Below are positions 1 to 58,852 of a DNA stretch of 58,852 nucleotides, piece by piece. The stretch is taken from IMG/VR virus record IMGVR_UViG_3300020463_000023, positions 1 to 58,852 of that record. The stretch is one strand, 5' to 3'. How positions within the stretch are numbered: position 1 is the stretch's first letter; each line of letters opens with the position of its first letter. A program made the position numbers and the translations under genes. The notes below the pieces were generated by a model. It made no database searches and had not been told where the DNA came from. It saw nothing but the letters and a program-made list of their open reading frames with translations. The stretch comes from a virus.

Positions 1-281
1 CCATAGAATTCACATACTTCCCATTTGGTACTCCAATTGGTTGTTCTCCAATCGTACCAGTTAGACGCACCATATTCTACCTGCAACCTTGCTCTCTCCA
101 ACTTCTCTTTCTTTGTCTTTGCTGGAGGACCTGCTTCTGTTCCTTCTAATTGTTTAGGCATTGGATGGAAAAAATTAAGAAGACCGTTTGTATCTTTCTC
201 TTCTTTTACAATCTTCTCTATCTTGTCTATCACGGAATTCGGACCCGTGATAGATAGTTGATTATCGCACCAATTAGGCAT
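1..281 (-). CDS. Api92-like/DUF1281-type phage protein, 3' end outside window
   Basis: The minus-strand frame opens at an ATG at 281 with MPNWCDNQLSITGP and stays open to the window edge (93 codons). The N-terminal MPNWC...TGP signature and the later GASNWYDWRTTNWSTKW segment match the ferredoxin-like Api92/DUF1281 family found in many phages, typically MPNWC.N.L.ITG at the start and YGA..WYDWR..NWGTKW further in. The function of the family is unknown to me. The start overlaps the end of the upstream gene (stop at 274-276) by 8 nt, so the two are probably co-transcribed. Confidence 0.75.
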   Translation of the reverse strand, partial: MPNWCDNQLSITGPNSVIDKIEKIVKEEKDTNGLLNFFHPMPKQLEGTEAGPPAKTKKEKLERARLQVEYGASNWYDWRTTNWSTKWEVCEFY

Positions 282-570
282 CAACCGCCTCCTTAGATTT
301 AATTAAATTAAGATGAGATCCTGGAACATTCCATCTCTGACCTGCATCAGTTTTTACCAACACATATTTGATCTTAACTTTTTCAACGGTACCAGTTTCT
401 GTTCTACCGTGTCTGCCTTGGAACGAAACTCTGTCTCTGAATTTCAAACTGTGAGCATCTTGGAAGTGTAATTGATTTCTTCTCAACTTCACTGCCTCTA
501 CAACTTTGTTCAATTCATCGTTGTTCAACACACCGATGTCTGTGATCAACTTGTTCAACTTCATATACAT
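274..570 (-). CDS. conserved small protein with KOW/SH3-like segment
   Basis: A 98-aa protein. I chose the ATG at 570 over an upstream TTG at 579 because an AAGGAG Shine-Dalgarno sequence (580-585) sits 9 nt before the ATG and abuts the TTG. The middle (FRDRVSFQGRHGRTETGTVEKV...KYVLVKTDAGQRWNVP) has the look of a small beta-barrel KOW- or SH3-like domain: a glycine-centred turn followed by a hydrophobic strand. Family and function are not recognised. It is the first gene of a minus-strand pair with the Api92-like gene. Confidence 0.6.
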   Translation of the reverse strand: MYMKLNKLITDIGVLNNDELNKVVEAVKLRRNQLHFQDAHSLKFRDRVSFQGRHGRTETGTVEKVKIKYVLVKTDAGQRWNVPGSHLNLIKSKEAVDA

Positions 571-587
571 TTTTTTCAACTCCTTAT

Positions 588-866
588 TTGGTTAATGTAA
601 TTTCAGTATATAATGGATTGGTAATACGTCAACCTACCCTAGAAAGTCGCATAGAATGGAAGTTTTTAAGCCATAACACAAGATCTAGTAGTTGGTCTTG
701 CCGGATGGCACAAGAGATGTTCGGCATTATATTATATATATACCACCCGGTTGACGGTAATAGGATCCATGTTAAAATGAATTATGATTACAAGGTTGCA
801 GATGCTGAAGATCTCATATCAGTCCTCGTCAGAGGCATTGAAGAAGGCGTCTGCGGTAATCATTAA
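588..866 (+). CDS. hypothetical protein, start uncertain
   Basis: Up to 92 aa from a TTG at 588. The ORF runs into a compact plus-strand gene group ending near 1808. A TATAAT-like element at 609-614 suggests that translation may instead start at the in-frame TTG at 618, or at the ATG at 705. The C-terminal part (DGNRIHVKMNYDYKVADAEDLISVLVRGIEEGV) looks like a real alpha/beta protein. No family recognised. Confidence 0.45.
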   Translation: MVNVISVYNGLVIRQPTLESRIEWKFLSHNTRSSSWSCRMAQEMFGIILYIYHPVDGNRIHVKMNYDYKVADAEDLISVLVRGIEEGVCGNH

Positions 867-887
867 CAACCAAAGGGAGGATATATA

Positions 888-1130
888 ATGTCAGACACAT
901 TAAACAAAAAAGAAATAGATCAACTATTAGATCTTTTCAATAAAATTAAGTTAGACCTACAGGATTCAAGTTTTCCAACAAGGACTAACAGACTCGAGGC
1001 TGTGGAGAACATGAAGAAGGTCCTTAACATACATGGATATGAAGTCAAAAACGCACCCACGATTGAACCTACAAAGTTCGCAGACGCATTGGATCATCAC
1101 GAGATAATGCAGAAAGGCATAGTGAGATGA
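888..1130 (+). CDS. hypothetical small protein
   Basis: An 80-aa, mostly helical and charged protein. The start is well supported by the strong Shine-Dalgarno AAAGGGAGG just upstream of ATG 888. The stop overlaps the next start as ATGA (1127-1130), so translation of the two is probably coupled. No family recognised. Confidence 0.7.
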   Translation: MSDTLNKKEIDQLLDLFNKIKLDLQDSSFPTRTNRLEAVENMKKVLNIHGYEVKNAPTIEPTKFADALDHHEIMQKGIVR

Positions 1131-1384
1131 TAGAAGGATTGCAGGTCAAGAGCATAGATCAAATATTTGAAGACATGATAGACTCATACACCAAAGGCCA
1201 GTACCTGGATGGATACACCCAGGATGGTGACGATGCCCTCATGGGTCCGAAGAAGTTTGGAGAAAGATTCCATAACATCTGCCTAGGGTTCGGATACAGA
1301 GAAGCGGAGATCATACCTGCAAAGATGGAGATACAGGAATGGTGCCAGGAACACCTTTCTCACCTGGAGAGCAAGTTCAGATGA
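1127..1384 (+). CDS. hypothetical small protein
   Basis: An 85-aa protein with an acidic N-terminal half and a C-terminal part containing EWCQEHLSHLESK. It overlaps both neighbours by 4 nt (ATGA at 1127 and at 1381), the compact packing of phage early-gene strings. No family recognised. Confidence 0.65.
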   Translation: MIEGLQVKSIDQIFEDMIDSYTKGQYLDGYTQDGDDALMGPKKFGERFHNICLGFGYREAEIIPAKMEIQEWCQEHLSHLESKFR

Positions 1385-1575
1385 TCCTAGAAGCGATTGC
1401 AGGCATTGTGATGAATGTCATGGTGGCGGATAGTGCCACAGGACAGCATATCGTCAAAGGTATCTTCACCTACAATAAAATTGAACAGATGAAAAAAGAT
1501 GATAAGTGGAAGGCGAGCCTACACGAGGAGTCATATCAGATTTTGAAAGACGCAATAAGAGAGGCAGGAAAATAA
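1381..1575 (+). CDS. hypothetical small protein
   Basis: A 64-aa protein beginning MILEAIAGIVMNVMVAD. The start was set at ATG 1381, which overlaps the previous stop as ATGA; an upstream in-frame ATG at 1339 would overlap the previous gene by 46 nt and is less likely. The N-terminus is hydrophobic and the C-terminal half is charged. Function unknown. Confidence 0.55.
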   Translation: MILEAIAGIVMNVMVADSATGQHIVKGIFTYNKIEQMKKDDKWKASLHEESYQILKDAIREAGK

Positions 1576-1808
1576 TGACAACAGAAACACATAAACATCA
1601 TTTCCAGGTTGCCGACATAGGTGACTGGGATTTGGACCAAGACAGAAGCATCGTACCAAGCATCCATTCTGCCCTAAAGCGACAGGGCATAGAGGGAGTG
1701 GTAGACGGAGACGAGATGAACAACAGTTCATTTACCGTCTGGACCTACTCACCGAGAGAGGTCGTAGAACAGGCCCTCAAGGACGATGGTATAGACCTAG
1801 AAGATTAA
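1575..1808 (+). CDS. hypothetical small protein
   Basis: A 77-aa protein beginning MTTETHKHHFQVADIGDWD. Its start shares one base with the previous stop (TAATG), so I prefer it to the upstream ATG at 1506. The C-terminus (SPREVVEQALKDDGIDLED) is acidic. It ends the plus-strand string and converges on the minus-strand basic protein at 1809. No family recognised. Confidence 0.6.
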   Translation: MTTETHKHHFQVADIGDWDLDQDRSIVPSIHSALKRQGIEGVVDGDEMNNSSFTVWTYSPREVVEQALKDDGIDLED

Positions 1809-2330
1809 TTACTTCTTAGGCTTAACAATTTTTGATTTCACTGGTGCTCTGGCACCTATTCTTTTGGCTACCGACTTGCCTTTGCTACCGGCCCTTTTGA
1901 TTTGAGCACCCTTCAATCTCAAAGATCCTGCTCCTGACCTTTTCGTCTGTGCTGTCTTCTTGCCAATGATCCCGGCCTTCTGTTTTCTCTTCATCCTTAT
2001 CTTTGCACCTTTGGCAGGATCTAATTTCTGGAAACAGGTGCTGGGTTTGGCAACGATACGGCCTTTCCTTGGTCCAGACGAGCATCTGAAACCTGATTTG
2101 ACCACGCCTTTCTTGGCTCGCCTCAGGATCTGGCTCACACCCTCCGCGATCGCAGAATGGTCAGGATGTTCCTCGATGTTGTCAACCTCCAGTGCCAATA
2201 TATCTTCTGGCACTATATCTTGTGACACTATATCTTGTGTCTGACCGCCTTTGATGACACTAGATGTTGTGGCACTAGATGTTGTGTTTTCTGATTGCGA
2301 TGGCACTAGGGTGATTTCTGTGATCTTCAT
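1809..2330 (-). CDS. lysine-rich basic protein, likely late or virion-associated
   Basis: A 173-aa protein with an acidic, Ser/Thr-rich first 75 residues and a very basic C-terminal half (many KK, KR and RR pairs) that ends in KIVKPKK. The middle contains FRCSSGPRKGRIVAKPSTC. Such tails usually bind nucleic acid, so a DNA-associated or packaged protein is possible; this is inference. A late-type promoter TATAAATA (2343 to 2336) lies 5 nt before the ATG. It shares composition with the divergent gene at 2498, and may be a relative. Confidence 0.6.
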   Translation of the reverse strand: MKITEITLVPSQSENTTSSATTSSVIKGGQTQDIVSQDIVPEDILALEVDNIEEHPDHSAIAEGVSQILRRAKKGVVKSGFRCSSGPRKGRIVAKPSTCFQKLDPAKGAKIRMKRKQKAGIIGKKTAQTKRSGAGSLRLKGAQIKRAGSKGKSVAKRIGARAPVKSKIVKPKK

Positions 2331-2335
2331 ACGAG

Positions 2336-2343
2336 TATTTATA
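2336..2343 (-). promoter_or_regulatory. T4-type late promoter TATAAATA
   Basis: A perfect TATAAATA on the minus strand, with a 5-nt gap (CTCGT) to the ATG at 2330. The same spacing recurs at 18058, 34431 and 38285. A transcript starting about 6 nt downstream would be leaderless. Confidence 0.7.
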
Positions 2344-2374
2344 GACCTTACACCTAACTGAACTAACCTTACTG

Positions 2375-2422
2375 ATGCTTAAACTAATGCTTAAACTAAT
2401 GCTTTACCTAATGCTTAACCTA
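2375..2422 (+). repeat. four 12-bp tandem repeats in divergent intergenic region
   Basis: Two perfect copies of ATGCTTAAACTA are followed by ATGCTTTACCTA and ATGCTTAACCTA, with further degenerate CCTAAC/ACTAACC units just upstream. The repeat keeps an open frame (MLKL units), but this is probably not translated because the next gene appears to start downstream. Four phased sites of this kind suggest protein binding or replication slippage. Confidence 0.8.
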
Positions 2423-2481
2423 ATAACATTTTGTTACAGGTGCTACGTTCTAAACAAGATCAACTTCGCACGGATGGATGT

Positions 2482-2489
2482 GTTAAATA
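2482..2489 (+). promoter_or_regulatory. late-type promoter GTTAAATA
   Basis: GTTAAATA lies 8 nt before ATG 2498. It matches the TTAAATA variant seen before 5740 and 15530. Confidence 0.45.
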
Positions 2490-2497
2490 CTGTTGCG

Positions 2498-2734
2498 ATG
2501 AAGATATTTGAAATCTACAACACAGATGAGAACATAGGGCCTGCTCCCGCAGATGCCTGTTCGAAGCCAGCAAAAGACCTGCCAGCATCGTGGATAGCGT
2601 CTTGTAAATCACAAGGAAAGAGAAAACGCACAGGCAACAGGAACGAGAAGGTTGGTGGGAAGACCATGAAGGTATCCGGCAAGAGGATCAAGGGCAAGAA
2701 GTATGGTGGCCCTTTACCGGATTATTCAAAATAA
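2498..2734 (+). CDS. small basic protein
   Basis: A 78-aa protein from ATG 2498, chosen because a late-type GTTAAATA sits 8 nt upstream; the in-frame ATG at 2474 would place the promoter inside the gene. It contains an ADACSKPAKDLPASWIASC segment and then a strongly basic C-terminus rich in GK, KR and GKK. It may be related to the divergent basic protein at 1809-2330. Function unknown. Confidence 0.55.
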   Translation: MKIFEIYNTDENIGPAPADACSKPAKDLPASWIASCKSQGKRKRTGNRNEKVGGKTMKVSGKRIKGKKYGGPLPDYSK

Positions 2735-2782
2735 ATTAAAAATTACAGAACCTAATAGCGAGCCAATAGCGAGCCGAGTGTG

Positions 2783-3370
2783 TTATTGTATGTCTATATT
2801 ACTAAGGTCGGAGTATGGTTTGTAGTCGTGTTCGAACTTGCCTGTGTTGATGTATACATCAAGTAATTTGGAGGCACTTTCACACTCCTCATATCTCATC
2901 ATGTAATGATATCCTTGTTTAAAGACTTTTTGGTCTTTTATGTCATTATAAGAATCATCCCTGCCGTCGTAACTCATACTCTTCAATTGTTCGTAGTGCT
3001 CTTTGTTGTCCAATAGTATGGCACCACCCCTTACATTGTCGAGTGGTTTTGTGTGACCAAAACTTAGGCATTGATATTGTCTGCTCCTGTACATGTCCGG
3101 TTTTAGACATCTTGCACTGTCCCACACAGGAGTGCCCAAGAACTGATACTCATCACGCCAGGGACTCATGGAGAACTCGTAATCTACGCCTAATAATTTC
3201 ATCGTCATGGGCACACTGATGTAGGTGTGTGCCGAGAACCTACAGGTCTTGATTTGCAATAACCTGAAGCAGAGTTCTATGGCATGGGTACAACAGTCTG
3301 TGGTCACCACGTAAGGTGCGCCAGTGAAGTTGGCCAACTGCTGTTTAAACTTCCTAACGGATTCTGTCAT
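2783..3370 (-). CDS. half-size DegT/DnrJ/EryC1-type aminotransferase-like protein
   Basis: A 195-aa protein that resembles only the PLP-binding half of DegT-family sugar aminotransferases (usually about 370 aa). The segment YVVTTDCCTHAIELCFRLL matches the cofactor-phosphate region, WDSARC the conserved Asp site, and SFGHTKPLDNVRGGAILLDN the Schiff-base lysine segment (SF...K....GG). The C-terminal domain is missing. A similar short protein lies at 8925-9548 and a full-length member at 43380. It may be a minimal enzyme, need a partner, or have lost activity. It overlaps the SGNH-like gene upstream by 17 nt. Confidence 0.65.
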   Translation of the reverse strand: MTESVRKFKQQLANFTGAPYVVTTDCCTHAIELCFRLLQIKTCRFSAHTYISVPMTMKLLGVDYEFSMSPWRDEYQFLGTPVWDSARCLKPDMYRSRQYQCLSFGHTKPLDNVRGGAILLDNKEHYEQLKSMSYDGRDDSYNDIKDQKVFKQGYHYMMRYEECESASKLLDVYINTGKFEHDYKPYSDLSNIDIQ

Positions 3371-3965
3371 ACACCTTATCCGCCCACTGTTGGTTCTGCT
3401 CCGCTGTCATGTGGTTGATTGCGCCAGCACTCCATCCAGAATTCACTTTCCAACCACCACTGAATGCATATAAACTTTCATCTATGAATGTTCCTGTTTG
3501 TAATTGGATGCCTGCATCCTTGTTGTCATTACATTCGAAAGGTCTGAAACTCCACATCTGTACAATTTCACTTCGTGCCTGTGATAAAATGTTCTGATCA
3601 TAATGCTTCAATGCATATTCATAGGCCATCTCATCCTTGTCATAGTTGTGCAGGTGCTTCCAATAATCGTCCAACGCTTTGTAAACATTTGGATCGGCGT
3701 CACTCAACGGTTGGGTGTTTGCACTTAATACTAAACTGGGATGATACAACCTGTATGGTTCAGTCCAACAGAATATAGATATATCTGGCACCTTGTCCTG
3801 TGCTATCAATCTGTTGTACTGAAAGAACACACTCCAGATGCTCCTGCCTGGGTGTCCAAACCATCTTATTCTGTCTGCTCCTAGTTTCTGTTGTAGTATG
3901 TTGCACCAACTCTCTGGTTGATTACTTGCACAGAAACTGTCTCCGAAAAATCCTATTGTCTTCAT
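3354..3965 (-). CDS. SGNH/GDSL-hydrolase-like protein
   Basis: A 203-aa protein beginning MKTIGFFGDSFCASN. GFFGDSF matches block I (GDS) of SGNH hydrolases, and INHMTAEQNQQWADKVYDRI near the C-terminus resembles the DxxH block V with Asn in place of Asp. Such enzymes add or remove acyl groups on sugars. The start at 3965 puts GDS at the N-terminus as usual; an ATG at 4001 would overlap the divergent gene. Next to the DegT-like gene it may modify a glycan, which is inference. Confidence 0.55.
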   Translation of the reverse strand: MKTIGFFGDSFCASNQPESWCNILQQKLGADRIRWFGHPGRSIWSVFFQYNRLIAQDKVPDISIFCWTEPYRLYHPSLVLSANTQPLSDADPNVYKALDDYWKHLHNYDKDEMAYEYALKHYDQNILSQARSEIVQMWSFRPFECNDNKDAGIQLQTGTFIDESLYAFSGGWKVNSGWSAGAINHMTAEQNQQWADKVYDRIR

Positions 3966-3990
3966 ATACTGATAATTATCTACATACATT

Positions 3991-4542
3991 ATGAAATACA
4001 CCTACTCTGATTGGAATCACAAACAAGGCACAGTGCCAGTGCAATGGCAACCAAAGGACTATGAAAGTTTGCCATGGTATGAGAATCCTGATAAGCGGCA
4101 AGGCTTCACAACCGCAGAAGAAAACTACAACATATACAAGGAGAGGGTAGGATGCCTGATACCCAAGTTCGAGCAGGTAGGCAAAGGTGTTTTCATTCCT
4201 GATGATGTTGATAAAGTGTTTGGATATGTGGTTAATTTTTTCAATCTTACAGACACGGTGTACGCCTTCGCAAAGTACACACCTGGACTGATACTGCCTT
4301 GGCACAAGGATAACTATCCGACATACGCCCGAAACAAGAAGGCCAAGGTTGAAGAAATTGTCAGAATAATGATATTCCTACATGACCCTGCTCCTGGACA
4401 CCAGTTATGGATCGAGGATCAGTACTGCACAGGACCAGCAGGTGCATGGTTCAGTTGGCAAGGGGCAACCAAGCACATGGCCGCCAATCTCGGAGAGACC
4501 AACAGGTACATGATACAAATTACAGGAAAAATTAGTAATTAG
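3991..4542 (+). CDS. 2OG-Fe(II) aspartyl/asparaginyl-hydroxylase-like protein
   Basis: A 183-aa protein. LPWHKDNYP gives the H-x-D pair, TKHMAANLG the distal His and NRYMIQITG the 2-oxoglutarate-binding Arg of the double-stranded beta-helix oxygenase fold. The closest relative in this window is 10522-11013, which shares HMAANLG and GHQLWI.DQ.CTG. Family members hydroxylate Asp/Asn or other side chains; the substrate here is unknown. It is convergent with, and overlaps by 11 nt, the gene ending at 4532. Confidence 0.7.
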   Translation: MKYTYSDWNHKQGTVPVQWQPKDYESLPWYENPDKRQGFTTAEENYNIYKERVGCLIPKFEQVGKGVFIPDDVDKVFGYVVNFFNLTDTVYAFAKYTPGLILPWHKDNYPTYARNKKAKVEEIVRIMIFLHDPAPGHQLWIEDQYCTGPAGAWFSWQGATKHMAANLGETNRYMIQITGKISN

Positions 4543-5701
4543 GTTTCAATATTGTGTGACATTGCCAACTCTGGCCCTCTGGAGAACGCGACATGCCACT
4601 TTTGCGTTTCAGCGTGCCTTGATACCATGCCGCTTGTAATTCTCGATTCCATAAATGATTGTAAAAGTGATTGTGATTATGCTCCAGTATCGGTTCCAAC
4701 TTTTCATAAACCTGTTTGGGATCCTCCTGTGACAACTTATACATAGAGTCTAACAACATTTTCATTCTTTTATCTACGTCCGGCTCAGCGTCATAAGACT
4801 CATCTATTACAGGTGAAAAAGTTTTGAAACCTAAACTTCGGAATGCTTTGAGGTGATGCATGGTGCCCATTATTACAAACGGTCTCTTTGCCACTATAGG
4901 CTTTGCCTCCTTCTCGCTGAACATGGACAAACGGCTGTCGTCGGGTATAACGGTCTCCACTACACAAGAGTAATGGGACTGATTATATATGCTAGGGTCA
5001 ATGAGATCACTGCACCTTAGATTATGATCTTCCGCTATCGACTGTGCTCCAGACTTTCCATCCGTGGGCTTCACAACATCAGGCCCCCAATGTGTCACTC
5101 CTCTGGCATGACAGGTCGAGAAAGTGACCGAGTCTGTCTTATGCTCTTTCAACATGTCGTAAAGTTCTACGTGATGACTGCACATGAGCTCCCAGTGGTA
5201 TTTCTTATCCAGCGAATGCGAAACTTTTTGTAAAAGGGATCTGCAGACCGGAGATGTACGGTAAATTTTATTGCCCTCAAAGAACATGTCATTCAGGTAG
5301 TGCATCGGACGGTTGAGGTGTACATGAGATATTAAATTAGCAAAGAATGTTACAGGATCGTCTTTTGAGAATCTGTTGATGAAATCGTCTGTATAATAAT
5401 AAGGGCCCTCCGCTATGTTGTTTTCATAGTCCCAGCCATGCTTTGCTTCATCTTTCCAGAAAACAAGCGGTTCTCCCAGACCAACATAGACATGATTCGA
5501 CAATGTCATGTGAGTCCTTATCCTGTCTTCCAATGCGGCGAGAGACTGTAATGTTCCATTAAAGTCTTGTAGGTATGAATACTTTAGATCACAAGTAACG
5601 TTTTTAAATTTATCTAGATCTGTGTAGAGTGTATGCTCTACATGGCGATCACGGACACAGTAATGATGCCATTGTTTGTCGATGTATCTTGCTAACTTCA
5701 T
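4532..5701 (-). CDS. glycosyltransferase-like protein of a repeated phage family
   Basis: A 389-aa member of a family that occurs four times here (also 11010, 17008 and the split pair 18671/19246). The shared C-terminal signature is an EK...KPI....PF...G....L...R..GF.TF....DESYD....D..KRM pattern (here FSEKEAKPIVAKRPFVIMG and GFKTFSPVIDESYD), followed by HNHNHFYNHLW. The layout of an N-terminal variable half and a C-terminal half with E-K and R-x-x-G-F/Y-x-T-F blocks fits a GT-B-like or exostosin-like transferase, but that is inference from pattern alone. Confidence 0.45.
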   Translation of the reverse strand: MKLARYIDKQWHHYCVRDRHVEHTLYTDLDKFKNVTCDLKYSYLQDFNGTLQSLAALEDRIRTHMTLSNHVYVGLGEPLVFWKDEAKHGWDYENNIAEGPYYYTDDFINRFSKDDPVTFFANLISHVHLNRPMHYLNDMFFEGNKIYRTSPVCRSLLQKVSHSLDKKYHWELMCSHHVELYDMLKEHKTDSVTFSTCHARGVTHWGPDVVKPTDGKSGAQSIAEDHNLRCSDLIDPSIYNQSHYSCVVETVIPDDSRLSMFSEKEAKPIVAKRPFVIMGTMHHLKAFRSLGFKTFSPVIDESYDAEPDVDKRMKMLLDSMYKLSQEDPKQVYEKLEPILEHNHNHFYNHLWNRELQAAWYQGTLKRKSGMSRSPEGQSWQCHTILKPNY

Positions 5702-5727
5702 TTTGTCTACTTATCGTTATAGTAGCA

Positions 5728-5735
5728 CTTAAATA
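5728..5735 (+). promoter_or_regulatory. late-type promoter CTTAAATA
   Basis: CTTAAATA is followed by CCTT and then GTG 5740. This promoter-start arrangement decides the start of the amidinotransferase gene. Confidence 0.55.
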
Positions 5736-5739
5736 CCTT

Positions 5740-6657
5740 GTGCATATATCTACCAAAAATGAATACGGAGAGTTGAAATCGATCATAGTCGGAAGTGTGG
5801 AAAACTTTGAGTGGCCAGCAAATGACAAAGAGTTCGATGAAGGAATTGCTCGATCCACTTATCACCAAACTCTAAACAGAGGCAAACCGCCACAGCATGT
5901 TTTGGATGATACCAGCAGAGACCTGGATCTGCTGTCAGCAATTTTAGAATACAGAGGCATTAAGGTCTACAGACCTGAGATACTTGGGCCTCATTGGGCC
6001 TACTCTGCCAGAGACATATTGTTGACAGTGGGAAACAAAGTCATTCAGTGTCCGACTCCATTTTCCAGTCGTGCTAACGAATTAGACTTGTATCCTTTCC
6101 TGGAAAAAAATACACAATGTGAAATAATCAAGGCCCCTAGACCTAGCAAAAAAACAGATCCAATCTTCGATGCGGCCAACATCTTAAAGATGGATGACAG
6201 GCTGTTGTATTCTCTTTCGCATTCGGCCAACGAAGCAGGAGCAGACTGGTTACAACAACAAGTGGGAAACGAGTTTGAGGTAGTGAAATGGCGTGTGGTT
6301 GATCATGAAATCACACACATCGATTCAACTCTGGCCTCATTGGACAAAAACATTGTATTGGTAAATGCATCGAGAGTGAAGGAAGACCAACTACCTAAGT
6401 TCATGCAGGACTTTACCAAGATATGGGTTGACGACGTCACTGCCGGTACCTTTCATAACTTTCCATACGCCTCCAAATGGATAGGGATGAATGTGCTTTC
6501 ACTTGATCCAGAAACAGTGGTGGTTGATGAGATCCAAACGCAATTAATAGAAAATTTAGAGGCCCATGGATTCAAGATAATTACTACATCAATGACACAA
6601 TCAAGAACACTTGGCGGTGGTTTCCACTGTGTGACATGTGACATGGAAAGAAAATAA
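5740..6657 (+). CDS. glycine/inosamine amidinotransferase-like enzyme (AGAT family)
   Basis: A 305-aa enzyme. AGAT-family proteins move the amidino group of arginine to an amine acceptor through a Cys-His-Asp triad. All three sites are visible: FDAANIL (Asp about 144), HIDSTL (His about 193) and LGGGFHCVTCD (Cys about 297), the last nearly identical to the LGGGFHC motif of eukaryotic AGAT. The GTG start at 5740 aligns the N-terminus (KNEYGELKSIIVG) with the paralogue at 9545. It overlaps the next gene by one base (TAATG). Acceptor unknown; an amino sugar is suggested by the neighbouring dehydrogenase and aminotransferase-like genes. Confidence 0.8.
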   Translation: MHISTKNEYGELKSIIVGSVENFEWPANDKEFDEGIARSTYHQTLNRGKPPQHVLDDTSRDLDLLSAILEYRGIKVYRPEILGPHWAYSARDILLTVGNKVIQCPTPFSSRANELDLYPFLEKNTQCEIIKAPRPSKKTDPIFDAANILKMDDRLLYSLSHSANEAGADWLQQQVGNEFEVVKWRVVDHEITHIDSTLASLDKNIVLVNASRVKEDQLPKFMQDFTKIWVDDVTAGTFHNFPYASKWIGMNVLSLDPETVVVDEIQTQLIENLEAHGFKIITTSMTQSRTLGGGFHCVTCDMERK

Positions 6658-7754
6658 TGTTCAAAGTAACTCACCAATGGAATAAACTTAAAACATGTGT
6701 AGTAGGCAGTGCCTATCCCCCGGAACTGTTTGACTTTATAAAGGATGTTAATTTAAGAAAAACTTTTGAAACATTGGCAATGGAGACGGAAGAGGACATA
6801 AAAAAACTTGTAACGTTTCTCGAAACATCTGGGATCAATGTGATAAGGCCAAAGATGCCAGATAACCTAGAAGAATTCAAGATATCAAACGGATACATTG
6901 CACCACCAATATCCGCTAGAGACTTCATGGCCATGATTGACGATAAACTTTACTATCCTGGATTGCCTAATCTTAATCACGCATGGATGGAGTTCGCAAA
7001 CATGAATGATGTTCAGTCAAAGAATGACCTGCAGAACCAAGAATTGAATCAACAGTGGTTGGAGTTTCAAAAGCAAGACAAATACATATTTGACCAGAAG
7101 ATCAGTTTCTATAAAGACATTTTTACACTTGCACTGCAACAAGGAAATGAGGTTGTTGCCAGTCCAATTGATTACATGAACTCATCATTTATTACCAGAT
7201 TAGGCGATAGAATGATCGTTGGCACCCAAAACTATCATGATGACCATGACAGCATCAAAAACAAATTCTCACATATGTTTCCTGGCAAGCAAATTTTTGT
7301 TGCTTCTAGCGAAGGCCATTCGGATGGATGTTTTACTCCCATATCCGAGAATCTTATCATATCTGCCTACGACACTATAGATTATAACAAGATATTCCCC
7401 AACGCAGAAGTAATCTCTGTTCCAGCGGAGATCACTTTAAAAGACGATAAGTTCAAAAAACAGATGCTTACCGCAGAACACAAATGGTTCCTTGAAGGAA
7501 TGGAGAACAACAAGGATCTCGTGGACATGGTTGATTACTACTTTAACACCTGGATCGGTGATGTGAACGAAACGGCGTTCATGGTCAACATATTAATGCT
7601 TGACGAAAAGAACGCGGTATGTTCAACTGACAACAAGCAGGTCAGAGAAGCCATGCACAGGCACGGAGTTGAATTACACGTCACACCTTTCAGACACAGA
7701 TGGTTCTGGGACACAGGTATACATTGCCTAACACAGGATCTGGACAGAGAATAA
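6657..7754 (+). CDS. divergent amidinotransferase-like protein
   Basis: A 365-aa protein of the same guanidino-enzyme fold as its upstream neighbour: WNKLKTCVVGSAYPP at the N-terminus, ISARDFMAMID, GHSDGCFTPI in the region of the catalytic His, and DTGIHCLTQDLDRE with the C-terminal Cys. The FDAAN aspartate segment of the other two copies is replaced by MNSSFI, so chemistry or substrate may differ. The start is coupled to 5740-6657 and the end to the dehydrogenase at 7754, both by TAATG junctions. Confidence 0.7.
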   Translation: MFKVTHQWNKLKTCVVGSAYPPELFDFIKDVNLRKTFETLAMETEEDIKKLVTFLETSGINVIRPKMPDNLEEFKISNGYIAPPISARDFMAMIDDKLYYPGLPNLNHAWMEFANMNDVQSKNDLQNQELNQQWLEFQKQDKYIFDQKISFYKDIFTLALQQGNEVVASPIDYMNSSFITRLGDRMIVGTQNYHDDHDSIKNKFSHMFPGKQIFVASSEGHSDGCFTPISENLIISAYDTIDYNKIFPNAEVISVPAEITLKDDKFKKQMLTAEHKWFLEGMENNKDLVDMVDYYFNTWIGDVNETAFMVNILMLDEKNAVCSTDNKQVREAMHRHGVELHVTPFRHRWFWDTGIHCLTQDLDRE

Positions 7755-8935
7755 TGTTTGACATTTTTAAAAAAAATAAAATTGTATATGACACAAAGAT
7801 AGGGTTCATAGGTCTGGGCAAACTGGGTATGCCATGTGCAGAGGCCATAGCAAAGAAAGGCTTTGATGTTGCAGGCTACGACATCTTGCCAAAAAAAAGC
7901 AATTTAATTGAGATAAGAGAAGACATAGCGGATGTGTGTAGAGACAGAGATATTGTATTCGTGGCCACACCCACGCCACACGAAGACGGCTATGACGGAA
8001 GGACTCCTACAAGTCACTTGCCTGTGAAAGATTTCAACTATGATGCGGTCAAGAAGGTGTTGTCTAAATGCGACAAACACATGGGACCGAACGATACTCT
8101 GGTTCTTATATCAACCGTATTACCAGGCACGATACGTAGAGAATTACAGCCGCTGGTAACAAAAACCAAACTTATGTATAATCCATATCTCATAGCCATG
8201 GGCACAGTGGCAGACGACATGATCAATCCTGAGATGATAATGATAGGATCCAAGAATGGACTCGCGGGCAGAACCTGTAAGGCCAGATCAGAACTATTGG
8301 AAAGTTTCTACAACCAAGTGTGTGAAAATTTCCCACGCATAGAGTTTGGAACATTTGAAGAAGTCGAGTCAATGAAGATATTTTACAACACGTTTATCAG
8401 CAACAAAGTGGCATTGGTCAATATGATACAGGATGTTGCACATAAACTTGGAAACATGAACGTAGATGTTGTCACACAGGCCTTGGCCAAGAGCACTAAA
8501 CGTATTATAAGTCCTGCCTACATGAAAGCGGGAATGGGTGATGGCGGAGCATGCCATCCAAGAGACAACATAGCTCTGCGTTGGTTGGCCAAAGAACTGT
8601 CATTGGGTTATGACATGTTTGAATCTATTATGACAGCACGTGAAAAACAGGCAGAAACAATGGCTTTGGCAATTCTAAAGTATGGAAAGAACATCGCTTT
8701 CACTTCAGACAGTTACAAACCAGGTACACAGTTGGTCGATGGTTCCAGCTCACTACTCCTGCAACACTATGTGCAAAAACATGGTGGCATAATAGTTGAC
8801 GGCGTGGACGAACCTGTAGAGGTGATAGTGAGGATACACGAGTCTGACCAAGTCACCACAGACAATAACACCATAATTTTTGATCCATGGAGATCATACC
8901 CTGAAGCGGAGAATGTTGTACACTATGGCAAATAA
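7754..8935 (+). CDS. UDP-glucose/GDP-mannose dehydrogenase family protein
   Basis: A 393-aa protein. Family enzymes oxidise the C6 hydroxyl of a nucleotide sugar to a carboxylate using NAD. Visible are a Rossmann GLGKLG at residues 20-25, VATPTP and ISTVLPGT strands, the central-helix segment KIFYNTFISNKVALVN, and GMGDGGACHPRD with the catalytic Cys at about 267 (family GG.CFPKD). The start at 7754 follows a TAATG overlap; upstream in-frame starts lie inside the previous gene. At 393 aa it is slightly short but complete. It probably supplies a uronic-type sugar to the same pathway as the amidinotransferases. Confidence 0.8.
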   Translation: MFDIFKKNKIVYDTKIGFIGLGKLGMPCAEAIAKKGFDVAGYDILPKKSNLIEIREDIADVCRDRDIVFVATPTPHEDGYDGRTPTSHLPVKDFNYDAVKKVLSKCDKHMGPNDTLVLISTVLPGTIRRELQPLVTKTKLMYNPYLIAMGTVADDMINPEMIMIGSKNGLAGRTCKARSELLESFYNQVCENFPRIEFGTFEEVESMKIFYNTFISNKVALVNMIQDVAHKLGNMNVDVVTQALAKSTKRIISPAYMKAGMGDGGACHPRDNIALRWLAKELSLGYDMFESIMTAREKQAETMALAILKYGKNIAFTSDSYKPGTQLVDGSSSLLLQHYVQKHGGIIVDGVDEPVEVIVRIHESDQVTTDNNTIIFDPWRSYPEAENVVHYGK

Positions 8936-9548
8936 AAATATTGGTATGGACACGGTTGAGCAATTCGAAAAAGAAATTGCAAACTTTTATGATGCACCCT
9001 ATGCCGTTGCAACAGACAGTTGCACACACGCAATAGAACTTTGTCTAAGACACAGGCCACCAGCACCGGGCATAGAGTTGTCTGTTCCTTCAAGGACCTA
9101 TATCAGTATTCCTTTCACTTTGATAAAGTTGGATCTCCAATGGAATTTTGTTGATCAGGTGTGGCAAGATTATTATTACATCGGCGGCACAAACATCATA
9201 GACGCCGCAGTGTTTTTCCAAAGAGGCGGATACATCAGAGGAAACTACATGTGTCTAAGTTTCCAATTCAAAAAGGCATTGAGCCTAGGACGCGGTGGTG
9301 CAATACTATGCGATAATCTAGCCGACTACGAGCAATTGAAGATGATGAGTCATGATGGCAGGAAAATTGATGCTCCATGGCGTGAGCAAAACATCGCAAA
9401 AGTTGGATATCACTATTACATGACTCCGGAAACCGCAGATCTAGGGATACAAAAACTTCAACACGCTGTACCTAAACCAACTCAAGGCAGTGAGGATTAT
9501 CCATTCCTTCCAAACATGGATGTGTTCAAGCAACTGGATAAAAATTAA
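8925..9548 (+). CDS. half-size DegT-type aminotransferase-like protein
   Basis: A 207-aa protein and the second short DegT-like one (compare 2783-3370). It has YAVATDSCTHAIELCL, a PSRTYISIPFTL strand, IIDAAVFFQ in place of the conserved Asp motif, and SFQFKKALSLGRGGAILCDN with the Schiff-base lysine region; KK leaves the exact Lys ambiguous. The C-terminal domain is absent. The start could also be ATG 8946. It overlaps the dehydrogenase by 11 nt and converges on the amidinotransferase at 9545. Confidence 0.6.
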   Translation: MANKNIGMDTVEQFEKEIANFYDAPYAVATDSCTHAIELCLRHRPPAPGIELSVPSRTYISIPFTLIKLDLQWNFVDQVWQDYYYIGGTNIIDAAVFFQRGGYIRGNYMCLSFQFKKALSLGRGGAILCDNLADYEQLKMMSHDGRKIDAPWREQNIAKVGYHYYMTPETADLGIQKLQHAVPKPTQGSEDYPFLPNMDVFKQLDKN

Positions 9549-10528
9549 TTTGTTCGTTCTACATCAACAGTAATACAATGGAAACATCCGCCTAGAGTAC
9601 GGGCATGTCTCATGGGTAGCATGGCAGAATCTATTTTGTATTTTGCTAATTCTTTTCTAAGATTTTGCTGGTGTTCTTCCAGTACCACTAAATTTTCATT
9701 TATAGATAAAAGATTTACATTGATCCATGGACTAGAATTGCAATGGCCTGGATAATGACCTATGTCAACTGGTTCCGGGGCATTGATTACGTCCCAACTA
9801 CGCAATGGCAAAGGTAACTGTGACTTGTCTTTGATCCTCGAGGGGTTCACTAACAAGAGTCCTTCCCTTAGTAAGGCGATGGTGCTGTCCAAGTGCATGT
9901 AGGAATAAACGTCCTCGATAGTATGCACTTTCGCAGACTGTCCGACTATCTCCTGTAAAGTATCAGCACCTTTACGATTACCACTGTTACTCACAAGGTA
10001 ATACAGATTGTCATTGTGTTTCAGAATGTTGGCCGCATCAAAGCAAGGCTCCGTTTCGTTCAAGGCCAGCACGTTGGGGTCGCCCACGCAACCTAGATTA
10101 TACAAACTATCTTCACGTTCTATAGTGATGTGATGTCTGACAGTATCAAATTTATCAAATAGTTTGTCATATGCTCGGTGCTCACTGGCCCTCGCTCTCA
10201 AGGACATTGGTGTATAGATAACATTGTGGCCATGCACCAACACCGTGTCTCTTGGACAATAGGTGTAGTATTCTGGATCATGTTCTGGGTCCGGCCTCAA
10301 AACATTGATTTTTTCGCCTTTCAAAAAATCAATAAAGATAGCGATGTCTTCATTGGTTTCATCAATCACCTGCTGTGGATACAGGCCTTGCCCAGGAAGG
10401 TCGCTGTCTTTTGTTTTATCAGCGTAATTCACACACCTCATGCTGATGTCATTGATTGGTATCTTGGCCCCTGTGGCATCTCCGACGATCACTGTTTTCA
10501 GTTGGCTGTATTCGTTCCTGCTTAACAT
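9545..10528 (-). CDS. glycine/inosamine amidinotransferase-like enzyme (AGAT family)
   Basis: A 327-aa protein and the third amidinotransferase-type gene of the cluster, with a complete triad: PCFDAANIL (Asp about 164), MHLDSTI (His about 212) and LGGCFHCITVD (Cys about 318). It begins MLSRNEYSQLKTVIVG and shares YCPRDTVLVHG with the YSARDILLTVG block of the copy at 5740. The start overlaps the end of the 2OG-hydroxylase-like gene (10522) by 7 nt, so hydroxylase and amidinotransferase are co-transcribed. Confidence 0.8.
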   Translation of the reverse strand: MLSRNEYSQLKTVIVGDATGAKIPINDISMRCVNYADKTKDSDLPGQGLYPQQVIDETNEDIAIFIDFLKGEKINVLRPDPEHDPEYYTYCPRDTVLVHGHNVIYTPMSLRARASEHRAYDKLFDKFDTVRHHITIEREDSLYNLGCVGDPNVLALNETEPCFDAANILKHNDNLYYLVSNSGNRKGADTLQEIVGQSAKVHTIEDVYSYMHLDSTIALLREGLLLVNPSRIKDKSQLPLPLRSWDVINAPEPVDIGHYPGHCNSSPWINVNLLSINENLVVLEEHQQNLRKELAKYKIDSAMLPMRHARTLGGCFHCITVDVERTN

Positions 10529-11013
10529 TTTAATCCAGTGACTTGTAAAATATATCGATCTTCATTTCCTAGGTTTGCGGCCATGTGTTCCACACCATAC
10601 CCCCACCCAAAGTAACTTCCGGCCGAGCCTGTGCATATTTGATCCCGTATCCAGAGCTGATGTCCGGCCTTTTGATCATGCAGAAAGACAATGAATCTTT
10701 GTATATCTTGAACTTGCTCTTTTTTGATCTGATTCCTTGTGATGTAGGAAGTATACTTGTCGGTATGGTAGGGTAAAACTTTTCCAGGTGCCAGTTTATT
10801 GACAGCAACAACTTTTTTTGTGAGTGGTAAATCTTTAACAGCATCATAGAACACACCCAATAACTGTTCTTGGAAGCACATGGATACTCCAACGTTATAA
10901 TTGGTTGTGTCGACTACCGCATTGAATTTTTCTTCATGCCGATCGTTCTCGAACCATGGTAGGCCTGTGTAATTTTGTTCTGCCCATGTCACTGGAATTT
11001 TTCCTTTAATCAT
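10522..11013 (-). CDS. 2OG-Fe(II) aspartyl/asparaginyl-hydroxylase-like protein
   Basis: A 163-aa paralogue of 3991-4542. VLPYHTDKY supplies H-x-D, VEHMAANLG the distal His and DRYILQVTG the Arg. The shared GHQLWIRDQICTG segment links the two copies closely. The start overlaps the previous gene as ATGA at 11010-11013. Substrate unknown; co-transcription with an amidinotransferase suggests a small guanidino compound or a protein side chain, which is inference. Confidence 0.7.
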   Translation of the reverse strand: MIKGKIPVTWAEQNYTGLPWFENDRHEEKFNAVVDTTNYNVGVSMCFQEQLLGVFYDAVKDLPLTKKVVAVNKLAPGKVLPYHTDKYTSYITRNQIKKEQVQDIQRFIVFLHDQKAGHQLWIRDQICTGSAGSYFGWGYGVEHMAANLGNEDRYILQVTGLKC

Positions 11014-12041
11014 TTGCCACTTATTCCTGTATCGTAATTGTTAGTCAATCTCGGATTCCAGTCTGAGGTGTCGACGTGACGTTGTATGCTGATGCGATCT
11101 GCACCCATGAACCATCCAGAAGAGACCGATAATGGTATCTGTATTGGGATAGATTGCTTGGCAAAGAAAGTGTTTCTGTTGTGTTGCCTCACTTCAGCAG
11201 TTTGATCATAGAAGTCTTTAGTGTCCACCTCGATGAAGTCTTGACAGCATTGGACTATTTTTTCTATCCTTTTATGGTTGTCTATTTCTTGGTCGTAGCT
11301 CTCGTCTATCCATTTGTCAAATGTACGGTAGCCCTGGCCTCGCATGTATTTTAGATACCCAGGTGGTCCGAACACCACAAAAGGATGCTCTGCCATCAAT
11401 GGTTTATAAATCTTCTCGCTCAACTGGTATGACTTATCATTTGAATTTGTTTCCAGCACCACGCTTAACTTAGAATGCCTGTAGTGCGGTTCATGGGCTA
11501 TCAAGCACAATTCACGTGGATTATCCTCGTATCCATTCATGTCATCTTCTATGTGATATACACAATCATTATCAGGTGACTTCGCACTGACATAACTATT
11601 TTTCAATAAATTCTTTTTCTCCATTCCTTTAATGAGATCTATCCTGTCAATATGATCACGACCTAGGTATATCAGGAAGTCTTTGTTCTTCACAGAATGA
11701 TCAATCCTTTGAAGATCTTTATTGACCATCTGGATCTCGATGCAGTAGTTGTTGTGCTGGCTGTATGGAAAAGGAAATTTGTCATCCTCCCCCTCGGCCA
11801 ATACCATTATCTTTTCTTGGTTATCTTTGACTATCTTGATGAAATCTTTGTTGAACTCTTTGTGGAACGTCATGTTTTCATTATGGACGACAAAGATTAA
11901 TTCTTTTTTTTGCAGTGCCTTTGTCAACCTGGCCAGACTGTCTTGCATCTGGGAGGGGGTGTTCATGATGTCCATGTATTGCTCAGTCTGGAACACCCTG
12001 AGGTCTTTTGGTTTGAAAGTGTTGACAAGATTGTTGAACAT
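11010..12041 (-). CDS. glycosyltransferase-like protein of a repeated phage family
   Basis: A 343-aa family member (see 4532-5701). It has LIYLGRDHIDRIDLIKGMEKKNLL in the middle, which corresponds to a R.HR..L...L...gLL block in relatives, and then the shared C-terminal signature: SEKIYKPLMAEHPFVVFGPPG, GYRTFDKWIDESYD and a late QHNRNTFF. First gene of a three-gene minus-strand operon with the hydroxylase and amidinotransferase, which ties the family to that pathway. The fold assignment is inference. Confidence 0.45.
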   Translation of the reverse strand: MFNNLVNTFKPKDLRVFQTEQYMDIMNTPSQMQDSLARLTKALQKKELIFVVHNENMTFHKEFNKDFIKIVKDNQEKIMVLAEGEDDKFPFPYSQHNNYCIEIQMVNKDLQRIDHSVKNKDFLIYLGRDHIDRIDLIKGMEKKNLLKNSYVSAKSPDNDCVYHIEDDMNGYEDNPRELCLIAHEPHYRHSKLSVVLETNSNDKSYQLSEKIYKPLMAEHPFVVFGPPGYLKYMRGQGYRTFDKWIDESYDQEIDNHKRIEKIVQCCQDFIEVDTKDFYDQTAEVRQHNRNTFFAKQSIPIQIPLSVSSGWFMGADRISIQRHVDTSDWNPRLTNNYDTGISGK

Positions 12042-12046
12042 AAATA
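12039..12046 (+). promoter_or_regulatory. late promoter CATAAATA
   Basis: CATAAATA starts inside the start codon of the divergent minus-strand gene and lies 16 nt before ATG 12063, the first of three tandem paralogues. Confidence 0.55.
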
Positions 12047-12062
12047 TACATACTTAATTCAA

Positions 12063-12422
12063 ATGGCAATAGAATTCACACATCATGAACGTTTCAAGAG
12101 GATACTGGCAGACGGATCAATGTACAAGTTTACCAGTATATCAGATGCCCAGGCCAAGTGTGCATTCCACGATACTTTCCTAACCAGCAATGACCCCTCA
12201 GTGACCTACGCATTGGAAGATTCATCCGAAACATTCAAAGTAACACTGGAGTTCGACAGCAGTGACGCCCAACAGGCATGGTGGCTGGCCGTGTCAGATC
12301 TACACAAAAATGGCATCAGATACTGTCCCAGCGACATCAAATGGCAAGGAGCAGAAAAGCCAGATACGCTACAACAATTTGTGAGAGATCACATACCCGG
12401 AGACGGCGGCTTTTTTGCATAA
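12063..12422 (+). CDS. small tandem-repeat family protein, copy 1
   Basis: A 119-aa protein and first of three adjacent paralogues. Shared features are M-A-x-E-F/Y-x-H at the N-terminus, a K-F-T-S/T-F strand, DA..K..FH..., T.S.P...YAL.DS...K.T.EF and a C-terminal W. The pattern of short strands suggests a small beta-sandwich virion or fibre-associated protein. The upstream late promoter supports late expression. Function unknown. Confidence 0.6.
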   Translation: MAIEFTHHERFKRILADGSMYKFTSISDAQAKCAFHDTFLTSNDPSVTYALEDSSETFKVTLEFDSSDAQQAWWLAVSDLHKNGIRYCPSDIKWQGAEKPDTLQQFVRDHIPGDGGFFA

Positions 12423-12425
12423 ATA
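12418..12425 (+). promoter_or_regulatory. late promoter CATAAATA overlapping a stop codon
   Basis: CATAAATA contains the stop codon of copy 1 (12420-12422). It precedes the AAAAAGGAG Shine-Dalgarno sequence and ATG of copy 2 at 12452. Confidence 0.6.
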
Positions 12426-12451
12426 TACACTGTAAAAAGGAGAACCAATAA

Positions 12452-12832
12452 ATGGCCGCAGAATTTAAACACACCGAGTACTTCAGAAGAAGATTTGGCA
12501 ACGCAAGTGAGGATAGCTCAATCCATTGGCAGTTGGACACCTTCACCAATGTGGAAGACGCTAAGACAAAGATGGGATTTCATAGCACATATCTCACAAC
12601 CAGCAGTCCAACAATAACCTATGCACTAGCAGATTCTGATAAGACTCTCAAAGTCACTTTTGAGTTCGCATCAGGCGATGATCAAGACGCATGGAAGACA
12701 GCAGTAACCAACCTGGCAGATAGTTCAACGGCATGGTACAACAGTGACATAGAGTGGTTCAAAATTGAATGGTTGGCGGCAGACGGTTCTGTTGAAAACA
12801 CACACGAGTTTGATCCTTTTCCGGGTGATTAG
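12452..12832 (+). CDS. small tandem-repeat family protein, copy 2
   Basis: A 126-aa paralogue of copy 1, with the clearest match at FHSTYLTTSSPTITYALADS against FHDTFLTSNDPSVTYALEDS. It has its own late promoter and a good Shine-Dalgarno sequence, so it may be made in larger amounts than copy 1. No family recognised outside this set. Confidence 0.65.
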   Translation: MAAEFKHTEYFRRRFGNASEDSSIHWQLDTFTNVEDAKTKMGFHSTYLTTSSPTITYALADSDKTLKVTFEFASGDDQDAWKTAVTNLADSSTAWYNSDIEWFKIEWLAADGSVENTHEFDPFPGD

Positions 12833-12834
12833 TA

Positions 12835-12849
12835 ATGGCCGCTGAGTAG
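12835..12849 (+). pseudogene. 4-codon remnant (ATG GCC GCT GAG TAG) of a duplicated gene start
   Basis: AGTAATGGCCGCTGAG is repeated almost exactly 17 nt later as AGTAATGGCCGCAGAA, the true start of copy 3. The first copy encodes M-A-A-E-stop. It looks like the scar of the tandem duplication, though it could act as a translated mini-ORF upstream of copy 3. Confidence 0.6.
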
Positions 12850-12851
12850 TA

Positions 12852-13205
12852 ATGGCCGCAGAATACAAACACAAAAGATATTTCAGAGTAAGAAGAGACG
12901 ATGGCAATATCTATACGTTCAGCTCAACGGCAGATGCCAACACTAAGATAGGTTTTACATCTGTATACAGCACTTCATCACCAACAAAAGTCGAAGCACT
13001 GGCAGACAGTGACAAAACACTTGTGGTTTGTTATGAATTCAATGATAAAAATGAACAGATGACATTCAAGAATGCTATAGACGTAGCCTGGGCCGAGAGT
13101 CCTCATTCACCGTTCAATCCCGCAGACGCAACTGACACGGTGGAACACTTCAAGACTGAGTGGTTAGACAAAGATGGGTCTGTAGGTAACACATCAAATT
13201 TATAG
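12852..13205 (+). CDS. small tandem-repeat family protein, copy 3
   Basis: A 117-aa third paralogue, starting MAAEYKHKRYF and sharing the T-S-S-P-T...ALADSDKTL strand with copy 2, and HFKTEWLDKDGSVGNT with that copy's FKIEWLAADGSVENT. It ends just before a strong bidirectional terminator at 13216. No Shine-Dalgarno sequence; it is probably translated by reinitiation after copy 2. Confidence 0.6.
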   Translation: MAAEYKHKRYFRVRRDDGNIYTFSSTADANTKIGFTSVYSTSSPTKVEALADSDKTLVVCYEFNDKNEQMTFKNAIDVAWAESPHSPFNPADATDTVEHFKTEWLDKDGSVGNTSNL

Positions 13206-13215
13206 CAGTCACAAA

Positions 13216-13247
13216 AAAAGGGCGACACATTTCTGCACCGCCCTTTT
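13216..13247. terminator. bidirectional intrinsic terminator
   Basis: A 9-bp perfect stem AAAAGGGCG/CGCCCTTTT with a 14-nt loop lies between the convergent genes ending at 13205 and 13260. It is flanked by A-tracts on one side and T-tracts on the other, so it can terminate both strands. A near-identical AAAGGGCG/CGCCCTTT stem ends the virion-type block at 21908. Confidence 0.8.
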
Positions 13248-13259
13248 AGAATTAATTAA

Positions 13260-13574
13260 TTACGCAGAGTAATTAATAACTTTTCTGCCTGATTTCTTTA
13301 ATAAAGAAATGATGTTTGACTTCATAGTCAAAGCAGAGTTTTTAGGTGCTGTACCTAATACTTCTACTGTAAAGTCTAAACCTTTTGATAACAACTTGTT
13401 AGTCGCTGTTTTTCTTGCAGTGTTTTTTACTGCTAGGTTTTTGAACTTGATTTTACCACCGTGTACTTCACCATTCACTTTGTATGAAGATGCCGGCTCC
13501 GCAAATACACCAATTTGCTTCGCTCTTGATTTGAAGTTTCTTGTGTATACAACGTATTGTGTTGAGTTTGCCAT
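13260..13574 (-). CDS. hypothetical basic protein
   Basis: A 104-aa, lysine-rich protein beginning MANSTQYVVYTRNFKSRAK. The ATG at 13574 is preceded by AAGGA at a normal distance, so I prefer it to in-frame upstream starts up to 13631. The central SYKVNGEVHGGKIKFKNLAVKN looks like small beta strands. No family recognised. Confidence 0.6.
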   Translation of the reverse strand: MANSTQYVVYTRNFKSRAKQIGVFAEPASSYKVNGEVHGGKIKFKNLAVKNTARKTATNKLLSKGLDFTVEVLGTAPKNSALTMKSNIISLLKKSGRKVINYSA

Positions 13575-13753
13575 GGTTTTTGTTTCCTTCTTAGTAGATG
13601 GAAAAAGTGTATTGAACATACTTGTTAGCATATTGTTTCCTTTTCCTTTATTATTGTTATATGGTTACGTAACTCTGGAGTTTCAATCTCTGTTATCCTA
13701 CGTTCCATGTTTACAATTATATACTAAAACGTGTGAAATGTCAACCAGGAGCA

Positions 13754-14281
13754 TTAACGTGTTTGAAAATAGGAATAACTTGTTAATCTCAGCACGTCTT
13801 TTGGAACTTTTTGTTCCATACCGTGCATTTGTTGACCGTTGTTAAACATTATGTATCCAGAGTTTTTGGTAAAATTAAATGCTTTCCTTAGACTGTCATT
13901 ATTATAAAACACTGTACCCAAGTTGGCAGGTGCTTCTGACAGAAAAACCTGCATGACATAATTTACACCATCGTTGTCTACATGTTTGCCACAATCAAAA
14001 CCTTCAAAGTCTAGCCAGAATCTTGTGTCAATACTTGTGATATCTAGTCCTACTGCTTCCCCAATTAAATCTCTTTTGGTATTGTATTCGTTGTGTATAG
14101 ATTCAAGAACTGATCCAGGTAATATTACTAGTCTTTTTCTTTTCCAGTCCGTTTGCCATTCTTGAGTTGTATATGGTAACGATTCTAATGCCTCACGTGA
14201 CAGATTCTCAATGGTAGAGATGTCTAGTACATCCGTGATCTGGAAAAGATCTACTCTTTCATCAACTGGGTTGATGTGCAT
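13754..14281 (-). CDS. 2OG-Fe(II) oxygenase-like protein
   Basis: A 175-aa protein. CGKHVDNDGVNYVMQVFLSE gives H-x-D, QQMHGMEQ the distal His and VLRLTSYSYF the conserved Arg of a 2-oxoglutarate/Fe(II) oxygenase. The order and spacing (about 50 residues between HxD and H) fit the prolyl-hydroxylase-like side of the superfamily better than the HMAANLG type seen elsewhere here. Its start shares one base with the end of the DUF1178 gene, so they are co-transcribed. Confidence 0.65.
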   Translation of the reverse strand: MHINPVDERVDLFQITDVLDISTIENLSREALESLPYTTQEWQTDWKRKRLVILPGSVLESIHNEYNTKRDLIGEAVGLDITSIDTRFWLDFEGFDCGKHVDNDGVNYVMQVFLSEAPANLGTVFYNNDSLRKAFNFTKNSGYIMFNNGQQMHGMEQKVPKDVLRLTSYSYFQTR

Positions 14282-14694
14282 TAGTTGTCCTTGTAGTCAG
14301 GCACTGCGAACAGGTCTATGCCCTCGTCTAACAATTTGTTGGTCTCTTCCTTGGTGGGCTTGCCATAGAACTTCTGATCACGTTTTCCCTTGGCCGCTTT
14401 CCTGGCCTCCTTGGCAAAGTTCTTGCCAACATCTTGGAAGTCTTTCTTTATCTTCTTGTTGAGTCTGCGAAGTAACTGTTCAGCACTTTCTCCCATTACC
14501 ATGTAGTCGTCTGGAATCTGCTTTTTTTTGGTGGTCTTTACATTAGGTGCCATGATGGCCTTGTCAACATTTGTGCTATCACACATGGGACACTGGATCA
14601 TCGCTTTTTTCTTTTGCCTGGTGTACTCTTTACTGCTAGGGAACCAGCCTTCAAACTCATGATTACAAGTACATCTTAATTGATATTTGATCAT
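14281..14694 (-). CDS. DUF1178 family protein
   Basis: A 137-aa protein beginning MIKYQLRCTCNHEFEGWFPSS, then QCPMCDSTNVDKAIMAPNV, and ending with a LLDEGIDLFAVPD segment. These are the hallmark motifs of DUF1178, a family of small bacterial proteins (CxxxH and CPxC pairs, probably zinc-binding) common in alpha- and betaproteobacteria. The ATG at 14694 gives the family's usual N-terminus. The role is unknown; its presence suggests acquisition from a proteobacterial host. Confidence 0.8.
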   Translation of the reverse strand: MIKYQLRCTCNHEFEGWFPSSKEYTRQKKKAMIQCPMCDSTNVDKAIMAPNVKTTKKKQIPDDYMVMGESAEQLLRRLNKKIKKDFQDVGKNFAKEARKAAKGKRDQKFYGKPTKEETNKLLDEGIDLFAVPDYKDN

Positions 14695-14715
14695 ATTATT
14701 ATTTACATTATACAC

Positions 14716-14742
14716 TTGACAAACAAAACTGTCTACTATAAT
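14716..14742 (+). promoter_or_regulatory. sigma70-type promoter TTGACA-15-TATAAT
   Basis: A consensus -35 TTGACA (14716-14721) and -10 TATAAT (14737-14742) are separated by 15 bp, with the ATG at 14751 only 8 nt beyond the -10. The short spacer is suboptimal. Confidence 0.6.
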
Positions 14743-14750
14743 ATAACAAT

Positions 14751-14891
14751 ATGGCAATTAACGTTTCAGGATATACAAAAGGCAAACCTAAGAAAACTTC
14801 GCAGGGTAAGAACAAGAGCAGGATCAAGATGAGCTCAATGAACAAGCACAAGAAGAGATCTTACAAGTCGTATGCAGGACAAGGCAAATAA
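14751..14891 (+). CDS. 46-aa very basic small protein
   Basis: Begins MAINVSGYTKGKPKKTSQ and ends YKSYAGQGK, with 14 Lys/Arg in the middle. It starts 8 nt after a consensus -10 and has no Shine-Dalgarno sequence. A nucleic-acid or ribosome-binding role would fit its composition, but there is no family match. It overlaps the following coiled-coil ORF by 20 nt. Confidence 0.6.
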   Translation: MAINVSGYTKGKPKKTSQGKNKSRIKMSSMNKHKKRSYKSYAGQGK

Positions 14892-15045
14892 CGTCACCTT
14901 ATTAAAAGCACAGATAGGGAACTTAGAAGTGCAGGTGAAAGACTATCAACAGATAGTTCAAGAACTTACAGACAAACTAAAGTTGTACGAGCAAAAGCAC
15001 GGCACAGTGTTTAGGCAATCTAGAAATATCTCAAACCAAAAATAA
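14872..15045 (+). CDS. 57-aa coiled-coil small protein
   Basis: Starts MQDKANNVTLLKAQIGNLEV with a heptad pattern (L-x6-L and I/V/L repeats through QIVQELTDKLKLYEQ), giving one predicted coiled-coil helix. The ORF overlaps the end of the upstream basic protein and, by 26 nt, the end of the convergent membrane-protein gene. Function unknown. Confidence 0.55.
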   Translation: MQDKANNVTLLKAQIGNLEVQVKDYQQIVQELTDKLKLYEQKHGTVFRQSRNISNQK

Positions 15046-15457
15046 CAGCATCTTTCTTTCTACGGAACTTGATGTGCTCGTAGTCGATGATATGTACGTT
15101 GATCGGACCACCATGCTGGTGCATTATTCTTTCAACATCCAAGGGTCGGATTGTGATCCTGTCATCTTCGGGCAACTTTGCATTGTAACCCCAAAACATT
15201 GGCCACCAGTGTAATGGATTCAGCGAATCGTAATTCTCCTTCATTATTAGCAAGAACACAAGTGGTGCTATTGTGAATGGTTCTACCCACCATGGGATTA
15301 CGTCCAGCGTGGCCGAGTCTATCATATGCACGATGCCGGTCCACACTCCAATAATGGCAAACAAGATACCCATTATGGGCCAAAATTCTTCCTCAGCATC
15401 CAAATCATGATCATGATGCGAATACATTCTTATCTTGTGTTGCCCTTTAAACGTCAT
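15020..15457 (-). CDS. membrane protein with two transmembrane helices
   Basis: A 145-aa protein with a His/Asp-rich N-terminus (MYSHHDHDLDAEEEFW), two hydrophobic helices (about residues 28-48, IMGILFAIIGVWTGIVHMI, and 56-72, VEPFTIAPLVFLLIM), then a soluble tail with a LNPLHWWPMFWGYN segment. An HHDHD-type N-terminus can bind metal. The start may also be the ATG 11 codons in. No family recognised. Confidence 0.55.
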   Translation of the reverse strand: MTFKGQHKIRMYSHHDHDLDAEEEFWPIMGILFAIIGVWTGIVHMIDSATLDVIPWWVEPFTIAPLVFLLIMKENYDSLNPLHWWPMFWGYNAKLPEDDRITIRPLDVERIMHQHGGPINVHIIDYEHIKFRRKKDAVIFGLRYF

Positions 15458-15515
15458 ACTAAAGTATATATGTTCTTATCCAGTAGACTTTAACTATTAT
15501 TGTGCTATAATAAGA

Positions 15516-15523
15516 CTTAAATA
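15516..15523 (+). promoter_or_regulatory. late-type promoter CTTAAATA, with an overlapping TATAAT
   Basis: CTTAAATA lies 6 nt before ATG 15530. A TATAAT at 15506-15511, with TAGACT 16 bp upstream, could give an earlier sigma70 transcript. Confidence 0.6.
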
Positions 15524-15529
15524 CCTACA

Positions 15530-15829
15530 ATGCAAAAACGTACAAAAAGTCTATTAGAAGAATTGAGCTCGATGCCCCTCAAAAGAGACAAGGAAGAGGT
15601 GGTAGAAAGCAGAGCCTCACATATACTGGAATCAACTATAAGGTTGATCACGTACATCAGAGAGAACTTCGATCAGGACACCGCATTCAAACTCGAGAAG
15701 AAGTTCAACTCAGCGATCAAAAACATGGACGCATCCAAGTTCAGCAAAGGTGTTGCTCGTATCAAAGAGAACAGAGACGTTAAAGAAAATCTATTGAAAA
15801 TCAAAGACGGCGAATACAAAGAGGACTAA
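15530..15829 (+). CDS. hypothetical helical protein
   Basis: A 99-aa, highly charged, mostly helical protein (SLLEELSSMPLKRDKEEVVESRA, with ASKFSKGVARIKENRDVKENLL near the C-terminus). It has a late promoter 6 nt upstream and is followed after 2 nt by the KxDG protein, so the two probably act together. No known function. Confidence 0.6.
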   Translation: MQKRTKSLLEELSSMPLKRDKEEVVESRASHILESTIRLITYIRENFDQDTAFKLEKKFNSAIKNMDASKFSKGVARIKENRDVKENLLKIKDGEYKED

Positions 15830-15831
15830 TC

Positions 15832-17049
15832 ATGCTGATAGAAGATGTCCTAACAGAATTTAAAAGGACACACCTTGAACACATTGAGGACATTGTGATC
15901 ACTGATGGCTACGAGGGTGGCAAGGCTGTCCTGGAATACTTCAGAGGATTGTTACTTACTCTCAAAGGCACAAGCTCAGAAGCAATGAGTGTGTCGGTCA
16001 AGTGGGATGGTGCACCTGCCGTGGTGTGTGGGACCAACCCAGATAACGGCAAGTGGTTCGTGGGCACAAAATCAGTTTTCAATCCAGGCACTCCGAAGAT
16101 CAATTACACAAAGAAAGACATAGCAAACAATCACGGCACGGACGATCTAGGACAGAAACTTTTAAAGTGTCTTGTGCATCTTAAGAAACTGAATATACAA
16201 GGTGTTGTGCAAGGAGACTTGTTGTACACAGATGAGGACATCACAAGGAAGAACATCGATGGCAAGCCTCACTTGACGTTCACTCCAAACACAATAACAT
16301 ACGCCGTACCAGAAGGTGGCGAGTTGGCAAAACAGATAGACAGAGCCAAGGTAGGAATCATATTCCATACAACATACAACGGTGACACACTGGCGGACAT
16401 GACAGCATCGGGTGGAGCGGATGCAAGTTCGTTCTCCAAAAGCAATGATGTGTTCTTTGACAATGCAACATACAAGGACGTGTCAGGCAGTGCCAAGTTC
16501 ACTGACGATGAAACAAAAAATTTCTACAATGGTATTGAGAAACTAGAAACACTGTTGGATGCTGTTCCTAGAGACCTAGCAAGTGTGTTGGGACAGAATG
16601 CAGACTTCGTACCCACTTTCATGATCTACATAAACGCAATGGTCAAGCAAGGCCAACTGCCAAGTAACGTCAATCAGTTCCTGCAAGGATTCAAGAAGTT
16701 CTACGCAGACAGAATGCAACAGCAGATGTCAGGCCTGAAGGCACAGAAGGCGTTGGCGTTAAGACAGGACAAGATCAAACAGATGCCAGTGTTCCTCAAC
16801 AGGGCCAAGAAACCATTACAGGCAATGTTGACTTTCTACAAAGCGGTACAGACCATGAAGGCATTTGTGTTGAAGAAAATGAATCAAGCACAAGCGATAG
16901 GATCATTTCAGCAAACAGATGGTGGACTACAAGTGACAGAACCAGAGGGATTCGTTGCTGTTGACAAGTCAGGAAGTGCTGTGAAGTTGGTAGATAGGCT
17001 TGGATTCTCAAGAAGAAACTTGACTGGTATCAGCAAATTCAAGAAATAG
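15832..17049 (+). CDS. KxDG nucleotidyltransferase/ligase-like protein (phage DUF6267-type)
   Basis: A 405-aa protein. SVKWDGAPAVVCG (Lys about 57) looks like motif I (KxDG) of covalent nucleotidyltransferases, the ATP-dependent ligase and capping-enzyme superfamily. GVVQGDLLYT is a candidate for motif III and VGIIFHTTYNG for a motif near IV. The C-terminal half is helical and Lys-rich, ending with DRLGFSRRNLTGISKFKK. I believe this is the DUF6267-type protein common in T4-like marine phages, but the ligase reading is inference. It is convergent with and overlaps the gene at 17008. Confidence 0.55.
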   Translation: MLIEDVLTEFKRTHLEHIEDIVITDGYEGGKAVLEYFRGLLLTLKGTSSEAMSVSVKWDGAPAVVCGTNPDNGKWFVGTKSVFNPGTPKINYTKKDIANNHGTDDLGQKLLKCLVHLKKLNIQGVVQGDLLYTDEDITRKNIDGKPHLTFTPNTITYAVPEGGELAKQIDRAKVGIIFHTTYNGDTLADMTASGGADASSFSKSNDVFFDNATYKDVSGSAKFTDDETKNFYNGIEKLETLLDAVPRDLASVLGQNADFVPTFMIYINAMVKQGQLPSNVNQFLQGFKKFYADRMQQQMSGLKAQKALALRQDKIKQMPVFLNRAKKPLQAMLTFYKAVQTMKAFVLKKMNQAQAIGSFQQTDGGLQVTEPEGFVAVDKSGSAVKLVDRLGFSRRNLTGISKFKK

Positions 17050-18051
17050 GTCTAAGTGCTTATTAATTTCTAAACTTAATTTTTCTTTATTGAACATGGT
17101 GTCGTGGTTGTGTTTTCTCAACGCTTTGGTCAAGGAGTATATGTCTTGCCACGGTGCGTCACGTAACCTGTCACACACATCAACAATGGTGTTGATCCGC
17201 ATATTAGGATCTCTGTCTAGGTCATATGCTTCTTCAAAATAGTTGTTGAAAGTCCTGAAACCCATCTCTCTAAGTTTTTGTAGATATAAATGATTGCCGT
17301 GAACCACAAAAACGTGCTGTGCAAGTATTGGTTTCCAAATTTTTTCTGTCATAAAAATTTCGTTGTTGTTGTCATTGGTTTCGGACACTATGCTACAAGC
17401 AGTATCATTGTAAGGCTTCTCATATATGTCTTGGTCCATACCATACTGTGGATAGTCTTGTGCCCATGGCAGTTCATAATCTGCAGGCAGTTTCCTGTCC
17501 GGCCAATTGGTGTACAAACTATTTTCTAATATGCCTTTGTTTGACAATTCAGTGTAAAGTTTTTCTCTGTGGTCCCTTTGCGTCTTGTTGAGATATAGGA
17601 AATCGTATTTTTTGTAAGAGTGATCAAAGTTAAAAGTTTTACCATTGTGTCGGTTGTACATGTGATGCCAAAACCAAGTGGTACCGCCTGTCCACTTGAT
17701 GTGATCCACATCAATTTTGGGCCACATGTATTCTGGATGTTCATTGATGTTTTGTAATGACTCCCATGGGTTTGCTTTAATGAAAACAAATCCCTGGCTT
17801 TTGAGCAGATCTACTCGCCTGTGCAGTTCGGTCATGAATTCTGCGTTGTCCTTCAATCGATCATTGTCAGAACGTGTATCGATCATGGCAAACCTCCTGT
17901 CATAGGAGTCAAGATCGTATTCGTGCAGGGTATAATACTCTCCTGTCATATCGAATGACTGTCCTGCCATCGAGTGCATTGAAATGTAACTCTCCAACTC
18001 CTGATGATTTCCGGTCTTCATGACATCGGTAAGAATAAAGTTTCGTTGCAT
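17008..18051 (-). CDS. glycosyltransferase-like protein of a repeated phage family
   Basis: A 347-aa family member. The mid block YLNKTQRDHREKLYTELSNKGIL is the R.HR..L...L...gIL motif, followed by the C-terminal signature ETNDNNNEIFMTEKIWKPI, HVFVVHGNHLYL and GFRTFNNYFEEAYD, then RKHNHDTMF. The gene is divergent from 18071, and the TATAAATA promoter for that gene lies between them. Donor and acceptor unknown. Confidence 0.5.
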   Translation of the reverse strand: MQRNFILTDVMKTGNHQELESYISMHSMAGQSFDMTGEYYTLHEYDLDSYDRRFAMIDTRSDNDRLKDNAEFMTELHRRVDLLKSQGFVFIKANPWESLQNINEHPEYMWPKIDVDHIKWTGGTTWFWHHMYNRHNGKTFNFDHSYKKYDFLYLNKTQRDHREKLYTELSNKGILENSLYTNWPDRKLPADYELPWAQDYPQYGMDQDIYEKPYNDTACSIVSETNDNNNEIFMTEKIWKPILAQHVFVVHGNHLYLQKLREMGFRTFNNYFEEAYDLDRDPNMRINTIVDVCDRLRDAPWQDIYSLTKALRKHNHDTMFNKEKLSLEINKHLDLFLEFADTSQVSS

Positions 18052-18057
18052 ATAGCC

Positions 18058-18065
18058 TATAAATA
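18058..18065 (+). promoter_or_regulatory. late promoter TATAAATA
   Basis: A perfect TATAAATA, then CCTGT, then ATG 18071: the 5-nt leaderless arrangement. Confidence 0.7.
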
Positions 18066-18070
18066 CCTGT

Positions 18071-18631
18071 ATGTTAACACCATTTTTAAAGTATGTATCA
18101 GAGGCAAAGGTGATAAGGCGACATAGTGATTTGCAACGATTTTCATTCCCAGAGATATCAGAAAGAATCTATCTAAGTTTCCTAGCACTGGCGCTGATGA
18201 GCCAGAACAAGGACACACAATCTTTCGTTAAATCATATGCCAACCAGACCATGGCAAAGGGCACATTCGACCAGGTGAGAATGATCAACAATGACCTAGC
18301 AAACATGCTGGCCATAGTGGCTGGAGATCCTGAGATAACCAAGAAGCTCAAGAACAAGAATCAAGCACAGGCCATGAGGCAGAGACAACCAGTGCCTGTG
18401 ATGGCGCTAAGGAGGTACCTGAGAACATGGGAAAATCATTACCGCAATCTCACACAATTGGAGAGATCACTCAACATACAAGATGGCAATCTCAGGAACA
18501 TTAGAAGAGCTGTGGCCGATTACGACAATTTAAGTTTGAGACTGAAATTGCAGACACTTAACAGACTAAAACAGCAGTTGCAATCTAAACTGCCCAATAC
18601 TGACATACTAAGAAAATTCAAGGAACTGTAA
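18071..18631 (+). CDS. hypothetical helical protein
   Basis: A 186-aa, mostly alpha-helical and basic protein (MRQRQPVPVMALRRYLRTW; LRLKLQTLNRLKQQLQSKL), with a long predicted helix at the C-terminus. It is expressed from a late promoter 5 nt upstream. A short in-frame peptide (ATG 18633 to TGA 18674, 13 codons) follows and overlaps the next gene as ATGA, so it may couple translation. No family recognised. Confidence 0.6.
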   Translation: MLTPFLKYVSEAKVIRRHSDLQRFSFPEISERIYLSFLALALMSQNKDTQSFVKSYANQTMAKGTFDQVRMINNDLANMLAIVAGDPEITKKLKNKNQAQAMRQRQPVPVMALRRYLRTWENHYRNLTQLERSLNIQDGNLRNIRRAVADYDNLSLRLKLQTLNRLKQQLQSKLPNTDILRKFKEL

Positions 18632-18670
18632 TATGATAAAATTTATTAGCGAATATTCAGGAGTTTGTGA

Positions 18671-19246
18671 ATGATACTCAACCGGGCCGGTGAGAGCGAT
18701 TTATCAGAAGTCTTTGTCAAGGCAATACAAAAAAAATTTAACATAATCGCACTACTTGACATTAACTACATGGATCATGATTGGGATATCCTAAAAGACA
18801 TATTAGTTGCTACAAGAAAATCAGTGTACGAACCAAAAGACCGTTATGTTATTGTGCATACTGACACTGACTACTATCTGCCAGGTTGTCCTTATGGATT
18901 CAGTATTTTTAATTTAGTACGGACATTTTTACATAACAATATACCATTGTATACAATGCTATTGGTAACTGATCACAAGGGCATAAAGAAAGAATTTAAA
19001 ATACTGATACCTAAAGAAATGCACGAGCACAATTTTCCCACCATTGTTGATGATTGTCTTACTTCTATAGTGAACACTCGAATTGGAATGAATCAAGAAG
19101 AAACACATTTTAAAGAATCAGAAATTGTAAAACACGGAGTTTCAATGATGGGTGTTCCGCGTGTGCATCGTAACATGTTATACAACCAGTTACGTGAAAA
19201 AAATTTACTCGATGCTTATGCAGTTGCTTACAAAGGTGAGGATTAA
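18671..19246 (+). CDS. N-terminal half of a split glycosyltransferase-like protein
   Basis: A 191-aa protein that ends with MMGVPRVHRNMLYNQLREKN and LLDAYAV, the R.HR..L...L....LL block found in the middle of the full-length relatives at 11010 and 17008. The protein stops there and the next ORF, joined by TAATG at 19244-19248, supplies the rest. By eye its base composition is more AT-rich than that of its neighbours, suggesting separate acquisition. Either a two-subunit enzyme or a gene broken by mutation. Confidence 0.5.
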   Translation: MILNRAGESDLSEVFVKAIQKKFNIIALLDINYMDHDWDILKDILVATRKSVYEPKDRYVIVHTDTDYYLPGCPYGFSIFNLVRTFLHNNIPLYTMLLVTDHKGIKKEFKILIPKEMHEHNFPTIVDDCLTSIVNTRIGMNQEETHFKESEIVKHGVSMMGVPRVHRNMLYNQLREKNLLDAYAVAYKGED

Positions 19247-19779
19247 TGTTTCATAGAATTACAGTAACACCTTGGGCTAGGATCAACGAATCATGGAACT
19301 ACCATGCCCAATTTGATGCTAGGCCAAAAGAGTCGTATAGAGATCCACTAGTGGAAGGGCGATCTATGATACCTACATTTGATAAAAGTATATATTGCGA
19401 GTTTTACAAAAATTTTGCAATCGATGTAGTCACTGAAACTGTTTATAACTATCCATACACGAGGATTACAGAAAAAACTATTCGTCCGATTGTGCATAAA
19501 AGGATGTTCATACTTGTGGGGCCACCCGGGTTGCTATCATCATTACAAAACAAAGGATTCAAAACTTTTTCACCTTTTATCAACGAGGAATACGACACTA
19601 TATTAGATCCACATAAACGTATGGAATGTATCGTTGAGGAACTTACTCGAATTAGCAAGTTTTCAATCGACGAAATACGTCGAACTATGTTGCAATACAA
19701 AGATATTTTAACACATAACCATGATCATTATCATTGGTTATGCCATAACGAAATCGAACAGATTGTTAACAAACTATGA
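19246..19779 (+). CDS. C-terminal half of a split glycosyltransferase-like protein
   Basis: A 177-aa protein carrying only the C-terminal signature of the family: ETVYNYPYTRITEKTIRPI, RMFILVGPPGLL, GFKTFSPFINEEYD, PHKRMECIVEEL and HNHDHYHW. Both halves keep all the blocks seen in intact relatives, and the break lies between domains, so the pair may still be functional. The TAATG junction permits coupled translation. Confidence 0.5.
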   Translation: MFHRITVTPWARINESWNYHAQFDARPKESYRDPLVEGRSMIPTFDKSIYCEFYKNFAIDVVTETVYNYPYTRITEKTIRPIVHKRMFILVGPPGLLSSLQNKGFKTFSPFINEEYDTILDPHKRMECIVEELTRISKFSIDEIRRTMLQYKDILTHNHDHYHWLCHNEIEQIVNKL

Positions 19780-19803
19780 TTCAAAAAAAAAAAAGGAGTT
19801 GCA

Positions 19804-19935
19804 ATGAAAAAAGAAAAAAGTAAATGTCATAGATGTGCCTGCATGGCTCACTGCAATAAGAAATGTGCTAACTGTGAAAACTGCGATACCTGTGACTGTA
19901 ACAAGTGCTTACAAAGATTTGCAGTAGATGGCTAA
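19804..19935 (+). CDS. 43-aa cysteine-rich, metallothionein-like protein
   Basis: The frame encodes MKKEKSKCHRCACMAHCNKK, then CANCENCDTCDCNKC and a short tail: ten Cys and two His in 43 residues, arranged mainly as CxxC and CxC. This density is typical of metallothioneins and small zinc or copper cluster proteins. AAGGAG lies 7 nt upstream of the ATG, so translation should be efficient. The end overlaps the FkbM gene start by 8 nt. Metal identity and role are unknown. Confidence 0.75.
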   Translation: MKKEKSKCHRCACMAHCNKKCANCENCDTCDCNKCLQRFAVDG

Positions 19936-20548
19936 TAAAAATAGTTTTTGGGTGCTTTACGGTCAGCACACAGAACCAACATACTTAGAAGACGCAGGCA
20001 ACGGACAGCAGGCCCAGAGAGACAATGGCCTTCGATATGTCAAGGGTTGGAGGAATGCCATAGACGTCGGAGCCAATGTGGGAGAATGGGCACGGCCTCT
20101 CGCCAAAAGATTTGACAAGGTCATCTGTTTCGAACCCAATCCCAACTTCAGACAATGTTTCAACATGAACATCAATGAGCCCAATGTGGTGTTGCATCCT
20201 TATGCGTTGAGTAATCATGAACACACAGCAACACAGGGAACCAATGCAACACATCTCAATGGCAAGATGGGAGATACACAACCACGTGATGGAGACATAG
20301 AATGTAAAACGTTGGACAGTTTCGGTTTGACAGATGTTGACTACGTAAAGATTGATGTGGATGGATTCGAGATACCTGTGCTGAAAGGTGCGGGACGGAC
20401 GTTACAGAGAAATTCGCCCGTGATAAACATTGAGATGAAAAAGACTAAAAGACCCAAGATAGTTGCGGAGGCCCAGTATATTCTTGCGAGATGGGGTTAT
20501 AAGTTTGTTTCACGAGTCAGAAGTGACGAGATCTGGCTGAAATCTTAA
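19928..20548 (+). CDS. FkbM-family SAM-dependent methyltransferase
   Basis: A 206-aa protein. AIDVGANVGEWARPLAKRF is the SAM-binding glycine loop, CFEPNPNF the post-strand-2 motif, and TLDSFGLTDVDYVKIDVDGFE with VLKGAGRTL the family-specific C-terminal blocks. FkbM enzymes O-methylate small molecules and sugars. It sits just after the glycosyltransferase-like pair and the Cys-rich protein, consistent with methylation of a glycan; the substrate is inference. Confidence 0.8.
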   Translation: MANKNSFWVLYGQHTEPTYLEDAGNGQQAQRDNGLRYVKGWRNAIDVGANVGEWARPLAKRFDKVICFEPNPNFRQCFNMNINEPNVVLHPYALSNHEHTATQGTNATHLNGKMGDTQPRDGDIECKTLDSFGLTDVDYVKIDVDGFEIPVLKGAGRTLQRNSPVINIEMKKTKRPKIVAEAQYILARWGYKFVSRVRSDEIWLKS

Positions 20549-20575
20549 TATTACAGCATAATTTACCAAAATAAC

Positions 20576-20583
20576 CTATAAAT
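20576..20583 (+). promoter_or_regulatory. late promoter TATAAATA
   Basis: TATAAATA lies 62 nt upstream of ATG 20646, giving a leader of about 55 nt with a stem-loop and a strong Shine-Dalgarno sequence. Confidence 0.7.
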
Positions 20584-20591
20584 ACTTACAA

Positions 20592-20612
20592 CTTGATTCC
20601 TGAGCGGAATCA
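20592..20612 (+). promoter_or_regulatory. 5'-leader stem-loop before the virion-protein block
   Basis: A perfect 8-bp stem TTGATTCC/GGAATCAA with loop TGAGC starts about 3 nt after the predicted transcript 5' end. A hairpin at an mRNA's 5' end usually protects it from decay. Confidence 0.6.
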
Positions 20613-20645
20613 AAGTCATTTAATCAGAAAAAAGGAGGATTAAAA

Positions 20646-21050
20646 ATGGCAATTAGTGAAAACAACACTACATTCGTGGCGGGAAACGAAGAGTTTATGG
20701 GTAAGCAACTCGAGTTCATCACGATTGATGCAGGTGAGGAGTTAGCGAATCACTTGTTAAAAAACGAAACATTAAACACGATCGAAAACACAGTCAGAGT
20801 ATACGGTAACATCGTAGGCGCTGGCCCATTATTCGATACGAATGCTTCAAAAACATATATCGTAGAAGGTACAGACATGTTCGTTGGTGCACCAGCATCA
20901 GCAGGCGGAGCCTTTACTTTTACTGAATCAGGTGCAGACGGTTCGTCAGTAGGAACACTACTTGCGGCACTTAAAGCATTAGGTACTGTAGACGGTATTG
21001 ACTTAAACGATTCAGGCACAACTGCCAAAATCGAAAACTTAGAAATATAA
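20646..21050 (+). CDS. abundant virion-type protein, paralogue A
   Basis: A 134-aa protein and first of three related small proteins with strong Shine-Dalgarno sequences (AAAAGGAGG here), one late promoter with a protective hairpin in front and an intrinsic terminator at 21908 behind. It begins MAISENNTTFVAGNEEF; the middle has YGNIVGAGPLFDTNASKTYIVEGTDMF, matching the ILATGP and TYMVRADSL blocks of B and C. Ala/Gly/Thr-rich and low in Cys, as in capsid decoration or tail proteins. Exact role unknown. Confidence 0.65.
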   Translation: MAISENNTTFVAGNEEFMGKQLEFITIDAGEELANHLLKNETLNTIENTVRVYGNIVGAGPLFDTNASKTYIVEGTDMFVGAPASAGGAFTFTESGADGSSVGTLLAALKALGTVDGIDLNDSGTTAKIENLEI

Positions 21051-21070
21051 CAGGATAGGAGAATAAAATT

Positions 21071-21475
21071 ATGCCAATTTCAAGAAATAACTTTACATCT
21101 TTGCCTGTTGCGGCAGAGCAAGAAGGAGTTGATGTATCATTCTTTACAGTAGACTTCATCAATGCAATGAACTCAGAGACAGGTGATCCACAAGCGGATT
21201 CAACTGCGGCGGGTTTAGCACTAGTAGAACAGGCCATCGCGAACCAAGGAATCAACATCTTGGCTACTGGTCCGTTAGGAAACTCAAACACAGAACTTAC
21301 TTACATGGTGAGAGCTGACAGTTTGGATGTTGCTAACCACATCACAGCGAACGGTCTTAGAGATGCAATCAGAGCGGTTGACACGGCGGGAAGAGCGGCA
21401 AGTGCCACTCCAAGAAACACTGCCAACTTCTCAGCGGCGACAGTAACGGCTAAAGATTTAGCAATCGCTGTTTAA
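21071..21475 (+). CDS. abundant virion-type protein, paralogue B
   Basis: A 134-aa protein beginning MPISRNNFTSL. It shares FFTVDFINAMNSETGDPQ with FIVDFVNAMNAETGDLS of paralogue C, and a C-terminal SAATVTAKDLAIAV with C's SATVTATDLAID. Its own Shine-Dalgarno sequence is AGGAGAATAAAATT-ATG. Likely a structural protein made late. Confidence 0.65.
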   Translation: MPISRNNFTSLPVAAEQEGVDVSFFTVDFINAMNSETGDPQADSTAAGLALVEQAIANQGINILATGPLGNSNTELTYMVRADSLDVANHITANGLRDAIRAVDTAGRAASATPRNTANFSAATVTAKDLAIAV

Positions 21476-21500
21476 TAGTATAGCATAGGAGGAAAAGCAA

Positions 21501-21884
21501 ATGCCAATAACTAAGAACAACTTCACTCATGTGACAAACACAGAACTAGAAGGTGTAGAAACATCTACTTTTATTGTGGACTTCGTCAATGCGATGAACG
21601 CCGAGACAGGCGACTTATCATCTGGATCTGCAACAGCAGGTTTAGAGGCGACAAGAGCAGTGATCTCACAGTTCATCAACATCCTTGCAGAAGGACCGTT
21701 GCATGAAAGTAACAAACAAAAAACTTACGTTGTAAGAACAGACAGCCTAGGCACTTTAATCTCAGGTGGTACATTACAGACTGCCATCAGAGCATTGAAC
21801 GGTGCAGGAAATGTAACAGCCACTATTTCAAGTGCGACAGTTACAGCGACTGACCTTGCTATCGATACTGCTAACGCAGTGTAG
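21501..21884 (+). CDS. abundant virion-type protein, paralogue C
   Basis: A 127-aa, close relative of paralogue B (see there), with a strong AGGAGG-type Shine-Dalgarno sequence. It is the last gene before the GGGCG/CGCCC terminator. B and C look like a recent duplication and A is more distant. Possible roles are head decoration, tail tube or fibre attachment; the sequence does not tell these apart. Confidence 0.65.
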   Translation: MPITKNNFTHVTNTELEGVETSTFIVDFVNAMNAETGDLSSGSATAGLEATRAVISQFINILAEGPLHESNKQKTYVVRTDSLGTLISGGTLQTAIRALNGAGNVTATISSATVTATDLAIDTANAV

Positions 21885-21907
21885 TAACTGACAGTAAGTA
21901 AATTACC

Positions 21908-21944
21908 AAAGGGCGGATCTATATTTTAGGTTCGCCCTTTTTTT
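21908..21944 (+). terminator. intrinsic terminator
   Basis: Stem AAAGGGCG/CGCCCTTT with a 17-nt loop, followed by an unbroken T run, immediately after the three virion-type genes. Nearly the same stem as at 13216. Confidence 0.85.
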
Positions 21945-21947
21945 ATG

Positions 21948-21955
21948 AGTAAATA
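21948..21955 (+). promoter_or_regulatory. late-type promoter AGTAAATA
   Basis: AGTAAATA is followed by a 5-nt gap and ATG 21961, directly after the terminator. Confidence 0.5.
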
Positions 21956-21960
21956 ATCGC

Positions 21961-22644
21961 ATGCCCACACATCTAGACGAAGCAATAAAAGTTATACTCA
22001 GTGCTGACTCCAAGTTGCGAGACAAGACGCCTCGTATCTATGCAATGCCCAAACAAGAACACATGCCAAAGCAGTTCACAAATCTTAAACGTATGAGATT
22101 TTTGAACCATGATGTCAGTGCAGGCAGGAACATTAAGAGATGGTTGTGGAGGGATTACAACCCAGAGATAATATTACAGGAACCACCATTTGACAAGCAC
22201 GAAGACCAGAGTGAGATTTTTACTTTTATCAGGAAGCCAGATGAACGTTGGTGGTCCGGTATCAAGGACATGTTCTATTTCATGCCATGGTACACTTGGT
22301 GGACCAATGAACAGATAATGCAACAGTGGCCACACTTCACGAGAAGCACTCTAAGGTTACATGATGTGATGGAAGAAGTCAAACCTCAACACCTGATCAA
22401 GTGTGATGACGGCCTAAATGACAGGGTGATCAAATTCGCAAAGGAACATGGACTACTTTGTTATGGGAACATTCCACACGAGAAGGCACTAAGGCACACC
22501 AAACCCGACATCAAGAAGTTAGAGGACAACGGAGTGCGAGAACTTAAGGCATGGATCAGGCAAAATCCTGACAGGCAAAAACAGTTGGATGAGTACCTCG
22601 AGCCTGACTGGCAGTATTGGGAACAGGTCGAGTACCAAGACTGA
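21961..22644 (+). CDS. hypothetical protein, faint sulfotransferase resemblance
   Basis: A 227-aa protein. FTFIRKPDERWWSGIKDMFYF resembles the 3'-phosphate-binding FxxxRxPxxRxxSG segment of sulfotransferases, but no matching N-terminal P-loop is evident, so the assignment is weak. Trp-rich (WWS, WYTWWTNE, WQYWEQ). It has a late-type promoter 5 nt upstream and its stop overlaps the next start as TGATG. Confidence 0.35.
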   Translation: MPTHLDEAIKVILSADSKLRDKTPRIYAMPKQEHMPKQFTNLKRMRFLNHDVSAGRNIKRWLWRDYNPEIILQEPPFDKHEDQSEIFTFIRKPDERWWSGIKDMFYFMPWYTWWTNEQIMQQWPHFTRSTLRLHDVMEEVKPQHLIKCDDGLNDRVIKFAKEHGLLCYGNIPHEKALRHTKPDIKKLEDNGVRELKAWIRQNPDRQKQLDEYLEPDWQYWEQVEYQD

Positions 22645-23159
22645 TGCACGAATACAGATTACACACCCTAGTGGACATCACGGACAACGGCAATCTAAAA
22701 CAGCAGTTCCCATTCAAGACCCTGGCAGGCAATGAAGTCACCGACAAACACACCTTGGCCATCGCTAGGAATCAAAACAGTAATTTTTCAACGATGTTGC
22801 AACTGCTACAGATGAGGGGTAACATCACGTGGGAACAGCCACCGCAGAGGATAGAACTGCCTAGCCTGGGCAACCATGTGTTCGGATCGTACTACGAAGG
22901 GCAACACTCAACATGGCACTTCCAGTTCTTCACAGAGCAGTCGGGGGTGTATGGTGACGTGATGGATCCCACAGAAAACCTAGTAGAGGACTTCAGCCTG
23001 GTGCCCGTAATTGCGGAATGCACGAACACAGCACATCTGCCAGTACACACTTTCGTAACAAAGGAAATGCAGGGCACTGACAGACAGAAGATAATAGGTG
23101 CACTGGCCGGTGGGATCATAAACACGTACTTTTCATACGCCGGTCCTATCGATAAATAA
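22644..23159 (+). CDS. hypothetical late protein
   Basis: A 171-aa protein beginning MHEYRLHTLVDITDNGNLKQ, starting in a TGATG overlap with the upstream gene. It has a clear start and well-formed alternating hydrophobic blocks. A comparable protein with the YRLHTLVDITNNG start occurs in other T4-like marine phages as I recall them, but without a function. The tail of the gene contains the late promoter GATAAATA for the next gene. Confidence 0.6.
   Translation: MHEYRLHTLVDITDNGNLKQQFPFKTLAGNEVTDKHTLAIARNQNSNFSTMLQLLQMRGNITWEQPPQRIELPSLGNHVFGSYYEGQHSTWHFQFFTEQSGVYGDVMDPTENLVEDFSLVPVIAECTNTAHLPVHTFVTKEMQGTDRQKIIGALAGGIINTYFSYAGPIDK
23151..23158 (+). promoter_or_regulatory. late promoter GATAAATA overlapping a stop codon
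   Basis: GATAAATA includes part of the previous stop codon (23157-23159) and precedes the gene at 23208. Confidence 0.55.
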
Positions 23160-23207
23160 TAGTACATTAAGGCACAAACTTTCTAATATTAAAGGCACAC
23201 ACAGGCG

Positions 23208-23513
23208 ATGCGACAGGCTCATTTACAGGCTCTACTAACGGAGGTGAGAATCCTCAAAAGAGATTTACAAAGATATATGAGTACAACAGAATTAGAAAAA
23301 CAGAACCTAGAAGCACACGTGGACCTTTGCTCAGAAAGATACAAAGGATTACACGACAGGTTGAGTGCAATCGAACTTCGTCTAGGCAAAATGAACGAAG
23401 AGATGACACAAGGACATAAAAGCAGTCAGAAGACAATCATAGCAACAGCAGGCACAGTGGTCGCAGGCTTACTATCAACAGTGGTAGTGATCCTGATGAA
23501 GATGCCAGGTTAA
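23208..23513 (+). CDS. coiled-coil protein with C-terminal membrane anchor
   Basis: Up to 101 aa. After a basic N-terminus, MSTTELEKQNLEAHVDLCSE and RYKGLHDRLSAIELRL form a coiled coil, followed by one transmembrane helix (about residues 77-96, IIATAGTVVAGLLSTVVVILM). This layout resembles small phage holin/spanin-associated or virion membrane proteins. The start may be the internal ATG 23277 (MSTTEL), which would give 78 aa; neither has a convincing Shine-Dalgarno sequence. Confidence 0.6.
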   Translation: MRQAHLQALLTEVRILKRDLQRYMSTTELEKQNLEAHVDLCSERYKGLHDRLSAIELRLGKMNEEMTQGHKSSQKTIIATAGTVVAGLLSTVVVILMKMPG

Positions 23514-23525
23514 AACTACCAATAC

Positions 23526-23759
23526 ATGTTCATACAGATAGCACCTAAGGCACGAGTCTATGTCACAGACACAGATGTTGAATTCATAAAAGCACACGCA
23601 CTGGAATCATTCAGGAGTGATCGACTGTCTCCTGAGGATGCAGACAGAGCCAAAAAGTTGGCAGACAAAGCCGTGTTCGTTCGTAAGAAACTTGACACCC
23701 ATATGCAATATGCTTTAAATAGAAAGATAAAGTTCGTTGCTAATGACAGGAAAAAATAA
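23526..23759 (+). CDS. hypothetical small protein
   Basis: A 77-aa basic protein (MFIQIAPKARVYVTDTDVEF; SPEDADRAKKLADKAVFVRK). It is followed by an overlapping ORF at 23743, and the block 23.2-25.5 kb has the gene order of a late structural operon. Function unknown. Confidence 0.55.
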   Translation: MFIQIAPKARVYVTDTDVEFIKAHALESFRSDRLSPEDADRAKKLADKAVFVRKKLDTHMQYALNRKIKFVANDRKK

Positions 23760-24246
23760 ATCAGAACTGGTAAAACAGATAGAGGCCTACGGGCTGAAGA
23801 GCAAACTTGCGGATCTGGCGCACAAGGAACAGGCACGCAGGCCATTCCGTCACCTGCCAAAGCAGTTCTCGAAAGGCATCCTGATAGGCAACATAGCCAT
23901 TGTACCCAAGAAACACACCGGCACCAGATACGTCTATGTCATAGCGGACATGCTGGAGGCACAGGTACTGCATGACGACATTAACTTGAAACAGACTGCT
24001 ATACTGGTCGCACACTACCTTGCGGATGGTAAGAATATTCCCGCCGACATTCTGGACTTGGACATGAAACACGCATCACAACTGTTCGACATTCAGAGTG
24101 CCAAACGTATGATACGTGAAGCACACAAAGGCAAGGACGAACTTATGGAAGACGTCTATTGGGACAGGCTGGATGTCGCTAACCGTCTAGCGGACCAACA
24201 CAAAAGCAAGATACAACAGATCTTTAATGACACGTTCGGAGCATAG
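23743..24246 (+). CDS. hypothetical late protein
   Basis: A 167-aa protein beginning MTGKNKSELVKQIEAYGLKS. The ATG at 23743 overlaps the upstream gene by 17 nt; a TTG two codons earlier is the alternative. Regular helices with YVYVIADMLEAQVLHDDINL in the centre. It lies between two structural-type genes under late control. No family recognised. Confidence 0.6.
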   Translation: MTGKNKSELVKQIEAYGLKSKLADLAHKEQARRPFRHLPKQFSKGILIGNIAIVPKKHTGTRYVYVIADMLEAQVLHDDINLKQTAILVAHYLADGKNIPADILDLDMKHASQLFDIQSAKRMIREAHKGKDELMEDVYWDRLDVANRLADQHKSKIQQIFNDTFGA

Positions 24247-24248
24247 AT

Positions 24249-24256
24249 AATAAATA
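24249..24256 (+). promoter_or_regulatory. late promoter AATAAATA
   Basis: AATAAATA lies 8 nt before ATG 24265. Confidence 0.6.
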
Positions 24257-24264
24257 AACACAGT

Positions 24265-25128
24265 ATGAAGAGCTTAGACCTTACAAAACCCATTACTACT
24301 GAATCTCTATTGAAAGAATTTGAATCAAGGTTCAACATGACCATGGATCTATCGCAGTTCACTGAAGAAGAACTGCAGGACTACGCAAATCACGTGAGAA
24401 CAAAGATACACGAAATCACACAGAACACACACTTCGGACAAGAATTAAAAGACGACAGTTATCAAAAGAGCCAGATGATGTTGGACATAATCAACCAAGC
24501 AATCTCAGAAAGGAAACTTGCTGAGTATGGTGGTGGGATGGCAAATGATCCTGAAACTAGAGGCGGTGCAACAGCCATTTCAGCAAAAACAAAATTAGAT
24601 AAAGGTCAATCTCTTAGCCAGGATGAGAAAAAGGTTGTTAGCAAACTAATACAAAAAGAAGGTGTTGAAGAACAATCAGAATTAATTTTAGCCGCAAAAG
24701 ACATGATGGACAAAGTCACATCATTCTTGGAAGATCTAGCATCAATGAAGACAGAAGGCATGTTAGAACTGGCAGACAGAATCAGAGACGAGATGGGTGC
24801 TGAGAAATCAGACGCATTCCTACAAAAAATCCAACCAGCGATTGAACAGGCGGAAGCCACTTTAACGACAACTAGACAAGAGCTAGACAACGGTGTAAGA
24901 ATATTGACCGGAGAAGAAGTAGCATCAGACCCAATGGGCGCCGATGACACGATGGACATGGACACAGATCTAGACTCACTGGACTCAGAAGGTGGAGAAG
25001 AGACAGATGAGTTTGGAGCCTCTGATGCCGAAGCAGGTGGCACAGAACCAGAAGGCAGAGAACAAAGAGAATCCAAAGAAGTGTTTGAAGCATCAAACAG
25101 ATTGTTCAGTAAACTAGCAGGGAAGTAG
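24265..25128 (+). CDS. virion or scaffold-type protein with acidic C-terminal region
   Basis: A 287-aa protein with a helical first 215 residues and then a strongly acidic stretch (DTMDMDTDLDSLDSEGGEE...) before a final SKEVFEASNRLFSKLAGK helix. Helical body plus acidic low-complexity region is typical of phage scaffold or prohead-core proteins, but no motif proves it. It starts 8 nt after a late promoter and is followed after 4 nt by the GTG-start gene at 25133. Confidence 0.5.
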   Translation: MKSLDLTKPITTESLLKEFESRFNMTMDLSQFTEEELQDYANHVRTKIHEITQNTHFGQELKDDSYQKSQMMLDIINQAISERKLAEYGGGMANDPETRGGATAISAKTKLDKGQSLSQDEKKVVSKLIQKEGVEEQSELILAAKDMMDKVTSFLEDLASMKTEGMLELADRIRDEMGAEKSDAFLQKIQPAIEQAEATLTTTRQELDNGVRILTGEEVASDPMGADDTMDMDTDLDSLDSEGGEETDEFGASDAEAGGTEPEGREQRESKEVFEASNRLFSKLAGK

Positions 25129-25132
25129 TCCT

Positions 25133-25489
25133 GTGAGATTTTTCGAATTCAACAAAAGCGACACAGACCTAGAGTCAGCACTCATCAACATCCTGTTGAA
25201 CATGAAGGGCGACGCTGACGAGAAGGAACAAGCATCAGACATCAGCATGGACGCAGTCAAACAGATCATGAGCAACACAGGTTATCCAGCATTCAACTAC
25301 GACGTGTTCAAGAGAATCTATGACCAGGACGGTGACCTAAAGAATGTTGTGGCAGACTTTGACAATGAAAAGATTGTTGTTAAGACAGACCAAGAAGCAG
25401 AAAAAGATCCTAGCATGGACTATGACGATCAGGGTAGCACGGACACAGTCAAACGGATGGCCAAGTCCGCGATGAAACGTAGACAATAA
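25133..25489 (+). CDS. hypothetical acidic late protein
   Basis: A 118-aa protein with a GTG start (MRFFEFNKSDTDLESALINI). Acidic in the middle, with a basic tail (RMAKSAMKRRQ). Its position straight after the scaffold-like gene suggests a partner role. No family recognised. Confidence 0.55.
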   Translation: MRFFEFNKSDTDLESALINILLNMKGDADEKEQASDISMDAVKQIMSNTGYPAFNYDVFKRIYDQDGDLKNVVADFDNEKIVVKTDQEAEKDPSMDYDDQGSTDTVKRMAKSAMKRRQ

Positions 25490-25503
25490 AACTAATTACT
25501 AAA

Positions 25504-27162
25504 ATGCACTATGATAGCAAGATTTACCAGTTGAACTCTTTGCGACTGGGCCTGATACACGAGGACAACATCCAAAACAAACCTAGTATTTTTGTTGCAG
25601 TTGGATCTCAGGCCGTAGAAACCAAGAGCAGAATCAAAAAATACATAGACCTCGACCAGGCAGGCACACACAACATCATCATCATTCCCCACGACTTCGA
25701 TGGAACCGAGCCGGGAGACAACCACGAAATTTACACCTACTATGAAACACAATTGGGTGTTGAATTCTATCTCACTGAAAAAATCCCCCTCGACCATGTT
25801 TTCTTCAAGGACTTCGGCAAGCCCATGGAGAACTTCACCGAATACCATTTTGACGAAAGTGCAAGATTCAAAAAGCGGAAATGTGAATCAGGATTTGGCA
25901 AGAGCAAGGTCTTCTGCGACAAGCCCTTCGATCACAACTACGTCCACCCGGACGGCAGAATAAGATTGTGTTGCACTACCAAACAAAACCTACCTACCAA
26001 CAACGGGTACAATCTGTTCAACGCTGGCACACACAGCGTCGACGACTATTGGAACAGTGCTAGGATGAAAGAAGTACGCAGGAAGATGATTGCGGGCGAG
26101 AAGATAAAGGACTGCGAACGATGTTATCAGCAAGAGCAACAGGGTGTAAAAAGTATGAGAAGCACACAGTTCATGGAAGATTACATCAGGGACACCCTGC
26201 CCGATGGCACGTATCTCAAATCAGCAAACACAATGCAAATGCAACTGGGGAACATCTGTAATCTCAAGTGCAAGATGTGTAGTCAGGAGTACAGCCACAT
26301 GCACGGACTGGAGACGCTAGCCATAGGTGAACAGGATCCAGAATGGTTCCATTGGGTCAAGGAGCAAGGAGCAAACGTCAACAACTGGACCAACGATCTA
26401 GGACGCAAGGAGGAATGGTACAAAAATCCTGACACAAAACAAAAGATGTTTGATCACATCAGTAAAAACATTGAACAACTTGTGGTGATCGGAGGTGAGC
26501 CCACCCTTATCCCGGAGTTCTATGAACTGTTCGAACACTGTGATCAGCAAGGGACAATAGGAGACAAGGGTGTAACCATAGTAACAAATTTAACAAACAC
26601 AAACGAAAGACTCACAAAGTGGTTGCCAAAGTTAAAAAACTGGACTATATGGGCCAGTGTGGATGGGGTAGGTGACAGGACAGAGTACATACGGTACCCA
26701 AGTAAGTGGCAAAAGATTCTCGAGAGCCTTAAGTTCTATAGACAGAACCTAGGCACCAATGGTAACATAACTTTAAGCCCTGCGGTTCAGTTGCTGAACA
26801 TAGACCAATTGGACGACATCATAAAATGGTGGAAGGACTGGTGCGGGGGTGAACTGAATGACCAGTTTGGATGGACATGGTTGGCCACTGTTTGGTATCC
26901 TTTGATATGCAATCCAAGTATAGCACCGCGTGAATGGAGACTGAAAGTGGCAGACAAACTTTCCAATTACCAGTTTGACAATTTCTATGAAAACATAGTA
27001 GAGTCTCTCCGCGAAGACAAACACACCGAGGAGCAGTACAGAGAGCTACAAAAATCATTCATCAAGTACAATGATCGACAGGACCAGTTCCGGCATGTCT
27101 CACACACTTGGCGACAACTGTTGCCCGATCTGGATCAGTCTTTGACAAAATCATTAGGATAA
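25504..27162 (+). CDS. twitch-domain radical SAM protein
   Basis: A 552-aa protein. ICNLKCKMCSQ carries the CxxxCxxC iron-sulfur motif (Cys about 252, 256 and 259) that cleaves S-adenosylmethionine. VVIGGEPTLIPEF is the GGE-type SAM-binding segment and WASVDGVGDRTEYIRYPSKW a later barrel block. Unusually, a cysteine-rich SPASM/twitch-like module (CESGFGKSKVFCDKPF, RLCCTT, CERCYQQ) precedes the barrel. Proteins of this layout occur in T4-like marine phages among structural genes; the substrate is unknown. The last bases contain the promoter for 27177. Confidence 0.8.
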   Translation: MHYDSKIYQLNSLRLGLIHEDNIQNKPSIFVAVGSQAVETKSRIKKYIDLDQAGTHNIIIIPHDFDGTEPGDNHEIYTYYETQLGVEFYLTEKIPLDHVFFKDFGKPMENFTEYHFDESARFKKRKCESGFGKSKVFCDKPFDHNYVHPDGRIRLCCTTKQNLPTNNGYNLFNAGTHSVDDYWNSARMKEVRRKMIAGEKIKDCERCYQQEQQGVKSMRSTQFMEDYIRDTLPDGTYLKSANTMQMQLGNICNLKCKMCSQEYSHMHGLETLAIGEQDPEWFHWVKEQGANVNNWTNDLGRKEEWYKNPDTKQKMFDHISKNIEQLVVIGGEPTLIPEFYELFEHCDQQGTIGDKGVTIVTNLTNTNERLTKWLPKLKNWTIWASVDGVGDRTEYIRYPSKWQKILESLKFYRQNLGTNGNITLSPAVQLLNIDQLDDIIKWWKDWCGGELNDQFGWTWLATVWYPLICNPSIAPREWRLKVADKLSNYQFDNFYENIVESLREDKHTEEQYRELQKSFIKYNDRQDQFRHVSHTWRQLLPDLDQSLTKSLG

Positions 27163-27170
27163 TATATAAT
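27142..27170 (+). promoter_or_regulatory. sigma70 promoter TTGACA-17-TATAAT
   Basis: Perfect -35 (27142-27147) and -10 (27165-27170) hexamers at 17-bp spacing. The predicted start of transcription falls on or next to ATG 27177, so the nuclease mRNA is probably leaderless. Confidence 0.8.
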
Positions 27171-27176
27171 ATGAGT

Positions 27177-27881
27177 ATGAAGATACCAAAAGATGTCCTA
27201 GACGACAAGGGCATTGTATACAATCAGAAATACCCGTACAGAGAACTATCCAGGGTAACTAAGAATCACAAGAGACACTACGCCACCCCAGATGGCAGAC
27301 AGGTACCATCAGTGACCACCGTGCTGAGTGCCACCAAAGATATGACACATTTACACGCATGGCGTAAAAGGATTGGTGTGGAGAAGGCACAGCAGATCAC
27401 CACAGAGAGTGCAAATATAGGAACGGTGATGCACCGTAGCCTGGAGAAGCATGTTAAAGGTGAGGACAGAACTCCCGGCTCAAATCTTATACAGCAGAAA
27501 GCACACCGGATGGCCAACGTTATTATTGACAATGGTCTGAATAATGTAAGTGAAGTATGGGGATCAGAGGTATCACTGTACTACCCGGAACTGTATGCAG
27601 GCACAACTGACCTGGTTGGTGTGTACAAGGGCGAACCAGCCATAATGGATTTCAAACAAGCTCGTAGACTGAAGAAGAAAGAGTGGGTGGAAGATTACTA
27701 TCTGCAACTGGTGGCATACGCAGAAGCACACAACAAACAATATGATACACAGATCAAGACAGGCCGTATTTTCATATGCACACAGGCCAACGAGTATCAA
27801 ACATTTGACATAGACAACTACGACCAGTGGGTAGGCAAGTGGTACGCAAAATTGGAGCAATACTACAAGTTAATACTGTAA
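27177..27881 (+). CDS. PD-(D/E)XK (RecB/Cas4-like) nuclease
   Basis: A 234-aa protein. GTVMHRSLEKHVKG is the conserved helix with the active-site-adjacent His/Glu. LYAGTTDLVGVYKGEPAIMDFKQARR supplies the catalytic Asp, Asp-x-Lys, and YYLQLVAYAEA the QxxxYA helix of the PD-(D/E)XK exonuclease fold. In phages such proteins act in recombination or DNA degradation. The start was placed at ATG 27177 because a perfect promoter ends at 27170; ATG 27171 is the alternative. Confidence 0.75.
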   Translation: MKIPKDVLDDKGIVYNQKYPYRELSRVTKNHKRHYATPDGRQVPSVTTVLSATKDMTHLHAWRKRIGVEKAQQITTESANIGTVMHRSLEKHVKGEDRTPGSNLIQQKAHRMANVIIDNGLNNVSEVWGSEVSLYYPELYAGTTDLVGVYKGEPAIMDFKQARRLKKKEWVEDYYLQLVAYAEAHNKQYDTQIKTGRIFICTQANEYQTFDIDNYDQWVGKWYAKLEQYYKLIL

Positions 27882-27887
27882 TAAATA
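27880..27887 (+). promoter_or_regulatory. late promoter AATAAATA
   Basis: AATAAATA overlaps the nuclease stop codon region and lies 7 nt before ATG 27895, switching from early to late control. Confidence 0.6.
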
Positions 27888-27894
27888 ACTGTAT

Positions 27895-29490
27895 ATGCCG
27901 ATAGTACAGATATCTAGAATACAACACAGACGTGGAAAACGAACAGATCTGCCTCAATTGGCCGCGGGTGAACTGGGTTGGGTAGTTGACGAACAGAGAT
28001 TATTCATTGGAAACGGTACCGTGGCAGACGGTGCACCAGCGGTGGGAAACACGGAAATCGTTACTGAAGGCAGTTCAGCATTCACAACGGCATTGAGCCA
28101 CACCTACAAAGGCTACCTCGGTGACAGCACACCAGTTGGCACAGCACAACAGAGAACACTACAACAGAGATTAGATGACTATGTGTCTGTGAAAGACTTT
28201 GGTGCAACAGGTGATGACAGCACAGCAGACGTGACAGCGATACAGAATGCAATAGATGAAATTTACAAAGACACAGACAAGAATGACACAAGATCAAGGA
28301 GAGTGCTTTTCTTTCCGGCAGGCACATACAAGATAAACACCGCACTCAAAATCCCACCATTCGCACACTTGGTAGGTGAAGGACCAGACAAGACCATAAT
28401 TAAGAATTCAGGCAACAACGCTGTGATGGTTACACAGGACGACGATGGTAACGTTGGCGCTGACATAGGTAACTCAGGCGCTACAATCCCACAGCAAATA
28501 CAAATCTCAAACATGACGTTAAGGAACACGGTTGCCTATGGTGGCATATCTCTTGATAGGGCTACAAGTGTTTACATAAACAATGTTAAATTTCGTGGAT
28601 CATACGCCACTGGGGCAGATGCCTCAACATCAAAAGGTGTCACAGTAAATCATTCTAACGCAACATTAGAGACAAATCGTGTGACATTTAATCAATGCCA
28701 ATTCACAAGTTTTGCTAGATTGGTAGACATCAGTTTCAACGCAACAAACATTAGATTCCAAGCATGTGATTTTTCAACTGCATTTCATGGAGCTCTACTT
28801 GGTGCAGAGATGGACGGTAGTACGGCAGGATTGAATGAGGGACCAAGGGACGTGCAATTTGTAAGTTCAAGTTGGAGCAATATAGGACAGCAGGCCATAT
28901 TGGTAGCACCAGCGACAGGTGCCACAGACGGCGCAGGTCCAAGACACATAGTTTCACACGCTAACTTCTATTCAAAGGATGTAGGAAACAACTTCCAAGG
29001 AACAGGCACATTCGGTGAAGTTCCAGTAATACAGTTTGACAACGACGAATGCACATCTGTACAAGACTTCTTTGAAAGAACAGACCTAAGACAATCAGAT
29101 GGCAGTTCAAACTTGAATGCCGCACCAGAGGTCCAGGGAATAGGTGTATCATCTAAGTTGATTAAATCACAGACTTTACCTGACAACACATCGTCGGCCA
29201 CTACGATAAACGAATATCCAGCACTTACAAGTAAAGGAATATCAATAAAGTATAAAATTACTAGAGGGACTCTTGATAGGACAGGTGAATTTATTATCAG
29301 TGCATCTACGACAGCAGTAGGTTTCGATGATACATTCACAGAAAGCGGTGCTGATGTTGGTGTCACACTGTCAGCGGTACTAGACGACAAAGATTCCACG
29401 GCTGGTAATGAGACAGTTGCATTTAAATTCGTAACTACAAGCACAGGTACTGCCGCAACAATAGATTACCAGACAACAATCATAGCATAA
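27895..29490 (+). CDS. tail fibre or tailspike with pectate-lyase-type beta-helix
   Basis: A 531-aa protein. The N-terminus (ISRIQHRRGKRTDLPQLAAG, then ELGWVVDEQRLFIGNG) matches the Mtd-type N-terminal domain that joins fibres to the virion. SVKDFGATGDDSTADVTAIQ and FFPAGTYKINTALKIPP are the opening of a pectate-lyase-3 right-handed beta-helix, and the following 200 residues contain repeated V/I-x-F/I-N/Q strands. It likely recognises or degrades a surface polysaccharide. The C-terminal 120 residues are a separate Thr/Ser-rich beta domain. Late promoter upstream. Confidence 0.8.
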   Translation: MPIVQISRIQHRRGKRTDLPQLAAGELGWVVDEQRLFIGNGTVADGAPAVGNTEIVTEGSSAFTTALSHTYKGYLGDSTPVGTAQQRTLQQRLDDYVSVKDFGATGDDSTADVTAIQNAIDEIYKDTDKNDTRSRRVLFFPAGTYKINTALKIPPFAHLVGEGPDKTIIKNSGNNAVMVTQDDDGNVGADIGNSGATIPQQIQISNMTLRNTVAYGGISLDRATSVYINNVKFRGSYATGADASTSKGVTVNHSNATLETNRVTFNQCQFTSFARLVDISFNATNIRFQACDFSTAFHGALLGAEMDGSTAGLNEGPRDVQFVSSSWSNIGQQAILVAPATGATDGAGPRHIVSHANFYSKDVGNNFQGTGTFGEVPVIQFDNDECTSVQDFFERTDLRQSDGSSNLNAAPEVQGIGVSSKLIKSQTLPDNTSSATTINEYPALTSKGISIKYKITRGTLDRTGEFIISASTTAVGFDDTFTESGADVGVTLSAVLDDKDSTAGNETVAFKFVTTSTGTAATIDYQTTIIA

Positions 29491-29545
29491 TTTTTCACAA
29501 ACAGATAGACAGAAAACTTTTTTTGTCGTAATATTAGTACATTAT

Positions 29546-29572
29546 AAAATTACATAACGACGCTGTAATTTT
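29546..29572 (+). terminator. stem-loop after the tail-fibre gene, possible terminator
   Basis: A perfect 9-bp inverted repeat AAAATTACA/TGTAATTTT with a 9-nt loop, in the 142-bp gap between tail fibre and nrdA. AT-rich, with no clear T run after it, so it could be a terminator or a regulatory hairpin. Confidence 0.5.
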
Positions 29573-29625
29573 ATTCGTACGAAGGGTAAGCAGAAAACTA
29601 AAAAAAAATTAAACACACGGATTTA

Positions 29626-29633
29626 GATAAATA
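29626..29633 (+). promoter_or_regulatory. late-type motif GATAAATA at the nrdA start
   Basis: GATAAATA ends on the A of ATG 29633. If used, the transcript would begin inside the first codons and translation would start at ATG 29681. Confidence 0.35.
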
Positions 29634-32035
29634 TGGATACAACAAAAACAAAAATCAAAAATAAAAATTACAAATACTTAATGCCGAACAACAACTCTAG
29701 TACGATCAAAGTCCAAAAAAGAGATGGCCGGCTGGAGAACCTTGACATCAATAAAATCCATTTCGTCGTTGAAGAGGCGTGTGAAGGACTTACTGGAGTA
29801 TCTTCTTCTCAGATAGAGATGAATGCCAACATACAGTTCTATGACGGCATGACCACAAAAGATATACAGAATGTTTTAGTTCGTTCGGCAAATGATCTTA
29901 TCAGTTTGGAGTCGCCAAACTATCAGTACGCCGCGGCTAGACTTCTTTCCTATGACGTGAGAAAGGAAGCACATGGTCAGTACGAATACATTCCTCTACT
30001 TAAACTTATTTTAAGAAATATCAGATCAGGTGTGTATGACAAAGGCATACTGGACAAGTATTCCAAGACTGAAATCAAGAAGTTCAACACATGGATCAAA
30101 CGAGAAAGAGATCTTAAATTCACTTACGCAGGTCTTAGGCAGATATGTGACAAGTATCTGGTACAGGACAGAAGCACTGGCCAACTTTACGAGACACCGC
30201 AGGACATGTACATGATGATCGCGGCCACACTGTTCGCGGAGTACCCAACGAAAACGAGGATGAGTTATGTTAAAAAATATTATGACGCAATCAGTCTACA
30301 CAAAATCAATATACCAACTCCTGTTATGGCTGGTGTTAGGACTCCTATTCGTCAGTTTGCTAGTTGTGTCCTCGTGGATTCAGACGATACTCTCCCTAGT
30401 ATATTTTCTAGTGATATGGCTATCGGACTTTATGTTGCACGTAGGGCCGGTATTGGAATCAATGCAGGGCGTATCAGAGGCATAAACTCTAAGATAAGGG
30501 GAGGGGAGGTCCAACACACAGGAGTCATTCCGTTCCTAAAGAAATTCGAATCCACTGTGAGATGTTGCACACAGAATGGTGTGCGTGGTGGAAACGCAAC
30601 TGTACACTTCCCAATATGGCATCCTGAAATAGAAGACATCCTTGTGCTTAAGAACAACAAAGGCACAGAAGACAACAGAGTGAGAAGAATGGATTACTCG
30701 ATACAAATCAGCAAAATGTTCTATGAGAGATTCATGAACGAAGAGGACATAACACTTATCTCTCCACATCAGGCTCCAGGACTCTACGAAGCGTTTGGCA
30801 CTGATGAGTTTGACGACTTGTACTTGAAGTATGAGGCAGACAAAACAATTCCAAAGAAAACAGTGCCAGCACAGGACCTGTTCTTTGATCTTTTAAAAGA
30901 GAGAGCAGAAACAGGCAGGATCTACATAATGAACTTGGATCACTGTAACTCTCACAGTTCATTCAAAGACAAAGTTTCAATGAGTAACCTGTGTCAAGAA
31001 ATAACACTGCCAACCACACCCATACAGGACATACACGACGAGCAGGGAGAGATTGCACTCTGTATACTGTCAGCGGTCAATGTAGGTGGACTCAATGATT
31101 TGAGTGAATTAGAAAACATCTGTGACCTAAGTGTTAGAGCACTGGAACAAATCATAGACTATCAAGACTATCCAGTTAAGGCGGCAGAGGTAAGCACAAA
31201 GAAAAGAAGAAGTTTAGGAATTGGATATATTGGACTGGCACACTACATCGCAAAACATGGCGTCAAGTATTCAGATCCAAAGGCTTGGGAGTTGGTAGAC
31301 AGACTTTCTGAAGCATTCCAATACAACCTATTGAGAGCAAGTTGCAACATAGCAATGGAGAAAGGCAAGTGTGAAGGATTTGAAAGAACAAAATATGCAG
31401 ACGGACTACTACCGATTGATCACTATAAAAAAGAAGTGGATGAGATTGTACCACACAAACAGAGAATGGCATGGGAAAGTCTAAGGAAAGACATTGCCAA
31501 GTATGGACTAAGACATAGTACACTGTCAGCACAGATGCCAAGTGAAAGTAGTTCTGTGGTTTCAAATGAGACAAATGGCATAGAACCACCAAGAGCATTG
31601 TTGGCAATCAAGAAAAGCAAGAAAGGTCCACTGAAGCAGATAGCACCAGGGTTCCCTAAACTTAAAAATGATTACACACTGTTATGGGATATGCCAAACA
31701 ATACAGGTTACATCAATGTTGTAGCAATGATGCAGAAATATTTTGACCAGGCCATATCAGGCAACTGGAGTTATAACCCATTACAGCATGAAAACAACGA
31801 AGTGCCTCTTTCGGCCATGGCACAGGACATGCTTACAGCATACAAGTATGGGTGGAAGACGAGTTATTATCAGAACACATACGATTTCAAAGGGGAGGAA
31901 GAGGATGTACAACCAGCGGGCATAGCCGCACAATTAGAAGACGACGGAGAGGATGTTATTCTCGAACCTGAAAATCCAATTGAGCAGATAAGTAGTACCG
32001 CAGACGACGGTGAGTGCGACGCCTGTACAATCTAA
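29633..32035 (+). CDS. nrdA: ribonucleoside-diphosphate reductase alpha subunit, class Ia
   Basis: An 800-aa protein that reduces NDPs to dNDPs for phage DNA synthesis together with NrdB. IKVQKRDGRLENLDINKI opens an ATP-cone domain. FASCVLVDSDDT, ARRAGIGINAGRIRG, NLCQEITLP (active-site Cys), MPSESSSVVSN and YYQNTYD (radical-transfer Tyr pair) follow in family order, and the C-terminal CDACTI carries the redox CxxC pair. The start may be ATG 29681, which begins MPNNNSSTIKVQKRD; neither start has a Shine-Dalgarno sequence. It is followed by nrdB after 12 nt. Confidence 0.95.
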   Translation: MDTTKTKIKNKNYKYLMPNNNSSTIKVQKRDGRLENLDINKIHFVVEEACEGLTGVSSSQIEMNANIQFYDGMTTKDIQNVLVRSANDLISLESPNYQYAAARLLSYDVRKEAHGQYEYIPLLKLILRNIRSGVYDKGILDKYSKTEIKKFNTWIKRERDLKFTYAGLRQICDKYLVQDRSTGQLYETPQDMYMMIAATLFAEYPTKTRMSYVKKYYDAISLHKINIPTPVMAGVRTPIRQFASCVLVDSDDTLPSIFSSDMAIGLYVARRAGIGINAGRIRGINSKIRGGEVQHTGVIPFLKKFESTVRCCTQNGVRGGNATVHFPIWHPEIEDILVLKNNKGTEDNRVRRMDYSIQISKMFYERFMNEEDITLISPHQAPGLYEAFGTDEFDDLYLKYEADKTIPKKTVPAQDLFFDLLKERAETGRIYIMNLDHCNSHSSFKDKVSMSNLCQEITLPTTPIQDIHDEQGEIALCILSAVNVGGLNDLSELENICDLSVRALEQIIDYQDYPVKAAEVSTKKRRSLGIGYIGLAHYIAKHGVKYSDPKAWELVDRLSEAFQYNLLRASCNIAMEKGKCEGFERTKYADGLLPIDHYKKEVDEIVPHKQRMAWESLRKDIAKYGLRHSTLSAQMPSESSSVVSNETNGIEPPRALLAIKKSKKGPLKQIAPGFPKLKNDYTLLWDMPNNTGYINVVAMMQKYFDQAISGNWSYNPLQHENNEVPLSAMAQDMLTAYKYGWKTSYYQNTYDFKGEEEDVQPAGIAAQLEDDGEDVILEPENPIEQISSTADDGECDACTI

Positions 32036-32047
32036 CATTATAAAATT

Positions 32048-33151
32048 ATGACGACAAAAACAGTTTTTAACCAGGAGAAAGTTGACTTTACTAAACAGCC
32101 TATGTTCTTTGGCGAGGACGGTGGCATACAGAGATATGACGAGTTCAAGTATCCACAGTTCGACAAACTGAATCAAACAATGATAGGTTACTTTTGGAGG
32201 CCTGAGGAAGTTAGTTTGCAGAAAGACAGAGCAGACTTCATGAACTTCAGACCAGAACAGAAACACATATTCACATCAAACTTGAAATACCAAACACTGT
32301 TGGATTCTGTACAGGGCAGAGGACCAAGTCTTATGTTCTTGCCATATGTTAGCAATCCAGAACTGGAAGGTTGCATAGTGACCTGGGATTTCTTTGAAAC
32401 AATACACTCACGTTCATACACACACATCATGAAGAATGTTTACAGTGATCCCTCAGAAGTTTTTGACACTATCTTACAAGACAAAGAGATTCTAAAGAGA
32501 GCAAAGAGTGTCACAGGTGAGTATGACAAGTTTGGTAGCATGGCATTGGATTATGCTGTGGGCAAGAAAGTGGACATGTTGGCTCTCAAGAAACAACTTT
32601 ACCTAGCAATGAACACAGTTAACCTACTAGAAGGTCTGAGATTCTACATATCGTTTGCCTGCACATTCGCATTTGGTGAACTGAAACTCATGGAAGGTTC
32701 AGCAAAGATACTTTCATTGATAGCAAGGGACGAAGCAACACACTTGAACCTTTCCACACACGTGATCAAGGCATGGCAAAAAGGTGATGATCCGGAAATG
32801 ACCAAGGCCATGAAAGGCACAGAGAAGACAGTGATACAGATGTTCAAGGACTGTGTCGAAGAAGAGAAAGCATGGGCCAAGTACCTTTTCAAAGATGGTT
32901 CTATAATAGGACTCAATGAGAAACTGTTGGGCAACTACGTTGAATGGATTGCCAACAAGAGACTGAGAGCACTGGGATATGATCCACTATACGACATATC
33001 AGCATCAGCAAACCCACTTCCATGGACGCAACACTGGCTATCATCAAAAGGTATGCAGGTGGCACCACAGGAAACAGAAGTAGAGTCATACATAGTTGGC
33101 GGCATCAAACAGGATGTCAAGAAAGGTCAATTCAGCAAGTTCAAACTTTAG
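32048..33151 (+). CDS. nrdB: ribonucleoside-diphosphate reductase beta subunit, class Ia
   Basis: A 367-aa ferritin-like protein that houses the di-iron tyrosyl-radical cofactor. WDFFETIHSRSYTHIMKN contains Glu (about 117), His (about 120) and the radical Tyr (about 124). IARDEATHLNLSTH supplies further metal ligands. The C-terminal tail SKFKL should dock to NrdA. Full length and intact. The next gene, cytochrome b, starts 11 nt after it, so the three could be expressed together. Confidence 0.95.
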   Translation: MTTKTVFNQEKVDFTKQPMFFGEDGGIQRYDEFKYPQFDKLNQTMIGYFWRPEEVSLQKDRADFMNFRPEQKHIFTSNLKYQTLLDSVQGRGPSLMFLPYVSNPELEGCIVTWDFFETIHSRSYTHIMKNVYSDPSEVFDTILQDKEILKRAKSVTGEYDKFGSMALDYAVGKKVDMLALKKQLYLAMNTVNLLEGLRFYISFACTFAFGELKLMEGSAKILSLIARDEATHLNLSTHVIKAWQKGDDPEMTKAMKGTEKTVIQMFKDCVEEEKAWAKYLFKDGSIIGLNEKLLGNYVEWIANKRLRALGYDPLYDISASANPLPWTQHWLSSKGMQVAPQETEVESYIVGGIKQDVKKGQFSKFKL

Positions 33152-33162
33152 AATTTATACAC

Positions 33163-34416
33163 ATGGATAGTAAAGATTACAAACCGGTCAACACGAACAA
33201 GGTTAAAGAGAATTCTTCTCCATTCAAAGGTCCATTGGGATGGTTGGACAACAGACTCCCTATATTCAGAATGTTCAAACATGAGTACTTGGACTTCCAG
33301 GTACCAAAGAATCTAAATTACTTTTGGAGTTTTGGGGCGATACTAACATTTACTTTGCTCGGTTTGATAGCCACAGGCCTGGTGTTAGGAATGCATTACA
33401 AACCTAGTGTCGCAGAAGCATTTGATAGTGTTGAGAAGATAATGAGAGATGTAAATGGTGGTTGGTTGTTGCGATACGCACACATGAATTTGGCATCATT
33501 CTTTTTTATTGCGGTCTATATCCATATGTTCCGCGGATTATACTTTGGTTCGTACAAAGAACCAAGGCAGTTGATGTGGATATTTGGAATCATTATATAT
33601 TTTTTAATGATGGCCACTGCTTTCCTTGGATATGTTTTACCATGGGGACAGATGAGTTATTGGGGAGCAACCGTAATCACAAGTCTATTCGGAGCCATAC
33701 CTCTAGTTGGAGACTCGATAGTTACATTATTGTGGGGCGATTACTCTGTCGGCGATGCCTTCCTTAATAGGGCATTTATACTGCATTGGCTGATTGCTTT
33801 CATTATAGTTTTGGTTGTTGTATTTCATGTCATTGCTTTGCACATGACTGGATCAAACAATCCCACAGGTGTTGAACCAAAGGACACTAGGGACACGGTA
33901 TCATTCCACCCGTACGTCACTATGAAAGACATGTACGCCTTCTTGGTTTTCCTATTGGTGTTCATGGCATTTTTGTTGTACATGCCAAACATACTGGGAC
34001 ATCCTGACAACTACATAGAAGCCAATCCAATGGTAACACCAGCACACATTGTACCAGAATGGTATTTCTTACCATGGTATGCAGTGCTTAGAGCGATTCC
34101 TGACAAACTGGGAGGTGTAATTGCTATGGTATCTGCCATAGGTGTAATGGCCTTGTTACCTTGGCTTGACACCAGCAAAATTAGATCTTCGATTTACAGG
34201 CCAATATGGAAACAGTTTACTTGGTTCGTGGTAGGCGATTTTTTCTTGTTGATGTACTGTGGAGCCATGCCAGCGGAAGGCCTATGGATTTTGTTGAGCA
34301 GAATAGGTACTGGTTATTGGTTCCTTTATTTCCTAGTGCTGGCCCCCGTCGTGGGATGGCTTGAAAAACCCCAATTGATACCAGACGCTATACACCTTGC
34401 AGATAAGAAAAAATAG
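33163..34416 (+). CDS. petB: cytochrome b of the bc1 complex
   Basis: A 417-aa membrane protein, the core of respiratory complex III. It transfers electrons from quinol across the membrane through two b haems. Four haem ligands are present as two His pairs, each 14 residues apart (about 107/121 and 208/222); the second spacing marks bc1-type, not b6-type. GYVLPWGQMSYWGATV and the Qo-site PEWY (about 298-301) are intact. It reads through to a third, C-terminal membrane pair, so both the N- and C-terminal parts are fused as in proteobacteria. No Rieske or cytochrome c1 gene is nearby. It lies between nrdB and PAAR, that is, inside phage genes. Confidence 0.93.
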   Translation: MDSKDYKPVNTNKVKENSSPFKGPLGWLDNRLPIFRMFKHEYLDFQVPKNLNYFWSFGAILTFTLLGLIATGLVLGMHYKPSVAEAFDSVEKIMRDVNGGWLLRYAHMNLASFFFIAVYIHMFRGLYFGSYKEPRQLMWIFGIIIYFLMMATAFLGYVLPWGQMSYWGATVITSLFGAIPLVGDSIVTLLWGDYSVGDAFLNRAFILHWLIAFIIVLVVVFHVIALHMTGSNNPTGVEPKDTRDTVSFHPYVTMKDMYAFLVFLLVFMAFLLYMPNILGHPDNYIEANPMVTPAHIVPEWYFLPWYAVLRAIPDKLGGVIAMVSAIGVMALLPWLDTSKIRSSIYRPIWKQFTWFVVGDFFLLMYCGAMPAEGLWILLSRIGTGYWFLYFLVLAPVVGWLEKPQLIPDAIHLADKKK

Positions 34417-34430
34417 CAATTTTTGGCATC

Positions 34431-34438
34431 CATAAATA
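34431..34438 (+). promoter_or_regulatory. late promoter CATAAATA
   Basis: CATAAATA is followed by CTTGT and ATG 34444, the 5-nt leaderless arrangement. Confidence 0.7.
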
Positions 34439-34443
34439 CTTGT

Positions 34444-34749
34444 ATGCCAGCAATATCAAGAGACATAAGAGATTTAGCCAAGACAGGACATGCCTGTACA
34501 AAGTTCATAGGTTGTAAAGCCACAGCAAGGTCGGTGTTCGCCAATGGTTCAAAAGTGTTAAGGCCCGGTGACCCATTGCTACCCCACACCATTCTTGTGT
34601 GTTGTCCACTGAGATGTGAAGGACATCCTGCCGTGATCAACGCAGGATCACGAACAGTTTTCGCAGAGGGCATTCCGGTGGCCAGATTGGGAGACTCCGC
34701 AGACTTTGGAGCATTGATACAAGGTTCGGATAACGTATTCGCAGGATAG
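34444..34749 (+). CDS. PAAR-domain spike-tip protein
   Basis: A 101-aa protein. MPAISRDIRDLAKTGHACTK starts a PAAR repeat: small beta-hairpins with Gly-rich turns (VLRPGDPLLPHTI, VINAGSRTVFAEGIPVARLGD) and His/Cys metal-site candidates (GHAC, PHTILVCC, CEGHP). Such proteins cap the membrane-piercing spike at the centre of a contractile-tail baseplate, supporting a myovirus. Late promoter 5 nt upstream. Confidence 0.85.
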   Translation: MPAISRDIRDLAKTGHACTKFIGCKATARSVFANGSKVLRPGDPLLPHTILVCCPLRCEGHPAVINAGSRTVFAEGIPVARLGDSADFGALIQGSDNVFAG

Positions 34750-34752
34750 CCC

Positions 34753-35994
34753 ATGACAGTAAACAAAGGATTAGCATCACTGGCGGACAATCAACCAAAC
34801 TTCTCCAACCAGGCATTGGAGAACGCAATCGGCACACTGAAAGTTGGGTGGGTAACAAAAAGTTTTGAATTGGACTCTGTGATAGCCAGTAATGGAGTTC
34901 TCACAACATCGCAGAAGAATGATTTGAAAGATGACATCAACAATGTCACACACCTGAACTTGGGAAGGACTTTGGGAGATCTGATTAGGCACACTGCAAC
35001 GATCATTGACGGCTCGATAATTCCAGGCAACCCTGACATATCATCTGGCCCTAACGGACAGGGCACTTTTATAGAAATCCTAGGATCTGTGCAGGGACTT
35101 CAGATAACAATCCCATCACTCTACGGCGTGCCAGCATCAGACAAATCGAGGTCAGTAAATGATCACCTTGGCATATTGAATAACATCTTCCTCGAGACCG
35201 AAGATAGTTCAGTCCCTGTGTTCACATCGCTGTTAGAATCTATAAATTTTATCGTTACAGCGGATTTGGCCACGGAGACGGCATTGGAGACGGCATACGA
35301 CAATCTCAAAGCATTTATTAACAGCGTGGAAGCGGACTCCACAGACTTCCAACAAACGCTCGACGGATTTGCCACAGCAGTGGCAACGGCACACACTAAT
35401 TTTAACAATGCACTGGCGGCAGAGCCTTTGCTAACACACAAGAACAATCTCATAGCACAGAGAGAAAAGATCAATGTCCAGTTGTCTTTAGAGAACAGCA
35501 ACATTACAGGACTAAGGACGTATCTTGAGTCATTGTCTAACAACCTAGCATTTACGTCCATGGCGTCTGACCCAACGTTGAGAAGACTGATGACCAAGGT
35601 TGCTCAGAACAAGCAATGGCAGACCTACTTTGAGAACTATGAGAACGAACAGGCCAACATGAATCCCCTTTACACGACAAGCACAGACTTAGACAAGAGT
35701 GCTCTGATTGATCAAATTTACGCCAACTCGGGACTACCCGATGTTTTGGAGTCAGTGGATCTTGTGGCTGTGGCGGAAAAGGCACAGAGAGATAACCGGA
35801 TCGACACAGCAGGGTTCGACAGTCTGACCGAATCACAGATCATAACCAAGGCCTGTGATCAGTTGGGTATAACAACTGCCAACCGAGACATCTTTGGTTT
35901 GAGTGAATCGTTACTGAACAGCATGAATCAACATGATAAAGATGAGATAGCAAGGCAATTGGACGCTAACGAATCAGCAAACACCATAAGTTAA
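34753..35994 (+). CDS. large virion structural protein, probably baseplate or fibre
   Basis: A 413-aa protein, Asn/Thr/Leu-rich with regular helices (TALETAYDNLKAFINSVEAD; FNNALAAEPLLTHKNNLIAQ) and no Cys-rich motif. It starts 3 nt after the PAAR gene, the usual place for baseplate components in T4-like marine phages. The exact identity is not recognisable from sequence alone. Confidence 0.55.
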   Translation: MTVNKGLASLADNQPNFSNQALENAIGTLKVGWVTKSFELDSVIASNGVLTTSQKNDLKDDINNVTHLNLGRTLGDLIRHTATIIDGSIIPGNPDISSGPNGQGTFIEILGSVQGLQITIPSLYGVPASDKSRSVNDHLGILNNIFLETEDSSVPVFTSLLESINFIVTADLATETALETAYDNLKAFINSVEADSTDFQQTLDGFATAVATAHTNFNNALAAEPLLTHKNNLIAQREKINVQLSLENSNITGLRTYLESLSNNLAFTSMASDPTLRRLMTKVAQNKQWQTYFENYENEQANMNPLYTTSTDLDKSALIDQIYANSGLPDVLESVDLVAVAEKAQRDNRIDTAGFDSLTESQIITKACDQLGITTANRDIFGLSESLLNSMNQHDKDEIARQLDANESANTIS

Positions 35995-36704
35995 TGTTTA
36001 AAGAAGTAATAGGCGACTGGCCCTTGTATGACAAATTCATACTGACTTCGTGTGATGAGTCCTATCTCAACAGATACTTTCCAAGATTCTATAAATCCTT
36101 TACACAAAAATGGCAACTACCCATACATGTACATGTAGTAGATCCATCTGCCCTTTCATTGCAAAGGCTACAAAAACTTCAAGTGTCTCACACATACTGT
36201 GAAACGAACGACAGCATACTGAAATGGCCATACTCATACGTGACCTACTGTCAAGCACAACGTTTCATAGTATTGGGACACAAAGTACAGGCCAAACAGC
36301 ACGTGATAGTAGCCGATGTAGATTCGTATGCATTGAAACAACCAAGTGAATCTCAGCGTCATCACCTCTTGAAAGACATGGCATTCACTACGTACAACGA
36401 CAGACTGATGGCCACGTTCTGTCATTTCCATCCAAGCAGAAGAAGTGAAGCACTGCGGGCCGCCGAACAAATGACTGAAAGCATCAAGCACACAGACATG
36501 ATAGGAGTTGATCAAAAAGTCATTAAGAAGTTTTTTGGTAATCTGCCTTACACGGAACTCAAAAATAGCCTATGGATCAGGCACAGAGATATCAAGACAG
36601 AGCAGGACAGGCTGGAGCATCTGGATTGCCTTGTGTATCATGAGAAAGGGACTAGAGGCAAGAACAGAACAGTGGAGACAACATGGACAGATATAGGGTT
36701 ATAG
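35994..36704 (+). CDS. GT-A-type glycosyltransferase-like protein
   Basis: A 236-aa protein. The N-terminus FILTSCDESYLNRYFPRFYKS and the later HVIVADVDSYAL (a DxD-like metal site) fit the nucleotide-sugar-binding GT-A fold of small glycosyltransferases. GVDQKVIKKFFGNL resembles the DQ helix of that class. The substrate is unknown. Its start overlaps the structural gene by TAATG, and the methyltransferase gene overlaps its end, so virion-linked glycosylation plus methylation is possible. Confidence 0.55.
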   Translation: MFKEVIGDWPLYDKFILTSCDESYLNRYFPRFYKSFTQKWQLPIHVHVVDPSALSLQRLQKLQVSHTYCETNDSILKWPYSYVTYCQAQRFIVLGHKVQAKQHVIVADVDSYALKQPSESQRHHLLKDMAFTTYNDRLMATFCHFHPSRRSEALRAAEQMTESIKHTDMIGVDQKVIKKFFGNLPYTELKNSLWIRHRDIKTEQDRLEHLDCLVYHEKGTRGKNRTVETTWTDIGL

Positions 36705-37252
36705 AAAAATTTGCAAGGCAAAACAACTGGACACAAGGCCTAGAACTGGGTGTATGGGTCGGGGTGACCACGTTCTGGTTAATGAAGAACACAAACGTGA
36801 ACATGACCTGTGTGGACGCCTGGGAGGTGCAGGACGACAACCCCGAGTACGACTGGCAGTACAACAAGAAGCCTGTGTTCAAAGGCGGGAAACTATTACG
36901 CCTAGAGGAATTCAAACACCAAGGACAGATATGGAATCATAATGCTAATGAACAGAGATTCCGTGCAGATGCTGAACAGTGGAGAGACAGGATCAAAATT
37001 ATCAAGGGAAGATCATTAAATGTACTAGATCAGATACCAGATGACAGCATGGACTTCATATTCCATGATTCTGATCATTCATATCCCTTTGTTAAGAACG
37101 AGATCCAGGCATTCCTGCCTAAACTTAAATCAGGAGGTTACTCCATGGGAGATGATCATAACTGGACACCTGTGGCACAGTCTGTAGACGAAGCATTCAA
37201 AGGAAAGTACAAGGTTACCGGCAAGGATGTTTGGTACGCTGTGAAGGATTAA
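36683..37252 (+). CDS. class I SAM-dependent methyltransferase
   Basis: A 189-aa protein. GLELGVWVGVTTFWLM is the SAM glycine loop, MTCVDAWE the acidic end of strand 2, and MDFIFHDSDHSYPFVKNEIQ with LKSGGYSMGDDH the late strands seen in Methyltransf_24-type enzymes acting on sugars. A Shine-Dalgarno GGAGA lies before ATG 36683. It overlaps the GT-A-like gene by 22 nt. Likely methylates what that enzyme makes, which is inference. Confidence 0.75.
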   Translation: MDRYRVIEKFARQNNWTQGLELGVWVGVTTFWLMKNTNVNMTCVDAWEVQDDNPEYDWQYNKKPVFKGGKLLRLEEFKHQGQIWNHNANEQRFRADAEQWRDRIKIIKGRSLNVLDQIPDDSMDFIFHDSDHSYPFVKNEIQAFLPKLKSGGYSMGDDHNWTPVAQSVDEAFKGKYKVTGKDVWYAVKD

Positions 37253-37458
37253 TCCTCTGTCTTTTTGCAACCTATCTCAATACTTTCATAGGGTTCATTA
37301 TACATTGAGAATATGTCAGTCATTCCATAGAAACGGAACTCAGCATCTCGTTCACATTCATTTAATGTCTGGTATGTGACATTATCGCTATCATCGAAGT
37401 TAGTGCATTGGACTTCGCCGTTGACGAGAATACACATCACCATGAAAAGTTTATACAT
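37249..37458 (-). CDS. small secreted four-cysteine protein, family copy 1
   Basis: A 69-aa protein beginning with a short hydrophobic signal-like helix (MYKLFMVMCILVNGEVQC), then a charged part with a TLNECERDAEFRF motif and a final IGCKKTED. Two relatives occur at 38582 and 53450 with the same T-x-x-E-C helix and late Cys. Probably periplasmic or membrane-tethered. It lies directly downstream of the tmRNA coding piece on the same strand. Confidence 0.6.
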   Translation of the reverse strand: MYKLFMVMCILVNGEVQCTNFDDSDNVTYQTLNECERDAEFRFYGMTDIFSMYNEPYESIEIGCKKTED

Positions 37459-37469
37459 AATAATAGTTA

Positions 37470-37667
37470 TGGCCCGTTCTGTTGCAAGGTGGGCCAAACC
37501 CCTGAAATTATTGGTTATTACGCCGCTAATCTCAATTCAGGCATACTGACTGTTAAATCAGCAAACCCTAATGCTTTTTTGTTTGCATTTAAAAACTGGA
37601 CGTAACCTCGTGCCTACTGGAAGTTCTCGTAAAAAGTTTCAACGTGAATCGATCCTAATTCCACCCC
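37470..37667 (-). ncRNA. ssrA: tmRNA coding piece (circularly permuted, two-piece ssrA)
   Basis: On the minus strand the mature 5' half starts GGGGTGG at 37667 and pairs with CCACTCC of the acceptor piece through seven pairs, including the tmRNA-specific G3-U70 wobble. The GGATCGATTCACGTTGAAAC that follows resembles the tmRNA D-loop region, then a resume GCA codon and tag frame appear at 37586-37518. A TGGCCC/GGGCCA hairpin (37470-37496) probably marks the 3' end. The 3' boundary is approximate. The gene frees stalled ribosomes and marks proteins for proteolysis. Confidence 0.85.
37518..37586 (-). other. tmRNA tag reading frame (22 codons, ends in LAA)
   Basis: Starting at resume codon GCA (37586-37584), the frame encodes ANKKALGF, then ADLTVSM, and ends PELRLAA before TAA (37520-37518). 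Ala first and a hydrophobic -LAA end are the standard marks of tmRNA tags, and -LAA is the classical ClpX recognition signal. The phage also encodes a ClpX (56321). The tag is longer than the usual 8-15 residues. Confidence 0.8.
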
Positions 37668-37686
37668 TCAAGTTTCATTGCTTAAA

Positions 37687-37751
37687 TGGTGGAGTGGCTG
37701 GGAATTGCACCCAGGTCTTCACCGTCTATTGATTTTTAGTCAACAAACTCA
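37687..37751 (-). ncRNA. ssrA: tmRNA acceptor piece (tRNA-like 3' half with CCA)
   Basis: On the minus strand, the T-arm CTGGG-TGCAATT-CCCAG (37714-37698) is followed by acceptor strand CCACTCC, discriminator A and encoded CCA (37689-37687). The piece lies upstream of the coding piece, with a 19-nt spacer (37668-37686). This reversed order defines circularly permuted ssrA, known from alphaproteobacteria and some picocyanobacteria. A TTGA/TCAA helix with a 7-nt loop lies 5' of the T-arm. The 5' end is inferred from the promoter. Confidence 0.85.
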
Positions 37752-37757
37752 ATTATA

Positions 37758-37786
37758 ATTATAGCCTAAGGTTGACGTCTTGTCAA
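37758..37786 (-). promoter_or_regulatory. consensus sigma70 promoter for tmRNA
   Basis: A perfect TTGACA (37786-37781), 17-bp spacer and TATAAT (37763-37758), with the start expected near 37751, right at the acceptor piece. The -35 lies within the palindrome GTTGAC-GTCTT-GTCAAC (37771-37787). Confidence 0.85.
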
Positions 37787-37800
37787 CTTTGTGCTAAATT
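37772..37800 (+). promoter_or_regulatory. divergent sigma70-type promoter TTGACG-17-TAAATT
   Basis: The other arm of the same palindrome supplies TTGACG (37772-37777), with TAAATT at 37795-37800 at 17-bp spacing. The expected start is at or next to ATG 37808, leaderless. The -35 elements of the two divergent promoters share one 17-bp palindrome. Confidence 0.55.
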
Positions 37801-37807
37801 AGTTTAT

Positions 37808-38011
37808 ATGCCAAAAAATAGAATATTCAAGATCACAGACGGAACAGAGACCAAAGAGGTCGAGGCCATGTCTTTTAAGAAAGCAGTCAAGTCATTTCAG
37901 GGCAGTTCTAAAGCCAAGATGATAACTATCGAATGGATGACCAAGGGCGGAGAGCTCTTTGTCAAAGACCAGAAATTACCACTTGGTAGAAAGAAAAAGA
38001 TAGGACGTTAG
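37808..38011 (+). CDS. hypothetical basic protein
   Basis: A 67-aa protein beginning MPKNRIFKITDGTETKEVEA. The ATG at 37808 fits the promoter; an in-frame ATG at 37772 lies inside the promoter and is rejected. Basic C-terminus (LPLGRKKKIGR). The repeated strands (FKITDGTET, ITIEWMTKGGEL) suggest a small beta-rich domain. Function unknown. Confidence 0.6.
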   Translation: MPKNRIFKITDGTETKEVEAMSFKKAVKSFQGSSKAKMITIEWMTKGGELFVKDQKLPLGRKKKIGR

Positions 38012-38018
38012 ACAAGAA

Positions 38019-38183
38019 GTGAGAGTGAGCCATAACCCATTAGTAAGATTGCTGGTAAAAGCCAGAATGGCCTATGCCGATCTGAGAGGACATCACGGCC
38101 ACAAGTGGGACTACGAGCCAGGCGAAAACTACATGGGCATGAAAAAAAGCAAGTACTGGCAGAAGAATCACAAAGTCAAATGA
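38019..38183 (+). CDS. 54-aa His/Tyr-rich small protein
   Basis: A GTG start at 38019 (or the GTG at 38025). RGHHGHKWDYEPGENYMGMK and SKYWQKNHKVK show coding character. The AAGAAGTGAG stretch gives a weak Shine-Dalgarno sequence. It overlaps the next small ORF as ATGA. No family recognised. Confidence 0.45.
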   Translation: MRVSHNPLVRLLVKARMAYADLRGHHGHKWDYEPGENYMGMKKSKYWQKNHKVK

Positions 38184-38254
38184 CCAAGACGATGTGGACT
38201 ATATTACTGGTTTACACATCAATTTTTGTATACGGTTGCATTGTTCTAATCTAA
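38180..38254 (+). CDS. 24-aa single-helix membrane peptide
   Basis: Begins MTKTMWTILLVYTSIF and ends YGCIVLI: one hydrophobic helix with a basic start. It is coupled to the upstream gene by ATGA. Short, but its placement and composition suggest a real membrane micropeptide. Confidence 0.4.
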   Translation: MTKTMWTILLVYTSIFVYGCIVLI

Positions 38255-38284
38255 ACACTAGCACTTTACTTTACACATCTTAAA

Positions 38285-38292
38285 CCTAAATA
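38285..38292 (+). promoter_or_regulatory. late-type promoter CCTAAATA
   Basis: CCTAAATA is followed by TTAGT and GTG 38298, the 5-nt leaderless arrangement. Confidence 0.55.
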
Positions 38293-38297
38293 TTAGT

Positions 38298-38573
38298 GTG
38301 AAGCGACCAAAAACGAAGACCGCTTATTGGTCAATGATCCGTAAGAAGGCCCCAAAAGTGCCTGACATCACTTGCCCTGCTATTGACCAAATACTCAATA
38401 GATTGGAGAAACAAGTTGATAGGACTCTCACACTGAGACAATTCAAAACAATAGAACGCAGGATGGAGAAATTGCGTACTGCCAACGAGAAACTGCGAGA
38501 GTCTGGCATATACTGGCACGATGCCTGCAAAGACACAGTGAGGGACCTCCTCGGCAAGAAGAAAATGAGATAA
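38298..38573 (+). CDS. hypothetical basic helical protein
   Basis: A 91-aa protein with a GTG start supported by the late-type promoter 5 nt upstream. Long helices (ILNRLEKQVDRTLTLRQFKT; ERRMEKLRTANEKLRES) suggest a coiled coil, and the tail is basic (LLGKKKMR). Function unknown. Confidence 0.6.
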   Translation: MKRPKTKTAYWSMIRKKAPKVPDITCPAIDQILNRLEKQVDRTLTLRQFKTIERRMEKLRTANEKLRESGIYWHDACKDTVRDLLGKKKMR

Positions 38574-38581
38574 TTAAGTGT

Positions 38582-38794
38582 ATGTGGAAAGTACTCATCG
38601 TAATATGCACCCTAGGGAATCCGTGTCTCATGTTCGATGAAGACCCTGTCAAATGGTACAAGACCGAAACAGAATGCATGAAGGCGGCCGAAATAAAAGC
38701 GAGTGAAATGACAAATACATTCATAACTTTTGGATATTATGTTGAGAGCGAAGCACATTCTTGCATGTATGTCGTACAAAAAAACGAAGCCTAG
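38582..38794 (+). CDS. small secreted four-cysteine protein, family copy 2
   Basis: A 70-aa protein, MWKVLIVICTLGNPCLMFDE then YKTETECMKAAEIKASEM and a late SCMYVVQ. The hydrophobic start, EDP motif, T-E-x-E-C-x-K-A-A helix and late Cys match copy 3 at 53450 most closely. It probably acts in the periplasm. The start follows a TAATTAAG stretch with no Shine-Dalgarno sequence. Confidence 0.6.
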   Translation: MWKVLIVICTLGNPCLMFDEDPVKWYKTETECMKAAEIKASEMTNTFITFGYYVESEAHSCMYVVQKNEA

Positions 38795-38795
38795 G

Positions 38796-38823
38796 TTGAC
38801 TGATCTCAGAAATATGCTATAAT
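38796..38823 (+). promoter_or_regulatory. sigma70 promoter TTGACT-16-TATAAT
   Basis: -35 TTGACT (38796-38801) and -10 TATAAT (38818-38823) stand before a leader of about 68 nt for the gene at 38898. Confidence 0.75.
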
Positions 38824-38836
38824 AATGATGTAATTT

Positions 38837-38867
38837 AGGGTTTATCCTATTGTAGGAATTCTGCCCT
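38837..38867 (+). promoter_or_regulatory. leader stem-loop
   Basis: Nested stems AGGG/CCCT (38837-38840 with 38864-38867) and TCCTA/TAGGA (38845-38849 with 38853-38857) in the 5' leader of the ParB-like gene. Role unknown. Confidence 0.4.
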
Positions 38868-38897
38868 CGATTGCACTCATTAACTATAGGAGATCAT

Positions 38898-39977
38898 ATG
38901 AGCAAAGTAAAAATGCTTCTGGACGTTGTAAACGAAGTCAAGAAAGAAGCACCAGAAGATGTTCCAAACTGGAACAGCAAATTGGCAGAAGCCAAAGTTA
39001 ATTTACAGAATCAAATAGCCAAAGGCAGATTGTTGCCTAGAGGTGTTGAAGACCATCCCTTAGAACACTTCGCATTCAATTATTCAGTACAGAGAGATGT
39101 AAGGGCAGGACACGTGATGAACATCATGAAGAAGTTTGACCCTAGGGTCTGTTGCCCTGTGTCTGCAGTCAAACGTTCAGACGGAGAGACACTGTACATA
39201 TTCGACGGACAACACAGAGCAGTTGCCCTAGCACTGCTAGGTTGGAAGAAGATTCCAGTAACAATAGTAGAGACAGATGAACCGGCCTTTGATGCCGAAG
39301 CATTTGAAATAGTCAATGACTCGGGCATACTGAGGGCAGGCACAGAAGAGATACACAGATGCCTACTACACAGATACAAGATGGGCGAAACTGAAACTGA
39401 GAGGGTGGCCACAGCACACGCAGTACAAAAGATTTTTGATGAGTGTGGCATAGACCTAGAGCCCAAAAGAGTTAGGAAGAGTCCAGGTAAGTGTGGACCA
39501 AACAAGCATTACTTCTCACATTTTGATTACGCATACAAAGGCATCAAGATGTCAGGTGAAGAAGGATTACGTGATGCACTCAAGGCAATCAAAGAAGTGT
39601 ATGGTGACGAAGAGGGTGGAGAGATCAATCAGGGTCTGTTTATTGGATTGATGAAGCAGTACCAGATGGGTGCAGAGGCAAAGAGGTTGAGCAGACTGCC
39701 TGAGGATTGGATGTTGAAGATACTGTCCACAACCAAGGAAGTTTGTCCAAGTGCCACATTGATACACACGGCAACAAAGAAACAGTGGCAACACGCAAAC
39801 GGTGTTGGCTGGGACGCTCCGGTGGCGATGGGCCACATGCTGAAAGAAGTTTATCAGATAGAGCAACCCGAAGGCTTTGAACCGAGCTACATGCCAAACG
39901 TAGCACTGAAACTGGACGAGGGCGATATAGCATCAGATTCAGAGGCACAGACGGCGTTCAACAAGTATGTCAAATAA
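38898..39977 (+). CDS. ParB/sulfiredoxin-fold protein (DGQHR motif)
   Basis: A 359-aa protein. DPRVCCPVSAVKRSDGETLYIF followed by DGQHRAVALALLGWKKIP is the ParB N-terminal nuclease-like fold; the DGQHR variant is common in phage and mobile-element proteins. CTP/ATP-binding or nicking activity is known for relatives, but not provable here. A central HR-rich helix region follows (EEIHRCLLHRYKMGETETER), then KRVRKSPGKCGPNKHYFSHFDY. A strong Shine-Dalgarno ATAGGAG and promoter precede it, so it is an early gene. Confidence 0.7.
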   Translation: MSKVKMLLDVVNEVKKEAPEDVPNWNSKLAEAKVNLQNQIAKGRLLPRGVEDHPLEHFAFNYSVQRDVRAGHVMNIMKKFDPRVCCPVSAVKRSDGETLYIFDGQHRAVALALLGWKKIPVTIVETDEPAFDAEAFEIVNDSGILRAGTEEIHRCLLHRYKMGETETERVATAHAVQKIFDECGIDLEPKRVRKSPGKCGPNKHYFSHFDYAYKGIKMSGEEGLRDALKAIKEVYGDEEGGEINQGLFIGLMKQYQMGAEAKRLSRLPEDWMLKILSTTKEVCPSATLIHTATKKQWQHANGVGWDAPVAMGHMLKEVYQIEQPEGFEPSYMPNVALKLDEGDIASDSEAQTAFNKYVK

Positions 39978-40182
39978 ACTCTGCTATTACATATGCAAGG
40001 TGACCAAAGCCGTGCCGGACTCGGTAAACTTCTTCGAAGATGAAGAGGAATATGGTTATGGTTTGCCTTGGAAAGATGTCCTTGCAGAAGTTGAAAAACA
40101 TTATCGTGATGGTGCAGATGCAGTGGAATTAGAAATGATAACGGAGGAACAGTTCAATGATAGACTACCAAAGCCTTGCTAA
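39967..40182 (+). CDS. hypothetical acidic small protein
   Basis: A 71-aa protein beginning MSNKLCYYICKVTKAVPDSV, with an acidic middle (FEDEEEYGYGLPWKDVL). It overlaps the ParB-like gene by 11 nt and the next gene by 26 nt. No family recognised. Confidence 0.5.
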   Translation: MSNKLCYYICKVTKAVPDSVNFFEDEEEYGYGLPWKDVLAEVEKHYRDGADAVELEMITEEQFNDRLPKPC

Positions 40183-40687
40183 CCTACCAGAGATTAACTT
40201 CAAGGGCAAAGGCAGACCTGAGCTCAAGGAACTTGCAGAGTACATAGATCACATGAAAGCGGATCTCTTCAATGAACGTTGGAGCCAAGCCACCAAGAAG
40301 CACATCAAAACTTCATTGGTTCTTTACATAAGATCCATGCAGAAGCAGTTGGCACCCATGGGATACCATTACAAAGCACACAACGTCATTGGCAAACAAC
40401 ATCTTGAACACGTGATACCACAGAATAAAATCATCACTGCCTATCTACACGACAAGATATCATCTGAACTAGTTCTTCAGATGCCTTTGTGCTTGATCGA
40501 TGACGCTGACAAACACATACTGGAAGGAGACTGGCAACAGGCAGGCAATTGGGAGTACCCATTCCGTAGATACAAGTTGGCAGGATACACCAAGGTGATC
40601 AAAGATGTCCGTGGCAATATAGTAAATCTGGATACCTACACCTTACATGATCACTTCCGGATGTTGGGCGTGGTTGACTTATCTTAA
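40157..40687 (+). CDS. hypothetical protein with HNH-like EHVIP segment
   Basis: A 176-aa protein. GKQHLEHVIPQNKIITAYL followed by LQMPLCLIDDADKHIL resembles the (D/E)H-V-I/V-P start of HNH endonucleases, but no complete HNH zinc site is visible, so this is tentative. It shares the early operon with the ParB-like gene. Confidence 0.45.
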   Translation: MIDYQSLANLPEINFKGKGRPELKELAEYIDHMKADLFNERWSQATKKHIKTSLVLYIRSMQKQLAPMGYHYKAHNVIGKQHLEHVIPQNKIITAYLHDKISSELVLQMPLCLIDDADKHILEGDWQQAGNWEYPFRRYKLAGYTKVIKDVRGNIVNLDTYTLHDHFRMLGVVDLS

Positions 40688-40701
40688 TATTTGTGTATAA
40701 T
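40674..40701 (+). promoter_or_regulatory. sigma70 promoter TTGACT-16-TATAAT
   Basis: -35 TTGACT (40674-40679) lies in the previous gene and -10 TATAAT at 40696-40701. It should start an RNA near 40708, 137 nt before ATG 40845. Confidence 0.7.
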
Positions 40702-40707
40702 TAGAAA

Positions 40708-40844
40708 AGCAAATCCACCAGAGCTGGTAAGGTACCAATTCTCATTTGCAAACTACACATAGGAGACGCTCTACGTCGATGATGGATAGATAGCCGTAAG
40801 GCGAGGTTGGAGTCGATGACAGACTGGTGGAGAGCTGAATCATT
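40708..40844 (+). promoter_or_regulatory. long structured 5' leader, possible cis-regulatory RNA
   Basis: The 137-nt leader folds by eye into two domains. The first is GCAAAT/ATTTGC enclosing ACCA-GAGC-TGGT. The second is closed by GCTCT (40768-40772) and AGAGC (40831-40835), and contains a GCC-GTAA-GGC tetraloop hairpin and two GTCGATGA direct copies. It does not match a riboswitch class I know. It may regulate the gene at 40845 or act as a small RNA. Confidence 0.45.
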
Positions 40845-41354
40845 ATGCCAAGCGAGAAAACAAAGAAATTACTGGAGGGACTGGGCAAGATAACAGACTC
40901 TGCTCCCAGCAAGTTCGAACAACAGAAATTCCATTCCTACACTAACAGGTACTATCCCAACCTGTTACACCAACTGCCGGCATCCTACGACAAGGCCAAG
41001 AAGAAGAAGGACGAAGACGGCGACGAGTACATTATGATAGACAGGGTGTATGGATCACTTTATGAAAGTACACTGCACCAGAAAGATGGTACAATCTACA
41101 CAGGCAAGCTCTACAATAAACGTAGACTGGTTACCCGGAAGGATGCAATGACCAATGAGAAGAACAACTTTTACAGTGCCTGCGTGAGCACGGCAGATGG
41201 TAGATGGTTCGACAACTGTGGATTTCCAATAGAAGCACCCACTAAACTGGAACCAGAGAAACAGCCAGATCCAGAAGAACTAGAACTAGAGCGACAAAGG
41301 AAACTGGAAAACGCCAAGGCCAAAGAAGCGGCCATTTTGGCCAATCTTAAATAA
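40845..41354 (+). CDS. hypothetical charged protein
   Basis: A 169-aa protein beginning MPSEKTKKLLEGLGKITDS. YTNRYYPNLLHQLPASYDKA and RVYGSLYESTLHQKDGTIYT precede a Glu/Lys-rich C-terminal helix (ELELERQRKLENAKAKEAAI). The start at 40845 lacks a Shine-Dalgarno sequence, but the gene has its own promoter and structured leader. No family recognised. Confidence 0.55.
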   Translation: MPSEKTKKLLEGLGKITDSAPSKFEQQKFHSYTNRYYPNLLHQLPASYDKAKKKKDEDGDEYIMIDRVYGSLYESTLHQKDGTIYTGKLYNKRRLVTRKDAMTNEKNNFYSACVSTADGRWFDNCGFPIEAPTKLEPEKQPDPEELELERQRKLENAKAKEAAILANLK

Positions 41355-41461
41355 ATATTTCTGTAACGCCATCATTCCGATGACGTCGGCAAAAAAAACG
41401 ACATCTGTGCTTCAATGCACGTGCCGTGCCGTGTGCGACACCGCTAACACAATCAACATAG

Positions 41462-41509
41462 GTATAACACAGTGGTCTTTATTGACTCCTATTGCCTACT
41501 GTGTTATAC
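41462..41509. repeat. 12-bp perfect inverted repeat overlapping the island promoter
   Basis: GTATAACACAGT (41462-41473) and ACTGTGTTATAC (41498-41509) are separated by 24 bp. The right arm contains most of the -10 of the promoter at 41482-41510. This is typical of a repressor operator, or it could form a hairpin. Confidence 0.75.
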
Positions 41510-41510
41510 T
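41482..41510 (+). promoter_or_regulatory. sigma70 promoter TTGACT-17-TATACT
   Basis: TTGACT (41482-41487) and TATACT (41505-41510) at 17-bp spacing lie 10 nt before ATG 41521. It should drive the AT-rich island. Confidence 0.75.
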
Positions 41511-41520
41511 AAAAGGTAAT

Positions 41521-42432
41521 ATGGCAAATTTAAGAATCAGTGCTGAACAAATAGATAAATCACAAAATCGTTACGACAATAATAAATTTTTGCACGTCCA
41601 CCCTTATGACCCTAAAATATTAGAACAGGTAAGGCAAGATATGTTTAAACCACGTACCTGCAAAGAATTTATAGAATGGGTTGATACTCATCCGCACTAT
41701 GATGTAATTGCTGAGGCATCTAGCCAATACATTAGAGGCACTGAAAGGTCTGAAGTGTTTTGGAAATGTGCTCAGGTCAACACAGACTGGAAAGCGATCA
41801 TGGAAAAAATTTCTAATTATGCAAGGCAAAATAAAGTTGATGAAGAATTTAACACAGATTACACAAAGGAATGGCGTATACATGATATGAAAGCACAAGA
41901 CACTTTCGTACCTTTTAGGCATAACAGTGAGCTCGACAATCAAAGAAAGCATGGCTTCAAGAAACAGTATCAGCTCATAGAAGTTACCCTTACAGACATA
42001 TTTCCTGAATTAAAGGAAATCGAATCCGTTTTTGAAATGGAATGGGTGAAAACTGATATTAACTATCAACCAACTAGTGGTGCCTTCCCTAGACATGTAG
42101 ATTTTCTTTCCACAACTTTTAAAAGAGCAATAGAATACGATCCTGAGATTGCAAATACAATGTATGACCCAATGACAAAAAATCCGCAAGGATGGAGACT
42201 TAAAAGAATTTTGTTGGCCATGGACAATTGGTATCCTGGCCAACTTTTTGGATTCGAAGAACACAATTGGACAAATTGGGTAGCAGGTGAAACAATAGAT
42301 TTTAATTGGCCGCACTGTAGACATGCCACTGCTAATAGTGGATATAATGCGAGACCATTGCTTAAAATTACAGGTCTAGTGCGAGATGATCACTGGCTGG
42401 CCAAGAATGAATTTAGGGAGTTCAACATATGA
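41521..42432 (+). CDS. 2OG-Fe(II) hydroxylase-like protein
   Basis: A 303-aa protein. FPRHVDFLS gives H-x-D, ILLAMDNWYPGQLFGFEEH a long central strand block, CRHATANSGYNARPLLKITG the distal His and Arg. It resembles 42665-43387 most (DDWYPGQ..NFE and HSTANTGWHHRPLLKITG). The start at ATG 41521 follows a promoter and AAAGG; an in-frame ATG at 41380 is upstream of the promoter. First gene of the AT-rich island operon. Confidence 0.7.
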   Translation: MANLRISAEQIDKSQNRYDNNKFLHVHPYDPKILEQVRQDMFKPRTCKEFIEWVDTHPHYDVIAEASSQYIRGTERSEVFWKCAQVNTDWKAIMEKISNYARQNKVDEEFNTDYTKEWRIHDMKAQDTFVPFRHNSELDNQRKHGFKKQYQLIEVTLTDIFPELKEIESVFEMEWVKTDINYQPTSGAFPRHVDFLSTTFKRAIEYDPEIANTMYDPMTKNPQGWRLKRILLAMDNWYPGQLFGFEEHNWTNWVAGETIDFNWPHCRHATANSGYNARPLLKITGLVRDDHWLAKNEFREFNI

Positions 42433-42665
42433 AATTTTTAGAACTGAGAAAAGAATTAGTTGATAACATAGATGCAATAACTGAATCAGATGTACTTCTT
42501 TTGGAAGGCAAATTGATATTTGAAAAGCAAAGCAAGGCTGATTTGGTTAAAAAATATTTACAAAACAAATTTAGTTCAACACATAAGATAATTGACTCCA
42601 AGCCTCTAGAATGGAAACATTGGTCAACCAAGTATGAAAGTGAATTACAATTAAGGAAAATTTAA
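42429..42665 (+). CDS. hypothetical helical protein
   Basis: A 78-aa charged protein (MKFLELRKELVDNIDAITES; LLEGKLIFEKQSKADLVKKY). It overlaps the hydroxylase genes on both sides (ATGA at 42429, TAATG at 42663-42667). A small partner protein of one of them is possible. No family recognised. Confidence 0.55.
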   Translation: MKFLELRKELVDNIDAITESDVLLLEGKLIFEKQSKADLVKKYLQNKFSSTHKIIDSKPLEWKHWSTKYESELQLRKI

Positions 42666-43387
42666 TGCTTACTGAAAAAGAAAAATGGGAACAAATTGCA
42701 ACGGTAAATGATTATATCGATTTTTTGGAAGACAAGACTATCGATTGGAAAACCTTAAATGAAAGTTTTATTGATAAGGAAAGAAGCGGATTTTGGGTTC
42801 CAGCCAATATAAAAAATTTACCTAGTGCAAGTGAATTGATAGATAGGCAACCTGCAATCAAAGCCAACGAACTTAACCGAACTACCATGACACAAAGTGA
42901 ACTAGAGTTACACGAAAAACACAATTATGGTAACGGTTATGACAGACACGAAGCAGACGAAAGATTTTTAAAGATAGCGTCTTTACTTGGTTTTAATGAC
43001 ACTAGTGTTTGGATTAATAATCAACCTCCAGGAGCAATGATGGCAAGACACGTTGACACCATAAGTTGTCTTGTGCATGAAAAAATTGATGAAATCAAAA
43101 ATGATCCATTTGATACTGAACTAAGACAACCGGCGAACTCCAAACCCATTTATAGATGTTTTGTTGCTTTGGATGACTGGTACCCCGGGCAGATACTTAA
43201 TTTTGAACCTCAGTTCTGGACGGAGTGGAAAAAAGGTGACGTGTGTTTCTTTCATTGGCGTACGACTGCCCATAGCACTGCAAATACTGGTTGGCATCAT
43301 AGGCCTTTACTGAAAATAACCGGGACATTGAAGGATCCAAGTTGGGTTCATAGTGGCAAAATTAGGAGTTTTGATTATAATGATTAA
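42665..43387 (+). CDS. 2OG-Fe(II) hydroxylase-like protein
   Basis: A 240-aa paralogue of 41521-42432. MMARHVDTISC (HxD), CFVALDDWYPGQILNFEPQF, TTAHSTANTGWHHRPLLKITG (distal His and Arg). Both copies lie side by side in one operon with DegT and transport genes. Substrate unknown. Confidence 0.7.
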   Translation: MLTEKEKWEQIATVNDYIDFLEDKTIDWKTLNESFIDKERSGFWVPANIKNLPSASELIDRQPAIKANELNRTTMTQSELELHEKHNYGNGYDRHEADERFLKIASLLGFNDTSVWINNQPPGAMMARHVDTISCLVHEKIDEIKNDPFDTELRQPANSKPIYRCFVALDDWYPGQILNFEPQFWTEWKKGDVCFFHWRTTAHSTANTGWHHRPLLKITGTLKDPSWVHSGKIRSFDYND

Positions 43388-44438
43388 GTTTGTAGATCTT
43401 AATAGATGCTGGCAGGAACTTAAATCCGATCTTTTACCTGCCTATGACGGGATCCATACAAGTGGTATGGTGTCGAACGGAAAGTATAGGACATTGGTTG
43501 AAGACCAGTTAAAAGATATGACTGGAAGAAAACATTGTAGGTTAACGACATCAGGAACTACGGCCATACAAGGGTCTCTGATTGCATGGAATATTTTGCA
43601 AAAGAAGGTTGCCTGTACAAATTACAGTTATGTCGCAAGTACTAATCAGGCGGCACTGTTCAACGATGTAATTTTATTTGATGTAAATGAAAATGGAAAT
43701 ATTGTAATTGACTCGGATGTTAATGTCGATGCAATTATTCCTGTTAGCCTATTCGGTAATCCAGTTGACTATGATACAATAACATCACACGTAGGAAATG
43801 CAAAAATAATAGCCGACTGTGCCCAAAGTTTAGGATCCAAATACAAAGGCGCTCCAGATGGCAGTCTAGGCGATTGTTCTATTTTAAGTTTTGCAACAAA
43901 TAAGCCTGTACCGACTGCTGGAACACAAGGAGCAGTTTTGTTTGACGACGACAATATGGTAGAAAAAGTAGGTAGGGCTCTTAATAATGGCAAACTTTCG
44001 AGAAATTCAAGGATAGAGTCTCATGGAATAAATGGCAACTCCTATGAATTACAGGCGGCGCAAATACATTTTGGATTGAAGCGCCTAGAACAATGGCAAA
44101 GCAAAAGGAAACAGATATCAGAGTATTACATGTCTGAATTCAAAGATCTTCCCATCTGTATAATCAAAGCAGAAAAAAATTGTGATTCGAATTGGCATAA
44201 GTTTGTAATCAAAACTGACAAGAGAGATAGTCTTTGTGAATTCTTGAAACAAAAAGGCATAGATTCGCAAAAGCACTACACAGATAACTTCGCTGAATTT
44301 TTTGGATCTGGTAATGACGTTATGCCTACTACAGAAAAACTTTGTGCAACAGTTTTATCTATCCCTAACAATCAATGGCTGACTGATCAAGAAGTGAAAC
44401 ACATCAGCAATAATATCAAAAATTTTTTCAATGCTTGA
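43380..44438 (+). CDS. full-length DegT/DnrJ/EryC1 PLP aminotransferase
   Basis: A 352-aa protein. LTTSGTTAIQGSLIAWNI binds the cofactor phosphate, IIADCAQSLGSKYKGAPDG holds the Asp-x-x-Gln site, SILSFATNKPVPTAGTQGAV the Schiff-base Lys, and HGINGNSYELQAAQIHFGLKR the family's later N-x-x-E-x-x-A-A block. It has the complete C-terminal domain that the two short copies lack. Such enzymes make amino sugars from keto-sugars. It overlaps neighbours by 8 nt on each side. Confidence 0.8.
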   Translation: MIKFVDLNRCWQELKSDLLPAYDGIHTSGMVSNGKYRTLVEDQLKDMTGRKHCRLTTSGTTAIQGSLIAWNILQKKVACTNYSYVASTNQAALFNDVILFDVNENGNIVIDSDVNVDAIIPVSLFGNPVDYDTITSHVGNAKIIADCAQSLGSKYKGAPDGSLGDCSILSFATNKPVPTAGTQGAVLFDDDNMVEKVGRALNNGKLSRNSRIESHGINGNSYELQAAQIHFGLKRLEQWQSKRKQISEYYMSEFKDLPICIIKAEKNCDSNWHKFVIKTDKRDSLCEFLKQKGIDSQKHYTDNFAEFFGSGNDVMPTTEKLCATVLSIPNNQWLTDQEVKHISNNIKNFFNA

Positions 44439-45720
44439 ATTGATTAACCCTGCTTTGGTCGGGATAGTTGCCGGACTGATAAGCGGATGTATTCCTGGAA
44501 TTGGCAACTTTGCAAGTCTTATTATTTTATTTCCATATCTAATTAACCTTGACCCATTACAAATATTAATTCTATATGTTGCATTGACAACTATATCGCA
44601 ATATATAGGCAGTATTCCTGCAATTACTTTTGGAATACCTGGAGAGTCTTCGTCTGTCCCTGCTGTGATAGAGTCACGTAATCTTAAAACACCTGAACAA
44701 ATATACCAAGCGATTGTGGGCAGTGCAATAGGCTCTACATTTGGTGGCTTAATTGTACTGGCAATCACTTGGGTAATGTTAGATTGGCTTATACACAGTG
44801 TACATTTCTTTAACACTATAATACAATTTTCTCTTTACTGCATAATGCTGATAGGAATAATTTTTGTTTTTAAAGAGAATAGATATTGGGTCAATGTATT
44901 AATGATTGCACTTGGATTATTGCTAGGGCTAATTGGATTTAATAAATGGACACAAACAACCTATCTCACATTCAATAATGATTTTTTATTTCAAGGTTTG
45001 CCTATGATAGTTATCGTCATTATCTTATTAGGCATTCCCGAGATACTTAAAAATTATAAGACAAAGTTGCAATATAAAGATATAAGTTATCAACGTTGCA
45101 AAATAAAATTTAAATGGATTCAGTCTAGTTGGTATAGCCTGCTAGGTTTTGTAGGTGGTTTAACACCTGGACTCACAACGACCATGTCAAGCCAATTAGC
45201 ATGGATGGATGCCAAGTTTCGGAAAAAAGATCCGGTCGATAGAATTATTGCATCAGAAACTGCCAATAACGCTGGTGCTTTCAGCCAATTACTGCCTCTT
45301 ATACTTCTAGGTATTCCATTGGTGGGCAGTGAAGCATTGGTGTTAGGTTTGTTAGAAGGCAAGGGTTTTAGACTTGACATGACAACTTTTAACGACATTT
45401 TTATTGTGGTTGGAATATCACTGTTGTTTATTAATATCATTGGATTATGTCTTGCATGGCCATTGGCAAAAACCATTGTCAAATTGTTTCGGTTTAACAT
45501 AAAAAAAATATACATGATAATCTTTTTATTATTCATAATGATTATTTTATATATTGGTTACATAAATTATCAAACTTATTACTATCTAATGGTTTCGATC
45601 TGCTTATTGCCACTTGCGTACATGCTTAGAAGAGTTGACACCATGCCCCTTATCTTTGCTTTCTTAATACATGACAGACTAATTGACACCGGATATAGAG
45701 TCATCAGTCTTTATTGGTAA
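44431..45720 (+). CDS. tctA: TctA-family tripartite tricarboxylate transporter membrane subunit
   Basis: A 429-aa, polytopic membrane protein. VGIVAGLISGCIPGIGNFAS and IGSIPAITFGIPGESSSVPA are the signature loops of TctA; VGGLTPGLTTTMSSQLAWMD, SETANNAGAFSQLLP and LLGIPLVGSEALVLGLL are the repeat in the second half. The length is below the usual 500 aa but both halves are present. TctA needs TctB and a periplasmic binding protein; a binding protein follows at 45823 but no TctB is visible. Confidence 0.85.
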   Translation: MLELINPALVGIVAGLISGCIPGIGNFASLIILFPYLINLDPLQILILYVALTTISQYIGSIPAITFGIPGESSSVPAVIESRNLKTPEQIYQAIVGSAIGSTFGGLIVLAITWVMLDWLIHSVHFFNTIIQFSLYCIMLIGIIFVFKENRYWVNVLMIALGLLLGLIGFNKWTQTTYLTFNNDFLFQGLPMIVIVIILLGIPEILKNYKTKLQYKDISYQRCKIKFKWIQSSWYSLLGFVGGLTPGLTTTMSSQLAWMDAKFRKKDPVDRIIASETANNAGAFSQLLPLILLGIPLVGSEALVLGLLEGKGFRLDMTTFNDIFIVVGISLLFINIIGLCLAWPLAKTIVKLFRFNIKKIYMIIFLLFIMIILYIGYINYQTYYYLMVSICLLPLAYMLRRVDTMPLIFAFLIHDRLIDTGYRVISLYW

Positions 45721-45733
45721 TAAATATAATTGG

Positions 45734-45771
45734 AGTCAAGTAAAATTATATGTTTATTCTGTGGCTTGACT
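45734..45771. promoter_or_regulatory. 7-bp inverted repeat AGTCAAG/CTTGACT upstream of the binding-protein gene
   Basis: AGTCAAG (45734-45740) and CTTGACT (45765-45771). The right arm includes a TTGACT, with TATAAT 20 bp downstream (45792-45797), too far for a standard promoter. Possible operator or hairpin. Confidence 0.35.
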
Positions 45772-45822
45772 TTAATCTCCACATATATTACTATAATTTA
45801 AAAAATAAAAAAAGGAATGAAA

Positions 45823-46692
45823 ATGAATAAATTTATAGTAACTCTTATTGGCCTGATGCTATTCAGTAATGCAACCTTTGCCAAAGATAAACTTACAGTG
45901 TTAAATGCAGGCTCAAAAACGGGCTACTTCGCGATGCAGATGACTGCCATATCAAAAGATCTTTCACCACACTATGATGTTGATTTAAAGATACCTGGTG
46001 ATTATTGCACAGCAATTAAAATGTTGGAAAATATAAAAGGACCAGTCCTGATGCCATGGGCCAACGATTTCGAAGCGATTGGAAGAGATGGTACAGGATG
46101 TGCCACCCATGTTGTAAATCCTACACAGGTTGTTAGATATGATATATCTGTAATGTGCCTGTGTTCAATGAAATACGATGCCGAGTCAATGATGAAAAAT
46201 ATACACAACGTAGGACACACGGTGCCGGCCAAACCATTTGATAGGGCAATTACGGCTGTGAATGAATCCTTTGGGACAAAGTTAAAGCCTATCGCATACG
46301 ATGGTTCTGGGGCAACTAAAACAGGACTGTACAATGGAGAAGTTGATTTTGCCATGCTTTCATTTAAACATGGAAAAGATATCATTAAAAATGGTGGATC
46401 GTGTTTTTATGAATTCAGTGCTGACCCAAAAGGGAATTTCGAAGCACTCGGAATATTAGATCCTTCTAATAAATTACTGATCGCTGGGTATGATGCTGTC
46501 TGGTTGGCATTGAACATGACAGATGATCAAATTGCGGTGTTGAAAGATAGGATATTTACGGCTCACCAAAATCCAAATAGTTCAATCTACGGATACACAG
46601 ATGGGGGCAAAGCAATAAAAATATATTGGAACATGACAGCAGAACAAACAACGCAAATGTGGGAGACAAGTGTACAAAATTTAAGAGATTAA
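45823..46692 (+). CDS. Bug/TctC-like periplasmic solute-binding protein
   Basis: A 289-aa protein. The start at ATG 45823 (7 nt after AAGGA) gives a clean signal peptide MNKFIVTLIGLMLFSNATFA. Lobe motifs resemble Bug proteins: NAGSKTGYFAMQ, VLMPWANDF, HTVPAKPFDRAI, YDGSGATKTGLYNGEVDFAM and AGYDAVWLALN. It should bind a carboxylate or similar solute for the TctA upstream. Periplasmic. Ligand unknown; less similar to standard TctC than TctA is to its family. Confidence 0.75.
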   Translation: MNKFIVTLIGLMLFSNATFAKDKLTVLNAGSKTGYFAMQMTAISKDLSPHYDVDLKIPGDYCTAIKMLENIKGPVLMPWANDFEAIGRDGTGCATHVVNPTQVVRYDISVMCLCSMKYDAESMMKNIHNVGHTVPAKPFDRAITAVNESFGTKLKPIAYDGSGATKTGLYNGEVDFAMLSFKHGKDIIKNGGSCFYEFSADPKGNFEALGILDPSNKLLIAGYDAVWLALNMTDDQIAVLKDRIFTAHQNPNSSIYGYTDGGKAIKIYWNMTAEQTTQMWETSVQNLRD

Positions 46693-46710
46693 TTTTTACA
46701 CTACAATATT

Positions 46711-47433
46711 ATGAAACTAGATCATAATATACCAGGGCACAGACTTGATCCAAAACAGGCTGTGCCTGAATCTATATTAGAACAACATCCATGGCATTGG
46801 GATCCAATGAAGACAGACCATGATGATGCTTCCTGTTTTATGAAACAAATTGATTTCGACTGGGCAGGTCTTGAAAAATTTGCTATTCAAAAATGTAATC
46901 AACATCGAACTCCACAAAAATATTGGTGGTATGATTATGATAATCAGGCAGTGATGCACGGGCAAGACAATGTTAACAACATGCCTATCCGGAAACAAGC
47001 AGAAATGGCCTTAAAAGATAATACGCATACAATTCACAACAGTCAATACTTTAAGATAGCCAATGCGGAATTGGAACATTGGTACGAACCTCTATCACAG
47101 ATGTTTCCTAAACTAAAAAAAGAAAAAATGGGAATCAGTCTATTTGTGCAAATGCCGGGGCATACTATATGGAGCCATGTTGATACCTATAGTAGTTTCA
47201 TAAGGAGAACAGGTGATTCCAAAGCCGATTATTCAATACTTCGTAGATATATGGTTTTCGTAAAAGATTGGGATTGGGGACATTTCTTCCATTACGGTAA
47301 TCACTGTTTCAACCAATGGAAGGCAGGAGACTGCTGGGACCTAAAACCAGGAATATATCATGGCAGTGCCAATGCAGGTGTTAACCCAAAAATTACAATA
47401 CACTGGAGTGGTGAAATAAATGAAGAGGATTAA
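46711..47433 (+). CDS. 2OG-Fe(II) hydroxylase-like protein
   Basis: A 240-aa protein. IWSHVDTYSSFIRRTG (HxD), RRYMVFVKDWDWGHFFHYGN, YHGSANAGVNPKITIHWSG (distal His; a Lys stands where Arg is usual). The same WHWDPMKTDHDDASC-type N-terminus appears in the next gene (WHYDPFKKDANDC), so the two are a duplicated pair. Function unknown. Confidence 0.65.
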   Translation: MKLDHNIPGHRLDPKQAVPESILEQHPWHWDPMKTDHDDASCFMKQIDFDWAGLEKFAIQKCNQHRTPQKYWWYDYDNQAVMHGQDNVNNMPIRKQAEMALKDNTHTIHNSQYFKIANAELEHWYEPLSQMFPKLKKEKMGISLFVQMPGHTIWSHVDTYSSFIRRTGDSKADYSILRRYMVFVKDWDWGHFFHYGNHCFNQWKAGDCWDLKPGIYHGSANAGVNPKITIHWSGEINEED

Positions 47434-48094
47434 TATTAAAGATGAATTCAACAAACATTTTCCATGGCATTATGATCCTTTTAAAAAAGATGCCAACGAC
47501 TGCCCATCTTTAGGAAATCTTAATTTCGATTATTCCTCACTTGTGGATAGTGTCTTAGCATTATGTGAGTCTCAGGATCCAAAAAATAGTGGGCGAGGTT
47601 GGTCACACTATTTTGCAAACGATAAAATTAAAACAGACATCGTCGAATCAAGACCAGAATCTTTTCAGAAGATGTTTGCAGTCTGGCGTGATTGCGGCTG
47701 GACAAAGGAAAACAGTTGCTTCTATGAGTTCCAAGACGAAGAATTGGGCCACCTGTACAGGCCTATCATTGATGCTTACGAACAAAAATTTGGCCAGCTC
47801 GAGAACAAACAATTACGTGTTTTTGTGAAGCCTCCAATGACGGCTTTAGGCCTACATTGTGATACCTACAACTCTTATTCAAGAAAGTACAATGTTGAGC
47901 AATCTAAAATTTTTAGAGTGTTTACATTGGTCGAAAACTGGCAATGGGGACACTATAACTTACTTGGCAATGCAGATCTTCATCAGCATAGAGCAGGTGA
48001 CTGTTATCAAATAAAGCCAAATGTGTTTCACCTATCTGGGAATCTTGGGTTGAATCCCATGATCACTATGAACATTACTGGCGTAAAAAAATGA
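47420..48094 (+). CDS. 2OG-Fe(II) hydroxylase-like protein
   Basis: A 224-aa paralogue of 46711-47433. LGLHCDTYNSYSRKYN (HxD), VFTLVENWQWGHYNLLGNAD, FHLSGNLGLNPMITMNITG (distal His). It overlaps its neighbours by 14 and 4 nt. It may form a complex with the upstream copy or act on the product of the PP-loop enzyme that follows. Confidence 0.65.
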   Translation: MKRINIKDEFNKHFPWHYDPFKKDANDCPSLGNLNFDYSSLVDSVLALCESQDPKNSGRGWSHYFANDKIKTDIVESRPESFQKMFAVWRDCGWTKENSCFYEFQDEELGHLYRPIIDAYEQKFGQLENKQLRVFVKPPMTALGLHCDTYNSYSRKYNVEQSKIFRVFTLVENWQWGHYNLLGNADLHQHRAGDCYQIKPNVFHLSGNLGLNPMITMNITGVKK

Positions 48095-49182
48095 CCTTTG
48101 GGTACACTGTTGGCAATTTAAAGTTTGCAGATAAATTGAAAGCAATTGAAGTGTCACTGGAAAGCAACGATCCATTATCATTCCACACACCTACTGCATA
48201 CGAAAACTTCGATTTTTCTCATGAACCAGTAGAAGATCTCAAAACTTTATTGAAGCATGAAGCAGTCAAGATTAGAAGCAAATATGACAATGTCAGGCTG
48301 TATTATTCTGGAGGTTCTGACAGCAAATTGATGCTGGACACTTTTATCGATAATAATATTCCCATCGACGAAATTGTTTGTCTTAAATCTGGCATTACAG
48401 ATGCTGATGCAGAAATTGATCACTTTGCTCTGCCCTATCTTGCAACACGCGATCTAGGTAATTCTAAAGTAAATATATCTTGTCCCTCTAAAAAAGACTA
48501 CATTGATTTCTATAAGAAAGGAATAGCAGAAAAAATTAACAAAGGAATGTTGACTTGGGATCCAAACTTTAGAATTGGAGTCAAACATGAATACTATAAT
48601 GAAAAAAATTTTCGCAATAACACAGTGAATCTACATGGTTATGATAAGCCTAAGGTAATGAATGTCAATGGAAAATGGTATGCATACTTTCTAGACGTTG
48701 ATATCGAACCAACGGCACATACATATCATTTTTTCTCACGAAATCCAAAATTACACAGTAAACAGGCACACCTTTGTATGCAGTTTATGAAAAATAGGAT
48801 TATAAGAGAGTCCGACATATGGAAATATCAAAAAGAATGGAATAACAGTATTGGTAGAGAATCAGTATCACTTCCAACCAAAAAATTATTTTTTGGAGCA
48901 AAGGATAACTTTGTTCCTTACAACGGACACAAATTGTATTACTCTAATGAAAAAGAAAAAATTGCTTTAGGTGTTGCAATCGGATCTATGCCTGAAGCAA
49001 TAGATGGCTGGATCGATACATTGAATGAACTTAAGAGTTACACTACTGGTACCTGGTGGAGTGATGGACAACCTGAACTAGGCACCGTTGGGGTCTTTTC
49101 AAAATTTTATTGCCTAAGCCAAAAAGAAACAAAAACAGTCGATCAACTGTTTCCTGATGGTTTCAAAAACCTAGCAAAATAG
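48091..49182 (+). CDS. PP-loop ATPase, asparagine-synthetase/ATP-pyrophosphatase-like
   Basis: A 363-aa protein. LYYSGGSDSKLMLDTFIDN (about residues 71-88) is the PP-loop (SGGxDS) that binds ATP pyrophosphate and adenylates a substrate before amide or thio transfer. IDEIVCLKSGITDADAEID is the following strand. No N-terminal glutaminase domain is present, so another nitrogen or sulfur donor would be needed. It is the last gene of the island operon. Substrate unknown. Confidence 0.75.
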   Translation: MTFGYTVGNLKFADKLKAIEVSLESNDPLSFHTPTAYENFDFSHEPVEDLKTLLKHEAVKIRSKYDNVRLYYSGGSDSKLMLDTFIDNNIPIDEIVCLKSGITDADAEIDHFALPYLATRDLGNSKVNISCPSKKDYIDFYKKGIAEKINKGMLTWDPNFRIGVKHEYYNEKNFRNNTVNLHGYDKPKVMNVNGKWYAYFLDVDIEPTAHTYHFFSRNPKLHSKQAHLCMQFMKNRIIRESDIWKYQKEWNNSIGRESVSLPTKKLFFGAKDNFVPYNGHKLYYSNEKEKIALGVAIGSMPEAIDGWIDTLNELKSYTTGTWWSDGQPELGTVGVFSKFYCLSQKETKTVDQLFPDGFKNLAK

Positions 49183-49197
49183 CGACTTCTACACCAG

Positions 49198-49226
49198 TTG
49201 ACGGTTATACCATTACCATGTATAAT
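49198..49226 (+). promoter_or_regulatory. sigma70 promoter TTGACG-17-TATAAT with overlapping palindrome
   Basis: -35 TTGACG (49198-49203) and -10 TATAAT (49221-49226) at 17 bp. TTACCA (49213-49218) and TGGTAA (49229-49234) form an inverted repeat around the -10, a possible operator. Confidence 0.8.
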
Positions 49227-49251
49227 AGTGGTAACAAAGGAGAGAAAGACA

Positions 49252-49605
49252 ATGTATAAATGTTCAGCAAAAGCAAGTTTGGTAGTAGATCAGATTAGAT
49301 CTAGATGCCAAGAGGACACGCAGACCAACAACAAATGGAGAGGTAGATCAGGAAACTACATGTACATCATGGGCAGAGAGAACGCCGATGGTAAGGCTAC
49401 AGGTGTGGTACACAAGATCGCTGACGACGGATCACACAAGTTGTGTGGATCATTCAAGATCATGAGTGATGGTATCATAACAAGGTTCACAGGTTTGTCA
49501 AAAGCAGACTGGAACAATGCTATGAGAAATGCGGAAGCCGAGTACAAAGTGAAGTACGAAGCGGAAACAACAGAACCAGCAACAGAACAAAAAGTTGCAG
49601 TGTAA
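49252..49605 (+). CDS. hypothetical small protein, strongly promoted
   Basis: A 117-aa protein from ATG 49252, which has AAAGGAG upstream. MYKCSAKASLVVDQIRSRCQ, then YMYIMGRENADGKATGVVHK with a glycine-rich beta pattern, and a Thr/Glu-rich tail. An excellent promoter suggests abundant early expression. No family recognised. Confidence 0.6.
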   Translation: MYKCSAKASLVVDQIRSRCQEDTQTNNKWRGRSGNYMYIMGRENADGKATGVVHKIADDGSHKLCGSFKIMSDGIITRFTGLSKADWNNAMRNAEAEYKVKYEAETTEPATEQKVAV

Positions 49606-49665
49606 ATTGACGATGCGTCCAAAAGCAAGTGGGCTCGAGTACCCCCATAGTGCCAACAAGGCCAT

Positions 49666-50346
49666 ATGCATAAAAATCTCGGCCCACACGCATCTTTGAT
49701 TATGTCCAAAAAAAAGATTAAATCCACGATCTACGTCACACTAGGTGTCATCGTTGTTATTACGTTGACCTATGTGTACGGCACATTCAATCCAAACCAA
49801 CACGTCATAACAAAGATCGAAGATCAGTTTCACAAGCATGAAATGAAGATCATAGAAGAGTTAGGCTTGAAAGAACCAGAGTTTGAATTCACAGACAAGC
49901 CTTCATTTATAAATGCTACATCAAATTGCGTGGCCTATCTAAATTGGACCACTGACAAAGAAAAAAGGATTCCTATCAGTATAGTAATAGCAATGGCAGG
50001 CATAGAGAGTGCATGGGGACAAAGCAGATTCGCCCGTGAAGGAAATGCCCTCTTTGGCGTAAGGACTTGGGATTTGGAAAACACTCCACACATGAAAGCA
50101 CTTGGTAATCCAGATGCCAGTTGGGGAGTAAAGAAATACAAGACCAAATGCCAAAGTGTAAAAGACATGATACGAATACTGAACACGCACCCGGCCTATG
50201 ATAAGTTCCGTCAATACAGGACAGCACAATTGGACGCAGGTGAATGGAATTACAGTGAACTTCTATCAGGTATGACTGCTTGGAGCACCAATCCAAATTA
50301 CCAGAAAATAATACTTTCAACCATAGTTGACAATAAACTACCTTAA
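49666..50346 (+). CDS. Bax-like N-acetylglucosaminidase, membrane anchored
   Basis: Up to 226 aa. A signal-anchor helix (about residues 21-41, IYVTLGVIVVITLTYVYG) is followed by the glucosaminidase core: ISIVIAMAGIESAWGQSRFA with catalytic Glu, then EGNALFGVRTW and YDKFRQYRTAQLDAGEW. This is the family of Bax and flagellar-type muramidases; in a phage it would cut peptidoglycan during release. Start uncertain: ATG 49666 (AAGG upstream) or ATG 49702 (MSKKKIK). Confidence 0.75.
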   Translation: MHKNLGPHASLIMSKKKIKSTIYVTLGVIVVITLTYVYGTFNPNQHVITKIEDQFHKHEMKIIEELGLKEPEFEFTDKPSFINATSNCVAYLNWTTDKEKRIPISIVIAMAGIESAWGQSRFAREGNALFGVRTWDLENTPHMKALGNPDASWGVKKYKTKCQSVKDMIRILNTHPAYDKFRQYRTAQLDAGEWNYSELLSGMTAWSTNPNYQKIILSTIVDNKLP

Positions 50347-50355
50347 CAGTATAAT
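50327..50355 (+). promoter_or_regulatory. sigma70 promoter TTGACA-17-TATAAT
   Basis: Perfect hexamers at ideal spacing (50327-50332 and 50350-50355). ATG 50361 lies 5 nt past the -10, so the transcript would be leaderless. Confidence 0.8.
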
Positions 50356-50360
50356 TTAGA

Positions 50361-50723
50361 ATGGGATTCATACAAATGAAACTGCCGAAACGTATTCGAC
50401 ACAAGATCGAGAACTCCCGAAGGAACAGAGAGGCACAGGCCAATCATGAGGAATGGTTAGCATCGCAGGGCCTAGACACATACACACTCAAGCAGAAGGC
50501 AAAAGGATTTAAGGGTTACGACATACCTGAGTACAAGTCAGATCCCAACCAACCCAAGTGTGGTGACAAGATACCAGTAAACGGTGGCAGAAAGGCACAC
50601 CCACAGGCCTACTCCGGAGAACGTAAGTTGTTAGGCATAGGCCTAATGCACAAGAGTAATCTTGTTCCTGTGTGGGACGAAGAAGGTGCCAAGGAGATCA
50701 CCCTTATGAAAGGTAACAAGTGA
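50361..50723 (+). CDS. hypothetical basic protein
   Basis: A 120-aa, basic protein beginning MGFIQMKLPKRIRHKIENSR. The ATG at 50361 sits where the promoter predicts the transcript to begin; ATG 50376 is the alternative. GGRKHPQAYSGERKLLGIGL is in the second half. Function unknown. Confidence 0.55.
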   Translation: MGFIQMKLPKRIRHKIENSRRNREAQANHEEWLASQGLDTYTLKQKAKGFKGYDIPEYKSDPNQPKCGDKIPVNGGRKAHPQAYSGERKLLGIGLMHKSNLVPVWDEEGAKEITLMKGNK

Positions 50724-50956
50724 TGCAGAATCATTTAAGGAATGTAAGGGCATTGATGGAAAATGCCAAAAATTTTGATGTCACTCGAAAGATCGACACT
50801 TACGAATATGAGTCTCTGGAAAAACTGATACTGGACGACGACGTGAGGTACAGTGAGATAATGGAGATTTTCACTGACAAGGACTACCGAGATTGGTTCC
50901 ATGAAAGGAACTTCAAAGGTAAGGAATACAACATAACCAAATTCCACGAGTTATGA
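50723..50956 (+). CDS. hypothetical small protein
   Basis: A 77-aa charged protein (MQNHLRNVRALMENAKNFDV), starting in a TGATG overlap with the previous gene and ending in an ATGA overlap with the next. No family recognised. Confidence 0.6.
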   Translation: MQNHLRNVRALMENAKNFDVTRKIDTYEYESLEKLILDDDVRYSEIMEIFTDKDYRDWFHERNFKGKEYNITKFHEL

Positions 50957-51198
50957 AAATACGTTACTACAAGAAGATAGACGGCTGGCGATGGCTTGGC
51001 TTCATATTGGCCATGTTGAGTGCTTTCACATTGAGTGGCGGTAATCCAGATGTGCAATGGTTAGGATGGTCGGTTGCTTTGATATCTTGTAGCATATGGA
51101 TATGGATGGGTGTCAAAGACAAAGATACACCAAGGGCACTCATGGAACTGATGTATCTTCTACTCGCAATCAGGGGTGTGTACAACTGGCTTGCCTAA
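50953..51198 (+). CDS. small integral membrane protein, three helices
   Basis: An 81-aa protein with three hydrophobic segments (GFILAMLSAFTLSG, GWSVALISCSIWIWMGV and MELMYLLLAIRGVYNWLA). A small multi-spanning protein of this kind in phages may change membrane permeability, or be a relic of a host gene. No family assigned. Confidence 0.55.
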   Translation: MKIRYYKKIDGWRWLGFILAMLSAFTLSGGNPDVQWLGWSVALISCSIWIWMGVKDKDTPRALMELMYLLLAIRGVYNWLA

Positions 51199-51239
51199 AA
51201 ACCTAGTAAAATCAACACTTCTAACAAGATCAACTTTGG

Positions 51240-51267
51240 TTGACGTATTTGGAAAACATGCTATAAT
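51240..51267 (+). promoter_or_regulatory. sigma70 promoter TTGACG-16-TATAAT
   Basis: -35 (51240-51245) and -10 (51262-51267) followed 5 nt later by ATG 51273: another leaderless early start. Confidence 0.75.
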
Positions 51268-51272
51268 TTAAT

Positions 51273-51419
51273 ATGATTAGACTAATAATACTATTTGCAA
51301 TCTTCCTAGCGGTATATCCGATGATAGGTGATGGTTGGGCACAGTTCAGCAATGACTTTCCTGTTATTGCAGATGTTCCTAACTGGATATCAGAGCAGAT
51401 TGCAAAATTTAACAAGTAA
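51273..51419 (+). CDS. 48-aa signal-peptide-bearing small protein
   Basis: Begins MIRLIILFAIFLAVYPMIG, a typical export or anchor helix, then a short tail with FSNDFPVIADVPNWISEQI. It is produced from its own promoter and precedes the lipoprotein gene. Function unknown. Confidence 0.55.
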   Translation: MIRLIILFAIFLAVYPMIGDGWAQFSNDFPVIADVPNWISEQIAKFNK

Positions 51420-51427
51420 GGAAACAA

Positions 51428-51979
51428 ATGAAGAACATGACAAAAGTGATCTTGATATTGGTAGCAGGCCTGATGTTGGCACAGTGTTCTACCTACAAGA
51501 TCAAACCAGACATGAATAAAAGTGGAGTGGTGAACAAAACGCCTAAATGGTATGTTGAGTACAAACACGAAACTATGTTCAAGTACCAAGAGGCGGCCAC
51601 TGCAATAAGTCCAGACATGGAATTAGCGGTGAAAAAAGCCACACTGTTGGCCAAAGCCAAACTAGTTGATCGTATCAACGGTGAGATGAATAACAGAACA
51701 ACAATCACTAAGAACGAAGCAGGCACTAACGAGGATCTTAATGTCACTGCAGGTTCGCAGGATGTTGTTGTAAATGTTATAGAGGACACTCTTGCAAGAG
51801 GTTACGAAGTTACCAAACAGGAAATGTATATCACTAAGGCAAAGTCTTACAGAGTGTACGTGATGATAGAAGTCAGCAAGAAGGAAGTTGAAGAGATCAT
51901 CAATCAAGTTAACAAAAGAAGATTGGCTTTAATTGACACCAAAGGTATCAATGACCAGGCTAAAGAGATATTGAACTAG
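51428..51979 (+). CDS. LPP20-like outer-membrane lipoprotein
   Basis: A 183-aa protein. The N-terminus MTKVILILVAGLMLAQCSTY has a clear lipobox (LAQC) for lipid modification and envelope anchoring. The ISPDMELAVKKATLLAKAKL region with DRINGEM is the LPP20/lipoprotein fold (mostly helix then beta strands). AAGGAAACAA is a good Shine-Dalgarno sequence. Phage lipoproteins of this kind can block superinfection or destabilise the outer membrane; the role here is inference. Confidence 0.7.
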   Translation: MKNMTKVILILVAGLMLAQCSTYKIKPDMNKSGVVNKTPKWYVEYKHETMFKYQEAATAISPDMELAVKKATLLAKAKLVDRINGEMNNRTTITKNEAGTNEDLNVTAGSQDVVVNVIEDTLARGYEVTKQEMYITKAKSYRVYVMIEVSKKEVEEIINQVNKRRLALIDTKGINDQAKEILN

Positions 51980-51982
51980 GCT

Positions 51983-52339
51983 ATGAGAAATATATATTAC
52001 ATCATTGGCCTGGCGTTCTTAACTTTAGCCTTAATCATATTCTCAACCACTGCGGATGCTGGCGGACCATGGAACGATCAATATTGTGACGTCGAGGTTA
52101 CAAAGGTAAAAGTTGTGAACGAAAAAGGTGAAACAATAAAAAATTTAACAGAAGAGAAAGTCACCTGTAATGATGGAGCATCAGATTTCCTATTCGATTC
52201 AGGCATAGCAGAAAACTGTGAAATGTACACATGGGAGATGCCAATTAAGAACCAATTAGTGACACAGAGGCAAATTGCCTGCCAAAAAATAAATGGGGGT
52301 GGATATGAAATTGTTCAAGGTTATCACGGTATCGATTAG
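51983..52339 (+). CDS. exported protein with four or more cysteines
   Basis: A 118-aa protein with a cleavable signal peptide (MRNIYYIIGLAFLTLALIIF ... TTADA). The mature part has paired Cys (YCDVEV, VTCNDG, ENCEMY, IACQKI), suggesting disulfides in the periplasm. It overlaps the next gene's start. No family recognised. Confidence 0.6.
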   Translation: MRNIYYIIGLAFLTLALIIFSTTADAGGPWNDQYCDVEVTKVKVVNEKGETIKNLTEEKVTCNDGASDFLFDSGIAENCEMYTWEMPIKNQLVTQRQIACQKINGGGYEIVQGYHGID

Positions 52340-52736
52340 CCTTTTGCTGTCCAACATAGCATTGGCAGACACAAAAGGTCAGATAGGAAAGATGCCAACA
52401 CCCGATTGGTGGGGGGAACAACTCAAATACAGCACAGTCAATTTCAAGTTCAGACGAACACAGTATCTTGGATTCTGGCTCAAACGAGAAGAGAAGAGTA
52501 TGCACCAATCAGCAGTATATTTCGCACTGAATAATGCACATAACGGCGAGATTGTAAGTTGGTACAGCAAGAAGCGTTTGGCGGGCGGCAAGGTGCGTGT
52601 GATACATTCGTACCCTATATCAGGAGGATACTGCCGTACATACCAAGCATTCATACAGGTTAAAGGCAAATCACGTCACAGTACCAACAACGCCTGCAAA
52701 TATATAAACGGCTGGCCTTGGTGGTTTTATAAATAG
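52305..52736 (+). CDS. 17-kDa-surface-antigen-like exported protein
   Basis: A 143-aa protein from ATG 52305, behind GGGGGTGG. Signal peptide MKLFKVITVSISLLLSNIAL then ADTKG. The C-terminal domain (FALNNAHNGEIVSWYSKKR, GGYCRTYQAFIQVKGKS, ACKYINGWPW) resembles the domain with conserved W, YCR and ACR...GW motifs found at the end of rickettsial 17-kDa antigens and many alphaproteobacterial surface proteins. The glycine zipper of the full antigen is absent. It looks like a captured host domain. Confidence 0.6.
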   Translation: MKLFKVITVSISLLLSNIALADTKGQIGKMPTPDWWGEQLKYSTVNFKFRRTQYLGFWLKREEKSMHQSAVYFALNNAHNGEIVSWYSKKRLAGGKVRVIHSYPISGGYCRTYQAFIQVKGKSRHSTNNACKYINGWPWWFYK

Positions 52737-52748
52737 TTGTTATAAATA
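52728..52748 (+). promoter_or_regulatory. tandem late promoters TATAAATA x2
   Basis: Two perfect TATAAATA copies (52728-52735 and 52741-52748), 13 bp apart, 29 nt before ATG 52777. Tandem late promoters would suit a very abundant protein. Confidence 0.75.
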
Positions 52749-52776
52749 AGTACATAAGACAAAGGATTAAAAAACT

Positions 52777-53436
52777 ATGGCAACAGTAATACCAAAATAT
52801 AATAGAATTGTACAGGACCAGCCACAACAGGCGTTCTACATGGTCTCTATAAACACATCGGGTTTCTTAGACACAGAAACAAACAATGGTGGAAGAATAT
52901 CACCATGTGTTGCTGAGGACTTCGCAACAGCACCAACAACTCTTGCACAGTCTAGATTAGTATCAAGAGGTGCATTAAGATTCAAAAAGATGTTGGAATT
53001 ACTACAAGTTAGATCAAACGTGAGTGTTAGAAACTTACTAACAACTTATGGCAGTGATGCAGGTGATCAGCCAATTACTAAATTACAGTTCGGTCTAGTG
53101 TACGACAACGACAACTTCTTACCTACAACAGGTACTGCAGGTGACGGTTCAACAGCGACGACTACAAAAGTAGGTTTCATCAAAGACAAAATCACAGAAG
53201 CACTTTACGGCACATTCACAGAGAGAATGCAAGTGTTCAATCCAACAGCAGGAGCAGGCTTGATCCTGAACGAGGAGATCACTGCCGGACCTGTGTTATT
53301 GGTTTCACAAGATGATATCCTGGATGCGGTCACTGTGACAGAAGCGTTAGACACAGCAACAATGGTATCTGGTTTCAGACCAACGTTGGCAAGTGAGTTA
53401 CCAACTGACAACGCTGACAACGACACAGCAGAGTAA
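52777..53436 (+). CDS. abundant virion-type structural protein
   Basis: A 219-aa, Thr/Gly/Asp-rich protein with no Cys pairs (MATVIPKYNRIVQDQPQQAF). LRFKKMLELLQVRSNVSVRN and FIKDKITEALYGTFTERMQV are the clearest helices. Double late promoter and AAAGGATT Shine-Dalgarno sequence indicate high late expression. Candidate head, tail-tube or tail-sheath accessory protein; the sequence alone does not decide. Confidence 0.6.
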   Translation: MATVIPKYNRIVQDQPQQAFYMVSINTSGFLDTETNNGGRISPCVAEDFATAPTTLAQSRLVSRGALRFKKMLELLQVRSNVSVRNLLTTYGSDAGDQPITKLQFGLVYDNDNFLPTTGTAGDGSTATTTKVGFIKDKITEALYGTFTERMQVFNPTAGAGLILNEEITAGPVLLVSQDDILDAVTVTEALDTATMVSGFRPTLASELPTDNADNDTAE

Positions 53437-53449
53437 TAATCAATAATTT

Positions 53450-53659
53450 TTAATCGTAAGCGTGAGTGCAACCTAGTTCTAGGTGTGCAACAGTCAAGTA
53501 ACCGTCTTCGTCAGTGAACATTTCAAGGGTTTGTTGTTTTTTAAGGACTAATGCTTTTTCGCATTCGGCTTTGGTATCGAAAAATCTTGGTGGATCTTCA
53601 TGCATGGTATTGCATTCTAAAACCGTGACAGCACAGATCACTGCAAACATCTTGAACAT
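53450..53659 (-). CDS. small secreted four-cysteine protein, family copy 3
   Basis: A 69-aa protein beginning MFKMFAVICAVTVLECNTMH, then EDPPRFFDTKAECEKALVLK and ELGCTHAYD. Closest to copy 2 at 38582 (EDP, then T-x-x-E-C and a late Cys). Probably periplasmic. Its presence at three separate sites suggests an important, mobile family. Confidence 0.6.
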   Translation of the reverse strand: MFKMFAVICAVTVLECNTMHEDPPRFFDTKAECEKALVLKKQQTLEMFTDEDGYLTVAHLELGCTHAYD

Positions 53660-53670
53660 ACTATTAGTTA

Positions 53671-53916
53671 TTAATCGTCTGCGTAGGTTATTCCAGATCC
53701 TGCAGTTGTAAATTCTGTGGAGTGATCACCTGACGCTCTGTAGGTTGCTTTCCAAGCCGCTGACCATATGGCATACTTGGCCTTCGTCGTGGCCCTGTCT
53801 GCCTTGGTATTGGCAGGTGTGCCTGTGTTGGTTGCATGAGCAATGCCGTTGGGTTCGAAAGGCCTAGTGGGCCTGTTCAATGTGTTTTGATATCCTGCTA
53901 ATAGTGTCAGTGCCAT
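53671..53916 (-). CDS. hypothetical protein, polar low-complexity
   Basis: An 81-aa protein from ATG 53916, which has GGTAAATA 5 nt upstream on the minus strand. MALTLLAGYQNTLNRPTRPF then an Ala/Thr-rich part (KYAIWSAAWKATYRASGDHS). A late, possibly virion, protein. No family recognised. Confidence 0.5.
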   Translation of the reverse strand: MALTLLAGYQNTLNRPTRPFEPNGIAHATNTGTPANTKADRATTKAKYAIWSAAWKATYRASGDHSTEFTTAGSGITYADD

Positions 53917-53921
53917 GCTAA

Positions 53922-53929
53922 TATTTACC
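53922..53929 (-). promoter_or_regulatory. late-type promoter GGTAAATA
   Basis: On the minus strand GGTAAATA, then TTAGC and ATG 53916: the 5-nt spacing again. Confidence 0.5.
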
Positions 53930-53984
53930 AAACTATTCAGTAGCATAAATGCAGGCTTAATGTTATAGTAAATACACTTTATAA

Positions 53985-56042
53985 ATGTTTATCGCGATAC
54001 TCACATTACTATCGGCACTGTCCATTTCAGGGGTGGCAATCTTCTATTCCGTTATTGGACTTGCGACCATCTTCCCAGGTGCATTCGTACCTGTTGTGAT
54101 CATGGGTGGAGTATTGGAAGTGGGCAAACTGATAACGGCCTCATGGCTGTACAGGAACTGGAAGTTCACTCCGTTCATGCTGAAAACCTATCTTACGACT
54201 GCTGTTATCATATTGAGTTTGATCACGAGTATGGGTATCTTTGGATTCCTATCAAAGGCACATCTGGAACAGAACCTAGCATCAGACACACTGATACAAC
54301 GTATACAGATACTTGAGGACAAGATAGAAAGTGAGAAGATGTCTATCGAAAGACAGACTCTCATAATCAACAGGGCAGAGAAAGCCATCAGCAGAGACAC
54401 AGGCACAGCATCAGGTGATATCGAAGTTCAACAATCAATCATTGCAGATGCTAATGAAAAATTGAAAACACTACTTGCGGTCGAGACCAACACGATACGA
54501 GATCTCAACGACAGGCTGAATACAACGGTCAAAGATCTCAACGACAGGCTTAAAACATTAGACAAAAACGTCAGTGATGTGTTGACATCAAACAAATCAT
54601 TCTTCAATGAAGAGAAAGCGGCCGCGGACCTTAAAGCGTCACAGAAAGTGGAGCGTGAACAGATAGCGAACAAAATAGAAGAAGCACAGGAAACGATCGC
54701 GATCAAGATAACAGAGGCAGAGAAAAGGATAGCAGAACTAAAAACAGACCACAAGACAGAGATAGCCAAAGCACAGGAGATCATAGCAAACATGAGGACA
54801 GGATCCCAGGACAACAAGGGACAGTTCACCAAAGAGATTGAGACAGCAGAGAAGAAGATATTTGACTCACAGGGCAACATAGACCTATACATTGTGGAGA
54901 AGCAACCGCTCGAGAAGGACATGCTGACGCTGGAAGCAGAAATAGGACCTGTGAAGTACATAGCGGCATTGGCCGTGGATTGGGGTATAACGGACCAGGT
55001 AGAAACTAGCAAGGCTGTAAGGTGGGTTATATTGCTGTTGATCGTGGTGTTTGATCCACTTGCTGTGTTACTATTGATTGCGGCCAACCAGAGTTTGATG
55101 AGGAGATTCCCACCCGAACCACCCAAGCCACAGGAGATAGTGGATCTGGAGAAGCCAGACGAGGAGGGCATTGATCTCAAATGGAATGCAATGATGGATA
55201 AGTCTGATGCGGCGGCCAAGATGGAACAGGCCACTCAACAACTACAGGAATGGAAGGACAAACTAGAGTCGTTCAACAGCAAGGTAGAGAAACCTGAAGC
55301 GAAACCTGTTGAGATCATACAAGAAGACGACGATGTGATCCCACACATAGATCTCGTAGGCCAAAAAAAAACTGAAGACAAAGAAATAGTAGCAGATAAC
55401 ATAGATGGATTTGATCCAGATGAAGTTGCATATGATTGGGCCACAGAACCAAAAGTTGGCAAAGACAAGCAGTTAGAAGAATTCCAGAAACGTGAGCAAG
55501 AAGAACTTGCCGCACTCCAAGAGTATGCACGTAAGGCCATGGAAGAAAATGCAACAACAGTAACGGTTGAAGAGGCATTGAAAATGTCTGAAGCAGAAAG
55601 TGTTGAGACACCTATACAAGAAGAACGTATCAAACCTGACCTAACGGAAGTTATTGAACCAGAAGCCGAAATAGAAAAACCAAAGGATGTCGTCAAAAAT
55701 TCAAAACCCAGAGTGATGAGGACAATACGACCAACCGAGGTCAGGCCCCCAAAGCCGATTCTGAGTAATTGGCAAAGAGCTGAATTACTCGACAACTTCC
55801 ACAGAGAACATGGCAACTTCGAAGACGTCCAAGGATACGTGCAGAACGAAGAGCAGGGCGATACCACTACCTGGAAAAAAATAAAGAATAAAACCACGAC
55901 AGAAGAAGACTACCACTCAAGAATGGAACAGAGGATTGAGGATTTACTGGCAAAAGTTGAAAACAAAGAAATACAACTTTCAGACTTGTCCGATGCAGAT
56001 CAAAAAGTTATACTAGAGATTATAAATCAAAAGAATGGATAA
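53985..56042 (+). CDS. large membrane protein with long coiled coil
   Basis: A 685-aa protein. Three transmembrane helices at the start (about residues 2-25, 33-52 and 70-90), a coiled coil of roughly 250 residues (IQRIQILEDKIESEKMSIER to the AEKKIFDSQGNIDLY region), a fourth transmembrane helix (about 347-366, WVILLLIVVFDPLAVLLLIA), then an acidic, Pro/Glu-rich cytoplasmic tail ending in another coiled coil. Large proteins of this build recur in T4-like marine phages with no known role; possible membrane remodelling or lysis timing. Confidence 0.65.
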   Translation: MFIAILTLLSALSISGVAIFYSVIGLATIFPGAFVPVVIMGGVLEVGKLITASWLYRNWKFTPFMLKTYLTTAVIILSLITSMGIFGFLSKAHLEQNLASDTLIQRIQILEDKIESEKMSIERQTLIINRAEKAISRDTGTASGDIEVQQSIIADANEKLKTLLAVETNTIRDLNDRLNTTVKDLNDRLKTLDKNVSDVLTSNKSFFNEEKAAADLKASQKVEREQIANKIEEAQETIAIKITEAEKRIAELKTDHKTEIAKAQEIIANMRTGSQDNKGQFTKEIETAEKKIFDSQGNIDLYIVEKQPLEKDMLTLEAEIGPVKYIAALAVDWGITDQVETSKAVRWVILLLIVVFDPLAVLLLIAANQSLMRRFPPEPPKPQEIVDLEKPDEEGIDLKWNAMMDKSDAAAKMEQATQQLQEWKDKLESFNSKVEKPEAKPVEIIQEDDDVIPHIDLVGQKKTEDKEIVADNIDGFDPDEVAYDWATEPKVGKDKQLEEFQKREQEELAALQEYARKAMEENATTVTVEEALKMSEAESVETPIQEERIKPDLTEVIEPEAEIEKPKDVVKNSKPRVMRTIRPTEVRPPKPILSNWQRAELLDNFHREHGNFEDVQGYVQNEEQGDTTTWKKIKNKTTTEEDYHSRMEQRIEDLLAKVENKEIQLSDLSDADQKVILEIINQKNG

Positions 56043-56346
56043 TATAAAAAACAAGATAGGAAATGTAACTTTGGTTACCCCTCCGTCGATGGTAGACCCA
56101 AATGGAGTCAGTTTCACCATTGTCGACCTAGATGAGGAGCAGAAGAAAATTTTTTCCAGTAAATTGGACGAACACTTTCTTAGTAGTGAAATCACAGTTT
56201 TTGTGTGGGATGGTAACAGTAGTAACGAGAAGTGGCTCGAAGAAGCAAATTTAAAAAGTGATTACGTGATTCAAGGAACACAAGATATTATTAAACAAGT
56301 GGAAACAATAAAGGTAGAGCATGACAGAAGAAAGTTTGATCTGTAA
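56035..56346 (+). CDS. hypothetical protein
   Basis: A 103-aa protein (MDNIKNKIGNVTLVTPPSMV; EITVFVWDGNSSNEKWLEEA) in overlap with the membrane-protein gene and, by 26 nt, with clpX. VWDGNS...DYVIQGTQDIIKQVE suggests a small alpha/beta domain. Its fixed place before clpX suggests a linked role. No family recognised. Confidence 0.6.
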   Translation: MDNIKNKIGNVTLVTPPSMVDPNGVSFTIVDLDEEQKKIFSSKLDEHFLSSEITVFVWDGNSSNEKWLEEANLKSDYVIQGTQDIIKQVETIKVEHDRRKFDL

Positions 56347-57571
56347 TTTTTGCAGTAAATCAAGAAAAGACGTCACAAAGATGATAGTCGGTGCCAAGAA
56401 GACATCCATCTGCAATGAGTGTGTCACTCTTTGTGTAGAAATACTGGAAGAAGACGTGATAAAAGCACGTAAAGAGAAACTGTACGCAGGAGACAAGAAC
56501 ATTCTCAATCCTGTGGCAATCAAAGAACACCTTGATCAATATGTAATAGGACAGGACGCCGCAAAGACAGTGTTGAGTGTCGCTGTGGCAAATCATTACA
56601 AAAGAATAGTACAACCACCCATTGATTTTGACCTAGACAAATCTAATGTTATGGTGTTGGGAGCCACAGGAGCAGGGAAGACGCTGATGGCAAGGACAAT
56701 AGCAAAATATCTTGATGTACCATTTGCAATCGCGGATGCGACAACTCTCACAGAGTCAGGTTACGTAGGAGAAGACGTTGAGAATGTTGTGCAAAAACTC
56801 TACGCCAATGCAGATGGCGATATTGAAAAGGCACAGAAAGGCATCATCTTTATAGACGAAATCGACAAGATATGCAGGAAAGGTGAAAACACATCGCTGA
56901 CCAGGGACGTATCTGGCGAGGGTGTGCAACAAGGATTGTTAAAAATTGTTGAAGGAACTGAATGTAGAGTGCCGCCCCATGGTGGACGTAAACATCCTGA
57001 CCAACAGACCGTGACCATAGACACGTCAAACATACTCTTCATCGTGGGTGGTGCGTTTACTGAACTGGAGAAACAGATAAGAAGGAAGAAGGCATCAGGG
57101 GGTATAGGATTTGGAACTAAACTGCAGGAACAAGACGACAGGAATTACCTGTCTGAAGCACAGCCTGAAGACCTGATCAAGTACGGACTGATACCAGAGT
57201 TTGTTGGTAGGTTCTCCATGATCACCAACATAGATCCGTTGAGTGAAGCACAACTGATAAGAATACTGACAGAACCAAAAAATGCTATCCTCAAACAGAC
57301 TCACTATCTCTTTGGACTGGACAACATAGACATTGAGTTTACCAAAGAGGCCAAGCAGTGCATCGCACGTAAGGCCAAAGAGTTAGGGACCAACGCAAGG
57401 GGGCTGAAAAACGTAGTAGACACAGTGGTTCTGCCTTATCAGTTCGACGCAGAGGAGATGAGAAACAGAGGAGTGTCCAAGATTCAGATAACTAATCAGG
57501 TGGTTGACAACGGAGCAGACCCTGTGTTAGTATTTAGAAAAACGAATGGAATATCAAAAAAACAAAGTTAG
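56321..57571 (+). CDS. clpX: ClpX AAA+ unfoldase subunit
   Basis: A 416-aa, full-length ClpX that unfolds proteins and feeds them to ClpP. Zinc-binding Cys at about 8, 11, 31 and 34; Walker A GATGAGKT (about 114-121, Ala for Pro); Walker B FIDEIDK; pore loop GYVGED; RKH loop GGRKHPDQ; IGF loop GGIGFGTK, which docks ClpP. All functional loops are intact, so it could combine with host ClpP. No clpP gene is visible in the window. It overlaps the genes on both sides (bS21 by 26 nt). Confidence 0.95.
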   Translation: MTEESLICNFCSKSRKDVTKMIVGAKKTSICNECVTLCVEILEEDVIKARKEKLYAGDKNILNPVAIKEHLDQYVIGQDAAKTVLSVAVANHYKRIVQPPIDFDLDKSNVMVLGATGAGKTLMARTIAKYLDVPFAIADATTLTESGYVGEDVENVVQKLYANADGDIEKAQKGIIFIDEIDKICRKGENTSLTRDVSGEGVQQGLLKIVEGTECRVPPHGGRKHPDQQTVTIDTSNILFIVGGAFTELEKQIRRKKASGGIGFGTKLQEQDDRNYLSEAQPEDLIKYGLIPEFVGRFSMITNIDPLSEAQLIRILTEPKNAILKQTHYLFGLDNIDIEFTKEAKQCIARKAKELGTNARGLKNVVDTVVLPYQFDAEEMRNRGVSKIQITNQVVDNGADPVLVFRKTNGISKKQS

Positions 57572-57839
57572 ACCCAAGTTCAAGAAAACAGAAAGACCTC
57601 TGGGTTTCCAAGGTTACTACGTGGAAGTACGTGAAGGTGAGGATGCCGTTAGGGCATATAGAAAAATCAAGAGATGGATCAAGGAAGACAAGTTCATAGA
57701 TCAGATCAGAGCCAACAACACCTATCAGAAACCATCAGAAATCAAGAGAGAAAAAGCCAAAGAAAAGAGAAAAGTCCTACGTAAACTGCGTAGGGAACGT
57801 GACAGTAATCTGTCACTGCGTCCACAGAGAGGCAGATAA
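57546..57839 (+). CDS. rpsU: ribosomal protein bS21-like
   Basis: A 97-aa protein. VEVREGEDAVRAYRKIKRWI then FIDQIRANNTYQKPSEIKRE and KAKEKRKVLRKLRRERD match bS21 (family: ....V.EA.R.fKr...., .Y.KPSe.r..k..e..rr.rk). It is longer than usual because of an N-terminal extension (about residues 1-24) and a C-terminal tail. bS21 helps the 30S subunit bind mRNA, so a phage copy could favour phage messages. It overlaps clpX by 26 nt. Confidence 0.8.
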   Translation: MEYQKNKVRPKFKKTERPLGFQGYYVEVREGEDAVRAYRKIKRWIKEDKFIDQIRANNTYQKPSEIKREKAKEKRKVLRKLRRERDSNLSLRPQRGR

Positions 57840-57860
57840 TTTACCAAACAAGGTCGCAAT

Positions 57861-57888
57861 TTGACATATAGCACATATATGTTATAAT
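57861..57888 (+). promoter_or_regulatory. sigma70 promoter TTGACA-16-TATAAT
   Basis: -35 TTGACA (57861-57866), -10 TATAAT (57883-57888), before the Hsp20 gene. The late motif AATAAATA shares its last bases. Confidence 0.8.
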
Positions 57889-57893
57889 AAATA
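57886..57893 (+). promoter_or_regulatory. late promoter AATAAATA overlapping the sigma70 -10
   Basis: AATAAATA runs from inside the TATAAT, so the Hsp20 gene may be transcribed both early and late from nearly the same site. Confidence 0.5.
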
Positions 57894-57898
57894 CAATT

Positions 57899-57957
57899 GA
57901 AGATTGCTATAGATAGGATCTTCATACATTAACCTTGCTAACATAGGAGGACAGCAA
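57899..57957 (+). promoter_or_regulatory. Hsp20 5' leader with two hairpins, ROSE-like candidate thermometer
   Basis: Hairpin 1 is GAAGAT/ATCTTC (57899-57904 with 57918-57923). Hairpin 2 is TTGCT (57935-57939) paired with AGCAA (57953-57957), the latter including the A of the start codon, with AGGAGG in the loop. UUGCU opposite the Shine-Dalgarno region is the core of ROSE RNA thermometers, which control small heat-shock genes in alphaproteobacteria. Confidence 0.4.
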
Positions 57958-58406
57958 TGACAAAACATCTATCTATTTTTAATAATCTAAGACCATACAC
58001 CGTGGGGTTCGATGACTGGTTCGACCACTTTGAACACATGATGGACGACAGTTTCTTTAGAGGAAACAGTAATTTTCCACCATACAACATAGTGAAGACT
58101 GGTGATAATACCTACGATGTTGAACTTGCTCTAGCAGGATTTGGCAAGGATGACATCATAGTTGAGTACAAGGAAAATCAACTGACTGTGAAATCTAAAC
58201 CAAACAAAGAGCCAGCAGACGAAGTCGAGAAATACGACGACGGAGTACAACACAGAGGCATATCAAAAAGAATGTTCACAAGAACTTTTACCATTGCCAA
58301 TGATGTTGAGGTCAAAGGTGCAGAACTTAAAGATGGTTTGCTTAAAGTGAGCATGGAGAGAATCATTCCAGAGCACAAGAAAGCAAAAACTATCGAAATC
58401 AAGTAA
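57957..58406 (+). CDS. Hsp20 small heat-shock protein
   Basis: A 149-aa protein. Alpha-crystallin domain: PPYNIVKTGDNTYDVELALAG, YKENQLTVKSKPN, HRGISKRMFTRTFTIANDVE, and GAELKDGLLKVSMER, which holds the conserved G-x-L. The N-terminal arm contains FDDWFDHFEHMM. Such ATP-independent chaperones hold unfolded proteins; T4-like marine phages often carry one. Strong Shine-Dalgarno sequence AGGAGG. It ends just before the hairpin at 58420. Confidence 0.93.
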   Translation: MTKHLSIFNNLRPYTVGFDDWFDHFEHMMDDSFFRGNSNFPPYNIVKTGDNTYDVELALAGFGKDDIIVEYKENQLTVKSKPNKEPADEVEKYDDGVQHRGISKRMFTRTFTIANDVEVKGAELKDGLLKVSMERIIPEHKKAKTIEIK

Positions 58407-58419
58407 AGCAAAACAAATA

Positions 58420-58443
58420 GATAGGGTGGTAAAACACCCTATC
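58420..58443 (+). terminator. perfect 9-bp hairpin after Hsp20
   Basis: GATAGGGTG (58420-58428), 6-nt loop, CACCCTATC (58435-58443). There is no long T run, so termination may be partial. It separates Hsp20 from the clpS promoter. Confidence 0.6.
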
Positions 58444-58447
58444 CAAA

Positions 58448-58475
58448 TTGACAATTACAACAGATGTGCTATAAT
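58448..58475 (+). promoter_or_regulatory. sigma70 promoter TTGACA-16-TATAAT
   Basis: -35 TTGACA (58448-58453) and -10 TATAAT (58470-58475) before ATG 58493. Confidence 0.8.
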
Positions 58476-58492
58476 AATGCATTATACAAGTT

Positions 58493-58789
58493 ATGACAGA
58501 TATACAAACACTTACTAAAGAAAAAATTAAATTGGACGAGCCTGGACTTTATGATGTGGTATTCCTTAACGACAACATCACCTCAATGGAATTTGTTGTT
58601 CGAGTACTAAAACAAATTTACAACAAGACCCAGGACGAAGCAAACTCGATTACCAAGAGGATCCACGAGCACGGACAGGGTGTCGTTGGATCATATGTTC
58701 ACGAAGTTGCCGAACAAAAAGGAATCGAAACTACACTGGCCGCACGCCAAGAAAATTTTCCTCTTCAAGTTAAAGTAAAGAAGCAGTAG
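58493..58789 (+). CDS. clpS: ClpS protease adaptor
   Basis: A 98-aa protein. YDVVFLNDNITSMEFVVRVL matches the ClpS binding-pocket segment (family YKV.LlNDD.T.MEFV...L), with Asn in place of the second Asp. ITKRIHEHGQGVVGSYVHEV holds the His and the GxGxxG/xYxxEVAE block. ClpS delivers N-end-rule substrates, normally to ClpA-type unfoldases. It has its own strong promoter and lies 0.9 kb from clpX. Confidence 0.85.
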   Translation: MTDIQTLTKEKIKLDEPGLYDVVFLNDNITSMEFVVRVLKQIYNKTQDEANSITKRIHEHGQGVVGSYVHEVAEQKGIETTLAARQENFPLQVKVKKQ

Positions 58790-58796
58790 CCAGTCG

Positions 58797-58804
58797 CTTA
58801 AATA
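58797..58804 (+). promoter_or_regulatory. late-type promoter CTTAAATA
   Basis: CTTAAATA lies 6 nt before ATG 58811, so the edge gene is probably expressed late. Confidence 0.55.
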
Positions 58805-58810
58805 TTACTG

Positions 58811-58852
58811 ATGGAATCTTACAAAATAATAGATCATGAGTATGATGCGTTG
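58811..58852 (+). CDS. sdhA: probable succinate dehydrogenase flavoprotein start (window-truncated)
   Basis: Only 14 codons are visible: MESYKIIDHEYDAL. The YKIIDHEYD start is what I expect of alphaproteobacterial SdhA, which usually runs on as YDVVVVGAGGAGL with the FAD-binding glycine motif. In this window the evidence ends at YDAL, so identity rests on those residues. A late-type promoter lies 6 nt upstream. Confidence 0.5.
   Translation, partial: MESYKIIDHEYDAL

What the first reader, a model, noticed from the sequence alone, without database searches (positions are those of the whole stretch)
37470..37787. Phage-encoded, circularly permuted two-piece tmRNA with its own consensus promoter
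Seen directly on the minus strand: acceptor piece with T-arm, CCACTCC-A-CCA end; 19-nt spacer; coding piece starting GGGGTGG that pairs with it, including the obligatory G3-U70 wobble; a resume GCA and a 22-codon tag ending LRLAA-stop; a perfect TTGACA-17-TATAAT promoter in front. This order is the permuted form known from alphaproteobacteria and some picocyanobacteria, so the phage appears to have taken a host gene. The tag is unusually long. A two-piece tmRNA in a phage would be a notable find.
Basis: partly seen in the sequence, partly recalled or inferred. Interest (0 to 1): 0.93.

Follow-up and report, generated by a model that had tools for sequence, protein, structure and literature searches.

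The report
Marine phage's own two-piece tmRNA
A marine bacterial virus carries a complete, conserved gene for a two-piece ribosome-rescue RNA (tmRNA) with its own promoter and an unusually long degradation tag; such RNAs are already known in marine phages, so this is a well-supported new member with a few new twists rather than a first.

Summary
On the minus strand, 37471-37786, lies a circularly permuted (two-piece) tmRNA: RF04321 88.6 bits (cut-off 47), RF01849 85.5 bits (cut-off 50), and an ARAGORN call. A perfect TTGACA-17-TATAAT promoter ends just where the RNA should begin. G3-U70 is invariant in 24 of 24 aligned sequences, and helices covary far above controls. Tag: ANKKALGFADLTVSMPELRLAA, 22 aa.

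That a two-piece tmRNA in a phage would be a notable find does not hold: it is published for marine phages (Melnitz, Mosig, about 50 others; PMC9004378), and one pattern scan hit its limit at 119 IMG/VR stretches. A recent capture from the host is not supported: the gene sits in a phage-only clade (support 0.97), far from the SAR11-type hosts sampled.

New here: the 22-aa tag family is conserved in about 30 IMG/VR contigs and differs from those hosts' 10-aa tag; the -35 box lies in a dyad TTGAC-N5-GTCAA found almost only at this promoter; the phage also encodes an intact-looking ClpX plus ClpS, Hsp20 and bS21, but no SmpB or ClpP was found. Most likely it performs ordinary trans-translation with host SmpB, AlaRS and ClpP, perhaps feeding the phage's own ClpX.

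The parts
37758..37786 (-). sigma-70 promoter TTGACA-17-TATAAT of the tmRNA; expected start of transcription about 37750, where the RF04321 match begins
   Evidence: conserved in 26 of 27 relatives
37772..37786 (.). dyad TTGAC-AAGAC-GTCAA overlapping the -35 box; candidate operator
   Evidence: 18 of 22 aligned tmRNA loci; 27 of 29 occurrences in 3.7 Mb of loci are at this promoter, some loci counted more than once; 21 of 27 in the later tag-core set, which overlaps the first
37687..37750 (-). acceptor piece: T-arm (CTGGG/CCCAG), acceptor 3' strand CCACTCC, A, CCA
   Evidence: T-stem and acceptor pairs 100% kept in 24 sequences
37668..37686 (-). 19-nt intervening sequence removed on maturation (inferred)
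   Evidence: the permuted gene form as described in PMC11915505
37471..37667 (-). coding piece: acceptor 5' strand GGGGTGG, PK1 region, tag frame, 3' hairpin
37521..37586 (-). tag reading frame ANKKALGFADLTVSMPELRLAA, followed by TAA TAA (37520-37515)
   Evidence: tag family in about 30 IMG/VR contigs
37471..37495 (-). 3' hairpin GGCCC ... GGGCC
   Evidence: 88% of cells paired, all five pairs with changes on both sides
56321..57571 (+). phage ClpX (416 aa): zinc finger, Walker A and B, GYVG pore loop, RKH and IGF loops present; possible consumer of the tag
   Evidence: NCBIfam equivalog PRK05342 532.8 bits against cut-off 359; Pfam; motifs
57546..57839 (+). ribosomal protein bS21-like
   Evidence: PF01165, TIGR00030
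57957..58406 (+). Hsp20 / IbpA-like small heat-shock protein
   Evidence: PF00011
58493..58789 (+). ClpS-like adaptor
   Evidence: PF02617 83 bits; below the NCBIfam equivalog cut-offs
37808..38011 (+). divergent 67-aa gene sharing the intergenic promoter region; conserved beside the tmRNA, function unknown
   Evidence: predicted beta-beta-alpha-beta-beta fold, pLDDT 85

Best explanation
It is a working permuted tmRNA gene of a large marine phage lineage. Host RNA polymerase transcribes it from the perfect promoter, possibly under a regulator that binds the dyad over the -35 box. Host tRNA-processing enzymes cut out the 19-nt spacer, leaving two pieces held together by the acceptor stem. Host AlaRS charges it through G3-U70 and host SmpB carries it to stalled ribosomes. 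There it adds ANKKALGFADLTVSMPELRLAA and frees the ribosome; the C-terminal LAA sends the product to a Clp protease. The phage makes its own ClpX (and ClpS), so a plausible, unproven extension is that phage ClpX with host ClpP takes part in the degradation. Shown: gene, structure, promoter, conserved tag, intact-looking ClpX, no SmpB or ClpP found in the records searched. Inferred: processing, charging, tagging, degradation and the ClpX link.
For: Two covariance models above cut-off and ARAGORN. In 24 sequences, 115 cells change on both sides of a pair against 48 in shuffles; covariation score 0.418 against 0.156, and at most 0.130 when slid. Promoter kept in 26 of 27 relatives. Tag pN/pS 0.33 in frame against 0.77 and 1.65 in the other frames. 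13 of 15 records with ClpX at 65% identity or more also carry the tmRNA; the other two are 22 and 46 kb fragments. No SmpB or ClpP in 23 family records, with positive controls. ClpX above equivalog cut-offs with all motifs.
Against: No expression or tagging data. The match to RF01849 has several non-standard pairs outside the tRNA domain, and PK1 is weak in single sequences. Records are fragments, so a missing SmpB or ClpP is not proof. Mosig has a permuted tmRNA without ClpX, and 0 of 13 IMG/VR contigs with other phage tmRNAs showed ClpX, so phage ClpX is not required for a phage tmRNA.
Confidence: 0.85

Rival explanations
1. Phage-private degradation route: the long conserved tag is read by the phage's own ClpX (or ClpS or another factor), so that the phage, not the host, decides which proteins are tagged and destroyed.
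For: Tag interior conserved at the amino-acid level; tag differs from the sampled hosts' ANDNELALAA; phage ClpX only 48% identical to their ClpX; ClpX and tmRNA together in 13 of 15 records.
Against: No direct evidence of recognition. Other phages have long tags, and the contigs holding them that were searched (L009, L048, L072, L074, L080) showed no ClpX. Both genes may simply be core genes of one lineage.
Confidence: 0.25
2. Ribosome rescue only: the phage needs free ribosomes (it also encodes bS21) and the tag's destination matters little.
For: Ribosome rescue is the basic function of tmRNA (established knowledge); bS21 in the same phage.
Against: The tag interior is conserved beyond the frame controls and the RLAA end is kept in essentially all members.
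Confidence: 0.2
3. A decoy or inhibitor of the host tmRNA, or a decayed relic.
For: A phage DS6A RNA without a tag frame inhibits endogenous tmRNA when expressed in E. coli (PMC11915505).
Against: Complete acceptor, T-arm, resume codon, tag and stop; compensatory changes throughout the tRNA domain; conserved promoter.
Confidence: 0.04
4. The contig is bacterial, not phage.
For: It carries cytochrome b, NrdAB and a TctA transporter.
Against: Tail spike, virion structural and PAAR-type proteins; the family includes a 172-kb contig with phage DNA polymerase and tail-fibre genes; filed in IMG/VR.
Confidence: 0.02

Closest known systems
Two-piece tmRNA of phage Melnitz (MZ577097) and Pelagibacter phage Mosig (MT647606), PMC9004378
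   Same: Permuted, alphaproteobacterial-type tmRNA in marine myophages; both phages encode bS21 and Mosig also Hsp20
   Different: Tags of 14 aa (ANDNYVPVDYALAA) and 9 aa as called by ARAGORN (GEDNFALAA) against 22 aa here; Melnitz's is described as riboswitch-controlled, here a sigma-70 promoter with a dyad; Mosig has no ClpX
Alphaproteobacterial permuted tmRNA (RF01849 / RF04321)
   Same: Piece order, CCA, spacer, G3-U70, resume codon, tag ending LAA
   Different: Tag 22 aa and of another sequence; several non-standard pairs outside the tRNA domain; no near relative among the SAR11-type hosts sampled
Sinorhizobium jumbo phage AP-J-162 (PMC11242549)
   Same: One phage with tmRNA, ClpX and Hsp20
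   Different: 471-kb jumbo phage of a soil host; its tag and gene form are not described in the passages read

Membership tests
Permuted (two-piece) tmRNA | Acceptor piece with T-arm and CCA upstream, coding piece downstream, short spacer between | tested here: met
   19-nt spacer
Permuted (two-piece) tmRNA | Covariance model above the curated cut-off | tested here: met
   RF04321 88.6 against 47; RF01849 85.5 against 50
Permuted (two-piece) tmRNA | G3-U70 alanine identity pair | tested here: met
   invariant in 24 of 24
Permuted (two-piece) tmRNA | Tag frame with alanine resume codon, ending in a Clp degron (LAA) | tested here: met
Permuted (two-piece) tmRNA | PK1 between the acceptor 5' strand and the resume codon | tested here: inconclusive
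   comparative support for one stem, none in single sequences
Permuted (two-piece) tmRNA | Transcript processed into two pieces, charged with Ala, bound by SmpB | not testable with these tools
   needs RNA from infected cells
ClpX unfoldase (56321-57571) | Zinc finger, Walker A/B, GYVG, RKH, IGF loop; equivalog score | tested here: met
Phage-encoded tmRNA captured recently from the host | Groups with host tmRNAs in a tree | tested here: not met
   mainly against one SAR11-type host family; the phage's host itself is not known

The most novel reading that the evidence does not exclude
A phage-private tag-and-destroy system: a phage tmRNA that writes a lineage-specific 22-aa degron, paired with a phage ClpX (and ClpS) that borrows host ClpP to read it, switched by a regulator at the TTGAC-N5-GTCAA dyad.
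Probability: 0.22. Interest if true: 0.78.

Novelty: new member of a known kind. Interest (0 to 1): 0.45.

Why it matters
It adds a coherent phage family in which a two-piece tmRNA is near-core and travels with a phage ClpX. That makes it testable whether phages run their own protein-tagging and degradation pathway or simply keep ribosomes free. The conserved tag and promoter dyad give concrete handles.

Tried and rejected
blastn of the tmRNA against 50,697 phage records: no match. Single-sequence PK1 search: not better than shuffles. SmpB and ClpP in family records: none. T4 portal model: no match, but nothing rang in the controls either, so uninformative. Mosig AAA protein as a ClpX relative: rejected. 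Divergent 67-aa gene as a DNA-binding regulator: confident model, but its only good structural match is an uncharacterised viral protein. Base-rate control for the ClpX-tmRNA pairing: 0 of 11 contigs with a related DNA polymerase carry the tmRNA, but most are short, so no enrichment is claimed. More distant ClpX phages: 12 of 32 carry a permuted tmRNA above cut-off.

Full report
What is there. The minus strand between 37786 and 37471 carries, in order: a perfect TTGACA-17-TATAAT promoter, an acceptor piece with T-arm and CCA, a 19-nt spacer, and a coding piece that starts GGGGTGG and holds a 22-codon tag frame. ARAGORN calls a permuted tmRNA with tag ANKKALGFADLTVSMPELRLAA. Rfam gives RF04321 at 88.6 bits and RF01849 at 85.5 bits, both well above cut-off. 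No other tRNA lies in the window. The RF04321 match begins at 37750, 8 nt after the -10 box, where a transcript from this promoter would start.

Is it structured beyond chance? I aligned the window gene with 21 related phage genes and two host genes and counted pairs for a structure fixed from the window sequence. Acceptor and T stems are kept in every sequence, with G3-U70 invariant. The T stem occurs in several different sequences, each fully paired, and the 3' hairpin covaries at all five pairs. The covariation score is 0.418 against 0.156 in shuffles and at most 0.130 when the partners are slid. Because the structure was taken from one of the aligned sequences, the slide control leans in its favour; the shuffles do not preserve relatedness. 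PK1 is weaker: its second stem is mostly kept, its first does not line up across subtypes, and single-sequence tests do not beat shuffles.

How widespread? Related ClpX and cytochrome b genes fetched the phage family. Of 39 records chosen from these and from the first scan, 21 carry the permuted tmRNA, including 13 of the 15 with ClpX at 65% identity or more. Nearly all have the same tag, ANxxALGFADLTVgMsxLRLAA. A scan with the tag core, which overlaps the first set, found 30 contigs in the whole collection.

Tag. In-frame pN/pS is 0.33, against 0.77 and 1.65 in the other frames; this is moderate evidence, from 16 distinct short sequences. In the sampled host family, 29 of 32 genes read ANDNELALAA. 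Melnitz and Mosig have 14 and 9 aa. Other phage groups have tags of 29-31 aa of different sequence, so long tags recur in phages.

Promoter. 26 of 27 relatives keep TTGACA and a -10 box 17 nt apart. The -35 lies in a dyad TTGAC-N5-GTCAA whose right half is not needed for sigma-70; 21 of 27 keep it exactly. Of 29 occurrences in 3.7 Mb of fetched loci, 27 are at this promoter, some loci being counted more than once. A divergent conserved 67-aa gene shares the intergenic region. That the dyad is an operator is inference.

Partners. The right end of the window encodes ClpX, bS21, Hsp20 and ClpS. ClpX keeps every catalytic and docking motif checked; some relatives have MGF in place of IGF. It is 48% identical to the sampled hosts' ClpX. 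No SmpB or ClpP was found in 23 family records, so host SmpB and ClpP would be needed.

Origin and host. The window's G+C is 41.5%, above the roughly 30% of the host loci. The host is therefore a lead, not a result. The tmRNA tree gives one phage clade for the tag family (support 0.973) far from those hosts.

Prior knowledge. Two-piece tmRNAs in marine phages were described in PMC9004378: 53 of 133 unique phage tmRNAs were two-piece and 50 of those came from marine or aquatic phages. Sinorhizobium phage AP-J-162 has tmRNA, ClpX and Hsp20. I found no paper in the library that describes this tag family, this promoter dyad or a phage tmRNA-ClpX link; the library lacks most subscription journals.

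Judgement. A real, functional-looking gene and a new member of a known kind. The open and more interesting question is whether its conserved long tag is read by the phage's own ClpX.

Noticed in passing
33022-34416 (+): Full-length cytochrome b of the bc1 complex in a phage; 27 IMG/VR loci carry relatives, the phage collection only one weak match. Closest cellular copies found are SAR11-type.
   Followed up: partly
37249-37455 (-): Small ORF (MYKLFMVMCILVNGEVQC...) starting 18 nt after the conserved CAACAGAA near the tmRNA 3' end; a similar ORF lies downstream of the tmRNA in about 13 relatives, and another at 53450-53659 (-).
   Followed up: partly
1-58852: Seven exact TTGACA-(15 to 19)-TATAAT promoters against 0.2 expected in a Markov model: the phage appears to rely on host sigma-70.
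   Followed up: partly
44431-46692 (+): TctA-family transporter followed by a 291-aa protein without a family match that by eye resembles a solute-binding protein.
   Followed up: no
5629-6657, 6657-7754 (+), 9545-10528 (-): Three proteins that look alike by eye, one with a weak arginine deiminase match, near a nucleotide-sugar dehydrogenase-like gene (7700-8935).
   Followed up: no
L228-L248, L013, L050: T-arm and acceptor types are exchanged between otherwise similar tmRNAs; the window's acceptor and 19-nt spacer resemble those of another phage group (L013, L050) with short tags, suggesting modular recombination.
   Followed up: partly
L009, L028, L048, L055, L063, L072, L074, L080: Other phage tmRNAs with 29-31 aa tags of different sequence.
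   Followed up: no
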